A DNA stretch of 64,000 bases, taken from the NCBI GenBank assembly GCA_019752115.1, contig JAIEMN010000018.1:124001-188000 (forward strand), written 5' to 3'. The notes beneath the pieces were generated by a model. It had not been told where the DNA came from, made no database searches, and worked only from the letters and a program-made list of their open reading frames with translations. Source of the DNA: Gemmatimonadaceae bacterium (GTDB taxonomy: Bacteria > Gemmatimonadota > Gemmatimonadetes > Gemmatimonadales > Gemmatimonadaceae). Each line of letters begins with the position of its first letter. Positions within the stretch are counted from its first letter, which is position 1. This document shows positions 1 through 64,000 of the stretch, piece by piece. A program made the translations under genes and the position numbers.

Positions 1-1303
1 CGCCTGACGGTGACACGGTGCGGCTGGTGCCCGTGCTACCCGTGCCGCCGCTGCCCCCGTTATTCCGGGTGTAGCCGCCGCCGTTCACGGCTCGACCGGG
101 GACCGCGCCCCCGTAGCTGCCGTTGTTGTCACCGCCACCCGTGGACGGACGGTTCACGATGATGACCGGGCCATTGCCGTAGTAGACCGGGTAGCCATAC
201 CCGTACCCGTAGCCATAGCCGTAGCCGTAACCGTACGGCCACATCCCGTAGGGGTAGCGCGCCCCGAGGCGCGACATCGGCATCGGATAGCCCCACGGGT
301 CGAGCCCGTAGCCGTAGCCCCAGCCCATGCCCCAGGCCCCCATACCGCCATAGCCGTAGCAGAACTCATCCAGTGTGCTGCAGGAGGAGCGCCTCACACT
401 CGGCTCACGCATGGCGGCCGAAATCACCGGCGCATTGGGATCGTTGCTGGCCATCCCCATCGTGGGGCGTGACGGCCCCACCTGGAAGGTGTTCGGATGC
501 GCCATCGCGACCATCAGATCGATGACGCGCGCCGGCATGCCGGCATCGGCCAGCTGCGCCAGCGCCTTGCCATCGAGCTTGAACTGCAGGCCGAGTTCGG
601 CGACATACGCTTCGGCCAGCGCGACCGGCACGGCCTTCGCCACGGCGAGTACCTGGAGCGACGTGACCGTGCCACCGACACCCAGGCGCATCGCCGAGCT
701 CGAGGTGGTCACGCCGGCGAGCGCCGGCAGCTTGGCGCTGGCATCGGGATCGAAGCGCAGACGCGCGACCGTGGTCGCGGCATTATTCGCCACCTGCTGG
801 TGCTGCAGCTGCATCCATTCGCCGGTCGGCGAGATGGACATGAGGCCCGTCTCGACGCGCTTGATGCCGCGCGCGCAGGTCAGATCGGCACGCAGCACGA
901 CGCGGGTGTCGTTGGCGATGAACTCGGCCGTCTCGGTGCCCTTGCAGTCATCGATCTCGCGCGCCGACGTGGTGCCGGGCATGGGGATCGGTACGCGGGA
1001 GACCAGCGAATCCTTGCGGTAGAGCTGCACATCGACGCTACCCGGGACCCGCACGGACGGGACCACGCAGGCGCGCGTCGGACGCTGGTCCGGGGACGCC
1101 TCGGCGGGACCGCCCGTCTGCGGCGGGGTCTGCTCGCCACCAACCGTGGCCCAGCAACCCATCCACGGCTGAAAGCGCGGATCGACCGCCGCGCCCTGCG
1201 CGTAGCCGACTCGCGCAGCCGCCGCGAGGCCGAGCGTGATCAGCGCGGTTCGCATCACGAAGCGCATGTTGCCCTCTGCCGACTTGGGGTGGAATTGCAT
1301 CAT
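1..1303 (-). CDS. Secreted protein with Gly/Tyr-rich tail (3' end outside window)
   Basis: An open frame runs from ATG at 1303 to the window edge without a stop, about 434 codons. Two in-frame starts are plausible: 1303, with GAGG eight bases upstream, and 1267, with AGAGGG close upstream. The 1267 start gives a compact signal peptide ending in GYAQ, so the protein is probably exported. The middle, from about residue 40 to 310, is of normal composition with several Cys and ends in a stretch recalling a short alpha-helical repeat. From about residue 335 it becomes extremely rich in Gly and Tyr (alternating YG), then Gly/Asn/Ser. I do not recognise the family. The gene lies 23 bases downstream of an outer-membrane barrel gene, so the two are probably cotranscribed and act at the envelope. 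The true C-terminus is not visible. Confidence 0.8.
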   Translation of the reverse strand, partial: MMQFHPKSAEGNMRFVMRTALITLGLAAAARVGYAQGAAVDPRFQPWMGCWATVGGEQTPPQTGGPAEASPDQRPTRACVVPSVRVPGSVDVQLYRKDSLVSRVPIPMPGTTSAREIDDCKGTETAEFIANDTRVVLRADLTCARGIKRVETGLMSISPTGEWMQLQHQQVANNAATTVARLRFDPDASAKLPALAGVTTSSSAMRLGVGGTVTSLQVLAVAKAVPVALAEAYVAELGLQFKLDGKALAQLADAGMPARVIDLMVAMAHPNTFQVGPSRPTMGMASNDPNAPVISAAMREPSVRRSSCSTLDEFCYGYGGMGAWGMGWGYGYGLDPWGYPMPMSRLGARYPYGMWPYGYGYGYGYGYGYGYPVYYGNGPVIIVNRPSTGGGDNNGSYGGAVPGRAVNGGGYTRNNGGSGGTGSTGTSRTVSPSG

Positions 1304-1326
1304 GGGAGATTCCTCAGTGCGCCGGT

Positions 1327-2109
1327 TCAGTAGCGAACCTGAAAGCCAGCCGTCAGTCCAACACCGGACAAGCCGATCGAATTGAAGCCCGAGAAGCTGC
1401 CGCGCAGCGGGGCGCTGGCCATATCGTAGCGCGCCTCCCCGGTCACCGCGACGGAGGGGTTGAGATTCCAGGACACGCCGGTCGCCGCGTACGCCATCGG
1501 CGCCCAGCCCTTGTCCTGCAGCGTGGACTTGAACACGTCGAGCGTGCTTGACTGGAAGTCCACGAAATCCCCTTCCTGCTGAAAGCGCCACTGCATCACG
1601 CCGCCGCCGGCCGCGACGTAGGGCACGAAACGATTGGGGACCCATACCAGACGACTGATCGAACGACCGGCCGGCGTAAGGTTCCACTTGAGCCCGAGCG
1701 AGATGGGCGTGCGCGAGAAGCGCGTCATCTGCTCAATGGGCTTGTCGTTGTTGTCGACCCACTTGCGGTACTCCGAGTCGACGCGCCGACGGCTGGTGGC
1801 GGCGCCCAGCACCAGCTCCGCCCGTGGCGTGAGATTGACCGATGCCTCGAGGGCACCCGAGAAACTCGAGTAGTCGGCCGGGCCAAGCCCGGCGTTGGTG
1901 TTGCTCGACCCGCGCGGCATGAGCAGACCGGACACGAAGTCGAAGACGCTCCCGCTGGCATTGGGGCGCGCGGCGCCGGCCCGGATAGAGAGCGAGCCCA
2001 TCGGGCGTCGGAACAGATAGCCGTCGCCGCCGCGCGCCTGCGCGGGCAGCGAAACCGGCAGCGTAGCGGGCAGCACAACCAGCAGCGCGAACGACAGTCG
2101 CTTCAGCAT
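1327..2109 (-). CDS. Outer-membrane beta-barrel protein
   Basis: The 260-residue product begins with a clear signal peptide (MLKRLSFALLVVLPATLPVS, then AQA) and continues as alternating polar and hydrophobic strands. Repeated segments of the type LSIRAGAARP, GALEASVNL, YVAAGGG and AVTGEARYD look like barrel strands. It ends in an aromatic residue (FQVRY), as expected of a beta-signal recognised by the BAM complex. The start has GGAG six bases upstream. It resembles the generic porin-family or OmpW/OmpA-like small barrels. The ligand or role cannot be told from sequence. It lies downstream of secA after a hairpin-rich spacer and upstream of the secreted Gly/Tyr-rich gene. Confidence 0.8.
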   Translation of the reverse strand: MLKRLSFALLVVLPATLPVSLPAQARGGDGYLFRRPMGSLSIRAGAARPNASGSVFDFVSGLLMPRGSSNTNAGLGPADYSSFSGALEASVNLTPRAELVLGAATSRRRVDSEYRKWVDNNDKPIEQMTRFSRTPISLGLKWNLTPAGRSISRLVWVPNRFVPYVAAGGGVMQWRFQQEGDFVDFQSSTLDVFKSTLQDKGWAPMAYAATGVSWNLNPSVAVTGEARYDMASAPLRGSFSGFNSIGLSGVGLTAGFQVRY

Positions 2110-2300
2110 GGGGGCTCCAGAAGGTCCACGGGCAATATACCCGACCGGCGGCCAGATCGTTCACTGGCGAGGGAGCCGGTCGGTGCCATCAGCTGAAGTG
2201 ACAGGGGAAGCGGACGGACCGTTGCCGCCGCGATCCCCCACCGACCCGCGCGGGCCCTGCCCCCCGGACGGGCGCTGACCTACTCCGCTCCGCTCCGCCA

Positions 2301-2360
2301 CGCCGGGGGGCCATTCTGGCCCATGCCGGCGTCACGGTACGCGGCGCTGTCAGCGCGCCG
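2301..2360 (-). terminator. Two GC-rich hairpins after secA
   Basis: Downstream of the secA stop on the minus strand there are two inverted repeats. The first pairs CGGCGC (2342-2347) with GCGCCG (2355-2360) around a 7-base loop. The second is nested: CGCCGG (2301-2306) pairs with CCGGCG (2326-2331), and inside it GGGCC pairs with GGCCC around ATTCT. No T-tract follows, so factor-independent termination is uncertain. The rest of the secA-barrel spacer (2110-2375) shows nothing else I can name. Confidence 0.4.
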
Positions 2361-2375
2361 TCATCTCGCCACGGC

Positions 2376-5702
<3,327 letters not shown>

Positions 5703-5771
5703 AGAAACCTCTACGACCTCATGAGAGGGCCCGGCCGTCGCGGCCCATCGCCCTGAGGCGCTGCGTGCCGC

Positions 5772-6371
5772 TTACTCCGTGGCCCGGGAATGCTCGCGAT
5801 ACAACCCGGTGGATGCGATGTACGTCGCCACTGCCTCGGGGACGAACCCGCGCAGGGATTTCCCTTCGCGGACGCGCGCCCGGACTTCGGTTGACGACAC
5901 GTCCACCCGACGGGTGGCCAAACGGATCGCGTTGGCGATCCGCTCTTCTGGTGCCTCGCTCGCCGCCGCGCCGGGATCCCGGGTCAGAATGACGAGCTGG
6001 ACCATGGCGAGCAGCCGCTCCGGCTCACGCCAGCGCGGCAAGGTAGGAACCACGTCCTCGCCGACCAGAAGATGGAGTTGGGCGTCCGGCCAACGCCGGT
6101 GCACCGCCTCCACGGTGTCAACCATGAAAGATAACCCACCCCGGTCGATTTCGATGGCATCGACCTCGAGCCCGTCGATCCCCTGGAATGCCGCACGGGC
6201 CATGGCCAGTCGGTGCACTGCCGGGGTCTGCTGATCGCCCTTGAGCGGCTGCTGCGCCGCCGGGATGACCAGCACCTGATCGAGGCGCAACGCCTCGCGG
6301 GCGTCCTGCGCGACGAGTACGTGCCCAACGTGCGGCGGATCGAAGCTGCCGCCGAAGAGCCCGAGTCGCAC
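5772..6371 (-). CDS. nadD: Nicotinate-nucleotide adenylyltransferase NadD
   Basis: The enzyme adenylates nicotinate mononucleotide with ATP to give deamido-NAD, the penultimate step of NAD synthesis. The nucleotidyltransferase signature GGSFDPPHVGH lies at residues 6-16, and the C-terminal SSTEVRARVREG matches the ISSTxIR motif. At 199 residues the length is normal. The start is a GTG at 6371, eleven bases after the bamD stop. The open frame continues further upstream, but only as antisense-like sequence inside bamD. No Shine-Dalgarno is visible, so translation is probably coupled to bamD. Confidence 0.93.
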   Translation of the reverse strand: MRLGLFGGSFDPPHVGHVLVAQDAREALRLDQVLVIPAAQQPLKGDQQTPAVHRLAMARAAFQGIDGLEVDAIEIDRGGLSFMVDTVEAVHRRWPDAQLHLLVGEDVVPTLPRWREPERLLAMVQLVILTRDPGAAASEAPEERIANAIRLATRRVDVSSTEVRARVREGKSLRGFVPEAVATYIASTGLYREHSRATE

Positions 6372-6382
6372 GGGAGGGTGGG

Positions 6383-7246
6383 TCAGCGGCTGCCGGGGCC
6401 GGGGCGCGCGAAGAGCGCGGGGGTCCGGGCGGTGATGGCGGCCGGCCCGGACGCGTCGCCGACCTTCTTGGCGCCGCTCGAATCCTTCGGGGCCGCGCCA
6501 CAGGCCAGCGTGACGTCGGGATCGCCGGGATACGCCTTCCACATGGCGGTACACGTTTCCGCGGCATCCTCCTTCCAGCGGATCTTCGTGTACAGCTCGT
6601 GCAGGCGGAGCCACGACAGGCGCGCGGCCTTCGTGGACGGGTACGTCTGCACCACGTCCTTGAAGTAGATGATCGCCGGATCGACGGCCTTGCGCACCTT
6701 GATGTAGTGGACGCCCGTCAGGTAGTCCTTCTGGGCGAACCACTCTTCCAGCTGCGCGATCCGCTGCTTGGCTTCATCGACCTGCTTGGCATCGGGGTAC
6801 GACGACAGCAACGCCCGCAGGACGGAGGCGGCCTTCTGCCCGTACTCCGGATCGAGGGCCGGCCGTCGCCAGATGAGCTGATACGATCGCCCACTCCCGA
6901 GCATGGCCACTGGGGCCAGTGTGTCATCGGGGAAGCCGTCGGTGATGCGCTCGTAGGCCTGCGCGGCCAGCAGGAACTCCTTCTTCCGCTCGTGCGTGAG
7001 CGCGAGGTAGTAGTACGCCGGCGCCAGCAGCGGATCGCGCGACGACAGGTCCGTCGTGAGCTTTTCGAAGCCCGCCTGCGCGTTGTCCCACGCCTTGCGC
7101 TCGAACTCGAGCAGCGAGGCGCGGAAGAGCGCTTCCGGCGTGGCAAAGTCGCGAGGCTGGAAGCCACGGCCACACCCGGCCAGGGCAGCTGCCAGGCCGA
7201 GGAGCATCAGGAGGCGCCAGTCGACGCGATAGGAACGGGAACTCAT
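6383..7246 (-). CDS. bamD: Outer-membrane assembly lipoprotein BamD
   Basis: This 287-residue protein has a lipoprotein signal with lipobox LAGC (Cys25), followed by tetratricopeptide-like helices (FERKAWDNAQAGFEKL, AYYYLALTHERKKEFLLAAQAYERI). That matches the BamD/YfiO/ComL family, a component of the machine that inserts beta-barrels in the outer membrane. The C-terminus is a low-complexity Pro/Ala/Arg tail. No clear ribosome-binding site precedes the ATG at 7246. It sits between the sugar-nucleotide genes and nadD-secA in the same direction, so this is an envelope-biogenesis block. A generic TPR lipoprotein is the alternative. Confidence 0.85.
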   Translation of the reverse strand: MSSRSYRVDWRLLMLLGLAAALAGCGRGFQPRDFATPEALFRASLLEFERKAWDNAQAGFEKLTTDLSSRDPLLAPAYYYLALTHERKKEFLLAAQAYERITDGFPDDTLAPVAMLGSGRSYQLIWRRPALDPEYGQKAASVLRALLSSYPDAKQVDEAKQRIAQLEEWFAQKDYLTGVHYIKVRKAVDPAIIYFKDVVQTYPSTKAARLSWLRLHELYTKIRWKEDAAETCTAMWKAYPGDPDVTLACGAAPKDSSGAKKVGDASGPAAITARTPALFARPGPGSR

Positions 7247-7266
7247 GCGGAGGTCTGGTACCCGGG

Positions 7267-8610
7267 TCAGGCGGAGCGGGTCCGGTTCGCCAGCCCAACG
7301 AGGCGCGCGCGACCGGGGGTAAGTCCTGCAGTGACATTGCGGGTATCGACCACAACCGCCGCCTGATCCACGACGCGCTGGTAATCCACCGCCTTATGGT
7401 CGGTCACGATCACCACCGCGTCTGCCCAGCGCAACATCTCGTCGCTGAGCTCCACGCCGGTCCGGCTGTGCCCCTCTTCGCGGAACTCCTTCACGAACGG
7501 GTCGTGGAACTCGACATGCGCCCCGCGCTCCTCGAGCAAGCGGATCACGTCGAGCGCCGGGCTCTCGCGAACGTCATCGATGTCGCGCTTGTAGGCCACG
7601 CCGAGCACGAGCAGGCGCGAGCCGCGGACGGCCTTCCGCCCATCGTTCAGGGCGTCGGCGACCTTCTGCACCACCCATTCGGGCATGTGCGAGTTGATCT
7701 CGCTCGCCAGGTCGATGAAGCGCGTCTTGTAGTTGAGCGTGCGCATCTTCCAGGCGAGGTAGTGCGGGTCGAGCGGAATGCAGTGCCCGCCAATGCCGGG
7801 GCCCGGCGTGAACTTCATGAAGCCGAACGGCTTCGTGGCCGCGGCGTTGATGACTTCCCAGACATCCACGCCGAGTTTGTCACACATGATCGCGATTTCG
7901 TTCACCAGGCCGATGTTCACGGCGCGGAACGTATTCTCGAGCAGCTTGACCAACTCGGCCGCTTCCGGTGAGCTCACCGGCACCACGGTGTCGATGCAGC
8001 TGGCGTAGAGGGCCGTGGCCACTTCCACGCAGGCCGGTGTCAGGCCGCCGACGACCTTGGGGGTGTTCTTGGTGTGATAGACCGGATTGCCCGGATCGAC
8101 GCGTTCGGGGCTGAAGGCCACGAAGATGTCGGTCCCCACGGTCAATCCCATCGCCTCGAGGCGGGGCTGCAGGAGCTCGCGCGTGGTCCCGGGATAGGTC
8201 GTGCTCTCGAGCACGACGCAGAGCCCGGGATGCGCCTGCCGCGCAATGGCATCCGCCGCGCTCAGGACGTACGCCATGTCCGGATCGCGCGTCTTGGAGA
8301 GCGGCGTCGGCACGGCGATGGAGATCGCGTCGCACTCCTTGAGGCGCGCTTCGACGGCCGTGGCCACGAAACTGCCGCTCGCCACCGCCGCCTGCACTTG
8401 CGCGGCCGGGATGTCCTGGATGTGCGACTCGCCGGCCATCAGGAGATCGACCACCCGTTGGCTCACGTCGTACCCGATGACGCGGAAGCCCGCGTGCACG
8501 AACTCCATGGCCAGCGGGAGGCCCACATAGCCGAGACCGATGACGCCGATGACGGCCGTACGGTCCTGGATGCGATTGAGCAGTTGGGTCTTCATCGCCT
8601 CATTGGTCAT
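7267..8610 (-). CDS. wbpA: UDP-N-acetylglucosamine 6-dehydrogenase (WbpA type)
   Basis: This 447-residue protein belongs to the UDP-sugar 6-dehydrogenase family, which performs two successive NAD-dependent oxidations of C6. The N-terminal Rossmann motif GLGYVG is at residues 25-30, VAFSPERVDPG near 164-174, and the catalytic Cys277 lies in GIGGHCIPLDPHYL. WbpA (UDP-GlcNAc) and WbpO/WecC (GalNAc or ManNAc) enzymes look alike. The neighbouring aminotransferase, Gfo/Idh oxidoreductase and acetyltransferase make the WbpA assignment much more likely. ATG 8610 begins eight bases after the aminotransferase stop, and ATG 8595, preceded by GAGG, is an alternative start. Confidence 0.88.
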   Translation of the reverse strand: MTNEAMKTQLLNRIQDRTAVIGVIGLGYVGLPLAMEFVHAGFRVIGYDVSQRVVDLLMAGESHIQDIPAAQVQAAVASGSFVATAVEARLKECDAISIAVPTPLSKTRDPDMAYVLSAADAIARQAHPGLCVVLESTTYPGTTRELLQPRLEAMGLTVGTDIFVAFSPERVDPGNPVYHTKNTPKVVGGLTPACVEVATALYASCIDTVVPVSSPEAAELVKLLENTFRAVNIGLVNEIAIMCDKLGVDVWEVINAAATKPFGFMKFTPGPGIGGHCIPLDPHYLAWKMRTLNYKTRFIDLASEINSHMPEWVVQKVADALNDGRKAVRGSRLLVLGVAYKRDIDDVRESPALDVIRLLEERGAHVEFHDPFVKEFREEGHSRTGVELSDEMLRWADAVVIVTDHKAVDYQRVVDQAAVVVDTRNVTAGLTPGRARLVGLANRTRSA

Positions 8611-8618
8611 GACTGGTC

Positions 8619-9731
8619 TCAGCGTCCGAAGAACTGGCGTACGGCCGCGATGACTTCATCGCGCTGCGCGTCGGTGAGCTCCGGATAGACGGGCAGCGAC
8701 AACACTTCCTTGGCCGCCTTCTCGGACTCGGGGCACTGCCCCTCCTGATAGCCGAGGTAGGCGAAGCATGGCTGCAGGTGCAGCGGCAACGGATAGTACA
8801 CCGCCGAGCCGATCCCCTGCGCCTTGAGGTGCGCCTGTAGCGCGTCGCGCGGCGACACCCGAATCGTGTACTGGTTGTAGATCGAGGTGTTCGCCGGATC
8901 GATGTACGGGGTGCCGATCTCCGGCACATCGGCGAAGGCCGCGTCGTACTTGGCCGCATTGGCACGACGCGCGGCACTCCACCCCTCGAGGTGCGGCAGC
9001 TTGGCCTTGAGCACGGCCGCCTGCAGCGCATCGAGCCGGCTGTTGTAGCCGACGACCTCGTGGAAATAGGTCTTGCGACCGCCATGGACACGCAGCTTCA
9101 TGAGCGTCTCGAAGAGCGCCTCATCCTGCGTGACCATCATGCCGCCGTCGCCATAGCCGCCCAGATTCTTCGACGGGAAGAAGCTGTACGTCCCGATGGC
9201 GGCGGCTTCGCCGGCCATGACCTTCCTGCCGTTGATCACGCGACTCGCGCCAATGGACTGTGCGGCGTCCTCGATGACCGGCACGGCGCCGGCCGCGGCG
9301 ACGACCTGCTCGATCGCGGCCATCTGCCCGAAGAGATCCACCGCAATCACCGCCTTGGTGCGGCCGGTGATCGCCGGCGCCACCAGCGCCGGATTGATGT
9401 TGTACGTCTTGGGATCGATGTCGACGAAGACCGGGCGCGCGCCCTGATTGTGCACGGCGCCGGCGGTGGCGAAAAACGTGAACGGCGTCGTCACCACCTC
9501 GTCGCCATGGCTCACGCCGAGTGCGCGCAGCGCCAGCAGGAGGGCATCCGTGCCGTTAGCGCAGCCCACGGCGTACTTCACCTGGGAGAGCCCAGCGACG
9601 CTGCACTCGAGCTGCGCCACCGGATCGCCCAGAATGAACGCCTGCTGGTCCACGACATCCATGAGCGCCGCCACCACCTCGTCGCGGATGGTAGCGTGCT
9701 GCGCCTTCAGATCGAGAAGCGGTACGGCCAT
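8619..9731 (-). CDS. wbpE: DegT/DnrJ/EryC1 sugar-nucleotide aminotransferase (WbpE type)
   Basis: This is a pyridoxal-phosphate aminotransferase of 370 residues. The N-terminal LLDLKAQ, the IEDAAQSIGA phosphate-binding region near 153-162 and the Schiff-base lysine K188 in FFPSKNLGG are typical of the DegT family. In the WbpA-B-E-D pathway this enzyme transaminates the 3-keto group of UDP-2-acetamido-2-deoxy-3-keto-glucuronate to the 3-amino sugar. The gene is followed at eight bases by wbpA. A 77-base spacer separates it from wbpB upstream. Substrate assignment rests on gene context. Confidence 0.88.
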   Translation of the reverse strand: MAVPLLDLKAQHATIRDEVVAALMDVVDQQAFILGDPVAQLECSVAGLSQVKYAVGCANGTDALLLALRALGVSHGDEVVTTPFTFFATAGAVHNQGARPVFVDIDPKTYNINPALVAPAITGRTKAVIAVDLFGQMAAIEQVVAAAGAVPVIEDAAQSIGASRVINGRKVMAGEAAAIGTYSFFPSKNLGGYGDGGMMVTQDEALFETLMKLRVHGGRKTYFHEVVGYNSRLDALQAAVLKAKLPHLEGWSAARRANAAKYDAAFADVPEIGTPYIDPANTSIYNQYTIRVSPRDALQAHLKAQGIGSAVYYPLPLHLQPCFAYLGYQEGQCPESEKAAKEVLSLPVYPELTDAQRDEVIAAVRQFFGR

Positions 9732-9808
9732 ATGGTCAACGCCCCGGGGCGTGAGTCAGAAATGCGAAGCCTGCAAGGAACACCAGTCGTCCAAGCCCTA
9801 CCCGAACA

Positions 9809-10870
9809 CTAGATATTGACGCGCAGGGGCAGCGGAACGTCGCGCCCCGTCTTGGCCGATTCGTAGATCCCGAGGATGAGCTCCAGGGACTTCCGACCCG
9901 CCCGCCCGTCGGTATCGGGGCGCGCCTGGCCCCGAAGGACCGGGACCACATTCCGATAGTAACCCTCGTGCCCGAACCCGTACACGCTGGTCGGGTTCGT
10001 GTTCGACTGCTCGACCAGTTTGTCGTCGTCATCGTAGTCGGCAAACTGCCACGTCTCGACCCGATTGACGGCCGTCCCGCCGATCTTGACCGTCCCCTTC
10101 TCCCCCAGGATCGTGATCGATCCTTCGAGGTTCTTGGGATAGGTCAGCATGGTGACCTCGATCGTGCCGATGGCGCCGGAGCGGAACTTGAGCACCGCCA
10201 CCCCGCTGTCCTCGGCCTCGATCCGCCGAGCCAGCGTGGCCGTCTTGGCCACCACACTCTCCACCGGCCCCACGAGCCACTGGATGAGATCGACATAGTG
10301 CGAGGCCTGATTCATGAACGCCCCGCCGTCGAACTCCCAGGTGCCCCGCCACGGCGCCTGATCGTAGTACTCCTGCGGGCGCGTCCAGCGCACCGTGCAG
10401 TTCGCCATGTAGATGCGACCGAACCGCCCCCGGTCGATCGCCCGCTTGAGCAGGACGATGGGCGGATTGAGGCGGTTCTGCTTGACCACGAACAGGTGCA
10501 CATGGTGGTCGTCGCAGGCCTGCACGAGCGCATCCGCGGCGGCGAGCGAGATCGCCATGGGCTTCTCGCTGATCACGTGCCGGCCGGACTTGGCCGCGAG
10601 GATACCGTGCTGCGGGTGCAGCCCGCTGGGCGTCGCCACCACGATGGCGTCGCTCGGCACGTCCGCGAGCATCTGCTCGTAGCTCGTGAACCAAGGCACC
10701 CCCTGCTCGTCGCCGGCGGCACGCGCGCGCTCCTCCACGCTGTCGCACACCGCAACGAGCTGGAGGTCGGGGACCTTGGCAATCGCATCGAAGTGATTGC
10801 GGCTGATGCGCCCGCAGCCCACCAGGGCGAGGCGGATCCGCTGTCCGTCGGGAATGATTCGTTCGCTCAC
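9809..10870 (-). CDS. wbpB: Gfo/Idh/MocA oxidoreductase (WbpB type)
   Basis: This NAD-dependent oxidoreductase has the Rossmann motif LALVGCGRISRNH near residues 14-26 and the family EKP motif (ISEKPM, 100-105). The dimerisation half contains HYVDLIQWL. The expected role is oxidation of C3 of UDP-GlcNAc-uronate, made by WbpA, to the 3-keto intermediate used by WbpE. The start is taken as GTG 10870, which begins seven bases after the acetyltransferase stop. The open frame continues upstream to 10975 only as basic, low-quality sequence inside wbpD. That gives 353 residues, slightly longer than characterised WbpB. Confidence 0.87.
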   Translation of the reverse strand: MSERIIPDGQRIRLALVGCGRISRNHFDAIAKVPDLQLVAVCDSVEERARAAGDEQGVPWFTSYEQMLADVPSDAIVVATPSGLHPQHGILAAKSGRHVISEKPMAISLAAADALVQACDDHHVHLFVVKQNRLNPPIVLLKRAIDRGRFGRIYMANCTVRWTRPQEYYDQAPWRGTWEFDGGAFMNQASHYVDLIQWLVGPVESVVAKTATLARRIEAEDSGVAVLKFRSGAIGTIEVTMLTYPKNLEGSITILGEKGTVKIGGTAVNRVETWQFADYDDDDKLVEQSNTNPTSVYGFGHEGYYRNVVPVLRGQARPDTDGRAGRKSLELILGIYESAKTGRDVPLPLRVNI

Positions 10871-10877
10871 TGGATGC

Positions 10878-11558
10878 TCACCCGTTCGCGGTCGGCGTGA
10901 CGACGTCGCCGCGACGCGCATAGAGTTGACCCGTTGCCGGGCAGCGCAGCACTTCCACCGCCGGGTCCTGCGCATCGGGGCCGACCACCTCGAGGCGCTC
11001 CCCGTGTTCCGACATCCACCCGATCCGCTTCGCCGGCACGCCCGCCATCAGCGCATAGTCGGGGACGTCGCGATTGACGACCGCGCCGGCCCCGATGAAC
11101 GCGTAGCGCCCCACGGTCGCGCCGCAGACGATGGTGGCGTTCGCGCCAATGCTCGCCCCGCGCTTGACCAGCGTGCGGCGATACTCATTCTTGCGCGAGA
11201 CGGCACTGCGCGGATTGTAGACGTTCGTGAACACCATGGACGGACCGCAGAAGACGTCATCTTCGAGCTCGACGCCCTCATACACCGACACGTTGTTCTG
11301 GATCTTCACGTTGTCGCCGATGATGACGCCCGGCATCACGACCACATTCTGCCCCAGCGAGCAGCGCGCGCCGATGCTGGCGCGCGGATTGATGTGGCAG
11401 AAGTGCCAGATGCGCGTGGCGGCCCCGATCACCGCGCCGTCATCGACATAGGCCGACTCGTGCACGAGCGCGCCGTCGGCGAGCTGTGCGCCGGCGGCGA
11501 CGCGCCCCTCACCGGCGCGAGCGATCATCCCCGGAATGGGGCTCACCGACTGGCTCAC
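10878..11558 (-). CDS. wbpD: Left-handed beta-helix N-acetyltransferase (WbpD type)
   Basis: The protein is built of hexapeptide repeats ([50 protein letters not shown]), the LbH acyltransferase fold. The motif RIWHF followed by NV..YNPRS is typical of WbpD/WlbB, which acetylate the 3-amino group of UDP-2-acetamido-3-amino-glucuronate. I place the start at GTG 11558, which overlaps the carB stop as GTGA. GTG 11582 and ATG 11522, nearer the repeat domain, are also possible. About 30 residues after the repeats form a non-helix tail of unknown role. Confidence 0.85.
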
Positions 11559-14500
11559 GCGCCCCGCAGGATGGCGTGCCACTCCTGCAGCGACCGCACC
11601 ACCGGCTCGCGCGTCTGGCGCGCCGCGATGGCCTCCACAGCCGCGCTCGCAGCGGTCAGCGTCGTCGTGTAGGGGACGCGATTCGCGATCGCCGCCTGGC
11701 GGAGGCGCTCATCATCGACCTGCGCCGCCTTGCCGAGCGGCGTGTTCACGAGCAGCTGGATCTCGCCGTTGACGATCATGTCCACGCCGTGCGGACGGCC
11801 TTCGTGGACCTTGAGCACGCTCGTCACGGGGATCCCCTGCGCCTCGAAGAAGCTCGCCGTGCCGCTGGTCGCCCGCACGGAGAAGCCAAGCTCCACCAGC
11901 CGCTTGGCCAACTTCGCAGCCGCCGGCTTGTCGGTGTTGTTCACCGTGAAGAAGACCGCGCCCTGCCGCGGCAGCGCGTTGTCGGCGGCGATCTGCGACT
12001 TGAGGAAGGCCGCACCGAAATCATCGTCGATGCCCATCACTTCGCCCGTCGAGCGCATCTCCGGGCTCAGCACCGGATCGAACTCACGGAACTTGTTGAA
12101 CGGGAAGACGGCTTCCTTGACGCTGATATAGGGCGGCACGATCTCCTGCGTGAAGCCGATCTGGGCAAGCGTTTCGCCCAGCATGAGGCGCGCCGCCACC
12201 GAGGGGAGCGACACCCCGATGGCCTTCGACACAAAGGGCGCCGTGCGCGACGCGCGCGGGTTCACCTCGATGACGTAGACCACGCCGTCCTTGTACGCGT
12301 ACTGCACGTTGATCAGCCCCACCACGCCGAGCTTCTTGGCGAAGGCGATCGTGTGCTGCTTCATCTGCTCGACCGCGGCCGGCGGAATGAGATACGGCGG
12401 AAGAATGCACGCCGAGTCGCCGGAATGAATCCCGGCACTTTCGATGTGCTCCATGACCGCCCCGATCACGACGTGCTCGCCATCGGACAGCGCGTCCACG
12501 TCGGCCTCGAATGCGTCCTCGAGGAAGCGATCGACGAGCACCGGGCGATCCTCGCTGACCCGCGCGGCGCGCTCGAAGTAATCCCGCAGCGACGCTTCGT
12601 CGTGCACGATCTCCATGGCGCGGCCGCCGAGCACGTACGAGGGACGCACCAGCACCGGGAAGCCGATGTCCTTGGCGATCGTGACCGCTTCGTCCACGCT
12701 CGTGGCGGTGCCGTTCGCCGGCTGCTCGATCCCGAGTTCGCGCACGATGGCTTCGAAGCGCCGACGATCTTCCGCGGTGTCGATGGCATCGGGCGACGTG
12801 CCGAGAATGCGCACGCCGGCCTTCTCGAGCGGACGCGTGAGCTTGAGCGGCGTCTGGCCACCGAGCTGCACGATCACGCCCTCGGGGTTCTCCCGCTGCA
12901 CGATCTCCAGCACGTCCTCGAGCGTCAGCGGCTCGAAGTACAGCTTGTCGGAGATATCGAAGTCGGTGGAGACCGTCTCGGGATTGGAGTTGACCATGAT
13001 GGTCTCATACCCCTGCTCGCGCAGCGCCAGGACGGCGCGCACGCAGCAGTAGTCGAACTCCACGCCCTGGCCGATGCGATTGGGGCCGGACCCGAGGATC
13101 ACGACCTTCTTGCGCCCTTCGGTCGCCGCTTCGCTCTCCTCGTCGTAATTGCCGTACAGATACGGCGTGCTCGACGGGAACTCACCGGCACAGGTGTCGA
13201 TCATCTTGTACGACGGGCGCACGCCCAACGACCAGCGGAGCTCGCGCGCCGCGGTCTCGTCGGTGCCGCGCAACGCCGCCAGCTGCCGATCGCTGAAGCC
13301 CATGCGCTTCATGCGACGCATGCCATCGGCCTCCACGCTGGGGAGCGCGGTATACCACGACTCGGCGTCGAGCAGTTCGCGCATCTGATCCAGGAACCAC
13401 GGATCAATGCCGGTGATGGCGTAGAGCTCCGCCGTCGTGAGCCCCGCCTGCATCGCGCGCTTCAGCTGGAAGATGCGTTCCGGCGTGGGGCGACGGACCG
13501 CCCCCTTGAGCTCCTCGAGCGAGCCGTCGCTCAGGCGATCATCCTGCAGGCGCTCGCCCACCGCCCATCCCGGGCGACCCGTCTCGAGCGCGCGCAGCGC
13601 CTTCTGGAACGCCTCCTTGAAGGTGCGGCCAATCGCCATCGACTCGCCGACCGACTTCATCTGCGTCGTGAGACCCGGGTCCACCGCGGCGAACTTCTCG
13701 AAGGCGAAGCGCGGGCACTTCACGATGACGTAGTCGAGCACCGGCTCAAAGCTCGCGGGCGTCGTCTTCGTGATGTCGTTCGGGACCTCATCGAGCGTGT
13801 AGCCCACCGCGAGCTTGGCGCCGATGCGCGCGATCGGGAAGCCGGTGGCCTTGGAGGCCAGCGCCGACGAGCGCGACACGCGCGGATTCATCTCGATGAC
13901 GATGAGCTCACCGTTCTGCGGATTGACCGCGAACTGGATGTTGCACCCACCGGCATCCACGCCGATCTCGCGGATGATGGCGACGGCTGCATCGCGCATC
14001 ACCTGGTACTCACGATCGGTGAGCGTCATGGCCGGCGCGACCGTGATCGAGTCGCCGGTATGCACGCCCATCGGATCGAGGTTCTCGATCGAGCAGACGA
14101 TGACGACGTTGTCGGCGCAGTCGCGCATCACCTCGAGCTCGTACTCCTTCCACCCCAGGAGCGAGCGCTCGATGAGCACCGAATGCACGGGCGACAGGTC
14201 GAGGCCGCGACGCACGATCGTTTCGAACTCTTCGCGATTGTACGCGATGCCACCGCCGGTCCCGCCGAGCGTGAACGACGGGCGGATGATCGACGGGAAG
14301 CCGGTCTCTTCGACGGCCGCCATGGCTTCGTCGAAGGAGGTGACCGTCCGGCCGGTCGGGCACTTGAGCCCGATCTTCTCCATCGCTTCGGCGAACAGCT
14401 TGCGATCTTCGGCCACGCGAATGGCGCGCGCATTGGCGCCGATCAGCTGGCAGCCGTACTTCTCGAGCGCGCCGCTTTCGTGCAGCGCGAGCGCCACGTT

Positions 14501-14771
14501 AAGCGCCGTCTGCCCGCCCATGGTGGGGAGGACCGCATCCGGGCGCTCCTTGGCGATCACGCGCTCCACGAACTCCGGGGTCACCGGTTCGATGTACGTG
14601 CGATCGGCGAACTCCGGATCCGTCATGATCGTGGCCGGATTGGAATTCACCAGGATGACTTCATACCCCTCTTCACGCAGCGCCTTCGTGGCCTGGGTTC
14701 CGGAGTAATCGAACTCGGCGGCCTGCCCGATGATGATTGGCCCGGAGCCAATCACGAGAATCCGGTGCAGG

Positions 14772-14788
<17 letters not shown>
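11555..14788 (-). CDS. carB: Carbamoyl-phosphate synthase large subunit
   Basis: CarB makes carbamoyl phosphate from bicarbonate, ATP and ammonia (delivered by CarA) for pyrimidine and arginine synthesis. The 1077-residue product has the duplicated ATP-grasp architecture. The first half begins [22 protein letters not shown], and the second repeats [20 protein letters not shown] near residue 560. An MGS-like allosteric domain ends the protein. The start ATG 14788 gives the family length. The frame is open further upstream, but only inside rmd. carB overlaps rmd by 17 bases and wbpD by 4, so it is embedded in a sugar-nucleotide operon. carA is not in the window. Confidence 0.97.
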
Positions 14789-16840
<2,052 letters not shown>

Positions 16841-17062
16841 TTACGCGACGGCGACCTGGCCGCGCGGCGCGCGCTGCACCTTGCCGGCCGCGAGGCAGCG
16901 GGTGCAAACCTTCACCTTGATGATCTTGCCGTCGGCGAGGGTACGCACGACCTGGAGGTTCGGCTTCCAGGTGCGCCGCGTCTTGTTGTTTGCGTGCGAA
17001 ACGTTGTTGCCGTAGGCAACACCCTTGTCGCAGTGGTAGCAGCGATTGCGTTGAATGGCCAT
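16841..17062 (-). CDS. rpmB: Large ribosomal subunit protein bL28
   Basis: The 73-residue protein starts [24 protein letters not shown] and has CxxC pairs at Cys8/Cys11 and Cys53/Cys56, the zinc-binding form of L28. GAGG lies eight bases before the ATG and overlaps the rplQ stop, so the gene is translated from the same transcript as rplQ. L28 more often pairs with rpmG; being appended to the alpha operon is notable. Confidence 0.96.
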
Positions 17063-17072
17063 GGGTGGTGCC

Positions 17073-17429
17073 TCAGCTGAGGATCAGTTCGATCCGCGCC
17101 ATCTCCGCGCCGTCACCCTTGCGGTGGCCGGTCTTGAGAATGCGCGTGTAGCCGCCCGGACGCGTGGCAAACTTGGGGCCGATTTCCTGGAAGAGCTTGT
17201 CGGCCGCCTCACGCTTGTGGACGTGCTTGCCAGCGAGCCGACGCGCGTGGAGCGTGCCGGTGCGGGCCTTGGTGATGAGCTTCTCGACGAACGGGCGCAG
17301 CTCCTTGGCCTTGGCCTCGGTCGTCTCGATCGCCCCCTGCTCGATGAGCGAGGTGGCGAGGTTGCGGAGCAGCGCGAGGCGCTGCTCACTGGTCCGCCGG
17401 AGCTGGCGGTTGGCCTTACGGTGGCGCAT
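17073..17429 (-). CDS. rplQ: Large ribosomal subunit protein bL17
   Basis: The 118-residue product begins [24 protein letters not shown] and contains the L17 segments [17 protein letters not shown] and [20 protein letters not shown]. It follows rpoA by six bases, as in most bacteria, and precedes rpmB by ten. It is a standard part of the alpha operon at the exit-tunnel side of the large subunit. Confidence 0.98.
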
Positions 17430-17435
17430 GGGAGT

Positions 17436-18509
17436 TCAGTCCTCGTCGTCGTCGTCGTCGGGCGCGTTCTCGGCCGCGCGGCTGGGCGGGGTGCCCATAT
17501 CGAGGATACGCACGCCATCCGTGCTCTCCTCATAGCGCATGCCGAAATTGAGCCCTTCCTTCTCGAGCAGCGCGGCGATTTCCTGCAGGGACTTCTTACC
17601 GAAGTTCTTGACCTGGAGGATCTGCGCCTCGGTCTGGCGAACCAGATCGCCGAGCGAGCGGATGTTCGAGTTCTTCAGGGAATTGACCGAGCGAACAGAA
17701 AGTTCGAGGTCATCGATGGGCGTGCGGAACAGTTCAGCGAGGCGGATGGCGTCGGAGTTGGCCCCATCGCCGCCCGTGCCGGGCTGCGCGGAGGCCGACG
17801 ACCCAAAGCCCACGAAGTACTGGAAGTGGGTCTGGGCGAGCGCCGCCGCGTAACTCACCGCTTCCTCGGGCGACATCGTGCCGTTGGTTTCGACGGTAAG
17901 CGTGAGCCGGTCGTAGTCGGTGCGCTGGCCGACGCGGGTTTCCGCGACGGTGAAGTTCGCCCGACGGACCGGGGAGTAGATGGCATCGATGCGAACGACA
18001 TCGACCGGGAGGTTCTTGTCGGCCGGGTGCTGGTCGCTCTCGACATAGCCCCGCCCCTTGTTCACGTAGAGTTCGACGGTGAAGTCGCGCTCGTCGGTGA
18101 TCGTGAAGAGGTGGTGCGAGGGCCCCACGACGCGGATGCCACCGGTCGCCTGGATGTCGGCGGCGGTGACGGTGCCCGGGCCCGACTTGGCGATGCGGAG
18201 CACGGTCTGCTCCACTTCGTCCGGCAGGGACAGGGTCAGCGTCTTGAGGTTGCCGATGATCTGGTGCACGTCTTCCACGACGCCCGGGATGGTCTGGTGC
18301 TCATGCACCACGCCATCGATACGGAACGCCCACACGGCCGAGCCCCGGAGCGACGACAGGAGCAGTCGGCGCATCGCGTTGCCCAGCGTGTGCCCGAAGC
18401 CGCGCTCGAGCGGCTGCAGGCGGAATTCGGCCAGATTGGGATTGTCCTCGCGCTTGGTCGCTTCAACCAGCTGCGGACGGACCAGCCCGGAAAGATCGAT
18501 CGTTGCCAT
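17436..18509 (-). CDS. rpoA: RNA polymerase alpha subunit
   Basis: The alpha subunit nucleates RNA polymerase assembly, and its C-terminal domain contacts UP elements and activators. The 357-residue protein has the N-terminal LERGFGHTLGNAMRRLLLSS dimer motif and the C-terminal helix-hairpin-helix domain (IDDLELSVRSVNSLKNSNI, VKNFGKKSL). It is longer than the E. coli protein because of a Gly/Ser-rich interdomain linker around residues 240-256 and an acidic tail ending in a run of Asp. No ribosome-binding site is obvious before ATG 18509. A structured 218-base leader separates it from rpsD. Confidence 0.98.
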   Translation of the reverse strand: MATIDLSGLVRPQLVEATKREDNPNLAEFRLQPLERGFGHTLGNAMRRLLLSSLRGSAVWAFRIDGVVHEHQTIPGVVEDVHQIIGNLKTLTLSLPDEVEQTVLRIAKSGPGTVTAADIQATGGIRVVGPSHHLFTITDERDFTVELYVNKGRGYVESDQHPADKNLPVDVVRIDAIYSPVRRANFTVAETRVGQRTDYDRLTLTVETNGTMSPEEAVSYAAALAQTHFQYFVGFGSSASAQPGTGGDGANSDAIRLAELFRTPIDDLELSVRSVNSLKNSNIRSLGDLVRQTEAQILQVKNFGKKSLQEIAALLEKEGLNFGMRYEESTDGVRILDMGTPPSRAAENAPDDDDDED

Positions 18510-18556
18510 GAGTGTCTTGGAGAAAGTGGTCTCACCACTCGAGTGAGTGGCGACGC

Positions 18557-18601
18557 TCTACCCCGCCCCGAACGCGCGGTAGACTCGTAGAGGGGTTCGG
18601 G
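18557..18601 (-). promoter_or_regulatory. Alternative stems in the rpsD-rpoA leader
   Basis: Two stems can form here but not simultaneously as simple hairpins. TCTACC (18557-18562) pairs with GGTAGA (18578-18583), and CCCGAAC (18567-18573) pairs with GTTCGGG (18595-18601). Each strand interrupts the other stem, so the region could switch or form a pseudoknot upstream of rpoA. Function is inferred only from position and pairing. Confidence 0.35.
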
Positions 18602-18624
18602 CCCCGACCTGCTGCAGAAACTGC

Positions 18625-18719
18625 CAACTGATCAGTGATGGGTTTCGGGTTCTTGGTGGTGGGTGATGGGTAACCCACAACCCACGACCTAGAACCCGAT
18701 ACGCAGAACTGATCGGTTG
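18625..18719. repeat. Long imperfect inverted repeat between rpsD and rpoA
   Basis: Arms at 18625-18671 and 18673-18719 match at 38 of 47 positions when one is reverse-complemented, around a single central base. Each arm begins with a CAACYGATCAGT-like end and continues with repeated GGGT, GGGTTCT and GGTG words. One related arm lies at 16709-16756. The structure resembles an intergenic palindromic repeat family rather than a terminator, since it has no T-tract and lies inside a ribosomal operon. Confidence 0.65.
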
Positions 18720-18727
18720 TTGTTGAC

Positions 18728-19363
18728 TTACTTCGAGTACAGTTCGACGACGAGCTGCTCCTGCGCCGCGAGCGGGATGCTCTGACGCTGGGGCTTCTCG
18801 AGCACGCGGCCGCTGAACGACTCCTTGTCGACGGCGATCCACGAGAGCGACGCGCCACGGGCGGCCTGCTCCATCGCGCCCTGCACGAGCACGAGCTCGC
18901 GCGAGGCCTGCTTCACGCGCACTTCCTCACCCGGACGCACCTGGTACGACGGGATGTCGAGGAGGCGACCCTTCACCTCGATGTGGCGGTGACGGATGAG
19001 CTGACGCGCGGCCTTGCGGCTCGGGGCGAAGCCCATGCGGTACACCACGTTGTCGAGACGGGTCTCGAGGGCGGCGAGCAGGTTGTGACCGGTGATGCCG
19101 GCCTGCGACGCCACGCGCTCGAACGTGTTGCGGAACTGCTTCTCCGAGATGCCATAGATGCGTTTGATCTTCTGCTTCTCGCGCAGCTGCTTGGCGAATT
19201 CGGACATCTTCTTGCGACGCGCCGTGGCCTGACCGTGCTGACCCGGGGCGTACGGACGACGCTCCACGGGGCACTTTTCGGTGAAGCACTTGGTGCCCTT
19301 CAGGAAGAGCTTCGCGCCCTCACGACGGCACTGACGGCAGCTGGGACCAGTATAACGGGCCAT
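18728..19363 (-). CDS. rpsD: Small ribosomal subunit protein uS4
   Basis: The 211-residue protein begins MARYTGPSCRQCRREGAKLFLKG. It carries four Cys (9, 12, 26, 31) of the zinc-binding C+ form of S4, then the S4 RNA-binding domain (LDNVVYRMGFAPSRKAARQLI..HRHIEVKG). S4 nucleates 30S assembly and in many bacteria represses the alpha operon by binding its leader. It sits three bases after rpsK. A repeat-containing spacer follows before rpoA. Confidence 0.98.
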   Translation of the reverse strand: MARYTGPSCRQCRREGAKLFLKGTKCFTEKCPVERRPYAPGQHGQATARRKKMSEFAKQLREKQKIKRIYGISEKQFRNTFERVASQAGITGHNLLAALETRLDNVVYRMGFAPSRKAARQLIRHRHIEVKGRLLDIPSYQVRPGEEVRVKQASRELVLVQGAMEQAARGASLSWIAVDKESFSGRVLEKPQRQSIPLAAQEQLVVELYSK

Positions 19364-19366
19364 GGA

Positions 19367-19744
19367 TCAGACCCTCCGGCGCTTGGGGGGACGGCAGCCG
19401 TTGTGCGGGATCGGGGTGACGTCACGAATGGACTTCACCTGGAGCCCGGCAGCGGCGAGCGCCTGGATGGCCGACTCGCGGCCAGACCCGGGGCCCTGCA
19501 CGCGCACATGGACGCGGCGCACACCGAGCGTGAGCGCTTCGCGCGCGCACTGCTCGGACGCCACGGTGGCGGCGAACGGCGTGGACTTCTTCGATCCCTT
19601 GAACCCGGCCTTGCCGGCCGAGCCCCATGACACGGCATTGCCATGCATGTCGGTGATCGTGATGGTCGTGTTGTTGAACGTGGCGCTGACGTGGGCGATG
19701 CCTTCCGCCTCGACGACGCGCTTGGTCTTCTTCGCGGTAGCCAT
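19367..19744 (-). CDS. rpsK: Small ribosomal subunit protein uS11
   Basis: The 125-residue protein contains the S11 hallmarks [20 protein letters not shown] and [20 protein letters not shown], and ends in the basic PPKRRRV tail. It forms part of the 30S platform. It lies three bases after rpsM and three before rpsD, in standard alpha-operon order. Confidence 0.98.
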
Positions 19745-19747
19745 GGC

Positions 19748-20125
19748 TTACTTGGTCACCTTCTTCTTGCCCGCGATAGCGCGGCGCGGCCCCTTCTTGG
19801 TGCGCGCGTTCGTGTGCGTGCGCTGCCCGCGCACGGGGAGGCCACGACGATGGCGGGTGCCACGATACGAGCCGATGTCCATCAGGCGCTTGATATTCAT
19901 CGCGACTTCGGTGCGGAGCGCACCCTCGACGCGATGATTGCGCTCGATTTCCTGACGGAGCTTGTTGAGATCGGTGTCGTTCAGGTCGCGAACGCGCTGC
20001 GCGCTCGACACACCCGCTGCCTCAAGGATCTTCTGGGCGGTCTTGCGACCGATGCCGAAGATGTAGGTCAGACCGATCTCGATCTTCTTTTCACGCGGAA
20101 GATCGACGCCTGCGATACGTGCCAT
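19748..20125 (-). CDS. rpsM: Small ribosomal subunit protein uS13
   Basis: The 125-residue protein starts [21 protein letters not shown] and has the helix-two-turn-helix core and the [19 protein letters not shown] motif. The C-terminal tail is strongly basic, as expected at the subunit interface and P-site tRNA. It starts 15 bases after the rpmJ stop. Confidence 0.98.
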
Positions 20126-20140
20126 AGTGTGCGCTTACCC

Positions 20141-20257
20141 TCAGCCCTGACGCTGCTTGTGCTTCGGGTTACGCTTGCAGATGATGCGAGTCACGCCCTG
20201 TCGCTTCACGACCTTGCAGTGCTCACAAATCGGCTTCACGCTGCTACGAACTTTCAC
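20141..20257 (-). CDS. rpmJ: Large ribosomal subunit protein bL36
   Basis: This 38-residue protein starts at a GTG (20257), preceded by GAGGTGA six bases upstream. It reads [20 protein letters not shown] and continues to a basic end. Cys11, Cys14, Cys27 and His32 form the zinc ribbon of L36. It is the first gene of the alpha operon here. infA and secY, which commonly lie upstream, are absent from this side of the operon. Confidence 0.95.
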
Positions 20258-20488
20258 GGGTCACCTCGGCGCTCACGCGCCGACGGAGCCTCCCGCACTG
20301 CCAAGCGGCAGCCGGCTGGACTCCCCATGCTGTTCATCGCCAGGATGCATCAGCTCTCAAGCAACGACTTGCGAGTGATTCCGCGCCTGGACGAAGCGAA
20401 TGTGGCCAGCGGATTGGCCTGCGAACTTGCCCCCCGTGGTGCGCGCAAAACGCGCCCAAAAACGGGCAAGACATGAATCGTAGCGGAG
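20258..20488 (-). promoter_or_regulatory. Structured leader and promoter region of the alpha operon
   Basis: This 231-base stretch separates pyrF from rpmJ and should hold the pyrF transcript end and the ribosomal promoter. I see three hairpins. CGGCGC/GCGCCG (20267-20282, loop TCAC) touches the rpmJ ribosome-binding site. CTGCC/GGCAG lies at 20298-20311. A composite at 20426-20470 has CTTGCCC pairing with GGGCAAG around an inner GCGCG/CGCGC stem. No convincing -35/-10 pair was found. Confidence 0.35.
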
Positions 20489-21259
20489 TTAGGCCGAGGC
20501 CGCAACCCCGCCGAGGTCGGCGCGCACCGCCGCCATCGCGGCCACCGGATCGGCTGCGCCGGTCACGGCGCGACCCAGGATCAACCAGCGCGCGCCGGCG
20601 GCGGCCGCCGCCGAGGGGGTCATGACCCGCGCCTGGTCGTGCGCGTCGCCGCCGGGGAGGCGGATGCCGGGGATGAGCAGCCCGAGTTGGGCCCCGTAGG
20701 CCGCCCGCACCGCCGCCGCCTCGTGCCCCGAGCAGACAATCCCGGCGGCCTGGGCGCTGGCGGCGAACCCGGCGAGCCGGACCACCTCGGTGGTCACCTC
20801 AACCGCCTCCCGCCCCCAGGCCGTCCCGACCGCCGCCGCATTCAGGCTGGTCAGGATCGTCACCCCCAGAATTCCGCAGGCCGGCTCGGAGCCGCCGCCC
20901 GGCGCGCCCTCCGCCGCCCCCGCCACCGCCGCCGCGATCATCTCCGGCCCGCCGCTGGCATGCACCGTGAGCAGCGTGGCCCCGTGACGGGCGACGCTCC
21001 GCGCCGCCCCCCGCACCGTGTTGGGGATGTCGTGCAGCTTGAGGTCCACGAAGACCCGCTTGCCCTGATCCCGCAGCCAGGCGACCACCGACGGCCCTTC
21101 GGCGCTGAACAGCTCGAGGCCGACCTTGTAAAAGTCGCAGGCCGACCCGAGCCGGCGCACCAGCGCCTCGGCGCTCGCGCGATCGGCTACGTCGAGGGCC
21201 ACGATGGGGGTGACCGTGGCGGTGGTGCCGGACGGCACGGCGTGACTCACGAGGGCCAT
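20489..21259 (-). CDS. pyrF: Orotidine 5'-phosphate decarboxylase
   Basis: PyrF makes UMP from OMP. The 256-residue TIM-barrel protein has the catalytic DLKLHDIPNTV motif (Asp72, Lys74, Asp77) and FYKVGLELF upstream of it. The C-terminus has LIPGIRLPGGDAHDQ and ILGRAVTGAADP, the phosphate-binding end. The start is ATG 21259, overlapping pyrD by 13 bases. A GTG overlapping the pyrD stop as GTGA (21250) is an alternative. It is the last gene of an smpB-amidase-pyrD-pyrF run. Confidence 0.95.
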   Translation of the reverse strand: MALVSHAVPSGTTATVTPIVALDVADRASAEALVRRLGSACDFYKVGLELFSAEGPSVVAWLRDQGKRVFVDLKLHDIPNTVRGAARSVARHGATLLTVHASGGPEMIAAAVAGAAEGAPGGGSEPACGILGVTILTSLNAAAVGTAWGREAVEVTTEVVRLAGFAASAQAAGIVCSGHEAAAVRAAYGAQLGLLIPGIRLPGGDAHDQARVMTPSAAAAAGARWLILGRAVTGAADPVAAMAAVRADLGGVAASA

Positions 21260-22176
21260 TGCAGGGTGCCAACGATGGTAGAGAGGTGCTGCACGCCCTC
21301 GCGGTCGGCCCAGCGGGCCAGCCCCCGGGCGATGCGCTCCGGCGCGCGAGGGTCGCGCAGCATGGCGGTGCCGACGCCCACCAGCTGGGCACCGGCCAGC
21401 AGGTACTGCAGCGCGTCGTCGGCGGTGCTCACGCCGCCGAGGCCGATGATCGGCACGCCCGGCAGGGCGCGACTCACGCGCCAGGTCGCCAGCAGGCCGA
21501 TGGGAAGCAACGCGGGCCCACTCACGCCGCCCGAGCCGAAGCCGATGCGCGGCGTACGATGCGCGGTTTCGATGACCAGTCCCGGCATCGTGTTCACCAG
21601 CGTCAGGCCGGTGGCCCCCGCCTCCACCGCCGTCTGCGCCGCGGCCACAATATTCGGCCCCAGCGCCGGCGACAGCTTCACGAAGAGCGGGCGCGACGTG
21701 ATGGCGCGGGCGGCCTTCACCAGCGCGGCCAGCGCGACCGGATCGGCGCCGAACTCCATGCCACCCGCCTTGACGTTCGGGCAGCTCACATTGAGCTCGA
21801 AGGCATCGACCCCGCGTTCGTTGGTCAGCCCGTTGATGACGGTGACAAAGTCATCCACGCTGTTGCCGACGACGTTCACGAACACGCGCAGCCCGGGATG
21901 CTGCGCCGGCAGCCACGGCAGGTATTCCTGCTTCACCGCGTCGAGGCCGGGGTTCGCCAACCCGATGGCGTTGATCATGCCGCCGGCGAACTCGCCTACG
22001 CGCAGCGGCTTGTTGCCCTTGCGTGGCTCGACGCTCACCGCCTTGGTGGAGAGGCCGCCGATGCGGGTGAGATCGACGACGTCCTCGAGCTCGCGCCCGA
22101 ATCCGGCAGTGCCCGACGCGAGCACGATGGGATTGCGAAACGTGAGTCCGGCGACGGACATCGCGGTCCGCTCCAT
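21247..22176 (-). CDS. pyrD: Dihydroorotate dehydrogenase, class 1
   Basis: This FMN enzyme oxidises dihydroorotate to orotate. The 309-residue protein shows ASGTAGFGRE, ANPGLDAV and ELNVSCPNVKAGG with the class 1 catalytic Cys132. The C-terminal GLGGVSTADDALQYLLAGA binds the FMN phosphate. Length and motifs fit class 1B, which normally needs a PyrK partner, but no pyrK is nearby. The start is ATG 22176, one base after the amidase stop. The longer open frame upstream lies inside the amidase gene. Confidence 0.92.
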   Translation of the reverse strand: MERTAMSVAGLTFRNPIVLASGTAGFGRELEDVVDLTRIGGLSTKAVSVEPRKGNKPLRVGEFAGGMINAIGLANPGLDAVKQEYLPWLPAQHPGLRVFVNVVGNSVDDFVTVINGLTNERGVDAFELNVSCPNVKAGGMEFGADPVALAALVKAARAITSRPLFVKLSPALGPNIVAAAQTAVEAGATGLTLVNTMPGLVIETAHRTPRIGFGSGGVSGPALLPIGLLATWRVSRALPGVPIIGLGGVSTADDALQYLLAGAQLVGVGTAMLRDPRAPERIARGLARWADREGVQHLSTIVGTLQWPS

Positions 22177-22177
22177 G

Positions 22178-23500
22178 TCAGTGGCCTCCGACCTTGCGCT
22201 CATACTGCGCAAGATAGCGCACCACGGCATCGGCGATGGTGTCGGCGAGTGTGGCCTGCTGCGCCGGATCGGTCATGTAATCGGCTTCGGCCTTGTTCGT
22301 GCCAAAGCCGATCTCCACGAGCACCGCCGGCATGAAGGCGGTGACCAGCACGCGAAAGCCGGCCTGCTTGACGCCCCGATTCGGGCCCGGATGCACGGCC
22401 TTCATGCCGCCGTTGATGAGCGCGGCCAATTGTGACGACTCGCGCAGGTGTTCGTTCTGCGCCATGTCGCGGATGATGAACCCCAGCGGATCGTCTCGAG
22501 ACGCGTCGACCGTGGTCTCGAAGCGAATCGCTTCGTTTTCCATCGCCGCCACCCGACGCTCGTCTTCCGTCTTCGCCTCGGCGAGAAAATACGTCTCGAA
22601 GCCGCGTGCGCCGCCCGGATTGGTCCATCGCGGGTTGGCCGCATTGACGTGAATGGACACGAAGAGATCGGCGTGCGCCTGGTTCGCAATCTTCCCGCGA
22701 TCCGAGAGCGCGATGAGCGTGTCGGTGGTGCGCGTCATGACGACCGCGACGCCGCGCGCCTCGAGGGCGCGACGCAGTTCCTTGGACACGGCGAGCGTGA
22801 CGTTCTTTTCGTAGATCTTGCGCGGCGAGCCGATCGGGCCCGTCATGCCGTTGTCGGGGCCACCGTGCCCGGCATCCACCACCACGATGCGCTGGCCGCG
22901 GACGGTGGGCCGCGGGTCCGGGCGCGACTCGCTGCGGGGCGCAGCTGGTGCCGGCGTACTGGCCGGTCGCGTTGGCGCGCGCGGCGGTGTGCGCGACGCC
23001 ACGACGGGCGTGAAGCGTCGGACCTCCCGCTTCTCCTCGTCGAAGAGGACCCCGGCGCCCAGCCGTGGCAACAGATCGGAGGCGAGCGTCAGCGGCACAT
23101 ACCACTGCCCGCCCTGTCGAATGACTTCGGAGGTCAGCGCCACGGTGTCGTCGGCCATGACCGCGAGCGCCGATCCGGCTTCCACATCAATGCCCACCGT
23201 GCCGACCTCCAGCCGCAGGCGCCGCGGCAGGCGGGCATCGATGACCGCCTGCCCTCCCAGCGCCTCGACCAGCGCATCGGCGCGGACCGCGGTGCTGCCG
23301 TCGGGGTGACGAATGGCGGGCACGGTGCGCACGCGATCTCCCACGCGCACCGTGAGCGGGGCCGGCGAGCCCGCGATGTTGCCCGTGGTCGCCGTGGCTT
23401 GCGCGCCGACGGCCGACGCGGGCACGGTCGCGAGTGCGATCGCGAGCACGAGCCAGGCCATCAGGCCCAGCGCTTTCCCGCCGCGGCCGCCCACTGTCAC
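22178..23500 (-). CDS. N-acetylmuramoyl-L-alanine amidase (Amidase_3)
   Basis: This exported 440-residue enzyme cleaves the amide bond between MurNAc and the stem peptide. It has a signal peptide (residues 1-33), then a copper-amine-oxidase-like beta domain around 50-165. A Pro/Ala/Arg linker comes next, and the zinc catalytic domain starts near 203. Visible ligands are His212 (VVDAGHGGPDNG), Glu231 and His284 (SIHVNAA), with Glu396 in VLVEIGFGTN. The start is GTG 23500, overlapping the smpB stop as GTGA. AmiC-like daughter-cell separation or cell-wall turnover are the likely roles. Confidence 0.92.
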   Translation of the reverse strand: MTVGGRGGKALGLMAWLVLAIALATVPASAVGAQATATTGNIAGSPAPLTVRVGDRVRTVPAIRHPDGSTAVRADALVEALGGQAVIDARLPRRLRLEVGTVGIDVEAGSALAVMADDTVALTSEVIRQGGQWYVPLTLASDLLPRLGAGVLFDEEKREVRRFTPVVASRTPPRAPTRPASTPAPAAPRSESRPDPRPTVRGQRIVVVDAGHGGPDNGMTGPIGSPRKIYEKNVTLAVSKELRRALEARGVAVVMTRTTDTLIALSDRGKIANQAHADLFVSIHVNAANPRWTNPGGARGFETYFLAEAKTEDERRVAAMENEAIRFETTVDASRDDPLGFIIRDMAQNEHLRESSQLAALINGGMKAVHPGPNRGVKQAGFRVLVTAFMPAVLVEIGFGTNKAEADYMTDPAQQATLADTIADAVVRYLAQYERKVGGH

Positions 23501-23976
23501 CGCTTGCGCAGCACGCGCGCGATTTCGCGCTCGGCGTCGCGCTTCTTGAGGTCTTCGCGCTTGTCGTGCTGCTGCTTGCCGCGCACGAGCGCGAGGCGAA
23601 CCTTCACCTTCCCGCCCTTGAAGTAGAGATCGAGGGGCACCAGGGTGAGCCCCTGGCGTTCCACCGAACCGATCATGCGGCGGATCTCGCGCTTGTGCAG
23701 CAGGAGCTTCCGGGTGCGCGTGGGCTCGTGGTTGAACAGGTTGCCGTGCCCGTAGGCACCGATGTGCAGGTTGAGCACGAAGATCTCGCCATCCTTCACG
23801 ATCCCGAATGCGTCGGTCAGGTTGGCCCGACCGTCACGCAACGCCTTGACCTCGGTCCCGGTGAGCACAATGCCCGCTTCCCAGGTATCGAGGATTTCGT
23901 AGTCGTGGCGCGCGCGCTTGTTCCGCGCGATCAGTTCGGTGGACTCGTCGCTGTCCTTGGCGTTCGTCGCTGCCAT
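23497..23976 (-). CDS. smpB: SsrA-binding protein SmpB
   Basis: SmpB delivers tmRNA to stalled ribosomes. The 159-residue protein has ARHDYEILDTWEAGIVLTGTEVKALRDGRANL and the KLLLHKREI and VPLDLYFKGGKVKV segments of the OB-fold core, followed by a basic C-terminal tail (HDKREDLKKRDAEREIARVL). It begins this minus-strand run and is divergent from tRNA-Leu. The tmRNA gene itself was not seen in the window. Confidence 0.97.
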   Translation of the reverse strand: MAATNAKDSDESTELIARNKRARHDYEILDTWEAGIVLTGTEVKALRDGRANLTDAFGIVKDGEIFVLNLHIGAYGHGNLFNHEPTRTRKLLLHKREIRRMIGSVERQGLTLVPLDLYFKGGKVKVRLALVRGKQQHDKREDLKKRDAEREIARVLRKR

Positions 23977-24066
23977 ACGTGGGGTAACGTAATCGCACGG
24001 CTGCCCCGGAGTATGCGCACGGACCGGACGTGTGCATCACATTCACACCCAAGTGGCCCGCTGGCG

Positions 24067-24096
24067 TTGACTTCGGGGGCGCCCACGGTCTATTCT
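24067..24096 (+). promoter_or_regulatory. Promoter of tRNA-Leu
   Basis: TTGACT (24067-24072) and TATTCT (24091-24096) are separated by 18 bases. The -10 ends 35 bases before the mature tRNA 5' end. This is the best housekeeping-sigma match in the window. Confidence 0.65.
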
Positions 24097-24131
24097 TCCC
24101 GACCCTGCCGGGCGCTGCCTCGCAGGGACCC

Positions 24132-24215
24132 GCCGAAGTGGTGGAATTGGTAGACGCGCTGCGTTCAGGGCGCAGTGTCCGCAAGGACGTGCCGGTTCGA
24201 GTCCGGCCTTCGGCA
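24132..24215 (+). tRNA. tRNA-Leu (anticodon CAG)
   Basis: The acceptor GCCGAAG pairs with CTTCGGC (24208-24214), with A as the discriminator. The anticodon stem CTGCG/CGCAG holds the loop TTCAGGG, so the anticodon is CAG. A long variable arm (TGTCCGCAAGGACG) marks a class II tRNA. The T-arm is GCCGGTTCGAGTCCGGC. The 3' CCA is not encoded (the sequence continues CCT). Confidence 0.97.
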
Positions 24216-24223
24216 CCTGATAC

Positions 24224-24257
24224 AAAAAAGGGCACCGGGTTTCCGGTGCCCTTTTTT
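24224..24257. terminator. Bidirectional rho-independent terminator
   Basis: GGGCACCGG pairs with CCGGTGCCC across a GTTT-like loop (24230-24251). Six A precede and six T follow. It ends tRNA-Leu on the plus strand and the hypothetical gene at 24283 on the minus strand. Confidence 0.92.
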
Positions 24258-24282
24258 GTGTGTCCGGCAGTCCGTGCCGCGC

Positions 24283-24813
24283 TCAGCTGCGCAAGGCCGA
24301 CGGCCGGATGTCCTCGGGCAACGACGCGGCGCCGAACACGGCCCGGAGCGCTTCATTGAGCGCGGACCGATTCTCCAGCACGAACTGCGTGGCGGGCTCC
24401 AGCTGCGCGGCGGTCGGGGCCCCGATGCCGGCGCCCTCGAGGAGCACCCGGGCCAGCCGCACGGCCGGTGCCTCCGGGCTCCCGCGCAACGCGAGGGCTG
24501 CGGAATACGCCCGCCACCGTTCCGGCCACAAGCGGCCGACGTCCGGATCCCGCTTGGCCTCGGCCGCGAGCAAGGGCTGCAGCTGGTGACTGACATCGGC
24601 CGCCGTCTGGTCGTCGAGCGCGTCCCGCTCGGCGACGATCAGGCCGATCGCGAGCAGCGCGAACCGGAGCTCACGACGGGCGACCACCCCACCCGCGCCC
24701 GCCTCCAGGAGCCGCACGATTGCCTCATCCGGCTCCCGCAGCATGCGCCCCACATAGCTCTCGACCCGGCGGCGGCGCTCCCGCGCGGCCTGCCATTCGG
24801 TCCAGAGTCCCAT
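24283..24813 (-). CDS. Hypothetical alpha-helical protein
   Basis: The 176-residue product is rich in Ala, Leu, Arg and Glu and is predicted to be mostly helical. The helix FALLAIGLIVAE is not long enough to be a confident membrane span. I do not recognise the family. It starts ten bases after the Rrf2-family gene stop, so it is probably part of that transcript, and it ends at the strong bidirectional terminator. A plus-strand open frame covers the same region, but its composition (runs of Arg, His, Pro) looks like an antisense shadow. Confidence 0.7.
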   Translation of the reverse strand: MGLWTEWQAARERRRRVESYVGRMLREPDEAIVRLLEAGAGGVVARRELRFALLAIGLIVAERDALDDQTAADVSHQLQPLLAAEAKRDPDVGRLWPERWRAYSAALALRGSPEAPAVRLARVLLEGAGIGAPTAAQLEPATQFVLENRSALNEALRAVFGAASLPEDIRPSALRS

Positions 24814-24822
24814 CGACGGGGC

Positions 24823-25317
24823 TCAGCCCTGCAGGATGGGGAGTGCGCCAGGCACGTCCGCCGCCGCCTCGTAGGCAGGCAGGCCGACCCGATTCCGCAC
24901 CACTGACTCATCGGCCAGCAGGTCGCTCAGCTTCACCCCTTCGAGGACTTCATCGATCCGCTGCTGGAGCAGCATCCAGACAGGGCGGATGCTGCAGTTC
25001 TCGGCCTCGGCACAGCGGGAGCTGTCAACCGGGTGCGAGACGCAGTGGAGGTCGAAGGTGGTGAGCTCCGATGCCTGAATGACATCGCGCACCGAAATGG
25101 CCTCTGGGTCGCGGGCCAGCGAATAGCCACCGCGGGCGCCGCGGGTGCTGTTGACGATCCCGGCCCGACGCATCCGCAGGAGAATCTGCTCGACATAATC
25201 ACCGGGCAGCTTTTCCCGGGCGGCGACATCGCGCCCGGTCACCGGCCCGGTGCCCGCCCGCCGCGCCAGGTGCAGCGCGCAGATCAGTCCGTACTCCGCC
25301 CACGTCGTAATGCGCAT
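24823..25317 (-). CDS. Rrf2-family transcriptional regulator, probable Fe-S sensor
   Basis: The 164-residue protein has the Rrf2 winged-helix start MRITTWAEYGLICALHLAR, the recognition region YVEQILLRMRRAGIVNSTRGARGGYSLARDP, and a cysteine trio at 92, 102 and 108. That trio sits where IscR, NsrR and RirA bind an Fe-S cluster. The spacing (C-x9-C-x5-C) differs slightly from IscR (x5, x5). It could sense Fe-S status, NO or redox state. A promoter with an adjacent inverted repeat lies directly upstream, which suggests autoregulation. Neighbours (aspA, a hypothetical gene) do not identify the regulon. Confidence 0.88.
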   Translation of the reverse strand: MRITTWAEYGLICALHLARRAGTGPVTGRDVAAREKLPGDYVEQILLRMRRAGIVNSTRGARGGYSLARDPEAISVRDVIQASELTTFDLHCVSHPVDSSRCAEAENCSIRPVWMLLQQRIDEVLEGVKLSDLLADESVVRNRVGLPAYEAAADVPGALPILQG

Positions 25318-25323
25318 GTGTCG

Positions 25324-25374
25324 AGTCTACGCCCGGGGCATGGAGCTGACAAGAGTACTCGGACTTACCGTCCG
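25324..25374 (-). promoter_or_regulatory. Rrf2 gene promoter with operator-like dyad
   Basis: On the minus strand TTGTCA (25347-25352) and TAGACT (25324-25329) are separated by exactly 17 bases. The -10 ends six bases before the ATG at 25317, so the transcript would start at or near the start codon (leaderless). Just upstream of the -35, CGGAC-TTACC-GTCCG (25360-25374) is a perfect 5-base inverted repeat that could be the operator. Confidence 0.55.
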
Positions 25375-25407
25375 GTCGGGGGTCACCTGTTGCGCACCGG
25401 GTGACGA

Positions 25408-26832
25408 TCAGCCCGCCGCCGAGGCCGGATGATCACCGGACGGGACACCGATCTCGGTCATCTTGCGCAGGTCCAGCACCGCGTCCACCTGCTCGGGCGG
25501 GAGCACCCCCTCCCGGCGCACGAGGTCCCGAATGAGCACGCCCTCGCGCACCGAGCGCTTGGCGAGCTCCGCCGCGGCGGCGTACCCGATCTGGGGCATG
25601 AGGGCCGTCGCAAGCGCCGCCGAGCGCTCCACCCAGTACTCGCACATGGCCACGTTGGCCTCGATCCCCTGCAGACAGCGCTCCGCGAAGACCGTCAACG
25701 CATTCGTAAGGATCTGCATGGCAAAGAGCACGTTGTGCGCGATCACCGGCATCATGACGTTGAGCTCCAACTGCCCATGCTCGGCGGCCAGCGTCACCGT
25801 CGTATCGCACCCGATCACCTGAAAGCACACCTGATTGACCATCTCCGGGATCGACGGATTGATCTTGCCCGGCATGATGCTCGATCCCGGTTGCACGGCT
25901 GGCAGCACAATCTCATCGAGCCCCGTGCGCGGCCCTGAGGCCATGAGCCGCAGGTCGCTCGCGATCTTGGAGAGCTCGATGGCGGCCCCGCGGAGCGCGC
26001 CACTGAAGGCAGCCGCATCGCCCAGGCTCTGCATCAGCTGAATGCGATCCTCCCCTTCGCGCAACGCGGCCAGGCCGCTGATGCTCCGAAGATGCTGCAC
26101 CATACGGGCGGGATACGACGGTTCCACCGTGACACCGGTGCCCACCGCCGAGCCACCGATGCCGAGATCCCGCAGATAATCGGCGGCCTCGTCGAGGCGA
26201 CGCGACGCGCGGGACACCGACCGCGCGTACGCCGCAAACTCCTGCCCGAGTCGAATGGGCATGGCATCCTGCAGATGAGTGCGCCCCGCCTTCACGATAT
26301 CGTCGAAGGCCTGCGCACGACCGGTGAGCGCGACCTCGACGGCGTGCAGTGCCGCCCGCAGCGCCGGCCATTGACGCAGCACCGCCAGTCGAATGGCGGT
26401 GGGGATCGTGTCATTCGTGCTCTGCGCCATGTTCACATGATCATTGGGGTGCACGGGCGCGTAGCTGCCGCGTGGATGCCCCAGCAACTCATTGGCACGG
26501 TTCGCCAACACCTCGTTCACATTCATGTTGTGCGAGGTCCCCGCGCCGGCCTGATACGGATCCACCACGAACTGCTCGCGATGCTGACCGCGGAGCACTT
26601 CGTCGGCCGCCGCCACGATGGCATCGGCGCGCTCGGCGTCCAGTCGCCCCGTCTCCCGGTGTGTCAGGGCGGCCGCCTTCTTGATCCAGACCTGGGCCAC
26701 CACAAACGGTTCGAGCGGACGCAGGCCGCTGATCGGGAAGTTCTGAAGGGCGCGTTCCGTCTGGACGCCATACAGCGCCTCACGCGGCACGTTGATCGCG
26801 CCCAGGGGATCGCGCTCGGAACGCGTCTCCAT
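25408..26832 (-). CDS. aspA: Aspartate ammonia-lyase
   Basis: Aspartase interconverts aspartate with fumarate and ammonia. The 474-residue protein begins METRSERDPLGAINVPREALYGVQT and has GTSHNMNVNEV near residue 98 and the SS-loop signature GSSIMPGKINPSIPE. The IPE ending and the following MVNQVCFQVIG and GQLELNVMMPVIA fit aspartase better than class II fumarase. The start is ATG 26832, preceded by GGAGG four bases upstream; the much longer open frame upstream is an artefact over the lipoprotein gene. Fumarase activity cannot be excluded. Confidence 0.9.
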   Translation of the reverse strand: METRSERDPLGAINVPREALYGVQTERALQNFPISGLRPLEPFVVAQVWIKKAAALTHRETGRLDAERADAIVAAADEVLRGQHREQFVVDPYQAGAGTSHNMNVNEVLANRANELLGHPRGSYAPVHPNDHVNMAQSTNDTIPTAIRLAVLRQWPALRAALHAVEVALTGRAQAFDDIVKAGRTHLQDAMPIRLGQEFAAYARSVSRASRRLDEAADYLRDLGIGGSAVGTGVTVEPSYPARMVQHLRSISGLAALREGEDRIQLMQSLGDAAAFSGALRGAAIELSKIASDLRLMASGPRTGLDEIVLPAVQPGSSIMPGKINPSIPEMVNQVCFQVIGCDTTVTLAAEHGQLELNVMMPVIAHNVLFAMQILTNALTVFAERCLQGIEANVAMCEYWVERSAALATALMPQIGYAAAAELAKRSVREGVLIRDLVRREGVLPPEQVDAVLDLRKMTEIGVPSGDHPASAAG

Positions 26833-26865
26833 GCGACCTCCAGCATTGGGGTAGGACCAAACACG

Positions 26866-26891
26866 CGCGGCGCCCGACACCGGGCGCCGCG
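26866..26891 (-). terminator. Hairpin after the lipoprotein gene
   Basis: CGCGGCGCCCG (26866-26876) pairs over 11 bases with CGGGCGCCGCG (26881-26891) around ACAC. On the minus strand it lies after the lipoprotein stop and before aspA, and is followed by CGTGTTTGG. Confidence 0.65.
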
Positions 26892-26912
26892 TCACCGCTC
26901 CGTCACCGCCGC

Positions 26913-27710
26913 TCAGGGAAACGTGACGACGGTATCGATGGTACTGGTCAGATGCAGCAGGGTGTTGGCGTCGATCACCCGCTCGTTCGTCCGCCAGCGC
27001 AGCAGGCGCATGGAGCGCAGCGCACTTGGGCTCGCGAGGAAGCCGGTGAGATAGCTGGCGGGGATGGTGACGTTGCCGTCGTCCTGCAGCACACAGTACA
27101 CCTGCTCGTTGGGCGCGGAGACGGACCCGCTCGTGGCGTAGCGGAGCTGCAGCTGAATGGAGGAGACGCCATCGCCGGTGCCGTTCCACCGCACCACCCA
27201 ATCGGCGTTGGCGGCCGGCAACGTGAGCGGCCCGGGCACGATCGGTTCCGCCAGCTTGAGCGTGAGCGTACTCAGCGGGAACACCGCGCCACCATCCGGC
27301 ACGCTGATCGTGACGCTCTCGCCGCTCGAGTAGGTGACCTGATTGGCGCCGCTCTCGTAGCGCAGCGTCGTGCTGTTGTACGGCATCGGCACGCTGCGCG
27401 CGCCGATACTCAGGGCAAGCCCGGAGCCGACGCTGTTCATGCCCGTGGTCGCCGACGTGGTCGTGTCGATCCGGCTGATGATGCACTGATCGAACTGATT
27501 GTTCGAACTGTTCGGGACGCTGACGTTCACGCCCTTGAAGAAGATCATGGTGGCCAGGCCGACCGCCGCGGTCGTGCCGTTGTTGCGGGCCTGCACATTC
27601 AAGGCCCCGTAGCGATTCGGCTGCGCCTCGGAACCGGACAGATTGCTGCAGGCGGCGAGCACCACACCACTACTCAGCAGCAGGACGAGCGACGACAGGC
27701 GAGCACGCAT
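26913..27710 (-). CDS. Lipoprotein of unknown function
   Basis: The 265-residue product starts MRARLSSLVLLLSSGVVLAAC, a lipoprotein signal with lipobox LAAC. The mature part is Ser/Thr/Asn-rich and beta-like, with segments such as SVTISVPDGGAVFPLSTLTLKL, and contains two further Cys (CIIS, YCVLQ). I do not recognise the family. The start is ATG 27710; an upstream extension would be Pro/Arg-rich and would destroy the signal. No ribosome-binding site is evident. It is flanked by a hydrolase gene upstream and a hairpin downstream. Confidence 0.8.
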   Translation of the reverse strand: MRARLSSLVLLLSSGVVLAACSNLSGSEAQPNRYGALNVQARNNGTTAAVGLATMIFFKGVNVSVPNSSNNQFDQCIISRIDTTTSATTGMNSVGSGLALSIGARSVPMPYNSTTLRYESGANQVTYSSGESVTISVPDGGAVFPLSTLTLKLAEPIVPGPLTLPAANADWVVRWNGTGDGVSSIQLQLRYATSGSVSAPNEQVYCVLQDDGNVTIPASYLTGFLASPSALRSMRLLRWRTNERVIDANTLLHLTSTIDTVVTFP

Positions 27711-27762
27711 GAGGGACACCGGAACGGGGAAGGCGGAGCGCAACGGAGGGATCGGATGCCGG

Positions 27763-28410
27763 TCAGGCCCCGATGGGACGCGCGGCCCCGCGGAGGAACG
27801 GATTGGTGGCGAGTTCACGGCCGATCGTGGTAGTAACACCGTGCCCGGGCAATACCCGAGTTCCCTCCTCGAGGGTCGCCAGACGCATCAGCGACCGCTG
27901 CATCGCGGACGGATCGCAGAGCGGCAGATCGGTGCGTCCGATCGACCCCGCAAAGAGCACGTCGCCGGAAATGCAGAGCCCGTGCCCAATGAACGCCACG
28001 TGCCCCGGTGCGTGGCCAGGCACGTGCCAGACGTCAAAGCGGTAGGCGCCAAGCGCCACCGTCCCGCCTTCGGCGAGCGCGTCGGTGGAGGTGGGGGGAT
28101 TCTCGACGGTGAGGCCCCAGCGGGCGCCCGTCTCACTGGCCCGCCCGTAGAAGACCTGATCGTCGGGATGCACGAAGATGGGGACCGGCAGCCGGCGTAC
28201 GACGCCCGCCACGCCGCCCACGTGATCGAAGTGCGCGTGGGTGAGCCAGATGGCCGTGAGCGTCGCGCCCTCCGCCTCCACGGCAGCGACGAGGCGCTCG
28301 GCTTCATCGCCGGGATCCACCAACACGGCGGCCTTCGTCTCGGGGTCCACGAGGAGATAGCAGTTCTCCTCGAGCGGACCGACCGTGAGCTGGTGAATGC
28401 GCAGGGCCAT
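27763..28410 (-). CDS. Metallo-beta-lactamase-fold hydrolase (glyoxalase II/YcbL-like)
   Basis: The 215-residue protein has the metal motif THAHFDHVGG (His58, His60, Asp62, His63), HVPGHAPGHVAF, SGDVLFAGSIGRTDL and a final PGHG. It is the compact class resembling E. coli YcbL and persulfide-dioxygenase-like glyoxalase II enzymes. The substrate is likely a thioester such as S-lactoylglutathione or another thiol adduct. It begins eight bases after the trxB stop, which suggests a thiol-related context. The start is ATG 28410. Confidence 0.85.
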   Translation of the reverse strand: MALRIHQLTVGPLEENCYLLVDPETKAAVLVDPGDEAERLVAAVEAEGATLTAIWLTHAHFDHVGGVAGVVRRLPVPIFVHPDDQVFYGRASETGARWGLTVENPPTSTDALAEGGTVALGAYRFDVWHVPGHAPGHVAFIGHGLCISGDVLFAGSIGRTDLPLCDPSAMQRSLMRLATLEEGTRVLPGHGVTTTIGRELATNPFLRGAARPIGA

Positions 28411-28418
28411 GGCGGCGC

Positions 28419-29453
28419 TCAGTGGGCGTCGGGTTGGGACACGCTGCTTTCCCCGGTCTCGAGAACCGGCGATTCCCCGATCCCGTGATGCGCCAGCCAC
28501 CGCTCGGCTTCGAGCGCGGCCATGCACCCCGTGCCGGCCGACGTGATCGCCTGGCGATAGTAGTCATCGATCACGTCCCCAGCGGCGAAGACCCCATCGA
28601 TGTTCGTCGCCGTGCGCCACGGCGCGACGGTGATGTAACCGTGCGCGGTCGTGGTGATCTGACCACCCAGGAACGCGGTGTTCGGCGTGTGACCGATCGC
28701 CACGAAGAGCCCGCCGACCTCGAGTTCGGATTCCGTGCCGGCCACGGTATCGCGCAGGCGCACCCCGGTGATGAACTCCTGCCCGAGGACCTCGACTACT
28801 TCGGCGTTCCAGATCACCCGCACCTTGGGATGTGTCAGCACGCGGTTGGCCATGACCTTGGACGCCCGGAACGCGTCGCGCCGGTGAATCACCACCACTT
28901 CGCTCGCGAACTTCGTGAGATACATGGCTTCTTCCATGGCCGTGTCACCGCCGCCAACCACCGCCAGGCGCTTGTTGCGATAGAAGGGCATGGCGCCGTC
29001 GCACACCGCACACGCGGACACGCCACCGCCCTGCTGCGCCAGACGGATCTCACTCTCGAGCCCGATCCACTTCGCCGCCGCTCCGGTGGCGATGATGACG
29101 GTGTGGGCCGTGAACTCGCCCGACCAGTCGGTCTTCACCCGGAAAGGCCGCTGCGAGAAATCCACCGACGCGACCATGTCGGAGACCACGCGCGTCCCAT
29201 GGTGAACCGCCTGCGCCTTGATGCGCTCCATGAGCTCCGGACCGCTGATGGCCTCGGGGAACCCCGGAAAGTTCTCGATATCGGTCGTGAGCATCAGCTG
29301 CCCGCCCGGCAACTGCGTGCCGATGGGGACGCCCTCGATCACGAGCGGCTTGAGATTCGCGCGAGCCGCATAGATGCCGGCGGTCCAGGCAGCGGGGCCG
29401 GAACCGATGATGACGACGTTTTCGGCACTCTGTTCGGCGCTCGAGGCAGACAT
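28419..29453 (-). CDS. trxB: Thioredoxin reductase
   Basis: This FAD/NADPH pyridine-nucleotide disulfide oxidoreductase reduces thioredoxin. The 344-residue protein has the FAD motif [20 protein letters not shown] (13-32), the redox disulfide CAVC (Cys148, Cys151), the NADPH motif [12 protein letters not shown] and the C-terminal GVFAAGDV. Start ATG 29453 gives family length plus a short N-terminal Ser/Glu-rich stretch. No ribosome-binding site is apparent. It precedes the MBL hydrolase with an eight-base gap. Confidence 0.96.
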
Positions 29454-29472
29454 GGGGAGATCGGAGAAAAGG

Positions 29473-30246
29473 TCAGTCAACGGCCAGCACACCGAGTGCG
29501 CCGTGGCAATGCGATACCGTACCCACGAGCACCCGCAGCGGGCTGGACGCGCCCCACTCCGCCAGTTGCTCATCGGCCACCGCGATCGTGGCCGCGTCGA
29601 TCATGCCGACGCCGAACGTGCGGTGCTCACAGTGAAAGATAAGCGAACGGTCGAGGGTCGGATCGGCCGCGGCGAACTGGCGCATCGCCACGGGCATGGA
29701 CCAGTCGCGCGGTCCGCGGGTGGCCGGGCACTTGGCCGGCTCGATGCAGTTCACCGGACAGGTCCAGGTGGCGAAGCTGACGTAGTGCCGGGCGTCGGGT
29801 GCCGCCCGTTCCCACGGCGTCGTCGGCGGCGACACGAGGGGCGCCACCTGGATCGATCGCTGCGGCCAGCGCGCCCGGGCTCGGGTCGTGAGCCAGTCGA
29901 AGCACAGATGGGGCATGAGCGGCGAGGGGACCATGGCATCGTCGCGCAGCACCGCCGCCCCCTGCGCCAGCCACGCCGCGAGATAGCCGTCCCAGGTGGC
30001 CACCTCGAGGTGTACGGGGGCGCCGGCGTACGCGCCCGCCGCGAGCGCCTGCGCGACCCGACAGGCGGGATCGCGATCCACCACCACGATCTCGCGCGCG
30101 GTCAGGGCGCCGCGGGTGATGGCGCGCGTCAGCTGCTGGGCGTACCAGCTGCCATAGCAACCGCCGCCGATGATCACGATGCGCCCGAAATGCAGATCGT
30201 CACGCGTCCGGGCCGCCGACGCGTCGCGCGCGCCGGGTGCGCTCAC
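29473..30246 (-). CDS. Rossmann-like protein with Cys/His motifs, unknown function
   Basis: The 257-residue product begins with a dinucleotide-binding-like motif, [19 protein letters not shown] (21-39), followed by an acidic strand end (VVVDRD). Around residue 163 lies [12 protein letters not shown] (Cys163, Cys167, Cys173), reminiscent of Fe-S or zinc ligation. Further Cys/His clusters occur at FHCEH (206-208) and SHCHG (246-248). I do not recognise the family. The gene overlaps the SDR gene by four bases (ATGA) and ends 19 bases before trxB. A redox or metal role is inferred from the residues and neighbours only. Confidence 0.8.
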
Positions 30247-30989
30247 CGGCGCAGGTGCCGGCCGCCATCCACCTGCAGGATGGTCCCGGTGACGTACTCC
30301 GCCTCGACGAGATAGTGCATGGCCTGCACGACATCGGCCGGCATGCCGCTGCGGGCCAGTGGCACATCACGCAGGAACGAGGCGATCGCCGCCTCACTGA
30401 GATCATCGGGCGCGAGCACCAGGCCGGGCGCCACGCCATTCACGCGAATATCGGGGCCCAGCGCCGCCGCGAAGGTGGCGACGAGCTGCGGCAGCGCACT
30501 CTTCGTCACCTGATGCGGGATCAGATGCGGGAACCCGGTTTCGTGCGCGAGATGATCGGCCATCTGAATGATCACCCCGCCCTTCCCCATTACTTTGGCC
30601 GCCGCCTGCATGAGAAAGAACGGCGCGCGCAGGTTGATGGCTTCGGTGCGGACCCACTCGTCCACCGTTACCTCAGCGAACGGTTTGTTCAGCATGAGGC
30701 TGGCGCTGCTGACGAGCACATCGAGCGCGCCACAGGTGTCGATCGCGGCGCGCACCAGCCGCGACGGCGCCAGGGCATCGGCCAGGTCCTCCTGCACCAC
30801 CACGACGCGCACGCCATGCAGCCGACGCAGCTCGGTGGCCAGCTGTTCGGCCTCCGCCGCGGAGGCACCATGATGCATCACCACGTCGTAGCCGCGCGCG
30901 GCAAAGCTGCGCGTGATTTCGGCGCCGAGGCGCCGCGCGCCGCCGGTGATGAGCGCGACGCGTCGCGTGGGGTCCGTGGCCGGCGTCAT
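30243..30989 (-). CDS. Pteridine-reductase-like SDR with altered catalytic residues
   Basis: The 248-residue classical SDR has TGGARRLG (15-22) for NADP(H), Asn119 in AINLRAP and Lys163. The catalytic Tyr of YxxxK is His159 (HQVTK), the catalytic Ser position is Asp145 or His146, and the NNAG motif is replaced by SSAS. The overall pattern resembles pteridine reductases (PTR1/FolM), where Ser is also replaced by Asp, but those keep Tyr. It may be catalytically unusual or a binding protein. It is translationally coupled to the Cys-rich Rossmann gene downstream. The start is ATG 30989. Confidence 0.82.
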   Translation of the reverse strand: MTPATDPTRRVALITGGARRLGAEITRSFAARGYDVVMHHGASAAEAEQLATELRRLHGVRVVVVQEDLADALAPSRLVRAAIDTCGALDVLVSSASLMLNKPFAEVTVDEWVRTEAINLRAPFFLMQAAAKVMGKGGVIIQMADHLAHETGFPHLIPHQVTKSALPQLVATFAAALGPDIRVNGVAPGLVLAPDDLSEAAIASFLRDVPLARSGMPADVVQAMHYLVEAEYVTGTILQVDGGRHLRR

Positions 30990-31015
30990 GAGGCGTGTCC
31001 TGCCCGGTGGGTCGC

Positions 31016-31864
31016 TCAGGACGTCGTGGCCGCCGCGCGCGTCGCGGCTTTGGCGTCTTGCCAATCGAGCCACACCTTCGGCACCATCTGCCCCCCAAGC
31101 CGGCGCGGGCCGTCGGTGTTGCCGTGCCAGTCGGACCCGCCACTGGGGAGGAGCCCCGCCTGCTCGGTGTACTCGACCAGGCGCTGCACGAGATATGGGG
31201 GGTGGCTCGGATGCAGGACCTCTACACAATCGAGTCCGGCGGCGGCGAGGCGCGCGATGCGCGTCGGCGTGGCCGCTTCGCCCGGATGCGCCCACACGGC
31301 GAGCCCGCCGGCGCGATGCACCAGCGCGATGGCATCGGCCACATCGAACTTGTCCTTGGCCATGTAGGCGGGCCGCCCCCAGCCGATCCACTTGTCGAAG
31401 GCTTCCCGGAACTCGCGCACGTAGCCGCCGGCGAGCATGGCCCGCGCGATGTGCGGGCGGCCAACCGCGCCCGTGCCCGCCTCCGCGAGGACCGCCTCCA
31501 TTGTCACCGGAATGCCGTGGCCGTTGAGCATCTCGACGATGCGCTCGGCGCGCGTCACGCGCTCTGCCTGCAACGCGCGAAGCGCATCGCGCATGGTATC
31601 GCGATGCACGAGGTGCAGACCGAGCAAATGCAGTTCATCGTCGTCGAACCAGGTGCTCAACTCGACGCCGGGCACGATGCGCACGCCAAGCGGCGTACCG
31701 GCCGCCGTGGCCTCATCGATGCCTTCCACGGAGTCGTGATCGGTCAGCGCGATCGCCACGAGGCCCGCGGCGGCGGCCGCTTCCACCGTGGCGGTTGGCG
31801 AGAGCGCTCCGTCGCTCGCGGTGGTGTGCACCTGCAAGTCGACGAAGGCAGGGGTCTCCGTCAC
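31016..31864 (-). CDS. PHP-domain phosphoesterase (RNase AM/YciV-like)
   Basis: The 282-residue protein contains PHP metal motifs: DLQVHTTASDG (9-19), ALTDHDSVEG (39-48), GVELSTW, and a late HPGE and GSDWHG. YciV-family members act as 5'-3' exonucleases or nucleoside-3',5'-bisphosphate phosphatases. The usual first His of DxHxH is Gln11 here. The start is GTG 31864, which overlaps the upstream small gene's stop as GTGA. It is followed 26 bases later by the SDR gene. Confidence 0.88.
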   Translation of the reverse strand: MTETPAFVDLQVHTTASDGALSPTATVEAAAAAGLVAIALTDHDSVEGIDEATAAGTPLGVRIVPGVELSTWFDDDELHLLGLHLVHRDTMRDALRALQAERVTRAERIVEMLNGHGIPVTMEAVLAEAGTGAVGRPHIARAMLAGGYVREFREAFDKWIGWGRPAYMAKDKFDVADAIALVHRAGGLAVWAHPGEAATPTRIARLAAAGLDCVEVLHPSHPPYLVQRLVEYTEQAGLLPSGGSDWHGNTDGPRRLGGQMVPKVWLDWQDAKAATRAAATTS

Positions 31865-32127
31865 GCGTGATACCCCGCTTCCGGCGATCGGTCACCGGAT
31901 TGCGAGAGCCGGAAGTATTCCACGAGCTGGGCGTCCGAGAGTTCGGCGAGCGACTGTTCGCGCGAACGCACGCCCATGGGCGCGTAGCGCGTGACGCGCA
32001 CCTGCCGTGCGTCTCCCGCGCCGGACACGAAAATGAGGCCGAATTCGTCGCCGACGGATTGCGTCAGAAAGCCTGACGGATAGACCTGCCACCGACGTCC
32101 GTCGATGTCCACCTGACGTGAAGGCAC
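31861..32127 (-). CDS. Small hypothetical protein (88 aa)
   Basis: The start is chosen at GTG 32127, because a strong AAGGAG lies seven bases upstream and the next gene's stop is one base away. The product is compact and mixed alpha/beta: VDIDGRRWQVYPSGFLTQ, then EFGLIFVSG, then a helical SREQSLAELSDAQLVEYF. That pattern recalls small conserved proteins of unknown function in this lineage. Its stop overlaps the PHP gene start. The open frame upstream of 32127 is Arg/Ser-rich shadow. Confidence 0.72.
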   Translation of the reverse strand: MPSRQVDIDGRRWQVYPSGFLTQSVGDEFGLIFVSGAGDARQVRVTRYAPMGVRSREQSLAELSDAQLVEYFRLSQSGDRSPEAGYHA

Positions 32128-32128
32128 G

Positions 32129-32374
32129 TCACTCTCCTTGAATCTCACCCCAGCGATCGACCGCGGCTTCGGGGCCCACCAGCGCCACGAGATCTTCCTC
32201 GCGCTTCGCCTCGGTGAACTCGAGAAACCGACCAGCCTCGCCAGCGTGCTCAAAAACCCAGAAATGCGCCTGCAGCGATGCCGCGAGCGTGCGGCGATGT
32301 GCCACGGTCGCAAGATATGCCGCGCGCGCTGCGTCCTGTACTCGGCGTTCCTGCATGTGCAGCGCGCGGGGCAT
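32129..32374 (-). CDS. Small hypothetical protein (81 aa)
   Basis: The short product has helix RRVQDAARAAYLATVAHRRTL, then AHFWVFEH and FLEFTEAKREEDLVAL. It might adopt a small alpha/beta barrel fold, but I cannot assign it. It starts six bases after the acyltransferase stop (ATG 32374) and ends one base before the next small gene, so it is part of a tight run. A second in-frame ATG lies six codons in. Confidence 0.65.
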   Translation of the reverse strand: MPRALHMQERRVQDAARAAYLATVAHRRTLAASLQAHFWVFEHAGEAGRFLEFTEAKREEDLVALVGPEAAVDRWGEIQGE

Positions 32375-32380
32375 TCTGGA

Positions 32381-33712
32381 TTACCCCACCACGTCGGAAA
32401 CGGACTCGAGCGCCCGCTTGAGATCGCCCATGAAGCGATCGGCATCGGCGCCGTCGACCACGCGGTGATCAAAGGAGAGCGCGAAATAGGCGCAGGTCCG
32501 GATCGCGATAGTCTCTTCGCCATCCGGTCCGGTGACGACCTTGGGCCGCTTCTCGATGGCCCCGAGGCAGAGGATCGCCGTGGTCCCCACCGGGATGATC
32601 GGCGTGCCATACAGCGAGCCGAAGGTGCCGGGGTTCGTGACGGTGAACGTGGCGTCCTGCACATCGGTGGGGCTCAGCTTCTTGCTCCTCGCGCGGCCGG
32701 CCAAGTCATTGGCGCCCCGCGACAGGCCGGTCAGCGAGAGCTCATCGGCGTGCTTGAGCACGGGCACGATCAACCCCGTGGGCTCGAGCGCCACCGCGAT
32801 CCCGAGATTGATGGCGCGGCGATAGATGATGTCGGTGCCCGAGACGGCGGCGTTGAGCACCGGATGACGCTTGAGCTGCTGACACACCGCCTGCAGGATG
32901 AACGGCAGGTAGGTGAGCTTCTGCCCCGACTGCGCCTCGAAGTCCTTGCGCATGGCGGTCCGCACGCGCGCGACGCGCGTGAGATCGACTTCCCACACCG
33001 TCGTGACGTGCGCGGCCACCCGCTTGGCCAGCGTCATGTGATCCGCCGTGAGCTTGCGGATCTTGTTCATGGGCTCGACCGTGTCGCCCGCCCACGGCGT
33101 CGGCTGCGGACCGTGCGGCTCCACGCCGCCCGGGGCATGCATGGACGGACCGGCGCCCGCGCCTGCGGCTGGACGGGTGGCGAGGAAGGACTCGAGATCC
33201 TCCTTCGTCACCCGCCCGGCGATCCCGGAGCCGGAGAGCGCGGCGATCTCGACGCCATGCTCCGCCGCCATCTTTCGGACGAGCGGGCTGGATTTGGTGC
33301 GGAGCCGGTCTTCCAGTGAGCCGCTCGTCGAGGGCGCGGAGGGGGAGGATGGCGCGGCTGGCGCCGCGCTGGTGGCTTTCGCGGACGGGCTCGCTGGCGC
33401 TTCGACCGCGGAGGCGGACTGCGCGGGCGCTGGCGCGGGCGCCGCGGCGGGCGCGTTGGCGGCCGCGGCGGCATCCGTTTCCAGACGGGCAACGACCGTG
33501 TTCACGCCAACCGTCGTGCCTTCCCCGACGATGATCTCGACCAGAATCCCGGCCGACGGGGACGGGATCTCGGCGTCCACCTTGTCCGTGGAGATCTCGA
33601 AGATCGGTTCGTCGCGCTTGACGGCGTCGCCGACCTTCTTGAGCCAGCGGGACACGGTGCCTTCCGCGATGGATTCGCCCATCTGCGGCATGATCACGTC
33701 TACACGAGCCAC
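32381..33712 (-). CDS. 2-oxo acid dehydrogenase E2 (dihydrolipoamide acyltransferase)
   Basis: The 443-residue protein has an N-terminal lipoyl domain with Lys44 in STDKVDAEIPSP and an Ala/Pro-rich flexible linker (about 100-160). A peripheral-subunit-binding domain follows (SSPLVRKMAAEHG..SGIAGRVTKEDL), then the catalytic domain with LSFDHRVVDGADADRFM. It transfers the acyl group to CoA in a pyruvate, 2-oxoglutarate or branched-chain complex. Which one is unclear, and E1/E3 are not adjacent. The start is GTG 33712, with AGGA eight bases upstream and four bases after the previous stop. Confidence 0.92.
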   Translation of the reverse strand: MARVDVIMPQMGESIAEGTVSRWLKKVGDAVKRDEPIFEISTDKVDAEIPSPSAGILVEIIVGEGTTVGVNTVVARLETDAAAAANAPAAAPAPAPAQSASAVEAPASPSAKATSAAPAAPSSPSAPSTSGSLEDRLRTKSSPLVRKMAAEHGVEIAALSGSGIAGRVTKEDLESFLATRPAAGAGAGPSMHAPGGVEPHGPQPTPWAGDTVEPMNKIRKLTADHMTLAKRVAAHVTTVWEVDLTRVARVRTAMRKDFEAQSGQKLTYLPFILQAVCQQLKRHPVLNAAVSGTDIIYRRAINLGIAVALEPTGLIVPVLKHADELSLTGLSRGANDLAGRARSKKLSPTDVQDATFTVTNPGTFGSLYGTPIIPVGTTAILCLGAIEKRPKVVTGPDGEETIAIRTCAYFALSFDHRVVDGADADRFMGDLKRALESVSDVVG

Positions 33713-33716
33713 TCGG

Positions 33717-34016
33717 TCATCCTCGATCGGTAGGAATGGCGTCGGCCGCGCGATCCGCGCGGCGCAGGCGCCACAAGGCAAAGACAGGGAGGGACAGAGC
33801 GCCGATGGCGGCGCCCCAACCGGCGTAGACCCACCAGTCGCAGGCCGGGAGCCCCGGCTCGGGGGTACAGCGACTGAAGAACCCGGCGAACTTGCCGATG
33901 CCCACCCCGGACATCGCCCCGCTCACCCCGCCGATGAAAAACGTAAAGCACCCCACCCCGATGTTACGGCCAACCCGGTCCTCGGGTTGTGCGTTCGGGG
34001 TTGCCGGTCCGGCCAT
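33717..34016 (-). CDS. Small two-span membrane protein
   Basis: The 99-residue product has two hydrophobic segments: IGVGCFTFFIGGVSGAMSGV (about 19-38) and WWVYAGWGAAIGALSLPVFA (about 61-80). The loop between them has two Cys (SRCTPEPGLPACD) that could form an exported disulfide. The C-terminus is charged. The family is unknown. Its ATG overlaps the previous stop (TGATG), and its own stop is four bases before the E2 start, so it is cotranscribed. Confidence 0.75.
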   Translation of the reverse strand: MAGPATPNAQPEDRVGRNIGVGCFTFFIGGVSGAMSGVGIGKFAGFFSRCTPEPGLPACDWWVYAGWGAAIGALSLPVFALWRLRRADRAADAIPTDRG

Positions 34017-34309
34017 CAGTAGCCTGCCTCGATCTGGTGGCGGGGGTCGGCAGTCCGGTGCAGGAGATTGAAATACTTCTTCACGTTCTTGTCGAGCCGA
34101 CTTTCGCCCACCTGATCGGTGTGCACCTCGACGAACGTGTAATGGCCGCCTTCCATCTTGACGCTAAGCGTCATGGTACCGAGCGCGCCGGAGAAGGACC
34201 GGGAACGCGCATCGGCGCCCCCGCGCGTAAGGCCGAGGGCGCCGAAGTGCCGGTCCGCGGCCTCGAGCACCTGATCAGGCGTCAGCGAGGTCCGGTGAAA
34301 ATGCCGCAT
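34016..34309 (-). CDS. Hypothetical protein (97 aa)
   Basis: Taken from ATG 34309, the product starts MRHFHRTSLTPDQVLEAADR and continues with beta-like GTMTLSVKMEGGHYTFVEVHTDQVGES. It resembles small SRPBCC-like or DUF proteins, but I cannot assign it. It sits 13 bases after the lipoprotein stop and overlaps the small membrane protein gene. The open frame upstream of 34309 is Arg/Pro-rich and overlaps the lipoprotein gene, so it is not used. Confidence 0.65.
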   Translation of the reverse strand: MRHFHRTSLTPDQVLEAADRHFGALGLTRGGADARSRSFSGALGTMTLSVKMEGGHYTFVEVHTDQVGESRLDKNVKKYFNLLHRTADPRHQIEAGY

Positions 34310-34322
34310 GAGAACGCGTGGG

Positions 34323-34841
34323 TTACGGAGTCTTCTTCTTGCCGGTGTCCTTCGGGGCCGCCGGCAGTTCGCCAGGCCGCGAGGATTGCGGGACACTGAA
34401 ATCCCCCGGCTCGTCGGCCGAGAGGATGTCCTGGGTCCAGTCCTGCGTCTTCTGCAGCGCCTGCGTGGAATCGCGGCGGAACTGGACGGCCATGGCCCAC
34501 ATCCCTGCTGTCACGAACAGCAGGTTGCTGCGATAGGTGCCCAACTCCTCGGTGGCTTCGAGGCCGTTGGCGACCGTCTTCATGTCCCGGTTCGTGGCGA
34601 AGATGCGCCCCTGCCCGCCCTGAATCGGCGTGCCGGTCTTCGCATCATGCACCGTGATCCGCCAGTAGATCGGCTCGAGCGCGCGCGTCGGCTTGGTTTC
34701 CGGGGAGACCCGGATCGTGAAGTCCTCCGTCTTCAGACGGAGTTCGTTCTTCGGCGGCGTCCCCGCATCGCAGCCGGCCAACAGCAGGCCGGCTGCCGTG
34801 AGGAGCGCCGCGCCAAGCCGGCGCGAGCGCGTGAGGATCAT
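34323..34841 (-). CDS. Lipoprotein with YtkA/FixH-like domain (tentative)
   Basis: The 172-residue protein has a lipobox signal MILTRSRRLGAALLTAAGLLLAGC. The mature part includes LEPIYWRITVHDAKTGTPIQGGQGRIFATN and LGTYRSNLLFVTAGMWAMAVQF. That beta pattern recalls the YtkA-like fold, in which small periplasmic proteins modify or carry other domains. A Lys/Thr/Pro tail ends it. It overlaps the inositol-phosphate synthase stop by four bases (ATGA), so it belongs to that operon. Function is unknown. Confidence 0.75.
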   Translation of the reverse strand: MILTRSRRLGAALLTAAGLLLAGCDAGTPPKNELRLKTEDFTIRVSPETKPTRALEPIYWRITVHDAKTGTPIQGGQGRIFATNRDMKTVANGLEATEELGTYRSNLLFVTAGMWAMAVQFRRDSTQALQKTQDWTQDILSADEPGDFSVPQSSRPGELPAAPKDTGKKKTP

Positions 34842-36169
34842 TGGTAGTATTCGAGTCCGAGGTGCGTGATCTGCTCCTCACCCATCAGGTGACGGAGCGT
34901 GTTCTTCAGCTTCGTCTGCTGGATGAAAAGGTCATGCTCCGGCTGCAGCCCCGCAGCGACCGTCGGCGACTTGTAATAGAAGCTTAACCATTCCTGAATC
35001 CCCTTCATCCCCGCGCGCTGCGCGAAGTCGGAGAACAGGGCCAGGTCGAGCACGAGCGGCGCGGCCAGGATCGAATCGCGGCAGAGGAAGTTGACCTTGA
35101 TCTGCATCGGGTAGCCGAGCCACCCCTTGATGTCGATGTTGTCCCAGCCTTCCTTATTGTCGCCGCGCGGCGGGTAGTAGTTGATGCGCACGACGTGCGA
35201 GAAATCCTTGTACAGCTCCGGGTACTTCTCGGGCTGCAGGATCGTGTGCAGCACGGACAGCTTGGACTCTTCCTTCGTCTTGAACGACGCCGGATCATCG
35301 AGCACTTCGCCGTCGCGGTTGCCGAGGATGTTGGTGGAGTACCAGCCCTCGAGCCCGAGCATGCGCGCCTTCATGCCCGGCGCGATGACGGTCTTCATCC
35401 ACGTCTGGCCGGTCTTGAAGTCCTTGCCCGAGATCGCGACGCCCTTCTGATTCGCGAGCTCCACGAGCGCCGGGAAGTCGGCCGAGAGATTCGGCGCGCC
35501 ATTGCAGTACGCGACGCCTTCCATGATGGCGGCGTAGGCGTACAGCATCGACGGCGCGATCGCCTCGTCGTTCTCTTCCATGGCCTTTTCGAAGGCCTCG
35601 ATCGTCTGGTGCTGCGGGCCCGCCTTGATGAAGATCTCCGTCGAGCCGCACCACACCATCGCACCGCGCGTCGCGCCACTGTCGGCCATCACCTTGCGGA
35701 TGTCGGCGCGGATCTGCTCGGCGAGTTCCTTCTTGTTCTTGCCCGTCTTCACGTTCGTCGCGCCGGTGATGCGCGTGACGTACTTGTTCTCGAAGACGGC
35801 GGGCATCGGCTTGATGCTCTTGAGGAAGTCGGCGATCGGCTCGATGTCGTCCTTCACGAGCACACCGGCCTTCGTCGCGGCCGTGTAGGCATCATCCGGA
35901 ATCGGATCCCAGGCGCCGAACACGATGTCGTTCAGATCCGCGAGGGGCACGAACTCCTTGATGAGCGGGCTGCGATTCTCGGTGCGCTTGCCGAGGCGAA
36001 TGGTCGCCATCTGGGTGAGCGAACCGATGGGCACGGAGAGGCCGCGGCGCACGCGCTCGACACCGGCGATGAACGTCGTCGCCACGGCGCCGAGCCCCGG
36101 CGTGAAGATAGCGAGCTTCCCGGTAGCCGGGGCGATGGTCGCGGGGGTGCCGCGGGTCGAGTCGGACAC
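34838..36169 (-). CDS. ino1: myo-Inositol-1-phosphate synthase
   Basis: MIPS converts glucose 6-phosphate to 1L-myo-inositol 1-phosphate with NAD. The 443-residue protein has the N-terminal LAIFTPGLGAVATTFIAGV Rossmann start, GSTEIFIKAG, PNLSADFPALVELANQKGVAISGKDFKTGQT and NILGNRDGEVL, all family hallmarks. The C-terminal half has WLGYPMQIKVNFLCRDS. The start is GTG 36169, with GGAG located inside the end of the upstream phosphatidyltransferase gene, five bases away. Direct coupling to a CDP-alcohol phosphatidyltransferase indicates inositol lipid synthesis. Confidence 0.95.
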   Translation of the reverse strand: MSDSTRGTPATIAPATGKLAIFTPGLGAVATTFIAGVERVRRGLSVPIGSLTQMATIRLGKRTENRSPLIKEFVPLADLNDIVFGAWDPIPDDAYTAATKAGVLVKDDIEPIADFLKSIKPMPAVFENKYVTRITGATNVKTGKNKKELAEQIRADIRKVMADSGATRGAMVWCGSTEIFIKAGPQHQTIEAFEKAMEENDEAIAPSMLYAYAAIMEGVAYCNGAPNLSADFPALVELANQKGVAISGKDFKTGQTWMKTVIAPGMKARMLGLEGWYSTNILGNRDGEVLDDPASFKTKEESKLSVLHTILQPEKYPELYKDFSHVVRINYYPPRGDNKEGWDNIDIKGWLGYPMQIKVNFLCRDSILAAPLVLDLALFSDFAQRAGMKGIQEWLSFYYKSPTVAAGLQPEHDLFIQQTKLKNTLRHLMGEEQITHLGLEYYQ

Positions 36170-36174
36170 TGCGT

Positions 36175-36816
36175 TTATTCTCCAGGAGAGGTAGAGGTCG
36201 GAGCCGCCGTGGTGATGCGATGCACGTACGCCATGCGCTGGAAGAACGTGATCCACGCCGTCACCGTCAGCAGACAGACGATGGTGGCGAGCACCCAGCC
36301 GTTGAGCGCGAGGCCGAAGAAGGCCTGAGGCGCCGACAGCAGGGTGATGCGCTCGGGCCGTTGCAGCACGCCCACGCGCGCGGAGAAGCCGAGGCCCTCC
36401 GCACGGGCGTTCGTGTACGACGTGAGGAAGGTGGCGATCAGCCCAAGCACGGCGACCATCACCATGGCATCACTGGCGTGCACCGGATGGGTGGCATAGA
36501 ACACCACCAATCCGCCCAGCAGGAAACCGTCGGCCACGCGATCCAGCGTGGAGTCGTAGAACGCCCCGAAGGTCGAACTTTGCCCCGTGCGCCGCGCCAC
36601 CGTGCCGTCGAGCACATCGAAGAGCGCCGTCAACCCCAGAAACCATCCTCCCGTACGGATATGCCCCGAGGCGAAGATGACGCCCGCCGTGCAGGTGCAC
36701 AGGGTTCCGATGGTGGTGATGGTGTTCGGACGCACCCGGCGCGCGACCAGCCAGTCCGCCACAGGGGCGATCACGGCCAGGTACCCGCGCACGATGGCGC
36801 TCCAGAGTGCTTGCAT
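36175..36816 (-). CDS. CDP-alcohol phosphatidyltransferase (probable inositol-phosphate lipid synthase)
   Basis: The 213-residue membrane protein carries the complete CDP-AP signature DxxDGxxAR-x8-GxxxDxxxD, read as DVLDGTVARR then GAFYDSTLDR (about 67-92), flanked by several transmembrane helices. The family includes PgsA, Pss and phosphatidylinositol-phosphate synthases. Because it ends five bases before myo-inositol-phosphate synthase, phosphatidyl- or archaetidyl-inositol phosphate synthase is the best inference. The C-terminus is a short Thr/Ser/Pro tail. No phosphatase for the lipid is adjacent. Confidence 0.85.
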   Translation of the reverse strand: MQALWSAIVRGYLAVIAPVADWLVARRVRPNTITTIGTLCTCTAGVIFASGHIRTGGWFLGLTALFDVLDGTVARRTGQSSTFGAFYDSTLDRVADGFLLGGLVVFYATHPVHASDAMVMVAVLGLIATFLTSYTNARAEGLGFSARVGVLQRPERITLLSAPQAFFGLALNGWVLATIVCLLTVTAWITFFQRMAYVHRITTAAPTSTSPGE

Positions 36817-36830
36817 CTAGACGACGGTGA

Positions 36831-36896
36831 CGGGACCGGTCCGATCAGACCGGAAAACGGTAACGGTTTCCAAACCAGACCGTAAAACCTAGGTCC
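36831..36896. repeat. Palindromic AT-richer insert between namZ and the CDP-AP gene
   Basis: The spacer contains CCGGTC/GACCGG (36836-36853, loop CGATCA), a near-palindrome reading GGAAAACGG..CGGTTTCC, and a GGTTT/AAACC stem. CGGTCTG-type words are repeated on the minus strand. Runs of A and T make it stand out in this GC-rich DNA. It may act as the namZ terminator, or it may be a mobile palindromic repeat. Confidence 0.4.
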
Positions 36897-36905
36897 CGCC
36901 GCCCC

Positions 36906-38234
36906 TCAACGGTAGAGATAGAACCGTCGCGCGTCCTTCTCGAAGGCAATCACCTGCGGCAGGAGGCGATCGAGTACGGCATCCGGATCGGCGCCGCCGA
37001 GCAGCGCCTCGCGCAGCTTCGCACTCCCCATGCGGAGGTCGAACCCCGGGGTGGTGATCCGCAGCGAGTCCCGATGGACCCGGTTGAGCGCCCAGAGGAT
37101 CGCCGCCCCGATGCGGGCCGGCTGCGCCCGCTCCCGATCGGTCAGTTCGAGCCGCACCCCGGGGATGGTCCGCCCGGCAAACTTGCCATCGCCCGGCGCG
37201 TTCGGGGTAAAGCGCTCAGCGTGGAACTTGACGCCGGTGAGCGACAGATCTTCGAGCAGCTGCACAACCGTGTCCGCCTTGAGCCAGGACGCCCCGAACC
37301 GCTGGAAGGGCTCGCTGGTGCCCCGGCCGACCGACACGTTGCTGGCCTCGAAGGGGACGAGCGCGGGGTAGAAGAGCGCCGACGTGAGATTCGGCATGTT
37401 CGGCGACGGCCGCACCCACGGGAGGTCCGTCTCATCGAACCACATGGCGCGCCGCCAATTGCGCATGGGGACCACGGTGAGGCGGGCGCCCATCTTGAGC
37501 TGCGCCTGAAACAGGCGGGCCATCTCGCCCATCGTGAGGCCGTGTCGCAGCGGCATCGGATAGAGCGCAAAGCCATTTGTGCTTCCGGAGCCCGGGCCGG
37601 GATACGCCGCGTTGGCCAGCGCGGAATCGAGCAGCGGCCCTTCGCTCACGCCCGAGAGCGGATTGGGACGGTCGAGCACGAGCACCGGGATGCCCCGCTT
37701 CTCGGCGGCCTGCATGCTGTAGAGCATCACGCCCACGTAGGTCCACGTGCGGGTCCCGATGTCCTGCAGGTCCACCACGAGGATATCGACATCGCGCAGC
37801 AGCGAGTCTGGCGGCGGCATCGTCCGCTGCTGATAGAGCGAGTAGATCTTGAGCCCGGTTTTCGGGTCCGTCTCGTCGGCCAGATTGGTCCGGTCGGCCG
37901 TACCCGTCGCGCCGTGCTCCGGCGCAAAGAGCTTCACGAGCTTGACCCCGGCGGCCGTGGCGCGCTTGTCCGCAAAGAGCAGGTCGATCGAGCGCCGCCC
38001 CTTTTCGTCAACACCCGTCTGATTGGTCACCAGCGCGACCCGCTTGCCGGCGACGAGCTTGATGCTATCGTCCAAGAGGACGGTAATCCCCGGGCGGACC
38101 CTCCGATCGAGGAAGCGGTTGGCCATGGGGCCCACCTGATCGCCGTCGTCGGGGAGCGGGGCCTGATTCGGCCGCGGCCCGCACGCCGCGAGTACCAGCA
38201 TGGCCAGCGATGCCAGCCTCCAAGTGCCCTTCAC
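36906..38234 (-). CDS. namZ: DUF1343 / NamZ-type exo-beta-N-acetylmuramidase lipoprotein
   Basis: The 442-residue protein has a lipoprotein signal (WRLASLAMLVLAAC) and the DUF1343 hallmarks GKRVALVTNQTGVD, KLFAPEHGATG, DILVVDLQDIGTRTWTY, VLDRPNPLSG and PSPNMPNL. B. subtilis NamZ (YbbC), the founding GH171 enzyme, removes terminal MurNAc from peptidoglycan fragments. The lipid anchor would place it at the periplasmic face. The start is GTG 38234 with GGAGAG upstream; the long open frame beyond it overlaps the divergent gene. Its divergent neighbour resembles AmiE, the partner in B. subtilis. Confidence 0.9.
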   Translation of the reverse strand: MKGTWRLASLAMLVLAACGPRPNQAPLPDDGDQVGPMANRFLDRRVRPGITVLLDDSIKLVAGKRVALVTNQTGVDEKGRRSIDLLFADKRATAAGVKLVKLFAPEHGATGTADRTNLADETDPKTGLKIYSLYQQRTMPPPDSLLRDVDILVVDLQDIGTRTWTYVGVMLYSMQAAEKRGIPVLVLDRPNPLSGVSEGPLLDSALANAAYPGPGSGSTNGFALYPMPLRHGLTMGEMARLFQAQLKMGARLTVVPMRNWRRAMWFDETDLPWVRPSPNMPNLTSALFYPALVPFEASNVSVGRGTSEPFQRFGASWLKADTVVQLLEDLSLTGVKFHAERFTPNAPGDGKFAGRTIPGVRLELTDRERAQPARIGAAILWALNRVHRDSLRITTPGFDLRMGSAKLREALLGGADPDAVLDRLLPQVIAFEKDARRFYLYR

Positions 38235-38289
38235 GCGATCTCTCCGTAGGTTTCGGGCGCGATCGTACGCGCACTCCTTCCGCGAACAC

Positions 38290-39579
38290 ATGAGCCTCTC
38301 GTTCCCCCATCTCTGGCAGAACCGCTCCCACAACAACGCACCGCACGAGCGCTTTCTCAAGCGCCCCGGCGGCCAGCGCCTGGTGCGGGCCGTGGTGCTG
38401 CTGAGCGCCCTCGGCGCCCTGAGCATTGCCGGTTGCGCCGCTGCCACGCGGAGGACCACACCGCCGGCCGGGGTCAGCCCGGCCACGGCGAAGGCGGTTC
38501 GCGACAGCCTGCGCGCCGTACTCGAGCGCGCCGTGGCGGACAGCGCCTTCCCCGGCGCGTACGCGGTCGTTGGGACCGCCGACGGGGTGATCGCCGAGTA
38601 CGGCGTGGGGCGCCTCGACAGTGCCGACGCCGCGCGCCCGACGAACAAGACGGTCTGGGACCTCGCCTCGCTCACGAAGGTGATTGGCACGACGAGTGCC
38701 ATGATTCAGCTGGTGGGCAGCGGTCGGGTGGCGCTGGACTCCCCGGTGGTGAAGTACCTGCCGGAGTGGACCGCTCCGGGGGCGAGCCGGATCACCGTGC
38801 GGAACCTCCTCGCGCACAACTCCGGCCTTCCGGCCTGGCGCGCCCTGTACAAGGAGTCGGCCACCCCGGCCGAAGCGGCGGCCCAGCTCTTCGCCACCTC
38901 CCCGGACACGGTGCCGGGCGTTCGGTTCCTCTACAGCGACCTCGGCTTCATTCTGCTGGGCAAGCTGGTCGAGAAGGTTTCGGGGGAGCCGCTCGCGCAG
39001 TACGACACGACCCATGTGTTCGGGCCGCTCGGGATGCACGACACCCGCTACCTGCCCCCGGCGTCGTGGCTCCCGCGCATTGCCCCCACCGAGCAGGACT
39101 CGTGGCGCGGTCGCAAGCTCCGCGGCGAGGTCCACGACGAGAATGCGTCCCGACTGGGCGGCGTCTCCGGGCACGCCGGGCTCTTCTCGAGCGCCCGGGA
39201 CCTGACGCGCTTTGCCCAGATGTACCTGCACTACGGCACGCTCGACGGGGTCCGGGTGTTCGACTCGGCGACTGTGGCGCGCTTCATCCGGGTGCAGGAC
39301 ACGACGGTCAGCCGCCGGGCCCTGGGCTGGGAGACCCCCACCGGGCGGAATTCGGCGGGGCGGAAGATGCCGGCAGTGGCCTTCGGCCATACCGGGTTCA
39401 CCGGCACCTCGCTCTGGATGGATCCGTCCCACCAGACCTTCGTCCTCCTGCTGACCAACCGGGTGAATCCGACCCGCAACAATACCCGGATCAATGGTGT
39501 CCGGATTTCCCTTGCTGACGCGGTCGTGTCGGCAATGGAGGATACGGGGGTCGGAAACCGCCGCGGAGCGGGGCGTTGA
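38290..39579 (+). CDS. Serine beta-lactamase-family lipoprotein (AmiE/YbbE-like)
   Basis: The 429-residue product has a lipoprotein signal with an unusually long N-region and lipobox IAGC, then the class C beta-lactamase fold. The motifs are SLTK (the SxxK motif, in DLASLTKVIG), YSD (LYSDLGF) and HTG (AFGHTGFTGTS). B. subtilis AmiE of this family cleaves peptides off MurNAc in the NamZ pathway. The family also includes esterases and D-aminopeptidases. The start is ATG 38290, only 55 bases from the divergent namZ start, so both share a promoter region. No ribosome-binding site is seen. Confidence 0.85.
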   Translation: MSLSFPHLWQNRSHNNAPHERFLKRPGGQRLVRAVVLLSALGALSIAGCAAATRRTTPPAGVSPATAKAVRDSLRAVLERAVADSAFPGAYAVVGTADGVIAEYGVGRLDSADAARPTNKTVWDLASLTKVIGTTSAMIQLVGSGRVALDSPVVKYLPEWTAPGASRITVRNLLAHNSGLPAWRALYKESATPAEAAAQLFATSPDTVPGVRFLYSDLGFILLGKLVEKVSGEPLAQYDTTHVFGPLGMHDTRYLPPASWLPRIAPTEQDSWRGRKLRGEVHDENASRLGGVSGHAGLFSSARDLTRFAQMYLHYGTLDGVRVFDSATVARFIRVQDTTVSRRALGWETPTGRNSAGRKMPAVAFGHTGFTGTSLWMDPSHQTFVLLLTNRVNPTRNNTRINGVRISLADAVVSAMEDTGVGNRRGAGR

Positions 39580-39625
39580 CCAGCGCGTGGCGCCGGCCGG
39601 ATCCTCAGGATCCGACTGGTGTTTC

Positions 39626-39749
39626 TTGCAAGGGGAGCGATCCACTCGCTATTTTCCAATTAGCCCGACCCGGGATCATCCCGTGTGCCGCTCGCGAGGG
39701 CGGCGGCACCAGGCTGATCGGGTCCATCAGGCCGGTCCTTGCACCGGCC
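39626..39749 (+). promoter_or_regulatory. Promoter and hairpin leader of the Fe-S carrier gene
   Basis: TTGCAA (39626-39631) and TATTTT (39650-39655) are 18 bases apart. The leader contains CGGGA/TCCCG, then GGCCGGT (39730-39736) pairing with ACCGGCC (39743-39749) just before the GGAGGAG ribosome-binding site. The second hairpin followed by CTTTC could be an attenuator or simply insulate the site. Confidence 0.45.
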
Positions 39750-39765
39750 CTTTCGGAGGAGCACG

Positions 39766-40122
39766 ATGAGCACGATGCAGCAGCCGGACGTCATGGTGGT
39801 ACTGACCCCCGTGGCCGCGGGCGAAGTTCGGAAGTTCATGGAAGCCGAGGGTGTGACGCCCGAGCAGGGTGGCCTGCGCGTCTCGGTGATGCCCGGTGGA
39901 TGCAGCGGCTTCAAGTACGGCCTCGTGATCGAGGACAAGAGCGCGGACGACGACCTCACCCTGGAGATCGAGGGGATCAAGGTGTTCGTGGATCCGTTCT
40001 CGGCGCAGTACTTGAGCGGCACGACGATCGACTACGTGTCGTCGATGCAGGGCTCGGGCTTCACGTTCAAGAATCCGAACTCGACGGGTGGCTGCGGCTG
40101 CGGCAGCTCGTTCTCGGCGTAA
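39766..40122 (+). CDS. erpA: A-type iron-sulfur cluster carrier (ErpA/SufA/IscA family)
   Basis: The 118-residue protein has the three conserved cysteines of A-type carriers: Cys46 in MPGGCSGFKY, and Cys110 and Cys112 in GGCGCGSSF. Its general fold shows TPVAAGEVRKFMEAEG and VFVDPFSAQYLSGTTIDYV. Such proteins pass clusters to target enzymes. ErpA, IscA and SufA cannot be separated by sequence alone here. ATG 39766 has GGAGGAG five bases upstream. It is followed 63 bases later by the NagB-PIG-L gene, with no obvious functional link. Confidence 0.93.
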   Translation: MSTMQQPDVMVVLTPVAAGEVRKFMEAEGVTPEQGGLRVSVMPGGCSGFKYGLVIEDKSADDDLTLEIEGIKVFVDPFSAQYLSGTTIDYVSSMQGSGFTFKNPNSTGGCGCGSSFSA

Positions 40123-40185
40123 GCGCCTTTCCCGCAGGACCCGGCGCCGGTCGGGGCGCCACCGCACGTCACACTCCCCAGTCCC

Positions 40186-42162
40186 ATGTCATTGGCCTCG
40201 GTCACTCCGGCGGCCACTGACGCCATTCAGGCCCGCTCACTCTCCGAGAGTGGCGGGCCTGCGCGCGTCAGTCGGTCGCCGTTCGCACATCCGGGCGTCA
40301 CGGGTACCGCCCGCGAACGCATCCCCACCCTCATCGTTGCGGATCACGCCGAGCTCGCCTCGGTCGTGGCGAACCGCATCGCCACCCTGATGCGCGAACG
40401 GGCCGCCCAAGGACGCCCCGTGGTGCTCGGCCTCGCGACCGGCTCGACACCGATCGGCGTGTATCGCGAGCTCATTCGCCTGCATCGGGATGAGGGGCTG
40501 AGCTTCGCGCATGTGATCTCGTTCAATCTGGACGAGTACTACCCGATGCGCGCGGACAGCATCCACTCGTATCACCGGTTCATGTGGGAGAACCTGTTCT
40601 CTCACGTGGACATCAATCCGGCGAACGTGCACATCCCGGATGGTGCGCTGGCGCGCGCCGATGTCGACGCGGCCTGTGCCACGTACGAGGCGGCCATCGA
40701 GGCCGCGGGCGGCATCGACTTTCAGCTGCTGGGCATCGGCAAGACCGGTCACATCGGCTTCAACGAGCCGGGCTCCGGTGAAGCGAGCCGCACGCGCCTG
40801 GTGCATCTCGACTCGATCACGCGCCGCGACGCCGCCGCGGATTTCTTCGGCGAAGAGAACGTCCCGCGCGAAGCGCTCACGATGGGCATCGCCTCGATCA
40901 TGGGCGCCCGCGAGATCGCCATTCTCGCGACCGGCGAACACAAGTCGGCCATCGTGCGCCGCGCGGTCGAAGGCGAGATCGATCGGGCCGTCGCCGCGAC
41001 GTTCCTCCAGCGCCATCCGAATACCACGTTCTACGTGGACGATGCCGCGGCCGCCGATCTCACACGCGTGGCGACCCCGTGGCTCGTCGATGAGGTGGTG
41101 TGGGAAGAAGCCCTCGCCGTGCGCGCCGTGACGTGGCTGGCCGGCAAGGCGGGCAAGGCCATCCTCAAGCTCACGCAGCACGACTACGCCGAGAACTCGC
41201 TGTCGTCGCTCGTGGCGCAGCATGGCTCGCCAGGCGCGGTCAACGGCCTCGTGTTCAACATCCTCGGCCACAAGATCCGCGGCAAGAGCAAGCTCCCGCG
41301 CGGACTCAAGACCATCTGCTTCTCGCCACATCCCGACGACGACGTCATCTCGATGGGCGGCATTCTCCGCAAGTTCGTGGAGAATGGCAACGACATGACG
41401 GTGGCGTACATGACGAGCGGCAACATCGCCGTCTTCGATCATGACGTGCGTCGCTACATGGATTTCCTGGTGCGTCTCGACACCGAGCGACTCGGTGGCA
41501 GCGACACCGTGCATTCCAGCGTGCGCACGCTGGCGGACACCGTGCACGGATTCCTGGCGCGCAAACAGGCGGGCGAGGTGGACATCGCCGAGGTCCAGGA
41601 CATCAAGCGCATCATCCGTGAGTCGGAGGCGGTGAGCGGCATCGAGGTGATGGGGCTGTCGCGCGCCAACGCGCGGTTCCTCAACCTGCCCTTCTATCAG
41701 ACGGGCAAGGTGCGCAAGGATCCGATCGGACCGGCCGATGTGGCGATCGTGGCGGACCTGCTTCGCGAGCTCGAGCCGGAGCTGATCTTCGTGGCCGGCG
41801 ACCTCTCGGATCCGCACGGCACGCATCGCATGTGCAAGGAAGCGATCGATCTGGCGCTCGCCGAGGTGTACGCCGGCGCGAATGCGTCCAAGCGCCCCGA
41901 GGTCTGGCTGTATCGCGGCGCCTGGCAGGAATGGCCGGTCACCGAGGCCACGGTGCTGGTGCCGCTGTCGCAGGAGGAGCTCACGCTCAAGATCCAGGCG
42001 ATCTTCAAACATCAGTCCCAGAAGGACTCGGCGCCCTTCCCCGGCCAGGATGAGCGTGAGTTCTGGCAGCGCGTGGAGCAGCGCAACAAGACCACCGCGC
42101 GCCAGTTGGATGATCTGGGGCTCGCGGAGTACTTCGCGATGGAGGCGTACGTCATTGCCTGA
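40186..42162 (+). CDS. NagB-like deaminase fused to PIG-L/LmbE deacetylase
   Basis: The 658-residue protein joins two enzymes. Residues about 45-330 are NagB-like (VVLGLATGSTPIG, FNLDEYYPM with Asp116/Glu117, GIGKTGHIGFNEPG with His189 and Glu194). Residues about 372-655 are a PIG-L zinc deacetylase (PHPDDDVISMGG with His382/Asp385, and SDPHGTHRMC with His547). The catalytic NDGH Asp of classical NagB is Thr187 (KTGH). Bacteroides encodes similar fusions. Plausibly it deacetylates GlcNAc 6-phosphate and then deaminates glucosamine 6-phosphate, replacing NagA and NagB. It precedes a symporter and an amino-sugar kinase. Confidence 0.9.
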   Translation: MSLASVTPAATDAIQARSLSESGGPARVSRSPFAHPGVTGTARERIPTLIVADHAELASVVANRIATLMRERAAQGRPVVLGLATGSTPIGVYRELIRLHRDEGLSFAHVISFNLDEYYPMRADSIHSYHRFMWENLFSHVDINPANVHIPDGALARADVDAACATYEAAIEAAGGIDFQLLGIGKTGHIGFNEPGSGEASRTRLVHLDSITRRDAAADFFGEENVPREALTMGIASIMGAREIAILATGEHKSAIVRRAVEGEIDRAVAATFLQRHPNTTFYVDDAAAADLTRVATPWLVDEVVWEEALAVRAVTWLAGKAGKAILKLTQHDYAENSLSSLVAQHGSPGAVNGLVFNILGHKIRGKSKLPRGLKTICFSPHPDDDVISMGGILRKFVENGNDMTVAYMTSGNIAVFDHDVRRYMDFLVRLDTERLGGSDTVHSSVRTLADTVHGFLARKQAGEVDIAEVQDIKRIIRESEAVSGIEVMGLSRANARFLNLPFYQTGKVRKDPIGPADVAIVADLLRELEPELIFVAGDLSDPHGTHRMCKEAIDLALAEVYAGANASKRPEVWLYRGAWQEWPVTEATVLVPLSQEELTLKIQAIFKHQSQKDSAPFPGQDEREFWQRVEQRNKTTARQLDDLGLAEYFAMEAYVIA

Positions 42163-42192
42163 TGCCACGCGCCGCCGCGTCGGGGCGGCCGC

Positions 42193-43722
42193 ATGAGCGG
42201 CCGCTTCGATCTGCTCGATCTGCTGGTGCTGCTGATCTATCTCAGTGGCACCACCGCGCTCGGGATGTACATCGGTCGCAACCAAAAGTCGGCGACGGAC
42301 TACTTCGTCGCCGAGCGCAACATTCCGTGGTGGGCCGTGATGTTCTCGATCGTGGCGAGCGAGACCTCGGCGCTGACGTTCATCTCGATCCCGGGGCTGG
42401 CCTACACCGGCAATCTCGGGTTCCTCGAGGTCGTCGCCGGGTACATCCTCGGCCGCATCGTGGTGGCGCAGACGCTGTTGCCGCGCTACTTCGCCGGCAA
42501 TCTCGTGACGGCGTATGCCTTGCTCGAGACGCGCTTCGGCTTGGGCGCGCGTCGCTTCACCAGCATCGTGTTCATGATTACCCGCGCCATGGCCGATGCC
42601 GTGCGCGTGTTTGCCACCGCCATTCCGGTGGCGCTGATCGTGGGTCCGGTCCTGCCGCGTGAATACACCATGCCGGCGGCGATCCTGGTGCTCGGGCTGC
42701 TCACCGTGGTCTACACGTACCGCGGCGGCATGAAGGCGGTGGTGTGGACCGAGCTGTTGCAGGCAAGCATCTACCTCTTTGGCGGCATCTCGGCGCTGGT
42801 GCTCATCGGCCAGGCGGTGGACGGCGGCTGGAGCGCGATCGTGAGCCAGGCCGGCGCGGCGGGCAAGCTGCAGGTGATCGACTGGTACGCCGGCTTCGAT
42901 CGGCCGCACACGATGTTCGCCGGCCTGATCGGCGGCGGGTTCCTGGCGATGGCCTCCCATGGCGCCGACCAGATCATCGTGCAGCGCCTGCTGTCGAGCA
43001 AGTCGCTGCGTGATGCGCAGCGCGCCATCATCGGCAGCGGCATCGCGGTCTTCGCACAGATGACGCTCTTCCTGTTCGTCGGCCTGGGTCTGTGGGTCCT
43101 GTACGGCGGCAAGTCGTTCGCCACCGCCGACGCGATCTTCCCGACGTTCATCATCGAGCGCATGCCGCACGGGCTGATCGGCCTGATCGTGGCCGCCATC
43201 ATCGCCGCCACCATGAGCACGCACTCCGGGGCCATCAACGCGCTCGCGGCGGCCTCGACGCACGACATTTACCTGCCGCTCACCAAGCGGGCGCCGGATG
43301 ATCCGCGCACGCTCAAGGTCGGCAAGCTCTTTGCGCTCGGCTGGGGGCTGGCGCTCACCTTCGGGGCCCTGCTCTTCAAGGAGAATGGCACGCCGGTCGT
43401 AGTCGTGGCGCTGTCCATTGCGTCGTTCACGCAGGGGGGTCTGTTGGGCGGCTTTTTCCTGGGCATGTTCTGGCGTCGGGCCAACCAGCGGGATGCCATC
43501 ACGGGCATGAGCGTGGGGATCTTCGCGATGGCGTTCATCGTCTTCGCGAAGCAGCTGACCGCCGCCTATCCGAGCTTGAAGCCGATGCTGGGTGGGGTGG
43601 CCGGGATTGCCTGGCCCTGGTACGTGTTGATCGGGACCTCGCTTACCTTTGTGACCGGTATGCTGATGTCCTTTACCCATGCGCCGCCGGTGGCGGCCAC
43701 GCCCCCGGAGAGCCGTCGATGA
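42193..43722 (+). CDS. Sodium/solute symporter (SSS family), probable amino-sugar uptake
   Basis: The 509-residue protein has about 13 hydrophobic spans and SSS landmarks: DYFVAERNIPWWAVMFSIVASETSALTF in the N-terminal Na-binding region, YTYRGGMKAVVWTELLQ, GADQIIVQRLLSSKSLRDAQ, and ATMSTHSGAINALAAAS. It is closest in layout to sugar and sialic-acid-type symporters. It starts 30 bases after the NagB-PIG-L stop and overlaps the kinase gene by four bases. Uptake of GlcNAc, MurNAc or a disaccharide is inferred from neighbours, not from motif. Confidence 0.9.
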   Translation: MSGRFDLLDLLVLLIYLSGTTALGMYIGRNQKSATDYFVAERNIPWWAVMFSIVASETSALTFISIPGLAYTGNLGFLEVVAGYILGRIVVAQTLLPRYFAGNLVTAYALLETRFGLGARRFTSIVFMITRAMADAVRVFATAIPVALIVGPVLPREYTMPAAILVLGLLTVVYTYRGGMKAVVWTELLQASIYLFGGISALVLIGQAVDGGWSAIVSQAGAAGKLQVIDWYAGFDRPHTMFAGLIGGGFLAMASHGADQIIVQRLLSSKSLRDAQRAIIGSGIAVFAQMTLFLFVGLGLWVLYGGKSFATADAIFPTFIIERMPHGLIGLIVAAIIAATMSTHSGAINALAAASTHDIYLPLTKRAPDDPRTLKVGKLFALGWGLALTFGALLFKENGTPVVVVALSIASFTQGGLLGGFFLGMFWRRANQRDAITGMSVGIFAMAFIVFAKQLTAAYPSLKPMLGGVAGIAWPWYVLIGTSLTFVTGMLMSFTHAPPVAATPPESRR

Positions 43723-44669
43723 GCGCTGGTCCCCTCGACCCGACACCCCTGGTAGTTGGAGTGGATGGCGGTGGGAGCCGCACCCGCGTGCTGCTGGCCG
43801 ATGCGAACGGGACCGTGCTGGCCCGGGTCGAGGGTGGCGCGAGCGCACTCCGCCCCGGCCAGGAAGGGGCAGCGGCCGATGTGATCAAGGCCCTGATCGG
43901 TGAGGCGCTCGCCTCGGCCGAGCGCACCGATGTGCGGCCGGCGGTGTGTGTGGTGGGGGTGGCCGGCGCTGGTCAGGAGCGGGCCGCGCAGGCGCTGTGG
44001 GCCGCGCTGGCGCAGCGTCGCGTCGCGGATGACGTCTCGGTGCAGGCCGATGCGACGATCGCGATGGACGATGCGTTCGGGGACTCGGCCGGCGTGCTGC
44101 TGATTGCGGGAACGGGATCGGTGGCGTTTTCGCGCGGCCCGGATGGACGACTCGAGCGGTGCGGTGGCTGGGGCCCGAATGTGGGCGACGAGGGGAGCGC
44201 GGCGTGGCTTGGCCGACGGGCCCTGAGCGTGATCACGGCGGCGCACGACGGTCGCGAGCCGGAGACGGCGCTGACGGGCGCCATGCTCACCGCGCTCGAG
44301 CTCGAGCAGCTCGATGACCTGATCCCGTGGGCAGCGAACGCCACCCCCGGCGCGCTCGCGCAGCTCGCCCCGGTGGTGATGCAGGTGGCCGCCACCGGTG
44401 ACCTGCGCGCCAATGCGCTGGTGTCGTTCTGCGTGGAAGAGCTCGCGCTGCACGTGCGCACGCTCGCGCGTCGCTGTTTCACCGACGAGCGCGCCGCCAT
44501 TCCGGTGGCGTTCGCGGGCGGGCTGCTCTCGCGCGGCTCACTCGTGCGCAAGCGGCTCGAACAGCGTCTCAAGAGTGCGGTGCCCGGCGCGATGATCAAG
44601 AATGACGACGTGGATGCGGCGCGGGGTGCCGTGCGGCGCGCGCGCCGACTGCTCGGCGTCGAAGCCTGA
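43719..44669 (+). CDS. BadF/BadG/BcrA-type kinase, N-acetylglucosamine/MurNAc kinase-like
   Basis: The 316-residue protein has the ASKHA phosphate motifs GVDGGGSRTRVLL (14-26) and LLIAGTGSVAFSR, plus GGWGPNVGDEGSAAWLGRRAL, characteristic of eukaryotic-type GlcNAc kinase and clostridial MurK. It should phosphorylate an imported amino sugar with ATP. The start overlaps the symporter stop as ATGA, giving tight coupling of transport and phosphorylation. The plus-strand run ends at a strong hairpin. Activation of 2-hydroxyacyl-CoA dehydratase (the other BadF function) is unlikely in this context. Confidence 0.88.
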   Translation: MSAGPLDPTPLVVGVDGGGSRTRVLLADANGTVLARVEGGASALRPGQEGAAADVIKALIGEALASAERTDVRPAVCVVGVAGAGQERAAQALWAALAQRRVADDVSVQADATIAMDDAFGDSAGVLLIAGTGSVAFSRGPDGRLERCGGWGPNVGDEGSAAWLGRRALSVITAAHDGREPETALTGAMLTALELEQLDDLIPWAANATPGALAQLAPVVMQVAATGDLRANALVSFCVEELALHVRTLARRCFTDERAAIPVAFAGGLLSRGSLVRKRLEQRLKSAVPGAMIKNDDVDAARGAVRRARRLLGVEA

Positions 44670-44698
44670 ACCGCGTGCGCCTTCGAGGCGCGCGCGGT
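44670..44698. terminator. Strong hairpin between convergent genes
   Basis: A 13-base stem pairs 44670-44682 with 44686-44698, with one T-G wobble and a TCG loop. It starts at the base after the kinase stop and lies 13 bases from the stop of the convergent membrane enzyme. No T-tract is present on either side. Confidence 0.65.
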
Positions 44699-44711
44699 CC
44701 CTCGCCGGACA

Positions 44712-45983
44712 TTACGGCGCGTGAAAATGCGGATCCATGCGCTCGTCGCTCGACGCCGTGAGTGCATGGCGCTGCGTGAGCAGGCCACCGAAGCTGCACA
44801 GGCCAGCCATCAGGATGCCAATCCCCATCCACCGTGGACCGGGATTCGAGGCGAGCCAGACCGCGCCACTGATGGCGAGCGCGAGGGTCCGTGCGCCCTC
44901 GGCGGAGAGGGCCCAGCGACGGCCTTCGAGCAGACCGCCGATGTTGGTCAGCGTCAGCGCCACCACGAACGTACCCGCCAGCAGCTGTCCCACCGGTAGT
45001 CTGCTCGCCGAGGTCAGGAGCCAGAGCGCACCGGGAACGGCCAGCACAAACTGCGTCAGCGCATAGAGTGATAATCCAGGCGGAACGGCAGGGTCGAAGG
45101 CCTGGAATGCCGCCCGCGTCACGTCCGGGATGTGTATCGGCCCGCCATCACGCGCCGGGCGCCACGCCGGTGACGCGAAGACGTAATGCCAGCGCTCTGT
45201 CCAGTCGGTCGCCCGCCAGACATTGCGCGCAATCGCCACGTACTGGTGGACCTGCGCCCAGAGCGGATTCCAGCTCGCCAACGGGGTGGTAAGTCCGTAG
45301 ACCGGCTCGTCGCGCTCCGGGGTAAAGGTGCCCCAGAGTTTGTCCCAGATGATGAAGACGCCGGCGTAATTGCGGTCCTGATATTCGGGGTTCACGCCGT
45401 GGTGCACGCGATGATGCGAGGGCGTATTGAACACCGCCTCACACCACGCGGGCAGTCGGTGAATCACGCGAGTGTGGATCCAGAACTGGTACACGAGGTT
45501 GAGTGCGTAGCAGACCGCAAACTGCTCCCACGGCATACCGAGCAGGGCGAGCGGCGCATAGAACACCCAGCCAAACAGGCCACCGATCGCGCTTTGGCGC
45601 AGCGCCACGGCGAGGTTGTACTCCTCGCTGCTGTGGTGCACGACGTGACCGGCCCAGAACAGGTTCACTTCGTGCGACACGCGATGGAACCAATAGTACG
45701 CCAGGTCCACGAGTATGAATGCGACGATCCAGCCGCCTGCATGCGGTGGCCACTCGGGCACCGGCAGGACGCGCTGCACCCGCGCGTGCTCGAAGAGGAA
45801 TCCGAAAACGCCGAAGAGCAGCAGCTTGGTGAAGATGCCGGCGATCTGGCTCAACGTACCGGCGGACAGATCACTGATGCTGTCATTGAGCCGATACAAC
45901 GAACGACGGCCGAGCCAGGCATAGCCCAGCTCGACCGCGATCAGCAGAAAGAAGAGCGGAATCGACGCCTGGATGATCTCCAT
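44712..45983 (-). CDS. Fatty acid hydroxylase-superfamily membrane enzyme
   Basis: The 423-residue integral membrane protein has the eight-histidine di-iron motifs: HRVSH, HVVHHSSEEYN and HHRVHHGVN with NPEYQDRNYAG. This layout resembles sterol desaturase-like proteins and alkylglycerol monooxygenase (AGMO) more than classical desaturases. The C-terminal third has additional transmembrane helices, and the protein ends in a DPHFHAP tail. The substrate is likely a lipid acyl, alkyl or hopanoid chain. It begins 15 bases after the dicarboxylate-transporter stop. No ribosome-binding site is clear. Confidence 0.88.
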   Translation of the reverse strand: MEIIQASIPLFFLLIAVELGYAWLGRRSLYRLNDSISDLSAGTLSQIAGIFTKLLLFGVFGFLFEHARVQRVLPVPEWPPHAGGWIVAFILVDLAYYWFHRVSHEVNLFWAGHVVHHSSEEYNLAVALRQSAIGGLFGWVFYAPLALLGMPWEQFAVCYALNLVYQFWIHTRVIHRLPAWCEAVFNTPSHHRVHHGVNPEYQDRNYAGVFIIWDKLWGTFTPERDEPVYGLTTPLASWNPLWAQVHQYVAIARNVWRATDWTERWHYVFASPAWRPARDGGPIHIPDVTRAAFQAFDPAVPPGLSLYALTQFVLAVPGALWLLTSASRLPVGQLLAGTFVVALTLTNIGGLLEGRRWALSAEGARTLALAISGAVWLASNPGPRWMGIGILMAGLCSFGGLLTQRHALTASSDERMDPHFHAP

Positions 45984-45998
45984 GCGACGAGGGCGTGC

Positions 45999-47279
45999 TC
46001 AGGCCGCGGCCGGCTGCCCCGGCTCGCCAAGCTCGCCTTCCCAGCGGGCCATGACCGCCGTCGCGAGACAGTTGCCAAGCAGGTTCACGGACGTACGGGC
46101 CATGTCCATGATGGCGTCCACGCCGAGGATCACGGCGATCCCCTCGAGCGGCAACCCGAACTGCGCCAGCGCGCCGGACAGGATCACGAGCGACGCGCGC
46201 GGGACCGCGGCCACGCCCTTCGACGTGAGCATGAGCGTCAGCATCATGAGCAGCTGCTGGCTGATCGGCATGTCGATGCCGGCCGCCTGCGCGACGAACA
46301 CCGACGCAATCGCGAGGTAGAGGGTGCTGCCATCGAGGTTGAAGGAGTACCCGGTCGGCAGGACGAACGACACAATGCGGCGCGGCACCCCGAACTTCTC
46401 CATGGCCTGCATGGCCTGCGGGAACGCCGCCTCCGACGAGGCCGTGGAGAAGGCGATCAGCCACGGCTCCTTCACGGCGCTCCAGAACTTCGCGAGGGGG
46501 AGTTTCGCCAGCAGCGCCACGGGCACGAGGATCAGCAGCACGAAGATGATCAGCGAGACGTACAGCGTGCCGACCAGCTTCGCGAGGCTCAACAGCACGC
46601 CCAGGCCGCTCTTCCCCACGGTGACGCCGATGGCGGCGCCGATGCCGATCGGCGCGTACGCCATCACGATGCCGACGAACTTGAACATGATGTCGCTCAG
46701 CGACTGCAGCCAGTCGAGCATGAACTGCTTCGACTTGCCTTCCGTGCGGGCGAGCGCCACGGCGAAGATGATCGCGAAGAAGACGATCTGCAGCACTTCG
46801 TTGGCGGCCGCCGCCTCGAAGAAGCTCTGCGGCACCGTATGCTCGAGCACCGACGCAAACGTGGGCGTCTTGGCGGCGAGTGCCTTGAACTCGTCGGCGT
46901 TGCCGGAGGCGGCGGTGGTGATGCCGACACCAACCCCGGGCTTCACGACGTTCACCGCGATCAGGCCGATGGCCAGCGCCGCCGTGGTGACCACCTCGAA
47001 GTAGATGATCGAGCGCAGCGCGAGCTTGCCGACCTTGGCCATGTCATCGCCATGACCGGCGATGCCCACCACCAGCGTGGAGAAGAGCAACGGCACGATG
47101 AGCGACTTGATCATCCGCAGGAAGATCGTCGCAAACGGCTTGAGGTTCGCCGCCATGTCGGGGGCGAGCCATCCCACGAGAATCCCGATCACCATCGAGA
47201 TCAGAATCCACTGGGAGAAGCCGATGCCGAGGAAGCCTTTCTTGGACGACGGGGCAGCGGCGGAAGACGAGTGAGCCAT
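45999..47279 (-). CDS. Dicarboxylate/glutamate:cation symporter (DAACS family)
   Basis: The 426-residue protein shows the DAACS features: LKPFATIFLRMIKSLIVPLLFSTLVVGIAGHG near the N-terminus, FSTASSEAAFPQAM (re-entrant loop HP1), FVLPTGYSFNLDGSTLYLAIASVF and LGVDAIMDMARTSVNLLGN (substrate site). Such carriers take up C4-dicarboxylates, aspartate or glutamate with Na+ or H+. The start is ATG 47279; an upstream GTG/TTG-type start at 47303 would add eight residues. aspA elsewhere in the window could use the imported aspartate, but is not adjacent. Confidence 0.93.
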   Translation of the reverse strand: MAHSSSAAAPSSKKGFLGIGFSQWILISMVIGILVGWLAPDMAANLKPFATIFLRMIKSLIVPLLFSTLVVGIAGHGDDMAKVGKLALRSIIYFEVVTTAALAIGLIAVNVVKPGVGVGITTAASGNADEFKALAAKTPTFASVLEHTVPQSFFEAAAANEVLQIVFFAIIFAVALARTEGKSKQFMLDWLQSLSDIMFKFVGIVMAYAPIGIGAAIGVTVGKSGLGVLLSLAKLVGTLYVSLIIFVLLILVPVALLAKLPLAKFWSAVKEPWLIAFSTASSEAAFPQAMQAMEKFGVPRRIVSFVLPTGYSFNLDGSTLYLAIASVFVAQAAGIDMPISQQLLMMLTLMLTSKGVAAVPRASLVILSGALAQFGLPLEGIAVILGVDAIMDMARTSVNLLGNCLATAVMARWEGELGEPGQPAAA

Positions 47280-47332
47280 GGAACCGGGGGCGGGAAAGAA
47301 CACGGGGCGCCACGGGCGCCCGACGAATCAGA

Positions 47333-48811
47333 TCAGGCGGGACGGCGACGCAGCACGGAATGGCGGTAGCCGTAGGCGAAGTACAGGGTCAGGCCGATGA
47401 CCATCCAGACGGCGAAGGCCACCCAGGCGCTCGTCGGCAGCCCCTTCATCACGAACACGCAGGCGCCGGCGCCGAGCAGCGTGACCGCCCAGAAGAACGG
47501 CACCTTGAACGGGCGCGGCCGATCGGGTTCACGCAGGCGCAGTACGAGCACACCGATGCAGACGACCGCAAACGCGGCCAGCGTGCCGATGTTGGTGAGA
47601 TCGTAGGTCGCGGCGTCATCCGCGAGGAGTGCGCCGAGCGCCACCGCGACGCCAGTGATGATGGTCGTGATGTGCGGCGTGCGCGTCTTCGGATGCAGCT
47701 TGGCCGCGAACTGCGGCAGCAGGCCATCGCGGGCCATCGCGTAGAAGATGCGCGGCTGGCCGTACTGGAACACCAGCAGCACGGCAGACATCGACACGAC
47801 GGCACCGGCCGCCACGATCCAGCTGGCCGTGCCGAGCCCCGCCACCGACAGCGCCTTGGCGAGCGGATCGGCACTCTTGAGCTGCTGATACGGCACCAGG
47901 CCCGTCGCGACGAAGCCCACGATGACATAGATCAACGTGCAGACGGCCAGCCCCCCCAGAATCCCCAACGGCAGATTGCGCTGGGGATTCTTCGTTTCCT
48001 CGGCCGCGGTGGAGATCGCATCGAAGCCGATGTAGGCAAAGAAGACGATGGCCGCGCCCTGATGAATGCCCTTGAAGCCGTTCGGCGCGAACGGCTTGTA
48101 GTTGGCCGGATCGATGTGCATCGCGCCGACCACCACAAACAGGGCGAGCACGAGCAGCTTGATCACCACCATGATGTTGTTCGCGCGGGTGCTTTCCTTC
48201 ACCCCCTGCAGCAACAACAGCGTGATGACGGCCACGATGCCGAACGCCGGCAGGTTCACCAGGATCGGGATGCCGGCGAGGCGCGGTGCGCTGTCGAGGA
48301 GCCCGTGGATGGCGGGATCCGCGCTCGCCTTCACGTTCCAATAGCCGTGCGTGAGATACGCGGGCAACTCGATCCCGAACCCGGAGAGGAGCGAGGTGAA
48401 GTACCCGCCCCACCCGATGGCGACGGCGACGTTGCCGACGGCGTACTCGAGAATCAGCGCCCACCCCACAATCCACGCGACGATCTCGCCGAGCGTCGCA
48501 TAGGAGTACGCGTACGCCGAGCCAGCCTGCGGAATCATGGAGGCGAGTTCGGCGTAGCAGAGGGCCGCGAGGCCGCAGACGGCGCCCAGCAGCACGAAGC
48601 TCAGCACCAGGGCCGGACCGGCGCCGTAGCGCACGATCGTGCCGTCGGCGAGGGTCTCGCCAGCGGCTGCCGTCCCGAGTGAAGAGAAGATGCCGGCGCC
48701 GATCACCGCGCCGATAGCGAGCATGATGAGATCGCCGGCGCCCAAGGTGCGCCGCATGCCGTGTTCGCTGTCGTCAATGACCGCGATCGGCTTTCGATCG
48801 AACAACCCCAT
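47333..48811 (-). CDS. Cationic amino-acid transporter-type APC permease
   Basis: The 492-residue protein has 12-14 hydrophobic spans and APC family motifs: GMRRTLGAGDLIMLAIGAVIGAGIFSSLG, GLAALCYAELASMIPQAGSAYAYSYATLGE, and FFAYIGFDAISTAAEETKNPQRNLPLGI. This pattern is that of CAT-type permeases such as YhdG. The exact amino-acid substrate is unknown. It lies between the second tonB gene and the dicarboxylate carrier, all on the minus strand. The spacer upstream (48812-48921) shows no clear promoter. Confidence 0.92.
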   Translation of the reverse strand: MGLFDRKPIAVIDDSEHGMRRTLGAGDLIMLAIGAVIGAGIFSSLGTAAAGETLADGTIVRYGAGPALVLSFVLLGAVCGLAALCYAELASMIPQAGSAYAYSYATLGEIVAWIVGWALILEYAVGNVAVAIGWGGYFTSLLSGFGIELPAYLTHGYWNVKASADPAIHGLLDSAPRLAGIPILVNLPAFGIVAVITLLLLQGVKESTRANNIMVVIKLLVLALFVVVGAMHIDPANYKPFAPNGFKGIHQGAAIVFFAYIGFDAISTAAEETKNPQRNLPLGILGGLAVCTLIYVIVGFVATGLVPYQQLKSADPLAKALSVAGLGTASWIVAAGAVVSMSAVLLVFQYGQPRIFYAMARDGLLPQFAAKLHPKTRTPHITTIITGVAVALGALLADDAATYDLTNIGTLAAFAVVCIGVLVLRLREPDRPRPFKVPFFWAVTLLGAGACVFVMKGLPTSAWVAFAVWMVIGLTLYFAYGYRHSVLRRRPA

Positions 48812-48921
48812 GTGGTCCAGGCAGGAGTGAACACCAGGGGGCGCCGCATCTGCCTTCAGGGGCGGTACGCCACCCGCGGCGCCAGGAAAAACACTCTGGC
48901 GAAGCTAGCGCCGTGGCCGGA

Positions 48922-49770
48922 TCACAGCGAGTAGGTGATCTGCGTCTTTGCGCGCACGGGGATGCCGCGCCCGTCAACCGCCGGGCGGAAGCGAATGGCG
49001 ACGAGCGCCTCGCGCAGCTTGCGATTGTACGCCCCGTCCTTCGTGGGCGTGAATTGCAAGTCCACCACCTTTCCCGTCGAGTCCACATCGAACTCCACGA
49101 TGACCGTTCCCTTGGCCTTGCCGGGCACCGGCAGGGGCGGGAGGAAGAGTTCGGTGGGCGCGGGGGGATAGATGCTGCCAGGGCCACCGCCGGTGCCGGC
49201 GCCCGTCCCGGTGCCCTTCCCGGTGCCGACGCCCGAGCCGGTTCCGCCGCCCGTGCCCGGGCCATTGCCGGGGCCTCCGTCGTTGCCAGCGCCCCCGCCG
49301 GTCCCGACCGTCTCCGACTTCACGTCCGACGCAGCAGACGCCGCCGGCGTGGGAGCGGCCGGCGTCGGCGTGGGCTGGGGCTTGGGCGGCACCGGAGGGG
49401 GCACCACCGGCGGCTTGATCTCCGGTGGCTTGACCATCGGCGGCGTGGGCGTCGGGACCGGCGTGGGCGCGACCCGGACGAACTGCAGCCGCTCCTGCTT
49501 CATCTGCCCGCCCGTGCCCTTGCGACCGCCGCCGCCGCCACCAGCCGGGCCAATCCCACCGGCGCCGAGCACTTCCTTCATGAGCTCCGGCGAGGTGAAC
49601 GGCACGATCAGCAGCGCAATGACGAGCAGGTGCAGGAAAATGGAGAGCAGCAGACTGCCCGTCCGCTTGCTCTTCGACCCCGGCATGCCAATGGGGGGCC
49701 GATAGCGCGGGCGATCCTGAGGGCCGGGCGGCAGCGCCGGGTCAGCGGAATCGTCGGGAAAGGCGGTCAT
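48922..49770 (-). CDS. TonB-family protein with Pro-rich and Gly-rich linkers
   Basis: The 282-residue protein has one transmembrane helix (SLLLSIFLHLLVIALLIVPF, about 39-58), a Pro-rich segment around 100-140 and an unusual Gly/Thr-rich repetitive stretch around 155-200. The C-terminal TonB fold follows (GTVIVEFDVDSTGKVVDLQF..LREALVAIRFRPA). It would span the periplasm and contact receptors. The gene lies 157 bases after the exbD pair, beyond two hairpins, so it may be transcribed separately from the tonB-exbB-exbD-exbD unit. Confidence 0.88.
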   Translation of the reverse strand: MTAFPDDSADPALPPGPQDRPRYRPPIGMPGSKSKRTGSLLLSIFLHLLVIALLIVPFTSPELMKEVLGAGGIGPAGGGGGGRKGTGGQMKQERLQFVRVAPTPVPTPTPPMVKPPEIKPPVVPPPVPPKPQPTPTPAAPTPAASAASDVKSETVGTGGGAGNDGGPGNGPGTGGGTGSGVGTGKGTGTGAGTGGGPGSIYPPAPTELFLPPLPVPGKAKGTVIVEFDVDSTGKVVDLQFTPTKDGAYNRKLREALVAIRFRPAVDGRGIPVRAKTQITYSL

Positions 49771-49839
49771 GCCAGGGGTCAGAGTGCAGTGCGGTCATCC
49801 CGGAGACGGGATGATAACGGACATCCATCCGCAAAATAG

Positions 49840-49916
49840 TACGGCAGGCGACCCCGAAAGGGTTCGCCTGCCGTATGAAACACCACGCCCTGCCCAGAGG
49901 TGCCCTGAGGCACCTC
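49840..49916 (-). terminator. Tandem hairpins after the exbD pair
   Basis: GAGGTGCC/GGCACCTC (49897-49916, loop CTGA) is followed on the minus strand by a 12-base stem, TACGGCAGGCGA/TCGCCTGCCGTA (49840-49875), which is then followed by CTATTTTG. The second looks like a real rho-independent terminator for the tonB-exbB-exbD-exbD operon. Confidence 0.75.
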
Positions 49917-49927
49917 CGGACCGTGGC

Positions 49928-50335
49928 TCACTTCGGCGCGACGCCGATGACCTTGACCCCGGCGCCACGCGCCTGGTCCATGGCCCAGATCACATTCGCG
50001 TACTTGGTAAGGGTGTCCCCCTTCACGAAGATGATCTTTTCGGGACGCGGATCGTAGATCGACTTGAGACGCGTAAAGAGCTGCTCCTTCGGGATCGGCT
50101 CCTTGTTGATCGCGTACTTGTCGTCCGGAAGAATCTCCAGCACGATCTGATCCGGATTCACCTGCGAGGTCTGCTGCGGCGGATTCGGATCGGGGAGCTG
50201 CGTGTCGATCGCCTTGCGGCTCATGGGGATGATCATCATGAAGATGATCAGCAGCACGAGGAGCACGTCGATCATGGGCGTCACGTTGATCTCGTTATTG
50301 AGACTCCCGCCGCCCCCACCGGTTGACATGCCCAT
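49928..50335 (-). CDS. exbD: ExbD/TolR-family protein
   Basis: The 135-residue protein begins with a Gly-rich cytoplasmic stretch. A single helix follows with the proton-path Asp in EINVTPMIDVLLVLLIIFMMI (about 15-35), and then a periplasmic domain ending IWAMDQARGAGVKVIGVAPK. ExbD works with ExbB to energise TonB. It starts three bases after the other exbD gene and is the shorter of the two. Both keep the Asp, so both may be functional. Confidence 0.93.
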   Translation of the reverse strand: MGMSTGGGGGSLNNEINVTPMIDVLLVLLIIFMMIIPMSRKAIDTQLPDPNPPQQTSQVNPDQIVLEILPDDKYAINKEPIPKEQLFTRLKSIYDPRPEKIIFVKGDTLTKYANVIWAMDQARGAGVKVIGVAPK

Positions 50336-50338
50336 GGC

Positions 50339-50797
50339 TTATTTCCCTGGCTTGATGCGATCGGCTTCCACGAGCGACTCCGTCCCGGGGAGCTGCTCGG
50401 TGATGAGCGCCGCCACGCGGACGCCGCCCTTGGACAGCGTGCCGAGTGCGTCGATCACCTTCAGGTACTGAAGGTCCTTATGGGCCTTCACGTACATGAT
50501 GTAATCCTCGCGTTCCTTGCCGTAGATATCGTGGACTGCCGTCTCGAGATCTTCAGCGCGGACCGGCTTCTTGTTCAGATAGAATCGACCCTGATCGTCG
50601 ATACCGAGCACCTGGTCACCATCTTCTTCCGGATGGGGCTTGAGGTTCTGCCCTTCCGGTGGGACCGCCTTGAAGCCCGCGTTGATCTGCGGGATGGTGA
50701 TCATGAAGATGATGAGGAGCACCAGCATCACGTCGATCATGGGTGTGACGTTCGGTTCGGCTTTGACGCCGCCGCCGCCACTGACACTCATACCCAT
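50339..50797 (-). CDS. exbD: ExbD/TolR-family protein (second copy)
   Basis: The 152-residue protein has the same N-terminal plan (MGMSVSGGGG, then NVTPMIDVMLVLLIIFMITIPQ) with the conserved Asp, but a different periplasmic domain with KPHPEEDGDQVLGIDDQGRFYLNKKPV and IDALGTLSKGGVRVAALITEQ. The two ExbD copies probably form a heteromer or serve different TonB proteins. It follows exbB by 82 bases, a spacer that contains a GC-rich hairpin. Confidence 0.93.
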   Translation of the reverse strand: MGMSVSGGGGVKAEPNVTPMIDVMLVLLIIFMITIPQINAGFKAVPPEGQNLKPHPEEDGDQVLGIDDQGRFYLNKKPVRAEDLETAVHDIYGKEREDYIMYVKAHKDLQYLKVIDALGTLSKGGVRVAALITEQLPGTESLVEADRIKPGK

Positions 50798-50831
50798 GGC
50801 GCTACTCCGTGGTTACGGATGAAGGCTGGCC

Positions 50832-50857
50832 CCGGGGCGCCCCGCACGGGCGCCCGG
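50832..50857 (-). other. Hairpin in the exbB-exbD spacer
   Basis: CCGGGGCGCCC (50832-50842) pairs with GGGCGCCCGG (50848-50857) with one bulged G and a 5-base loop. Lying between exbB and the first exbD, it could reduce downstream expression or protect the exbB message. That is an inference from position. Confidence 0.4.
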
Positions 50858-50879
50858 TGACCCACCGTCGTGAACTGGC

Positions 50880-51611
50880 TTACTGCGAGATGGCCGAGCC
50901 GCCGGCCGTGTTGAATTCACGCGTGAAGCGCGAACGACCGAACTCGCCCGAGACGCCCTTGATGAGGTAGTCGATCATTTCCTTCGACGTGTACGTCATC
51001 TCGGCCGTGAGGTTGTCGATCTTCGTCTGGAAGTAGTTGTACGACCACACGGCCGGAATGGCGACGCCGATACCGATAGCCGTCGTGATGAGGGCTTCGG
51101 CAACACCGGCGGCGATGGCGGAGATACCACCCGCACCCGACGCGGCCATACCCGTGAAGGAGTTGACGATACCCATCGTGGTGCCGAGCAGACCGACGAA
51201 CGGCGACGTGGCGCCGACGGTGGCCAGGATGCCGAGGCCGCGCTTCAGGTCAACGACGGTCATCAGCATTTCGCGCTCAACCGCACGCTCGGCCGAGTTG
51301 ATGTCGGCCACGGTCACCGAGCCGTCCTGGATGAGCGGACGGATTTCCGAGAGGGCGCCGCCAAGGACGCGGGCCACGTGCGACTTCTTGTAGCCTTCGG
51401 CGAGCTTGATGGCCTCGGTGAGGTTGTCCTCTTCGAGGAACTGCGAGAACTCGGGGGCGAACTTGCGCGTCTCGGCCTGCGCCTTGCGCATCGACCACCA
51501 CTTCGAGATGAGCTGCGTGAACGACAGGGCCGACATGCCAAGGAGCGTGAAGACGATACCCTTGGCGAACCAGCCCATCGACTGGTACAGCTCCATCAGC
51601 GACATGTTCAT
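50880..51611 (-). CDS. exbB: ExbB/TolQ-family proton channel protein
   Basis: The 243-residue protein has three hydrophobic helices (GIVFTLLGMSALSFTQLI; ATVGATSPFVGLLGTTMGIV; GVAEALITTAIGIGVAIPAV) and the ExbB/MotA family signature around GLLGTTMGIVNSF. ExbB pentamers with ExbD use the proton gradient to drive TonB. GGAG lies nine bases before the start. It follows tonB by 33 bases. Confidence 0.95.
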   Translation of the reverse strand: MNMSLMELYQSMGWFAKGIVFTLLGMSALSFTQLISKWWSMRKAQAETRKFAPEFSQFLEEDNLTEAIKLAEGYKKSHVARVLGGALSEIRPLIQDGSVTVADINSAERAVEREMLMTVVDLKRGLGILATVGATSPFVGLLGTTMGIVNSFTGMAASGAGGISAIAAGVAEALITTAIGIGVAIPAVWSYNYFQTKIDNLTAEMTYTSKEMIDYLIKGVSGEFGRSRFTREFNTAGGSAISQ

Positions 51612-51644
51612 GAAACGAATCTCCGCAAAACGTGAGGTTGAGAC

Positions 51645-52364
51645 TTAGCGATTCAGCGAGAACTGGAACGGCTGCTGCACGAGCTGCTTCACCTTCCGGC
51701 CGCCGACTTCGGCGGGCAGGAAGCGCATGCGCTGCAGCGCGTTCTTCACAGCGGACGTGAACAGGTCGTTGTCGGACTTGAGCGCCTTGAACGTGCCCAT
51801 GTCGGCGCGTCCGGTGGTGTCGACGACGAACTGCGCGAGGACGGTGCCCTCGATGCCGGCCGTGCGGAGCATGTCGGGATACGCCGGGCCCTGGGTTCCA
51901 GGCGCCATGACCACGGGCTTTTCTACCTGGAAGTCGAAGTACGGCTGGTCGGCGTTCTGAATCACCGGCCCCTTACCGCCTTCCACACCCTTCGCGATAC
52001 CACCAGCAACACCCTTACCGGAGAAGTCGGCCTCGTCCGTCACCTTCTTGGAGAGGTCAATGTCCGGAATCACGTTCGGGATTTCGACCGGTGCGGTGAG
52101 CACCTGGAACCCCTTCGGTGGCGGGGGCGCGGCCACGGCATCCGGCGGTGGCGGCGGCTTCTCGGGCTCGGGTGGCTTGGGTTCGTCCTTCTTGACCTCA
52201 ACGAAGTCAACCTTCTCTTCCTTCGGCTTCTCATTCACGATGCCAGCGTTCTTCGTGACAATCACGAGAGCGATGACCACCGCCGTATGGAGGAGAATGG
52301 ACATGAACCCCCCGCCCGCGCGCTTCTGCTTCTTCGCCTGAGATTCGATCAGGTTATTGAACAT
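51645..52364 (-). CDS. tonB: Energy transducer TonB
   Basis: The 239-residue protein has an N-terminal membrane helix (FMSILLHTAVVIALVIVTKNA). A charged and Pro-rich segment follows (KDEPKPPEPEKPPPPPD, about 58-75), and the C-terminal TonB domain contains GTVLAQFVVDTTGRADMGTFK and VKNALQRMRFLPAEVGGRKV. It transmits energy from ExbB/ExbD to outer-membrane receptors. It is the first gene of the operon, 68 bases downstream of a promoter-like pair. Confidence 0.95.
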   Translation of the reverse strand: MFNNLIESQAKKQKRAGGGFMSILLHTAVVIALVIVTKNAGIVNEKPKEEKVDFVEVKKDEPKPPEPEKPPPPPDAVAAPPPPKGFQVLTAPVEIPNVIPDIDLSKKVTDEADFSGKGVAGGIAKGVEGGKGPVIQNADQPYFDFQVEKPVVMAPGTQGPAYPDMLRTAGIEGTVLAQFVVDTTGRADMGTFKALKSDNDLFTSAVKNALQRMRFLPAEVGGRKVKQLVQQPFQFSLNR

Positions 52365-52431
52365 CTCGCGTGTCCGGGGTACGGGCTGTACGTCGACCTC
52401 CCGGACAGAGGGCCCGGGAGCTGACTTCGCG

Positions 52432-52459
52432 ATTCTACGCCCGGCGAATGAAGCAGCAA
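52432..52459 (-). promoter_or_regulatory. Promoter of the tonB-exbB-exbD-exbD operon
   Basis: On the minus strand TTGCTG (52454-52459) and TAGAAT (52432-52437) are 16 bases apart, with a predicted start about 60 bases upstream of the tonB ATG. It lies between the histidine kinase stop and tonB. Confidence 0.5.
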
Positions 52460-52481
52460 TGGAACCAAGATTAGGTTCTGA

Positions 52482-54011
52482 TTAATCCCGGGTTAGCATT
52501 CCCCCCTCGGAATCCAACGCCCCCTGGGTATTGACAATCGACTCGTATTCACCAGTCATCCCCGACCCCGGATGACCGGCCAGCGGCAACGTCACCACGA
52601 ACGTGCTGCCCCGCCCCAATCGCGACTGGACCTCGAGCGTGCCCCCGTGCGCCTGCGCGATCCACTGCGAAATCGCGAGCCCCAGCCCGAACCCGCCACG
52701 CTCCGTCGCGCGCGAGCGCACCCGGTCGGCGCGCCAGAAGCGCTCGAACACGTACGGGAGATCGGCCGCCGCGATGCCGATGCCGGTATCCCGCACCGCA
52801 AAGCGCGCGACTTCGTCTTCGCGCACCAGCGTGATGTCCACCGTCCCGCCACGCGGGGTGTACTTGATCGCGTTGGTGACGAGATTGAGGAACAGCTGCC
52901 GCAGGCGTGTGATATCGCCGAGCACCTCGGCATTGTCGAGCTGCGACGCCTCGATCGCGAGCCCGGCATCTTCGCCCAACAGGCGCGCGGTCTCCAGCGT
53001 CTCCCGCGCGAGCGGGGCGAGTTCGATCGGCTCCCGGAAGAGATCAAAGCGGCCTTCGTCGGCACGCGCCAGCGTGAGCAGCGAATCCACGAGGTCGGCC
53101 ATGCGGGTCACCTGCTGCAGCGCTTCCTCGAGCGCCTCGGCCTGCTCGTCTTCGGTGGCCAGATGGCTCATGGCCCGCTCGACGTCGGCGCGCATCACGG
53201 CCAGCGGCGTCTTGAGTTCATGGCTGGCGTCGGCGGTGAAGCGCCGCAACGCGCCGAATGAGGTCTCGAGCCGCTCGATAAAGGCGTTCAGCGTGGTGGA
53301 GAGGCGCGCGAGTTCATCGCCGGCGGCGCCGATCGCGAGCCGGCGATGCAGCGACCGACCGTCGGTGATCGCCTCGACCTGATCGATGATGCGATCAATG
53401 GGCCGGAAGGCGCGGCCGGCGATGATGTACGCAAACATCACCGAGATGGCGAGCAGGAAGGGCGTGATCACGACCATGGTCCCGACGAGCTCGCGCGGCG
53501 TGAACTCGATCCCCGTCGTGCTGAGCGCGGCATACACGCGATACCGATCGTTCGCACTCAGCGGCACGTTGAGCGTGGCGAGCACGACGTCGTCCTCCCG
53601 CATGCTCACCGACTTGACCCGCAGCGTATCGGTGTGCGTGCGGGCCGCCGTACTGAAGGCGTCACGATCGGACACCGACAGAGCCGAGACCGCGGACGAG
53701 GCGTACAGATCGTAGCCCGTACTGTCCTGCACGAGCACGTACCCCTCGAGAATCGAAAGGAAGGCACTCATGCGCATGCTCACCGTGCGCGCGGCGAGCG
53801 GGTCCTTCTGCGCCAGGATAGGTTCCCAGCCGGTACTGCGGGCTACGATGATGGCTTCGCGCACCTGCCGCGCTTCCGCCATGACCCGCTGCTCGAGTTC
53901 GCGATAGAGCAGCTCGCGCCGCACGGCGAGCAGCGTGATCGAGAAGATCACGAGCGTGCCGAGGAACGCGGCCGTCCAGGCGACGGTGAGGCGGGTGCGG
54001 ATCGAGCCCAC
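52482..54011 (-). CDS. Sensor histidine kinase (HAMP, HisKA, HATPase)
   Basis: The 509-residue protein has an N-terminal helix (about 8-29), a periplasmic sensor region and a second helix (about 174-194). A HAMP domain follows, then the phosphoacceptor motif FTADASHELKTPLAVMRADVE, the N box LFLNLVTNAIKYTP, and the G boxes DTGIGIAAADLPYVFERFWR and GFGLGLAISQWIAQAHGG. This is an OmpR-partner kinase, with architecture like CusS or PrrB. The signal is unknown. It follows its response regulator by 11 bases and closes the four-gene operon. Confidence 0.93.
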   Translation of the reverse strand: MGSIRTRLTVAWTAAFLGTLVIFSITLLAVRRELLYRELEQRVMAEARQVREAIIVARSTGWEPILAQKDPLAARTVSMRMSAFLSILEGYVLVQDSTGYDLYASSAVSALSVSDRDAFSTAARTHTDTLRVKSVSMREDDVVLATLNVPLSANDRYRVYAALSTTGIEFTPRELVGTMVVITPFLLAISVMFAYIIAGRAFRPIDRIIDQVEAITDGRSLHRRLAIGAAGDELARLSTTLNAFIERLETSFGALRRFTADASHELKTPLAVMRADVERAMSHLATEDEQAEALEEALQQVTRMADLVDSLLTLARADEGRFDLFREPIELAPLARETLETARLLGEDAGLAIEASQLDNAEVLGDITRLRQLFLNLVTNAIKYTPRGGTVDITLVREDEVARFAVRDTGIGIAAADLPYVFERFWRADRVRSRATERGGFGLGLAISQWIAQAHGGTLEVQSRLGRGSTFVVTLPLAGHPGSGMTGEYESIVNTQGALDSEGGMLTRD

Positions 54012-54022
54012 GAGCGGGATCC

Positions 54023-54691
54023 CTACGCGCGGATCATGTAGCCCACCCCACGCACCGTGGTGATGAGCTTCTTGTCAAAGCGGGCATCGATCTTCTTGCG
54101 CAGATGATTGATCACCACGTCCACGATGTTGGTGCCGGGATCGAAGTGATAGCCCCACGCGTACTCGGTGATGAGCGTCCGGCTCATCACGCGTCCGGCA
54201 TGACGCATGAGGTACTCGAGCACGGCGAACTCCTTGGGGGTGAGTTCGATCAGCTCACCGGCGCGTCGCACTTCGCGAGTGCCCTGATCGAGCTCCAGAT
54301 CGCCCACGGTGAGTTGCGGCGACGCCAGCGCGCGCGGACGGCGCAGCAACGCCTCGGCGCGTGCAAGCAACTCTTCGAAGGCGAACGGCTTGGTGACATA
54401 GTCATCCGCGCCCGCGCGCAGCGTCTCGACCTTGGCATCGACGGCGTCCTGCGCCGTGAGCACCAGCACCGGACGTTCGAAACCACGCGCCCGCAGCGTG
54501 CGCAGCACGTCGAGCCCGTTGCGCCCGGGGAGGCGCATATCGAGCACGATGAGATCGTAGGCCTGCGCCAGTGCCAGGCGTTCGCCTTCCAATCCGTTGT
54601 TCACGAGATCGGTCTGCCACCGCTGCTCCTCGAGGCCGCGGCGGACGAACTCGCCGACGGTCGGATCGTCTTCAATGACGAGAATCTTCAT
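54023..54691 (-). CDS. OmpR-family response regulator
   Basis: The 222-residue protein has a receiver domain (KILVIEDDPTVGEFVRRGL, Asp51 in LIVLDMRLPGRNG, Lys in YVTKPFAFEELLAR) and an OmpR winged helix (ELTPKEFAVLEYLMRHAGRVMSR..LRKKIDARF..ITTVRGVGYMIRA). It is most like CusR or similar regulators. It lies four bases after the NtrC-like gene stop and 11 bases before its kinase. Confidence 0.95.
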   Translation of the reverse strand: MKILVIEDDPTVGEFVRRGLEEQRWQTDLVNNGLEGERLALAQAYDLIVLDMRLPGRNGLDVLRTLRARGFERPVLVLTAQDAVDAKVETLRAGADDYVTKPFAFEELLARAEALLRRPRALASPQLTVGDLELDQGTREVRRAGELIELTPKEFAVLEYLMRHAGRVMSRTLITEYAWGYHFDPGTNIVDVVINHLRKKIDARFDKKLITTVRGVGYMIRA

Positions 54692-54695
54692 GCGA

Positions 54696-56117
54696 TCACC
54701 GGAGGGTTCGCCCCGACGGGCGGACGAAGCCGTATTCGCGAATCTTGCGGTAGAGCGTCTTGGGCGAGATCCCCAACGCTTCCGCCGCGCGCCCCTGATG
54801 CCACCCCACCGCCTGCAGCGTGTCGGCGATATAGGCGCGTTCGACCGCTTCGAGCGTGCGCGGCGCGGGCCCGGTGCCGCTGGTGCCCGATGCGGTCGTC
54901 ACGGCGGCCGCGGGTGACGCGGCGCGGTCGTCGGCGCGCGCTCCCGGGCGTGCGTCGCGCGCGGCACCGCTCTCGGCGGCCGTCAGGTCGGCCGCCGTGA
55001 CCTCAGCCGCGGTCGTCAGCTGCGCTGCCCGCCGCACGCTGTCCACCAGCGCGCGCACGTTGCCGGGCCAGTCGCGCGACTCGAGCCACGCGATCGCGTC
55101 GGCCGAGAGCGTGCGCCCGGACGGCAGCGCGGCCGTCGCCAGCAGGGGGACATCCACCGCGCGCTCCCGCAGGGGCGGCAGCACGACGCGCACCGCCGAC
55201 AACGTATGCGCGGCCTCCGCATCGAGCCCGCCCTCCGCCACGAGCACGTCCGGGTCGCGCATGAGCGCCACCACGACGCGACACTCCAGCGGTACCGGCT
55301 GGGTGCCGCCCTGGCGCACGAACCAGCCGCGCGCCACGGCCTCGGCGATCTGCCGCTGGGCCGCGTGATCGAGCCGCGCAAAGGCGCGCACGAAGAGCGT
55401 GCCGCCGGCGGCCGCCTCGAGCGCCCCCACCTGCACAACGGGTTCCGCCCCCGGCACTTCCGTGCCCAGCAGGCGCGCCAACGCCCCCGGCGTGTCCACG
55501 GCCGCGTTGCACTCGATCCAGGCCGCATCGGCCCCGCGTCCGTCGTGCAGCCAGCGGGCAAACGCACGCTTGCCCACGCCGGCTTCGCCCCACACCAGCA
55601 CCGGCGCATCGTCAGCCCGCAAAGGCTCGAGGGTGGCAAGCACCGCGCGCAGCGGCGCGTACTGCGTCACGAACGCCGGTGCGGCGCTCGTGTCGATCGC
55701 CAGCCGCGCGCGGAGGCGATGATTCTCGCGCACCAGCATGCGCTTCTCCCAGGCGCGTCGAATGACCGCTTCGATCTCGGCCATGCGATACGGCTTGGAG
55801 AGCACGTCGTAGGCCCCCAGCCGCAGCGCGGCCAGGGCGGTCTCCACGGTACCGTTGCCGGTGATGATGAGAATCTCCGGGGGCGTCGATTCCTCGCGCA
55901 CGCGGCGGAGCACTTCGAGCCCATCCATCTCCGGCATCACCACATCGAGCAACGCCACATCGAACGGCGCGGTGCGCAGCGCGTCGAGCGCCGCCCGTCC
56001 ATCGCGGACGGCGGTCACGGCAAAGCCGCGCGCCGTCAGGAACTGCTCCAGAATGGCGCCCAGATGCGGCTCGTCGTCCGCGAGCAGCACCCGGATGCCG
56101 GTGCGAGGTGTCGTCAC
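54696..56117 (-). CDS. NtrC-like response regulator with degenerate AAA+ domain
   Basis: The 473-residue protein has a receiver domain (Asp58 in ALLDVVMPEMDG), an AAA+-like core from about 150 to 380, and a Fis-type helix-turn-helix at the C-terminus (GRAAEALGISPKTLYRKIREYG). Walker A survives as GEAGVGKR (177-184). The GAFTGA loop that contacts sigma-54 is absent, and Walker B GGTLFLDE is read as GGTLFVRA (238-245), losing both acidic residues. Such a protein probably does not activate sigma-54 promoters, and ATP hydrolysis is doubtful. It overlaps its kinase by four bases (ATGA). Confidence 0.9.
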   Translation of the reverse strand: MTTPRTGIRVLLADDEPHLGAILEQFLTARGFAVTAVRDGRAALDALRTAPFDVALLDVVMPEMDGLEVLRRVREESTPPEILIITGNGTVETALAALRLGAYDVLSKPYRMAEIEAVIRRAWEKRMLVRENHRLRARLAIDTSAAPAFVTQYAPLRAVLATLEPLRADDAPVLVWGEAGVGKRAFARWLHDGRGADAAWIECNAAVDTPGALARLLGTEVPGAEPVVQVGALEAAAGGTLFVRAFARLDHAAQRQIAEAVARGWFVRQGGTQPVPLECRVVVALMRDPDVLVAEGGLDAEAAHTLSAVRVVLPPLRERAVDVPLLATAALPSGRTLSADAIAWLESRDWPGNVRALVDSVRRAAQLTTAAEVTAADLTAAESGAARDARPGARADDRAASPAAAVTTASGTSGTGPAPRTLEAVERAYIADTLQAVGWHQGRAAEALGISPKTLYRKIREYGFVRPSGRTLR

Positions 56118-57589
56118 GCCTCCTCCATGGGCAGCGAGACCCGGAACGTCGCCCCGCTCCCTTCGGGCGACACGAGTTCCAGCGCTCCGCCGTGATCGTT
56201 CACAATGCCGTAACAGATGGCCAGGCCAAGACCGGTGCCCTGCCCCGGCGGCTTGGTCGTGAAGAATGGTTCAAAGACCTTCGCCTGCAGGTGACGGGGC
56301 ACACCGGGCCCTTCATCCGCCACTTCGATAAGGGCCCGCGGGGCACCGCCCGGCGTGCGATCGGGACGGGTCCGGATGGTCACCGCCTTGCCCTCGGGCG
56401 TGACGTCCATCGCGTTCATGGCGAGCGCGATGAGCACCTGCACCAGTTGGTCGGCGTCGCCGGAGATGAGCAGCGCGCCCGGCGGCGCCAGCTCCGTCAC
56501 GAGGCGAATGCGCCGAAAGCGGGGATGATGCTGGAGCAGGAACAGCCCCTGCTGCACCACGCTGCTCACATCGATCGGTTCGCGCCCGGCGGCCTTGGGG
56601 CGCGAGAAATCGAGCAGCCCGTTTACGATCTTCTTGCAGCGCTCGACCTCGAGATCGATGATCTTGAGCATCTCGCGCGGCGGCGGACCGGCGCCGTCCA
56701 TTTCCTGCTGCAGCGCCATCGACTCGGCGCACGCCGAAATCGTGGCCAGCGGGTTGTTGATCTCGTGCATGACACCGGCCGCAAGCTGCCCGAGCGCGGC
56801 GAGCTTCTCGGTTTGCGCTCTGCGGTCGAAGGCGGCACGCAGGTCGGTGATGTCTTCACCCACGGTGATCACATGCGTGACCAGCGTACTCCCGAGCCGC
56901 ATCGGAATCTTGGAGATGCGGAACGTGCGCCGTTCACCGAACGCGTCGCTTTCCATCTGGAACTGCTGCAGCGTGCCGCTGCGAAACACCTCATCGAACT
57001 CGGCGCGCAGTCGGTCGGCGGGCTGGCGGCTCAACACTTCGAAGATCGTCCGGCCGATAGCATCATGCCGCGCGACGCCCTGCAGGCCGGTCTCGCGCTT
57101 GTGATTCCAAGCGTGAATCCGATAGTCGCGGTCAACGACATACAGGCCGACCGGCAGGGAGTCCACCACACACTCGATGAAAGCCCGCTGATTCGCGACC
57201 TCGCGCACCCGCTCGGTGACTTCGCGTTCGAGCTGCCGCGTGTAGCGGTCGCGCGCGTGCGCGATGCCGAGCAGCCCCGCGACGGTGCGCGCGAGCGCCT
57301 GCTCATCGTCGGCGAGCATCTGCCCCCGCTGCACGGTGAGGGTCCCGATGCCCTCGGCGCCGCCACTAACGGCGAATTGCGCGCTCGACGCCGCATCGGC
57401 GACGACCGGCGAGGTCCACACGATTGCGGGGGCGTCGGCCGCCGTGGCCGCATAGGTGACCGTGGTGGCCTCGAGCGCGCTGCCCAGGCGCCCGAGTACC
57501 GCGGGGAGCGCCAGCGCGGGGTCGCCGGACGCCGAGAGCAAGGCGGCCGTGTCGGCGGCGGCGGCGAGCAGGGCGGCTGTGGTAGGCAT
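56114..57589 (-). CDS. NtrB-like cytoplasmic histidine kinase (GAF-like, PAS, HisKA)
   Basis: The 491-residue protein lacks transmembrane helices. It has a GAF-like N-terminal third and a coiled stretch (RQLEREVTERVREVANQRAF). A PAS domain comes next (VVDSLPVGLYVVDRDYRIHAWN), then HisKA with AAGVMHEINNPLATISACAE. It ends in a HATPase domain with DEGPGVPRHLQAKVFEPFFTTKPPGQGTGLGL. It presumably senses a cytoplasmic or redox signal and phosphorylates the degenerate NtrC-like regulator. ATG 57589 has a strong GAGGAG four bases upstream. It is the first gene of the operon. Confidence 0.92.
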   Translation of the reverse strand: MPTTAALLAAAADTAALLSASGDPALALPAVLGRLGSALEATTVTYAATAADAPAIVWTSPVVADAASSAQFAVSGGAEGIGTLTVQRGQMLADDEQALARTVAGLLGIAHARDRYTRQLEREVTERVREVANQRAFIECVVDSLPVGLYVVDRDYRIHAWNHKRETGLQGVARHDAIGRTIFEVLSRQPADRLRAEFDEVFRSGTLQQFQMESDAFGERRTFRISKIPMRLGSTLVTHVITVGEDITDLRAAFDRRAQTEKLAALGQLAAGVMHEINNPLATISACAESMALQQEMDGAGPPPREMLKIIDLEVERCKKIVNGLLDFSRPKAAGREPIDVSSVVQQGLFLLQHHPRFRRIRLVTELAPPGALLISGDADQLVQVLIALAMNAMDVTPEGKAVTIRTRPDRTPGGAPRALIEVADEGPGVPRHLQAKVFEPFFTTKPPGQGTGLGLAICYGIVNDHGGALELVSPEGSGATFRVSLPMEEA

Positions 57590-57856
57590 CGAACTCCTCG
57601 GAGAACACACCGGCTGAAGATCACCGGCCGATCAGCGCCGATCGTCGCAAGGTAGGAGATGTGCGGGCACCGGACAAGATGACCGAGAACTGCCAAGCAG
57701 ACAGGCTGGTGCCGGAGCGGCAGACCCTGCTCCGAGGAATCCGTTCAGGGTGGCCGACTTCGTCGGGTACGGCACCTGCTCCTTGCTCGGACAGAGGCCG
57801 CGCTGGCGTTCCGGCGCTCGGCCGATCAACCACCTTCTGCTTCAGGAGTTGCCGCC

Positions 57857-58312
57857 ATGACGATCCATACGATTCCGCTGATGCCGACCGCCTCGTCCAC
57901 GCTTTCGCTGCGGCGGGAGCTCGACCGGATCTTTGACGATGTCTTTGTGAACCGTCCGGCCACGGCCTGGCAGCCGACGGCCGATGCGCGCGAGGACAGC
58001 ACGGGCTTCACGCTAACCCTCGACGTGCCCGGGGTCTCGCCCGACTCGGTGGAGGTCCTCGCCGAGGACAGCACGCTCACCGTGAAGGGCACGCGGCCGG
58101 CGACCACGCTCGCGGAGGGGGAGCGCACGCTCTTCGCGGAGCGCAGCCAGGGCGCGTTCCTGCGGCGCTTCCGCCTTCCGAAGAGCGCCGATCCGCAGGC
58201 CATCTCGGCGACGTACGCGCACGGCGTCCTGTCGCTCCGCATCGGGAAGCTGGCGCCGGCGCAGCCGCGGCGCGTGCCGGTGACGGTGGGCGAGGCCGTC
58301 GTTCAGGGCTGA
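57857..58312 (+). CDS. Small heat-shock protein Hsp20 (alpha-crystallin)
   Basis: The 151-residue chaperone has an N-terminal arm (LSLRRELDRIFDDVFVN) and the alpha-crystallin domain with DSTGFTLTLDVPGVSPDSVEV and FRLPKSADPQAISATYAHGVLSLRI. AGGAG lies eight bases before ATG 57857. The divergent spacer to the NtrB-like kinase (57590-57856) contains no CIRCE element and no sigma-54 pair at the right spacing. It ends at a bidirectional terminator. Confidence 0.93.
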   Translation: MTIHTIPLMPTASSTLSLRRELDRIFDDVFVNRPATAWQPTADAREDSTGFTLTLDVPGVSPDSVEVLAEDSTLTVKGTRPATTLAEGERTLFAERSQGAFLRRFRLPKSADPQAISATYAHGVLSLRIGKLAPAQPRRVPVTVGEAVVQG

Positions 58313-58331
58313 CCGCGCGGCTCCGTTCACG

Positions 58332-58365
58332 AAAAAAAGGGGCGCCCATACTGGGCGCCCCTTTT
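58332..58365. terminator. Bidirectional rho-independent terminator
   Basis: GGGGCGCCC (58339-58347) pairs with GGGCGCCCC (58353-58361) around ATACT. Seven A precede and four T follow. It serves convergent hsp20 and the peroxiredoxin gene. Confidence 0.92.
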
Positions 58366-58386
58366 CACGTCAGGCCGGACCGGCGA

Positions 58387-58866
58387 TCAGCCAGTCACGT
58401 TCTTGATAGCCGCGAGGATTTCCGCATTCTCGCGCTTGAGACCCGGATGCGCCTCCACATGCACCCACCGCACGACCCCCGTGGTGTCGATCAGGATGTA
58501 GGCGCGCTCGGCGAAGAAGGCATCGGGCCGGAGCACTCCATAGGCAACGGTGGCTTCCCGCTTGAAGTCGGAGAGGAGCTGCACCTTCATGTCGTACTTG
58601 CTGCGAAACTCCTTCAACGACGGCACGGCATCCACTGAAATGGGAAGCACTTCGACGCCGGCAGCCGAGAAGGCATCGAAATCGTCGCCGAAGGCACACA
58701 ATTCGCTAGTGCAGACACTGGTGAACGCGAGCGGGAAGAAGGCCAGGAGCACATGACGGTGGCCGCGAAAGCTCGACAGCGTCACGCTCTCGCCGGAGGT
58801 CGAGGCGAGTGTGAAGTCGGGCGCTACGGTTCCCTCAGCGATCGGCGTCGACGAAACGGTGGTCAT
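58387..58866 (-). CDS. Peroxiredoxin (AhpE/BCP-like)
   Basis: The 159-residue thiol peroxidase has the active-site motif PLAFTSVC with Pro45, Thr49 and peroxidatic Cys52, and a second Cys57 (ELCAF) that might resolve it. It includes VLPISVDAVPSLKEFRSKY and AYILIDTTGVVRWVHVE. It is closest in layout to the AhpE/one-Cys group. It is divergent from the GGDEF gene, with only 15 bases between start codons, so its promoter must lie in that gene's coding region. Confidence 0.93.
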   Translation of the reverse strand: MTTVSSTPIAEGTVAPDFTLASTSGESVTLSSFRGHRHVLLAFFPLAFTSVCTSELCAFGDDFDAFSAAGVEVLPISVDAVPSLKEFRSKYDMKVQLLSDFKREATVAYGVLRPDAFFAERAYILIDTTGVVRWVHVEAHPGLKRENAEILAAIKNVTG

Positions 58867-58881
58867 CAGGAGGTCGGAAGA

Positions 58882-59934
58882 ATGGTCGCCGGAAGCATCC
58901 CATCACAAAACACCGAAATGGGCCCGGGTGTGGATAACAGAGTCGGCCGCGGGCCGCTCCGGGTCTTGCTCATCGATAATGACCGGGACGAGGCGCTTCG
59001 TTCCGAGGCGGCGCTGCGCGCTCGCTGGGGGGCGGAGATGACGGTGGTGTCGGCGGCAACGCTGGCCGAGGCGATCCCGCGGCTGATGGCGGCCGACGCC
59101 AAGAGCGTGGTCGATGGGGTCGTGCTGGAATGGAATCTGGCCGACGCCGACGGCGTGGCCGCCCTGGCCGGGGTGCGGGGGGCGGCCCCGGAGCTGCCGG
59201 TGGTCGTCTACTCGCGCGCGGTCTGCGATGCGAGTGCCATCTGCGCGCTGCGGGCCGGCGCGCTGGAGTGTGCCCATAAGCGCGAGGTCGAGCCGGGCTC
59301 GATGGCGCGACTGCTGGCCTTTGCGTTCGAACGCCAGCGGCGGATCGCCGCGCTGGAAGCCGCACGGCTGGACGCCGCGCATCGCGCGACCCACGACCCG
59401 CTCACCGGGCTCGCGAACCGGACGCTCTTTCTGGATCACCTCGAGCGGGCGCTCGCGCTTGGCGCGCGGTATGGCCGAAAGACCGGGGTGTTGTTCGTGG
59501 ATCTCGACGGCTTCAAGGCCGTCAACGATCGGCACGGGCACGCGGCCGGGGATCTGATGCTGAAGGCGGTCGCCGGTCGGTTGCTGGAGAGCGTGCGTCG
59601 TTCAGACGCGGTCGCCCGCATCGGTGGTGACGAGTTCGTCGTGCTGCTGACGGACGTGACGAGCCGCCGCGACCTGCTCTACGTGCAGGAGACGATTCTG
59701 ACGGCGCTGGCCGAGCCGGTGGAGATCGCGAGTGGCGTGGTCGCGGGGGGGGGCGCGAGCATCGGGAGCGCCATGGCGCCACTGGACGGCACGACGGCGC
59801 ACGGCCTGTTGGCGGCCGCCGACGTGCACATGTACCGAGAGAAGGCCGATGGCGGCAGCAGCGTGCGGGCCACGCGGCCGCGCGCGGGTTCCCCTGGTGC
59901 TACGAAGTGGAGCGTATCGGGATCGAACCGATGA
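58882..59934 (+). CDS. Diguanylate cyclase with receiver-like domain
   Basis: The 350-residue protein has a receiver-like N-terminus (LRVLLIDNDRDEALRSE). There the phospho-acceptor position is Glu83 (VVLEWNLADADG) rather than Asp, which could mimic permanent phosphorylation. The GGDEF domain starts near 170 (THDPLTGLANRTLF) and has an intact GGDEF (248-252) and the inhibitory I-site RRSD (239-242). It should make cyclic di-GMP. ATG 58882 follows GGAGG by eight bases. The last nine codons overlap the antisense tRNA-Ala, so the C-terminus is tRNA-derived and probably not functional. Confidence 0.88.
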   Translation: MVAGSIPSQNTEMGPGVDNRVGRGPLRVLLIDNDRDEALRSEAALRARWGAEMTVVSAATLAEAIPRLMAADAKSVVDGVVLEWNLADADGVAALAGVRGAAPELPVVVYSRAVCDASAICALRAGALECAHKREVEPGSMARLLAFAFERQRRIAALEAARLDAAHRATHDPLTGLANRTLFLDHLERALALGARYGRKTGVLFVDLDGFKAVNDRHGHAAGDLMLKAVAGRLLESVRRSDAVARIGGDEFVVLLTDVTSRRDLLYVQETILTALAEPVEIASGVVAGGGASIGSAMAPLDGTTAHGLLAAADVHMYREKADGGSSVRATRPRAGSPGATKWSVSGSNR

Positions 59935-59980
59935 CCCCCTGCTTGCAAAGCAGGTGCTCTCCCAGCTGAGCTAACGCCCC
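59908..59980 (-). tRNA. tRNA-Ala (anticodon TGC)
   Basis: On the minus strand GGGGCGT pairs with ACGCTCC (one G-U), and the discriminator is A. The D-arm is GCTCAGCTGGGAGAGC, the anticodon loop TTTGCAA within CCTGC/GCAGG, and the T-arm ATCGGTTCGATCCCGAT. CCA is not encoded. A TCATATTT -10-like site lies about 10 bases upstream. Its 3' half overlaps the end of the diguanylate cyclase gene on the other strand by 27 bases. Confidence 0.97.
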
Positions 59981-60044
59981 GAGCGGCGAAATATGACCAC
60001 CTGCCGGGCCGGCGAGAAGTCCGCGGCCGCCGCCGGTCGGTCCG

Positions 60045-60938
60045 TTACGAGCCGCTCCCGGGCGTTTCGGTGGCCACCAGAATGGCGGTGAGCAGGAGGA
60101 CGAGGACGCCGAGCACGACCTCGATGCGCGCGACCCGCGCAAAGCCCGTGGGAATGACCTGCCGGGCGTCGGCATCGCGCGTGCTGCGCCAGTTGAGCCC
60201 TCCGAGGACAATCACCACCGCGACGACGACCAGCTTGCGCAGCATGGTGATCGCGTAGTGATCGGTGGTGAGATTGGCGAACGTCACCCCCTGCGAACCG
60301 GCGCCGGTGATGCCGGTGAGCGCCAGCACACTGGCGCTGGCCAGCGCGAGCGTGGAGAAGCGTCGGCGAATGCGATGAAACGCCGCGCCATCGCAGGCGA
60401 GCCACCCGGTCGCGAGCAGGGCCGCGAGGCCGCCGATCCAGATGCCGGCCGCAAGGAGATGCAGCATGTCCGCGGCCAGCACGGCCGCCGCCCCGAACTC
60501 GATGGCCGCGGCGTGCCCACTGAACGCGGCCCCCAACCCCAGCATGAACAGGAGCGCGGCGCGCACCCCCCGCGTGGTCGCATCGGCGGGGCTGTCCGCC
60601 AGCAGCGCCAGCGCGACCGTGGCCACCACCTGCGCCATCCACGCCTTCCCCCACGTGGTACCGGTGAGGATCGCCGGAACGCCGCTCCATTCGATGGCGG
60701 ACGGGGCGCCGTAGATGGCGAGCACCTGCATGATGAGCCGGAGACCCAGCGCAGCCAGCGCGCCCCATGCCGCCCGGCTCAGCAGCGTCCGCAGGCGCCC
60801 CGCCACGGTACTATCGATGCGCGGATCGATGACGAGGTCGTGCATGACCGCCGCGCCGATGATACCGCTGTAGGCGAGCAGCAGCAGCCACCGCACCCCA
60901 ACCGCGAGGGGCGCGCCGACATCGAACAGGCCATTCAT
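60045..60938 (-). CDS. copD: Copper resistance protein D (CopD)-family membrane protein
   Basis: The 297-residue protein has about eight hydrophobic helices, with family features in the N-terminal PLAVGVRWLLLLAYSGIIGAAVMHDLV, the central FSGHAAA and LAADMLHLLAAGIWIGGLAALL, and the C-terminal LTTDHYAITMLRKLVVVAVVI. Histidines in GHAA and MLHLLAA are the likely copper-related residues. CopD helps move copper across the inner membrane with CopC, but no copC is adjacent. It is isolated between tRNA-Ala and a tandem repeat. Confidence 0.9.
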   Translation of the reverse strand: MNGLFDVGAPLAVGVRWLLLLAYSGIIGAAVMHDLVIDPRIDSTVAGRLRTLLSRAAWGALAALGLRLIMQVLAIYGAPSAIEWSGVPAILTGTTWGKAWMAQVVATVALALLADSPADATTRGVRAALLFMLGLGAAFSGHAAAIEFGAAAVLAADMLHLLAAGIWIGGLAALLATGWLACDGAAFHRIRRRFSTLALASASVLALTGITGAGSQGVTFANLTTDHYAITMLRKLVVVAVVIVLGGLNWRSTRDADARQVIPTGFARVARIEVVLGVLVLLLTAILVATETPGSGS

Positions 60939-61028
60939 GCGGGCCGCGAACCGGTAGACATGTCGGTCACGCTAGCACGGGCTGCGAGCGGCGCCAAGGG
61001 TCCGCTGGGGGCGTCGGTCGTGGCCAGC

Positions 61029-61088
61029 GCGAAACGCCAGTGCGAAACGCCAGTGCGAAACGCCAGTGCGAAACGCCAGCGCGAACGC
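61029..61088. repeat. 13-base tandem repeat, four copies plus a partial
   Basis: The unit GCGAAACGCCAGT repeats at 61029, 61042 and 61055. A fourth copy at 61068 ends in C, and a degenerate GCGAACGC follows. It lies in the 242-base spacer between copD and the second symporter gene. It could be a protein-binding array for the divergent promoters or a slippage repeat. No other strong promoter is visible in the spacer. Confidence 0.85.
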
Positions 61089-61180
61089 GTTGCCCCCGCG
61101 TGGGCCCGGCTCCACATTCCCGCTCGTCTCCCCCGACCCGGCCATCGTGCGCCGACCGGGCCACCCCCTGCCTCCCCCGC

Positions 61181-63058
61181 ATGACCATCTCCTGGATCGA
61201 CTGGGTGATCGTGGCGGCCACCATCCTGGTGTGCTTCGTCCCGGCCCTGTTCATCGCCAAGCGCTCCGGCCAGAACACCACCGAATTCTTTGCCTCCGGG
61301 CGATCGGTGCCCTGGTGGCTGGCCGGACTCTCGATGGTCGCCACGACCTTCTCGAGTGATACCCCCAACTGGGTCACCGAGCAGGTGCGCCGGTACGGCG
61401 TCGCCGGCAACTGGCAGTGGTGGGCGTTCGTGCTCACCGGCATCGCGACGGTGTTCTTCTTTGCGCGCCTCTGGCGTCGCTCGGGCGTGCTCACCGATCT
61501 CGAGTTCTACGAGCTCCGCTACAGCGGCAAGGAAGCGTCGCTCGTGCGCGGCTTTCGCGCGGTGTACCTCGGGCTGTTCTTCAACTGCTTCATCATGGGG
61601 ATGGTGACGCTGGCCGCGTGCAAGATCGCCAACATCCTCTTTGGTCTCGCGCCGTGGCAGACGATCCTGCTCACCGGCGTCCTGAACGTGGTGTTCGCCG
61701 CCCACTCGGGGCTCTGGGGCGTGCTCGTCATCGACATGATCCAGTTCTTCATCAAGATGACGGCGGTGTTCGCTGCGGCGTGGTTTTCGCTCGTGGAAGT
61801 CGGGCGTCGCCTCGTGGGCGCGCCCGACGGCGTCGCCGGCCTCAAGGCGCTGATCGAGAAGCTGGCATCGACGCAGGTCGTGCAGGCGGCCGGCAATGCC
61901 CAGCCGGTGATGTCGGCGAAGGACGGCAGCGGGCAGCCGATTCTCGATATCCTGCCGAACTTCGGCATGACCGATCTGGCGCTGATGGTCTTCATTCTGC
62001 CCATCGCCGTGAGCTGGTGGGCGAACTGGTATCCGGGCGCCGAACCGGGGGGCGGCTCGTACATCGCGCAGCGCATGCTCGCCTCCAAGTCCGAGAAGGA
62101 CTCGCTGGGTGGGACGCTCTTCTTCAACATCGCGCACTACGTCCTGCGCCCATGGCCGTGGATCATCACGGCGCTCTGCTCGATCATCGTGTACCCCGAT
62201 CTCGCGTCCATCCAGGCGGCGTTCCCGAACGCCGACCAGTCGCTCATCGGCCACGACTCGGCATTTCCGGCGATGCTCAAGTTCCTGCCGGTGGGCTTCA
62301 CGGGGCTCATGATCGGCGGCCTGCTGGCGGCCAATTCGTCCACGATCCTGACGCACCTCAACTGGGGCTCGTCGTATCTCGTGCACGACTTCTACCGGCG
62401 CTTCGTAAAGAAGGATGGCACCGAGGCGCACTACGTGAATGCCGGCCGCCTGTGCACGCTGTTCCTCTATGTGTTCGCGGCGCTGCTCAGCCTGACCATG
62501 AGCTCCGCACAGCAGGCGTTCCAGGTGCTGCTGTCGATCGGCGCCGGCACCGGCCTGCTCTACATCGCCCGCTGGTTCTGGTGGCGCGTGTCGGCGTGGT
62601 GCGAGATCGTGGCGATGGTGGTATCGCTCCTGACGTCGATCGTGGTGCCCAAGCTGATGCCCGACGCCGGCTTTGCCATGAACACGATCGTGCAGGTCGG
62701 CATCACCACGGTCGCCTGGCTGGTGACGGCGTTCGTCGGGCCAGCGACCGATCGCGCCACGCTGCTCGCGTTTGTCCGCAAGGTGAAGCCCGCGGGCGGC
62801 GGCTGGACGAGCATCCGCCAGGAAGCCGGGGTCAGCGACGCCGAGGTGGCGCAGGAGAACCGCATGGCGGCGTCGGCCATCGGCTGGCTCGCGGGGTGCG
62901 TGGTGATCTGGTCGTCGCTCTTTGCGATCGGCAGCTGGATCTATCTGCCGGGTGATCCGTCGCGCTTGAACGACGCGCTGGTCCTTTCGGGCGTGTGCGT
63001 CGTCTCGGGCGTCGTGCTCCTGCAGGTCACCAAGCGTCTCTGGTCGGAGCGTGCATGA
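61181..63058 (+). CDS. Sodium/solute symporter (SSS family), long form
   Basis: The 625-residue membrane protein has SSS features: NTTEFFASGRSVPWWLAGLSMVATTFSSDTPNWVTEQV near the N-terminus, NVVFAAHSGLWGVLVIDMIQFF, GGGSYIAQRMLASKSEKDSLGG, and MIGGLLAANSSTILTHLNWGSSYLVHDFY. It is longer than the first symporter and has an extra hydrophilic loop (about 215-260). The substrate is unknown. Its stop overlaps the start of a plug-only TonB-receptor-like protein (ATGA), hinting at coupled import across both membranes. The start is ATG 61181; upstream in-frame sequence is tandem-repeat derived. Confidence 0.9.
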   Translation: MTISWIDWVIVAATILVCFVPALFIAKRSGQNTTEFFASGRSVPWWLAGLSMVATTFSSDTPNWVTEQVRRYGVAGNWQWWAFVLTGIATVFFFARLWRRSGVLTDLEFYELRYSGKEASLVRGFRAVYLGLFFNCFIMGMVTLAACKIANILFGLAPWQTILLTGVLNVVFAAHSGLWGVLVIDMIQFFIKMTAVFAAAWFSLVEVGRRLVGAPDGVAGLKALIEKLASTQVVQAAGNAQPVMSAKDGSGQPILDILPNFGMTDLALMVFILPIAVSWWANWYPGAEPGGGSYIAQRMLASKSEKDSLGGTLFFNIAHYVLRPWPWIITALCSIIVYPDLASIQAAFPNADQSLIGHDSAFPAMLKFLPVGFTGLMIGGLLAANSSTILTHLNWGSSYLVHDFYRRFVKKDGTEAHYVNAGRLCTLFLYVFAALLSLTMSSAQQAFQVLLSIGAGTGLLYIARWFWWRVSAWCEIVAMVVSLLTSIVVPKLMPDAGFAMNTIVQVGITTVAWLVTAFVGPATDRATLLAFVRKVKPAGGGWTSIRQEAGVSDAEVAQENRMAASAIGWLAGCVVIWSSLFAIGSWIYLPGDPSRLNDALVLSGVCVVSGVVLLQVTKRLWSERA

Positions 63059-63873
63059 TGCGACCTCGCGTTGGGGTGCTCGTGGCGGCTGCCGCCTGTG
63101 CCGTGCTGCCGGTTGGGGCATGGGCGCAGGTGCCGATTACCGGACAGGTGGTGGTGATGCCGGGCGGCAAGCCGCTCGCCGGCGTCGAGGTGCACCTCAA
63201 GGCGATCAACCGCATGGTGAAGACCGACAGCAGCGGCATCTTCCTCATGGATAGTGTGCCCAAGGGGCGCTATCTCGTTGAAGCGCATAAGCCTGGCTTC
63301 CGCCCCTTTTCGAGCTACTTCAACGTGATGTCGGCGAGCGATCCGGAGTATCGGATTGAACTCTCGCCGGCGCCGGCGATGGTGGCGGGGGTCGTTACCA
63401 CCGCCGATGCCGTGACGGCCCGCATGGCGAGCTTCGAAGAACGTCGCGCCAAGAAGGTGAACGGCGGGCGCTTTCTGGTGGCCAAAGACTTCGAGGGCCA
63501 GGTCGGTCGGCCCCTCGCCGATGTCCTCGCGCGCATCCCCGGGGTGACCATCCTGCGGGGCACCGCGATGCCCGGTGCCGCCTACCTGGGCAACAACCGC
63601 GGCATGGACACGATGAAGCCGGACCTGCTCCCCAAGATCGGCCCCGGGGATGTGGCACGCGGCGCCAATGCCGGTGCCTGCTACGCCGCCGTGGTACTCA
63701 ATGGGGTGGTGATGTACGACGGCCAGGGACAGCAGAATCTGTTCGACATCAACTCCATTCCCCCGCAGGACGTGCTCGGCATGGAGTACTACGCCGGGCA
63801 GGCGTCGATTCCGGTGCAGTGGAGCACGATGTCGCCGACCTGCGGACTGCTCGCGATCTGGACCAAGAACTGA
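63055..63873 (+). CDS. Secreted carboxypeptidase-regulatory plus TonB-plug protein
   Basis: The 272-residue protein has a signal peptide (VGVLVAAAACAVLPVGAWAQ). A carboxypeptidase D regulatory-like beta sandwich follows (ITGQVVVMPGGKPLAGVEVHL..SSGIFLMDSVPKGRYLVEA), then a plug-like region (RPLADVLARIPGVTILRG..GACYAAVVLNGVVMYDG..IPPQDVLGMEYYAG). It ends there with no 22-strand barrel. ATG 63055 overlaps the symporter stop, with GGAG five bases upstream. It may be a soluble accessory of a receptor or a degenerate receptor. It converges with the gene at the window edge. Confidence 0.85.
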   Translation: MMRPRVGVLVAAAACAVLPVGAWAQVPITGQVVVMPGGKPLAGVEVHLKAINRMVKTDSSGIFLMDSVPKGRYLVEAHKPGFRPFSSYFNVMSASDPEYRIELSPAPAMVAGVVTTADAVTARMASFEERRAKKVNGGRFLVAKDFEGQVGRPLADVLARIPGVTILRGTAMPGAAYLGNNRGMDTMKPDLLPKIGPGDVARGANAGACYAAVVLNGVVMYDGQGQQNLFDINSIPPQDVLGMEYYAGQASIPVQWSTMSPTCGLLAIWTKN

Positions 63874-63900
63874 GCCGCTGACGTGCTCGCGGCCGTCCGC

Positions 63901-64000
63901 CTAGTGGGCGGCGGCGAGTGCGGCGGAGGCGACGCGGGCGGTTTCGGCGAGTACGGCGGCGCCCACCAAGAGGCAGCCGTCGGCCGCCACAAAGTGCGGG
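63901..64000 (-). CDS. C-terminal end of an unidentified protein (truncated by window)
   Basis: On the minus strand an open frame enters from beyond the window and ends at TAG 63901-63903. The visible 32 residues read PHFVAADGCLLVGAAVLAET, then RVASAALAAAH. The DGCLLVGAA pattern recalls the C-termini of sugar-kinase families such as ROK or BadF, but this is too short for an assignment. It is convergent with the plug protein gene, 27 bases away. Confidence 0.6.
   Translation of the reverse strand, partial: PHFVAADGCLLVGAAVLAETARVASAALAAAH

Follow-up and report, generated by a model that had tools for sequence, protein, structure and literature searches.

In Bacillus subtilis, muropeptide sugars are recovered through the operon murQ-murR-murP-amiE-nagZ-ybbC(namZ) (PMC5061867). 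Tannerella carries murT-murK-murQ, in which an SSS-type MurNAc importer is encoded beside a MurNAc kinase (PMC5790795), and in E. coli (murQ-murP-yfeW) a PBP4B-type serine hydrolase lies beside MurNAc import (PMC5061867). Detailed knowledge of how peptidoglycan sugars are salvaged comes from a few phyla. For the Gemmatimonadota, which are common in soil and have few species in culture, a literature search found no study of this metabolism and, for Gemmatimonas, no growth data on MurNAc; a relative has been grown with GlcNAc plus glucose, peptone and yeast extract, a medium that is no test of GlcNAc use (PMC11271474). Here we describe a gene block (Table 1) in the window analysed, a stretch of 64,000 nucleotides from the genome of a soil-type Gemmatimonadaceae bacterium. 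The block is a conserved cluster that very probably breaks down and consumes peptidoglycan sugars. The overall plan is known; what seems to differ is a fused enzyme apparently standing in for NagA.

Table 1. Genes of the block and its flank (positions in the window)
Gene product	Position	Strand	Length and profile matches
Myo-inositol-1-phosphate synthase (flanking)	34838..36256	-	PF07994 5.9e-92
CDP-alcohol phosphatidyltransferase, phosphatidylinositol-phosphate-synthase-like (flanking)	36175..36816	-	PF01066 1e-14; NF045883 153 bits, just under cut-off 170
NamZ-family exo-beta-N-acetylmuramidase	36906..38234	-	442 aa; PF07075 1.5e-68, PF20732 1.6e-37; GTG start inferred
Beta-lactamase-family serine hydrolase, AmiE/PBP4B-like	38290..39579	+	429 aa; PF00144 2.4e-61; ATG start inferred
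A-type Fe-S carrier (ErpA-like)	39739..40122	+	TIGR00049 117 bits, cut-off 58.8
NagB-PIG-L fusion	40186..42162	+	658 aa; NF002557 912 bits over residues 34-656 (both domains), cut-off 384
SSS-family sodium:solute symporter, candidate MurNAc/GlcNAc importer	42193..43722	+	PF00474 4.5e-38; TIGR00813 198 bits, cut-off 184
BadF/NagK-type amino-sugar kinase	43719..44669	+	PF01869 6.2e-36

Comparison with described systems and gene order

The genes named in a first-pass annotation of this DNA are all present, with family profile scores above the curated cut-offs throughout the locus (Beta-lactamase 208, NagB/PIG-L 80/62, SSF 132 and BcrAD_BadFG 125 bits), and the symporter and kinase genes overlap as it had claimed, the overlap being 4 bases long. 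Similar to B. subtilis, an AmiE-type serine hydrolase of the secreted kind, NagZ and NamZ are encoded together, here in the blocks of related families, and MurNAc import and MurQ follow in the pathway. Unlike B. subtilis, which uses the PTS importer MurP and has murQ in the operon, the block combines an SSS carrier with a kinase, murQ lies on another contig, and lipoprotein-like hydrolases and a NagB-PIG-L fusion are encoded. The pairing of a sodium-symporter-superfamily importer with a kinase of the same fold resembles MurT-MurK-MurQ of Tannerella forsythia, which also possesses NamZ enzymes (PMC5790795, PMC10465942), although the likeness to MurT is one of the SSS superfamily only and murQ is not adjacent here. 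The SSS carrier, which the first-pass annotation had listed as an unusual part, therefore has a precedent in Tannerella (PMC5790795). The E. coli operon shares the placement of a PBP4B-type serine hydrolase by MurNAc import, but import is by a PTS and the operon contains neither NamZ nor the fusion. Taken together, the B. subtilis-like NamZ-NagZ-AmiE set and the Tannerella-like symporter-kinase pair make muropeptide/MurNAc salvage the best reading of the locus.

Conservation of the gene order, counted in uncut copies only, is well beyond chance. The order is fixed in 14 of 14 copies from the same genus, and in two other families of the same order (Gemmatimonadales) all 11 copies retain NamZ, the Fe-S carrier, the symporter and the kinase, with NagZ beside NamZ (NamZ-NagZ-(SerHyd)-ErpA-SSS-BadF; roughly 36-49% identity for NamZ, symporter and kinase). 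Most block NagZ copies of these families carry the signature KHFPGHGDT..DSH. The fusion is located outside the block in both of these families; among genomes whose block was inspected, it is a block member only in the genus of the window, where one copy (L065) has NagZ and the fusion together. The Fe-S carrier occurs in every uncut copy and is thus a constant member of the block rather than the interruption that it had been taken for. No regulator turned up among the block genes, and a scan gave promoters at about chance level and terminators barely above it.

Hydrolases, symporter and kinase

NamZ matches both family domains over its full length (NamZ_N/NamZ_C 231/130 bits, cut-offs 26.9/25) and is an exo-beta-N-acetylmuramidase family member, predicted to release MurNAc from non-reducing ends. 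The open reading frame start at 38702 is too far upstream; with starts at 38234 and 38290, NamZ and the AmiE-like hydrolase are encoded on opposite strands without overlap, the divergent pair described by the first-pass annotation. The lipid anchors that it assigned to both hydrolases correspond to lipobox-like motifs, LVLAAC at the NamZ N-terminus (with the GTG start) and LSIAGC in the serine hydrolase, both judged by eye. The serine hydrolase shows the SxxK/YxD/HTG pattern (SLTK, YSD, HTG). Its best NCBIfam model is PBP4B, and its score against E. coli PBP4B (NF002968) is 143 bits, which is under the cut-off of 385 and places it outside that family. Family and motifs suggest an AmiE-like enzyme cleaving the MurNAc-L-Ala bond.

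The solved structure nearest to the kinase is that of C. acetobutylicum MurK (8zo3; profile E 1.2e-57, Z 36.3 over 304 residues); Tannerella K1058 (Z 26.3) and MurK (Z 24.9) are more distant. C. acetobutylicum MurK phosphorylates both MurNAc and GlcNAc, with a slight preference for GlcNAc. Exclusion of MurNAc by kinases has been tied to an Asn before the catalytic Asp, and a MurNAc-permissive pocket also to the lack of a bulky residue at positions 133-136 of Tannerella MurK (PMC10465942). The residue preceding the catalytic Asp is Asn in none of the 18 aligned kinases, but C. acetobutylicum MurK has this Asn and still accepts MurNAc. MurNAc and/or GlcNAc are named here as candidate substrates of carrier and kinase.

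The NagB-PIG-L fusion and the distribution of nagA

According to the first-pass annotation the locus lacks nagA and murQ. This is true of the locus itself, but at the genome level only of nagA, as murQ is found at G000:C7:90761-91624 (366 bits, cut-off 302) in a murQ-anmK-nagZ operon on another contig, and loss of murQ from the genome is rejected. Additionally, a lipoprotein-like NagZ is encoded at G000:C65:9456-10442, with N replacing D in the catalytic dyad. The lack of nagA, which had been called unusual, holds up within the scope of the searches: the best match to TIGR00221, a profile which leaves a gap for Bacillus-type NagA, scores about 24 bits in this genome (cut-off 226), no nagA was found with it in 41 genomes (this one and 40 relatives), and in the phylum nagA is found in 5 of 295 genomes, the fusion in 187.

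The fusion consists of a NagB domain (approximately residues 45-298) and a PIG-L domain (approximately 373-650), the two domains of NF002557 (PRK02122, glucosamine-6-phosphate deaminase-like fusion). Compared with other members of NF002557, it stands inside a NamZ/SSS/kinase block and in a phylum almost without nagA. Fold comparison gave Z 37.5 for NagB and Z 19 for BshB/diacetylchitobiose deacetylase. Residues H382, D384, D385, H544 and H547 of the PIG-L domain, with intact HPDD and HGTH motifs, and D116, H189 and E194 of the NagB domain are invariant in 30 sequences; we take these to be metal-binding or catalytic residues. NagB position 187 is T, compared with D in the human enzyme. The PIG-L domain is a candidate GlcNAc-6P deacetylase, and the fusion seems to do the deacetylation job of NagA in this bacterium. 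A literature search found no NagB-PIG-L or LmbE deacetylase-deaminase. A role as defence gene was rejected, as PADLOC gave no match for the fusion.

The same two-domain fusion occurs in Bacteroidota, Planctomycetota and others. In 80 fusion loci from foreign phyla, murQ is adjacent in 8, a GH3 NagZ-like gene in 7 and anmK in 5, and Polaribacter has the run NamZ-SSS-murQ-GH3-NamZ-NagB/PIG-L. Outside the Gemmatimonadota, 18 of 32 fusion-bearing genomes also have NagA above the cut-off. The fusion thus cannot be read as a mere stand-in for NagA, nor does its PIG-L domain have to replace NagA, and strict substitution everywhere is rejected. Furthermore, seven related genomes harbor NamZ and the kinase (six of them also murQ) but neither nagA nor the fusion, which indicates that GlcNAc-6P can be handled another way. 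We give about even chances to the wider proposal that the Gemmatimonadota fusion is a bifunctional enzyme converting GlcNAc-6P to fructose-6P, in which a PIG-L deacetylase unrelated to NagA has taken the place of that enzyme in most of the phylum, and that in this genus it was recruited into the NamZ-NagZ-AmiE block. Deacetylation of GlcNAc-6P by the fusion would provide a function for a widespread curated family (NF002557; Bacteroidota, Planctomycetota, Gemmatimonadota) and would explain the use of GlcNAc/MurNAc by genomes annotated without nagA.

Proposed route and alternative readings

We consider it likely that the block is a muropeptide and amino-sugar salvage locus in which the fusion covers the missing NagA step. 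Outside the cytoplasm, the lipoprotein-like NamZ and AmiE-like hydrolase would free MurNAc and GlcNAc from wall fragments, probably assisted by the lipoprotein-like NagZ, which is encoded elsewhere in this genome and inside the block in relatives. MurNAc and/or GlcNAc would enter through the symporter, to be phosphorylated at C6 by the BadF-type kinase. MurQ, encoded with AnmK and NagZ, would convert MurNAc-6P to GlcNAc-6P, from which the PIG-L domain would take off the acetyl group in place of NagA, and the NagB domain would deaminate GlcN-6P to fructose-6P. This sequence of release, import, phosphorylation, deacetylation and deamination was put forward by the first-pass annotation and is strengthened by NagZ beside NamZ in other families and by the Polaribacter context; its remarks on murQ, the SSS carrier and the Fe-S gene as unusual points fall.

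The murQ-anmK pair on another contig provides a MurNAc route without a MurNAc kinase, which leaves some room for the rather unlikely alternative that symporter and kinase work with the fusion in a GlcNAc route (from chitin or wall), that MurNAc enters only as anhydro-muropeptides via the separate murQ-anmK-nagZ operon, and that NamZ and the hydrolase are mere neighbours. The absence of the MurNAc-excluding Asn from all 18 kinases argues against it (PMC10465942), though less so given C. acetobutylicum MurK, and this nearest solved kinase, accepting both sugars, slightly favours GlcNAc. Among NCBIfam models the kinase matches NagK_SO3507 (NF046058) alone, at 107 bits well under the membership cut-off of 370, and a GH20 gene, named from sequence, adjoins the fusion in 5 of the 80 foreign loci; both would suit a GlcNAc route. 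However, the symporter and kinase genes keep their place by NamZ and NagZ in all three families, including those with the fusion at another site.

PIG-L proteins are best known as deacetylases of GlcNAc-PI, GlcNAc-Ins and GlcNAc-malate. That the domain acts on another substrate of this kind, for example a GlcNAc-inositol or GlcNAc-lipid, or in the bacillithiol pathway, appears more doubtful still. The best folds (BshB and diacetylchitobiose deacetylase), the coexistence with NagA in foreign genomes and the genes for inositol-phosphate synthase and a PI-phosphate-synthase-like protein flanking NamZ are consistent with it, but in other families the inositol genes stay by NamZ while the fusion is not adjacent to them. 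The NagB partner and the foreign neighbours murQ, anmK and NagZ point instead to amino-sugar phosphates. A need for the fusion as bacillithiol deacetylase is rejected, since the genome encodes a separate BshB1-like deacetylase (C31) and BshC (C8). Least probable, and only barely credible, is synteny without joint function in a stable chromosomal neighbourhood: the ErpA-like carrier and inositol-lipid genes have no clear link to the rest, but NamZ, NagZ, AmiE-like hydrolase, symporter and amino-sugar kinase are a coherent set, part of which is also seen in B. subtilis, Tannerella and Polaribacter, and the symporter-kinase overlap also argues against it. The CDP-alcohol phosphatidyltransferase and myo-inositol-1-phosphate synthase genes are conserved neighbours that lie outside the proposed pathway.

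Composition and conservation of the locus

All genes named in the first-pass annotation were found in the window (G000:C18:124001-188000, from a genome of 5.17 Mb in 83 contigs). The plus strand encodes a serine hydrolase of the beta-lactamase family, an A-type Fe-S carrier, a NagB-PIG-L fusion, an SSS symporter and a BadF-type kinase, the last two genes sharing 4 bases, whereas NamZ is encoded divergently from the hydrolase on the minus strand. The inferred starts, GTG 38234 for NamZ and ATG 38290 for the hydrolase, leave no overlap within this pair. Judged by eye, NamZ (LVLAAC) and the hydrolase (LSIAGC) carry lipobox-like motifs.

Features of the probable salvage locus and related genes elsewhere in the genome
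Feature	Position	Remark
Hydrolase to kinase	~38290-44669 (window)	plus strand
A-type Fe-S carrier (ErpA-like)	39739-40122 (window)	
myo-Inositol-1-phosphate synthase and PI-phosphate-synthase-like gene	34838-36816 (window)	flanking NamZ
murQ	G000:C7:90761-91624	
murQ-anmK-nagZ-like operon	G000:C7, L047:6937-13293	beside gamma-glutamyltransferase
Lipoprotein-like NagZ (GH3)	G000:C65:9456-10442 (L102)	
Two more NamZ genes	G000:C19:134308-135859 (L095)	adjacent, divergent

The adjacency proposed for checking in relatives is conserved: the order inositol-phosphate synthase, PI-phosphate-synthase-like gene, NamZ, hydrolase, ErpA-like carrier, fusion, SSS and kinase is identical in 14 of 14 same-genus copies that are uncut by a contig end, and locus L054 is without the first two genes because its contig ends there. 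It also extends beyond the genus to two further families of the same taxonomic order, where 11 uncut copies keep NamZ, NagZ, the Fe-S carrier, SSS and kinase, and often the hydrolase as well; identities are roughly 36-49% for NamZ, SSS and kinase. The fusion is missing from the block in all 11, and their NagZ has the motif KHFPGHGDTxxDSH in most copies. One same-genus genome (L065) carries NagZ and fusion together in the block and bridges the two arrangements. The ErpA-like carrier, earlier regarded as interrupting the run, belongs to the block in all uncut copies from the three families; no Fe-S enzyme was recognised in the block across these copies. The salvage locus is real, conserved and coherent. 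Loci of this kind are known, the phylum has been little studied, and the single testable oddity is the fusion in the place of NagA.

The myo-inositol-1-phosphate synthase and PI-phosphate-synthase-like genes adjoin NamZ in most copies, which suggests inositol phospholipids in the phylum.

The fusion and the search for nagA

The fusion scores 912 bits against NF002557. Its model (mean pLDDT 82) matches NagB structures with Z 37.5 over 242 residues, and the second domain matches BshB and archaeal diacetylchitobiose deacetylases with Z of about 19 over some 206-225 residues. Each of 30 fusion sequences from several phyla keeps HPDD, HGTH and the NagB residues D116, H189 and E194; position 187 is T in the fusion versus D in human NagB. 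Of 80 fusion loci from other phyla, 8 have murQ as a neighbour, 7 a GH3 NagZ-like gene and 5 anmK. Polaribacter marinus has NamZ, SSS, murQ, an unassigned membrane gene, GH3, GH18, NamZ and the fusion in a single run.

No nagA match exceeded the cut-off in 41 genomes, and G000 has 34 amidohydrolase matches, two of them named. Across 295 genomes of the phylum, with six candidates scored per genome, nagA reached E 1e-40 or better in five, just one over the cut-off, and the fusion occurs in 187; B. subtilis, which has NagA, gave no match as a control at the same threshold, so a Bacillus-type NagA could escape this search. NagA over the cut-off accompanies the fusion in 18 of 32 genomes outside the phylum. 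We therefore regard deacetylation of GlcNAc-6P by the fusion, in the place of NagA, as a reasonable conjecture rather than a proven substitution.

Seven related genomes (G030, G031, G032, G035, G037, G038 and G039) have NamZ and the kinase, with neither nagA nor the fusion found; murQ is over the cut-off in all except G030.

Kinase, carrier and further salvage genes

The absence of murQ, claimed together with that of nagA, applies to the locus and not to the genome: murQ was found on contig C7 (profile search, 366 bits; cut-off 302), nagA was not. Conversion of MurNAc-6P to GlcNAc-6P is therefore possible. The murQ, anmK and nagZ-like genes there overlap at their ends and form a separate anhydro-muropeptide recycling set. 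The NagZ on C65 is 38-43% identical to the block NagZ of the other families, but has NSH instead of DSH (Asn for the dyad Asp), as in L093, which makes its activity uncertain. We take the ybbC product of B. subtilis to be NamZ. AmiE, NagZ and this product are encoded together in that organism (PMC5061867), and blocks of the wider order (NamZ, NagZ, hydrolase) thus contain the same three hydrolases.

The kinase profile retrieved C. acetobutylicum MurK at E 1.2e-57, an enzyme acting on MurNAc and GlcNAc (PMC5790795). The kinase model (mean pLDDT 92.6) is much nearer to this MurK (Z 36.3) than to Tannerella K1058 (26.3) or Tannerella MurK (24.9). Asn precedes the catalytic Asp in none of 18 kinases, which is compatible with MurNAc by the rule that links Asn to its exclusion (PMC10465942), yet C. 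acetobutylicum MurK has Asn and takes MurNAc; the kinase sequence favours neither MurNAc nor GlcNAc as the substrate.

By sequence the importer is a member of SSS and a candidate carrier of MurNAc and/or GlcNAc. Such a carrier is less unusual than first proposed, as the MurNAc importer of Tannerella also belongs to the sodium-symporter superfamily (PMC5790795). In several related genomes (L083, L084, L086, L087 and L097) the block contains another SSS gene, with about 25% identity, and MurNAc and GlcNAc import are possibly divided between the two carriers.
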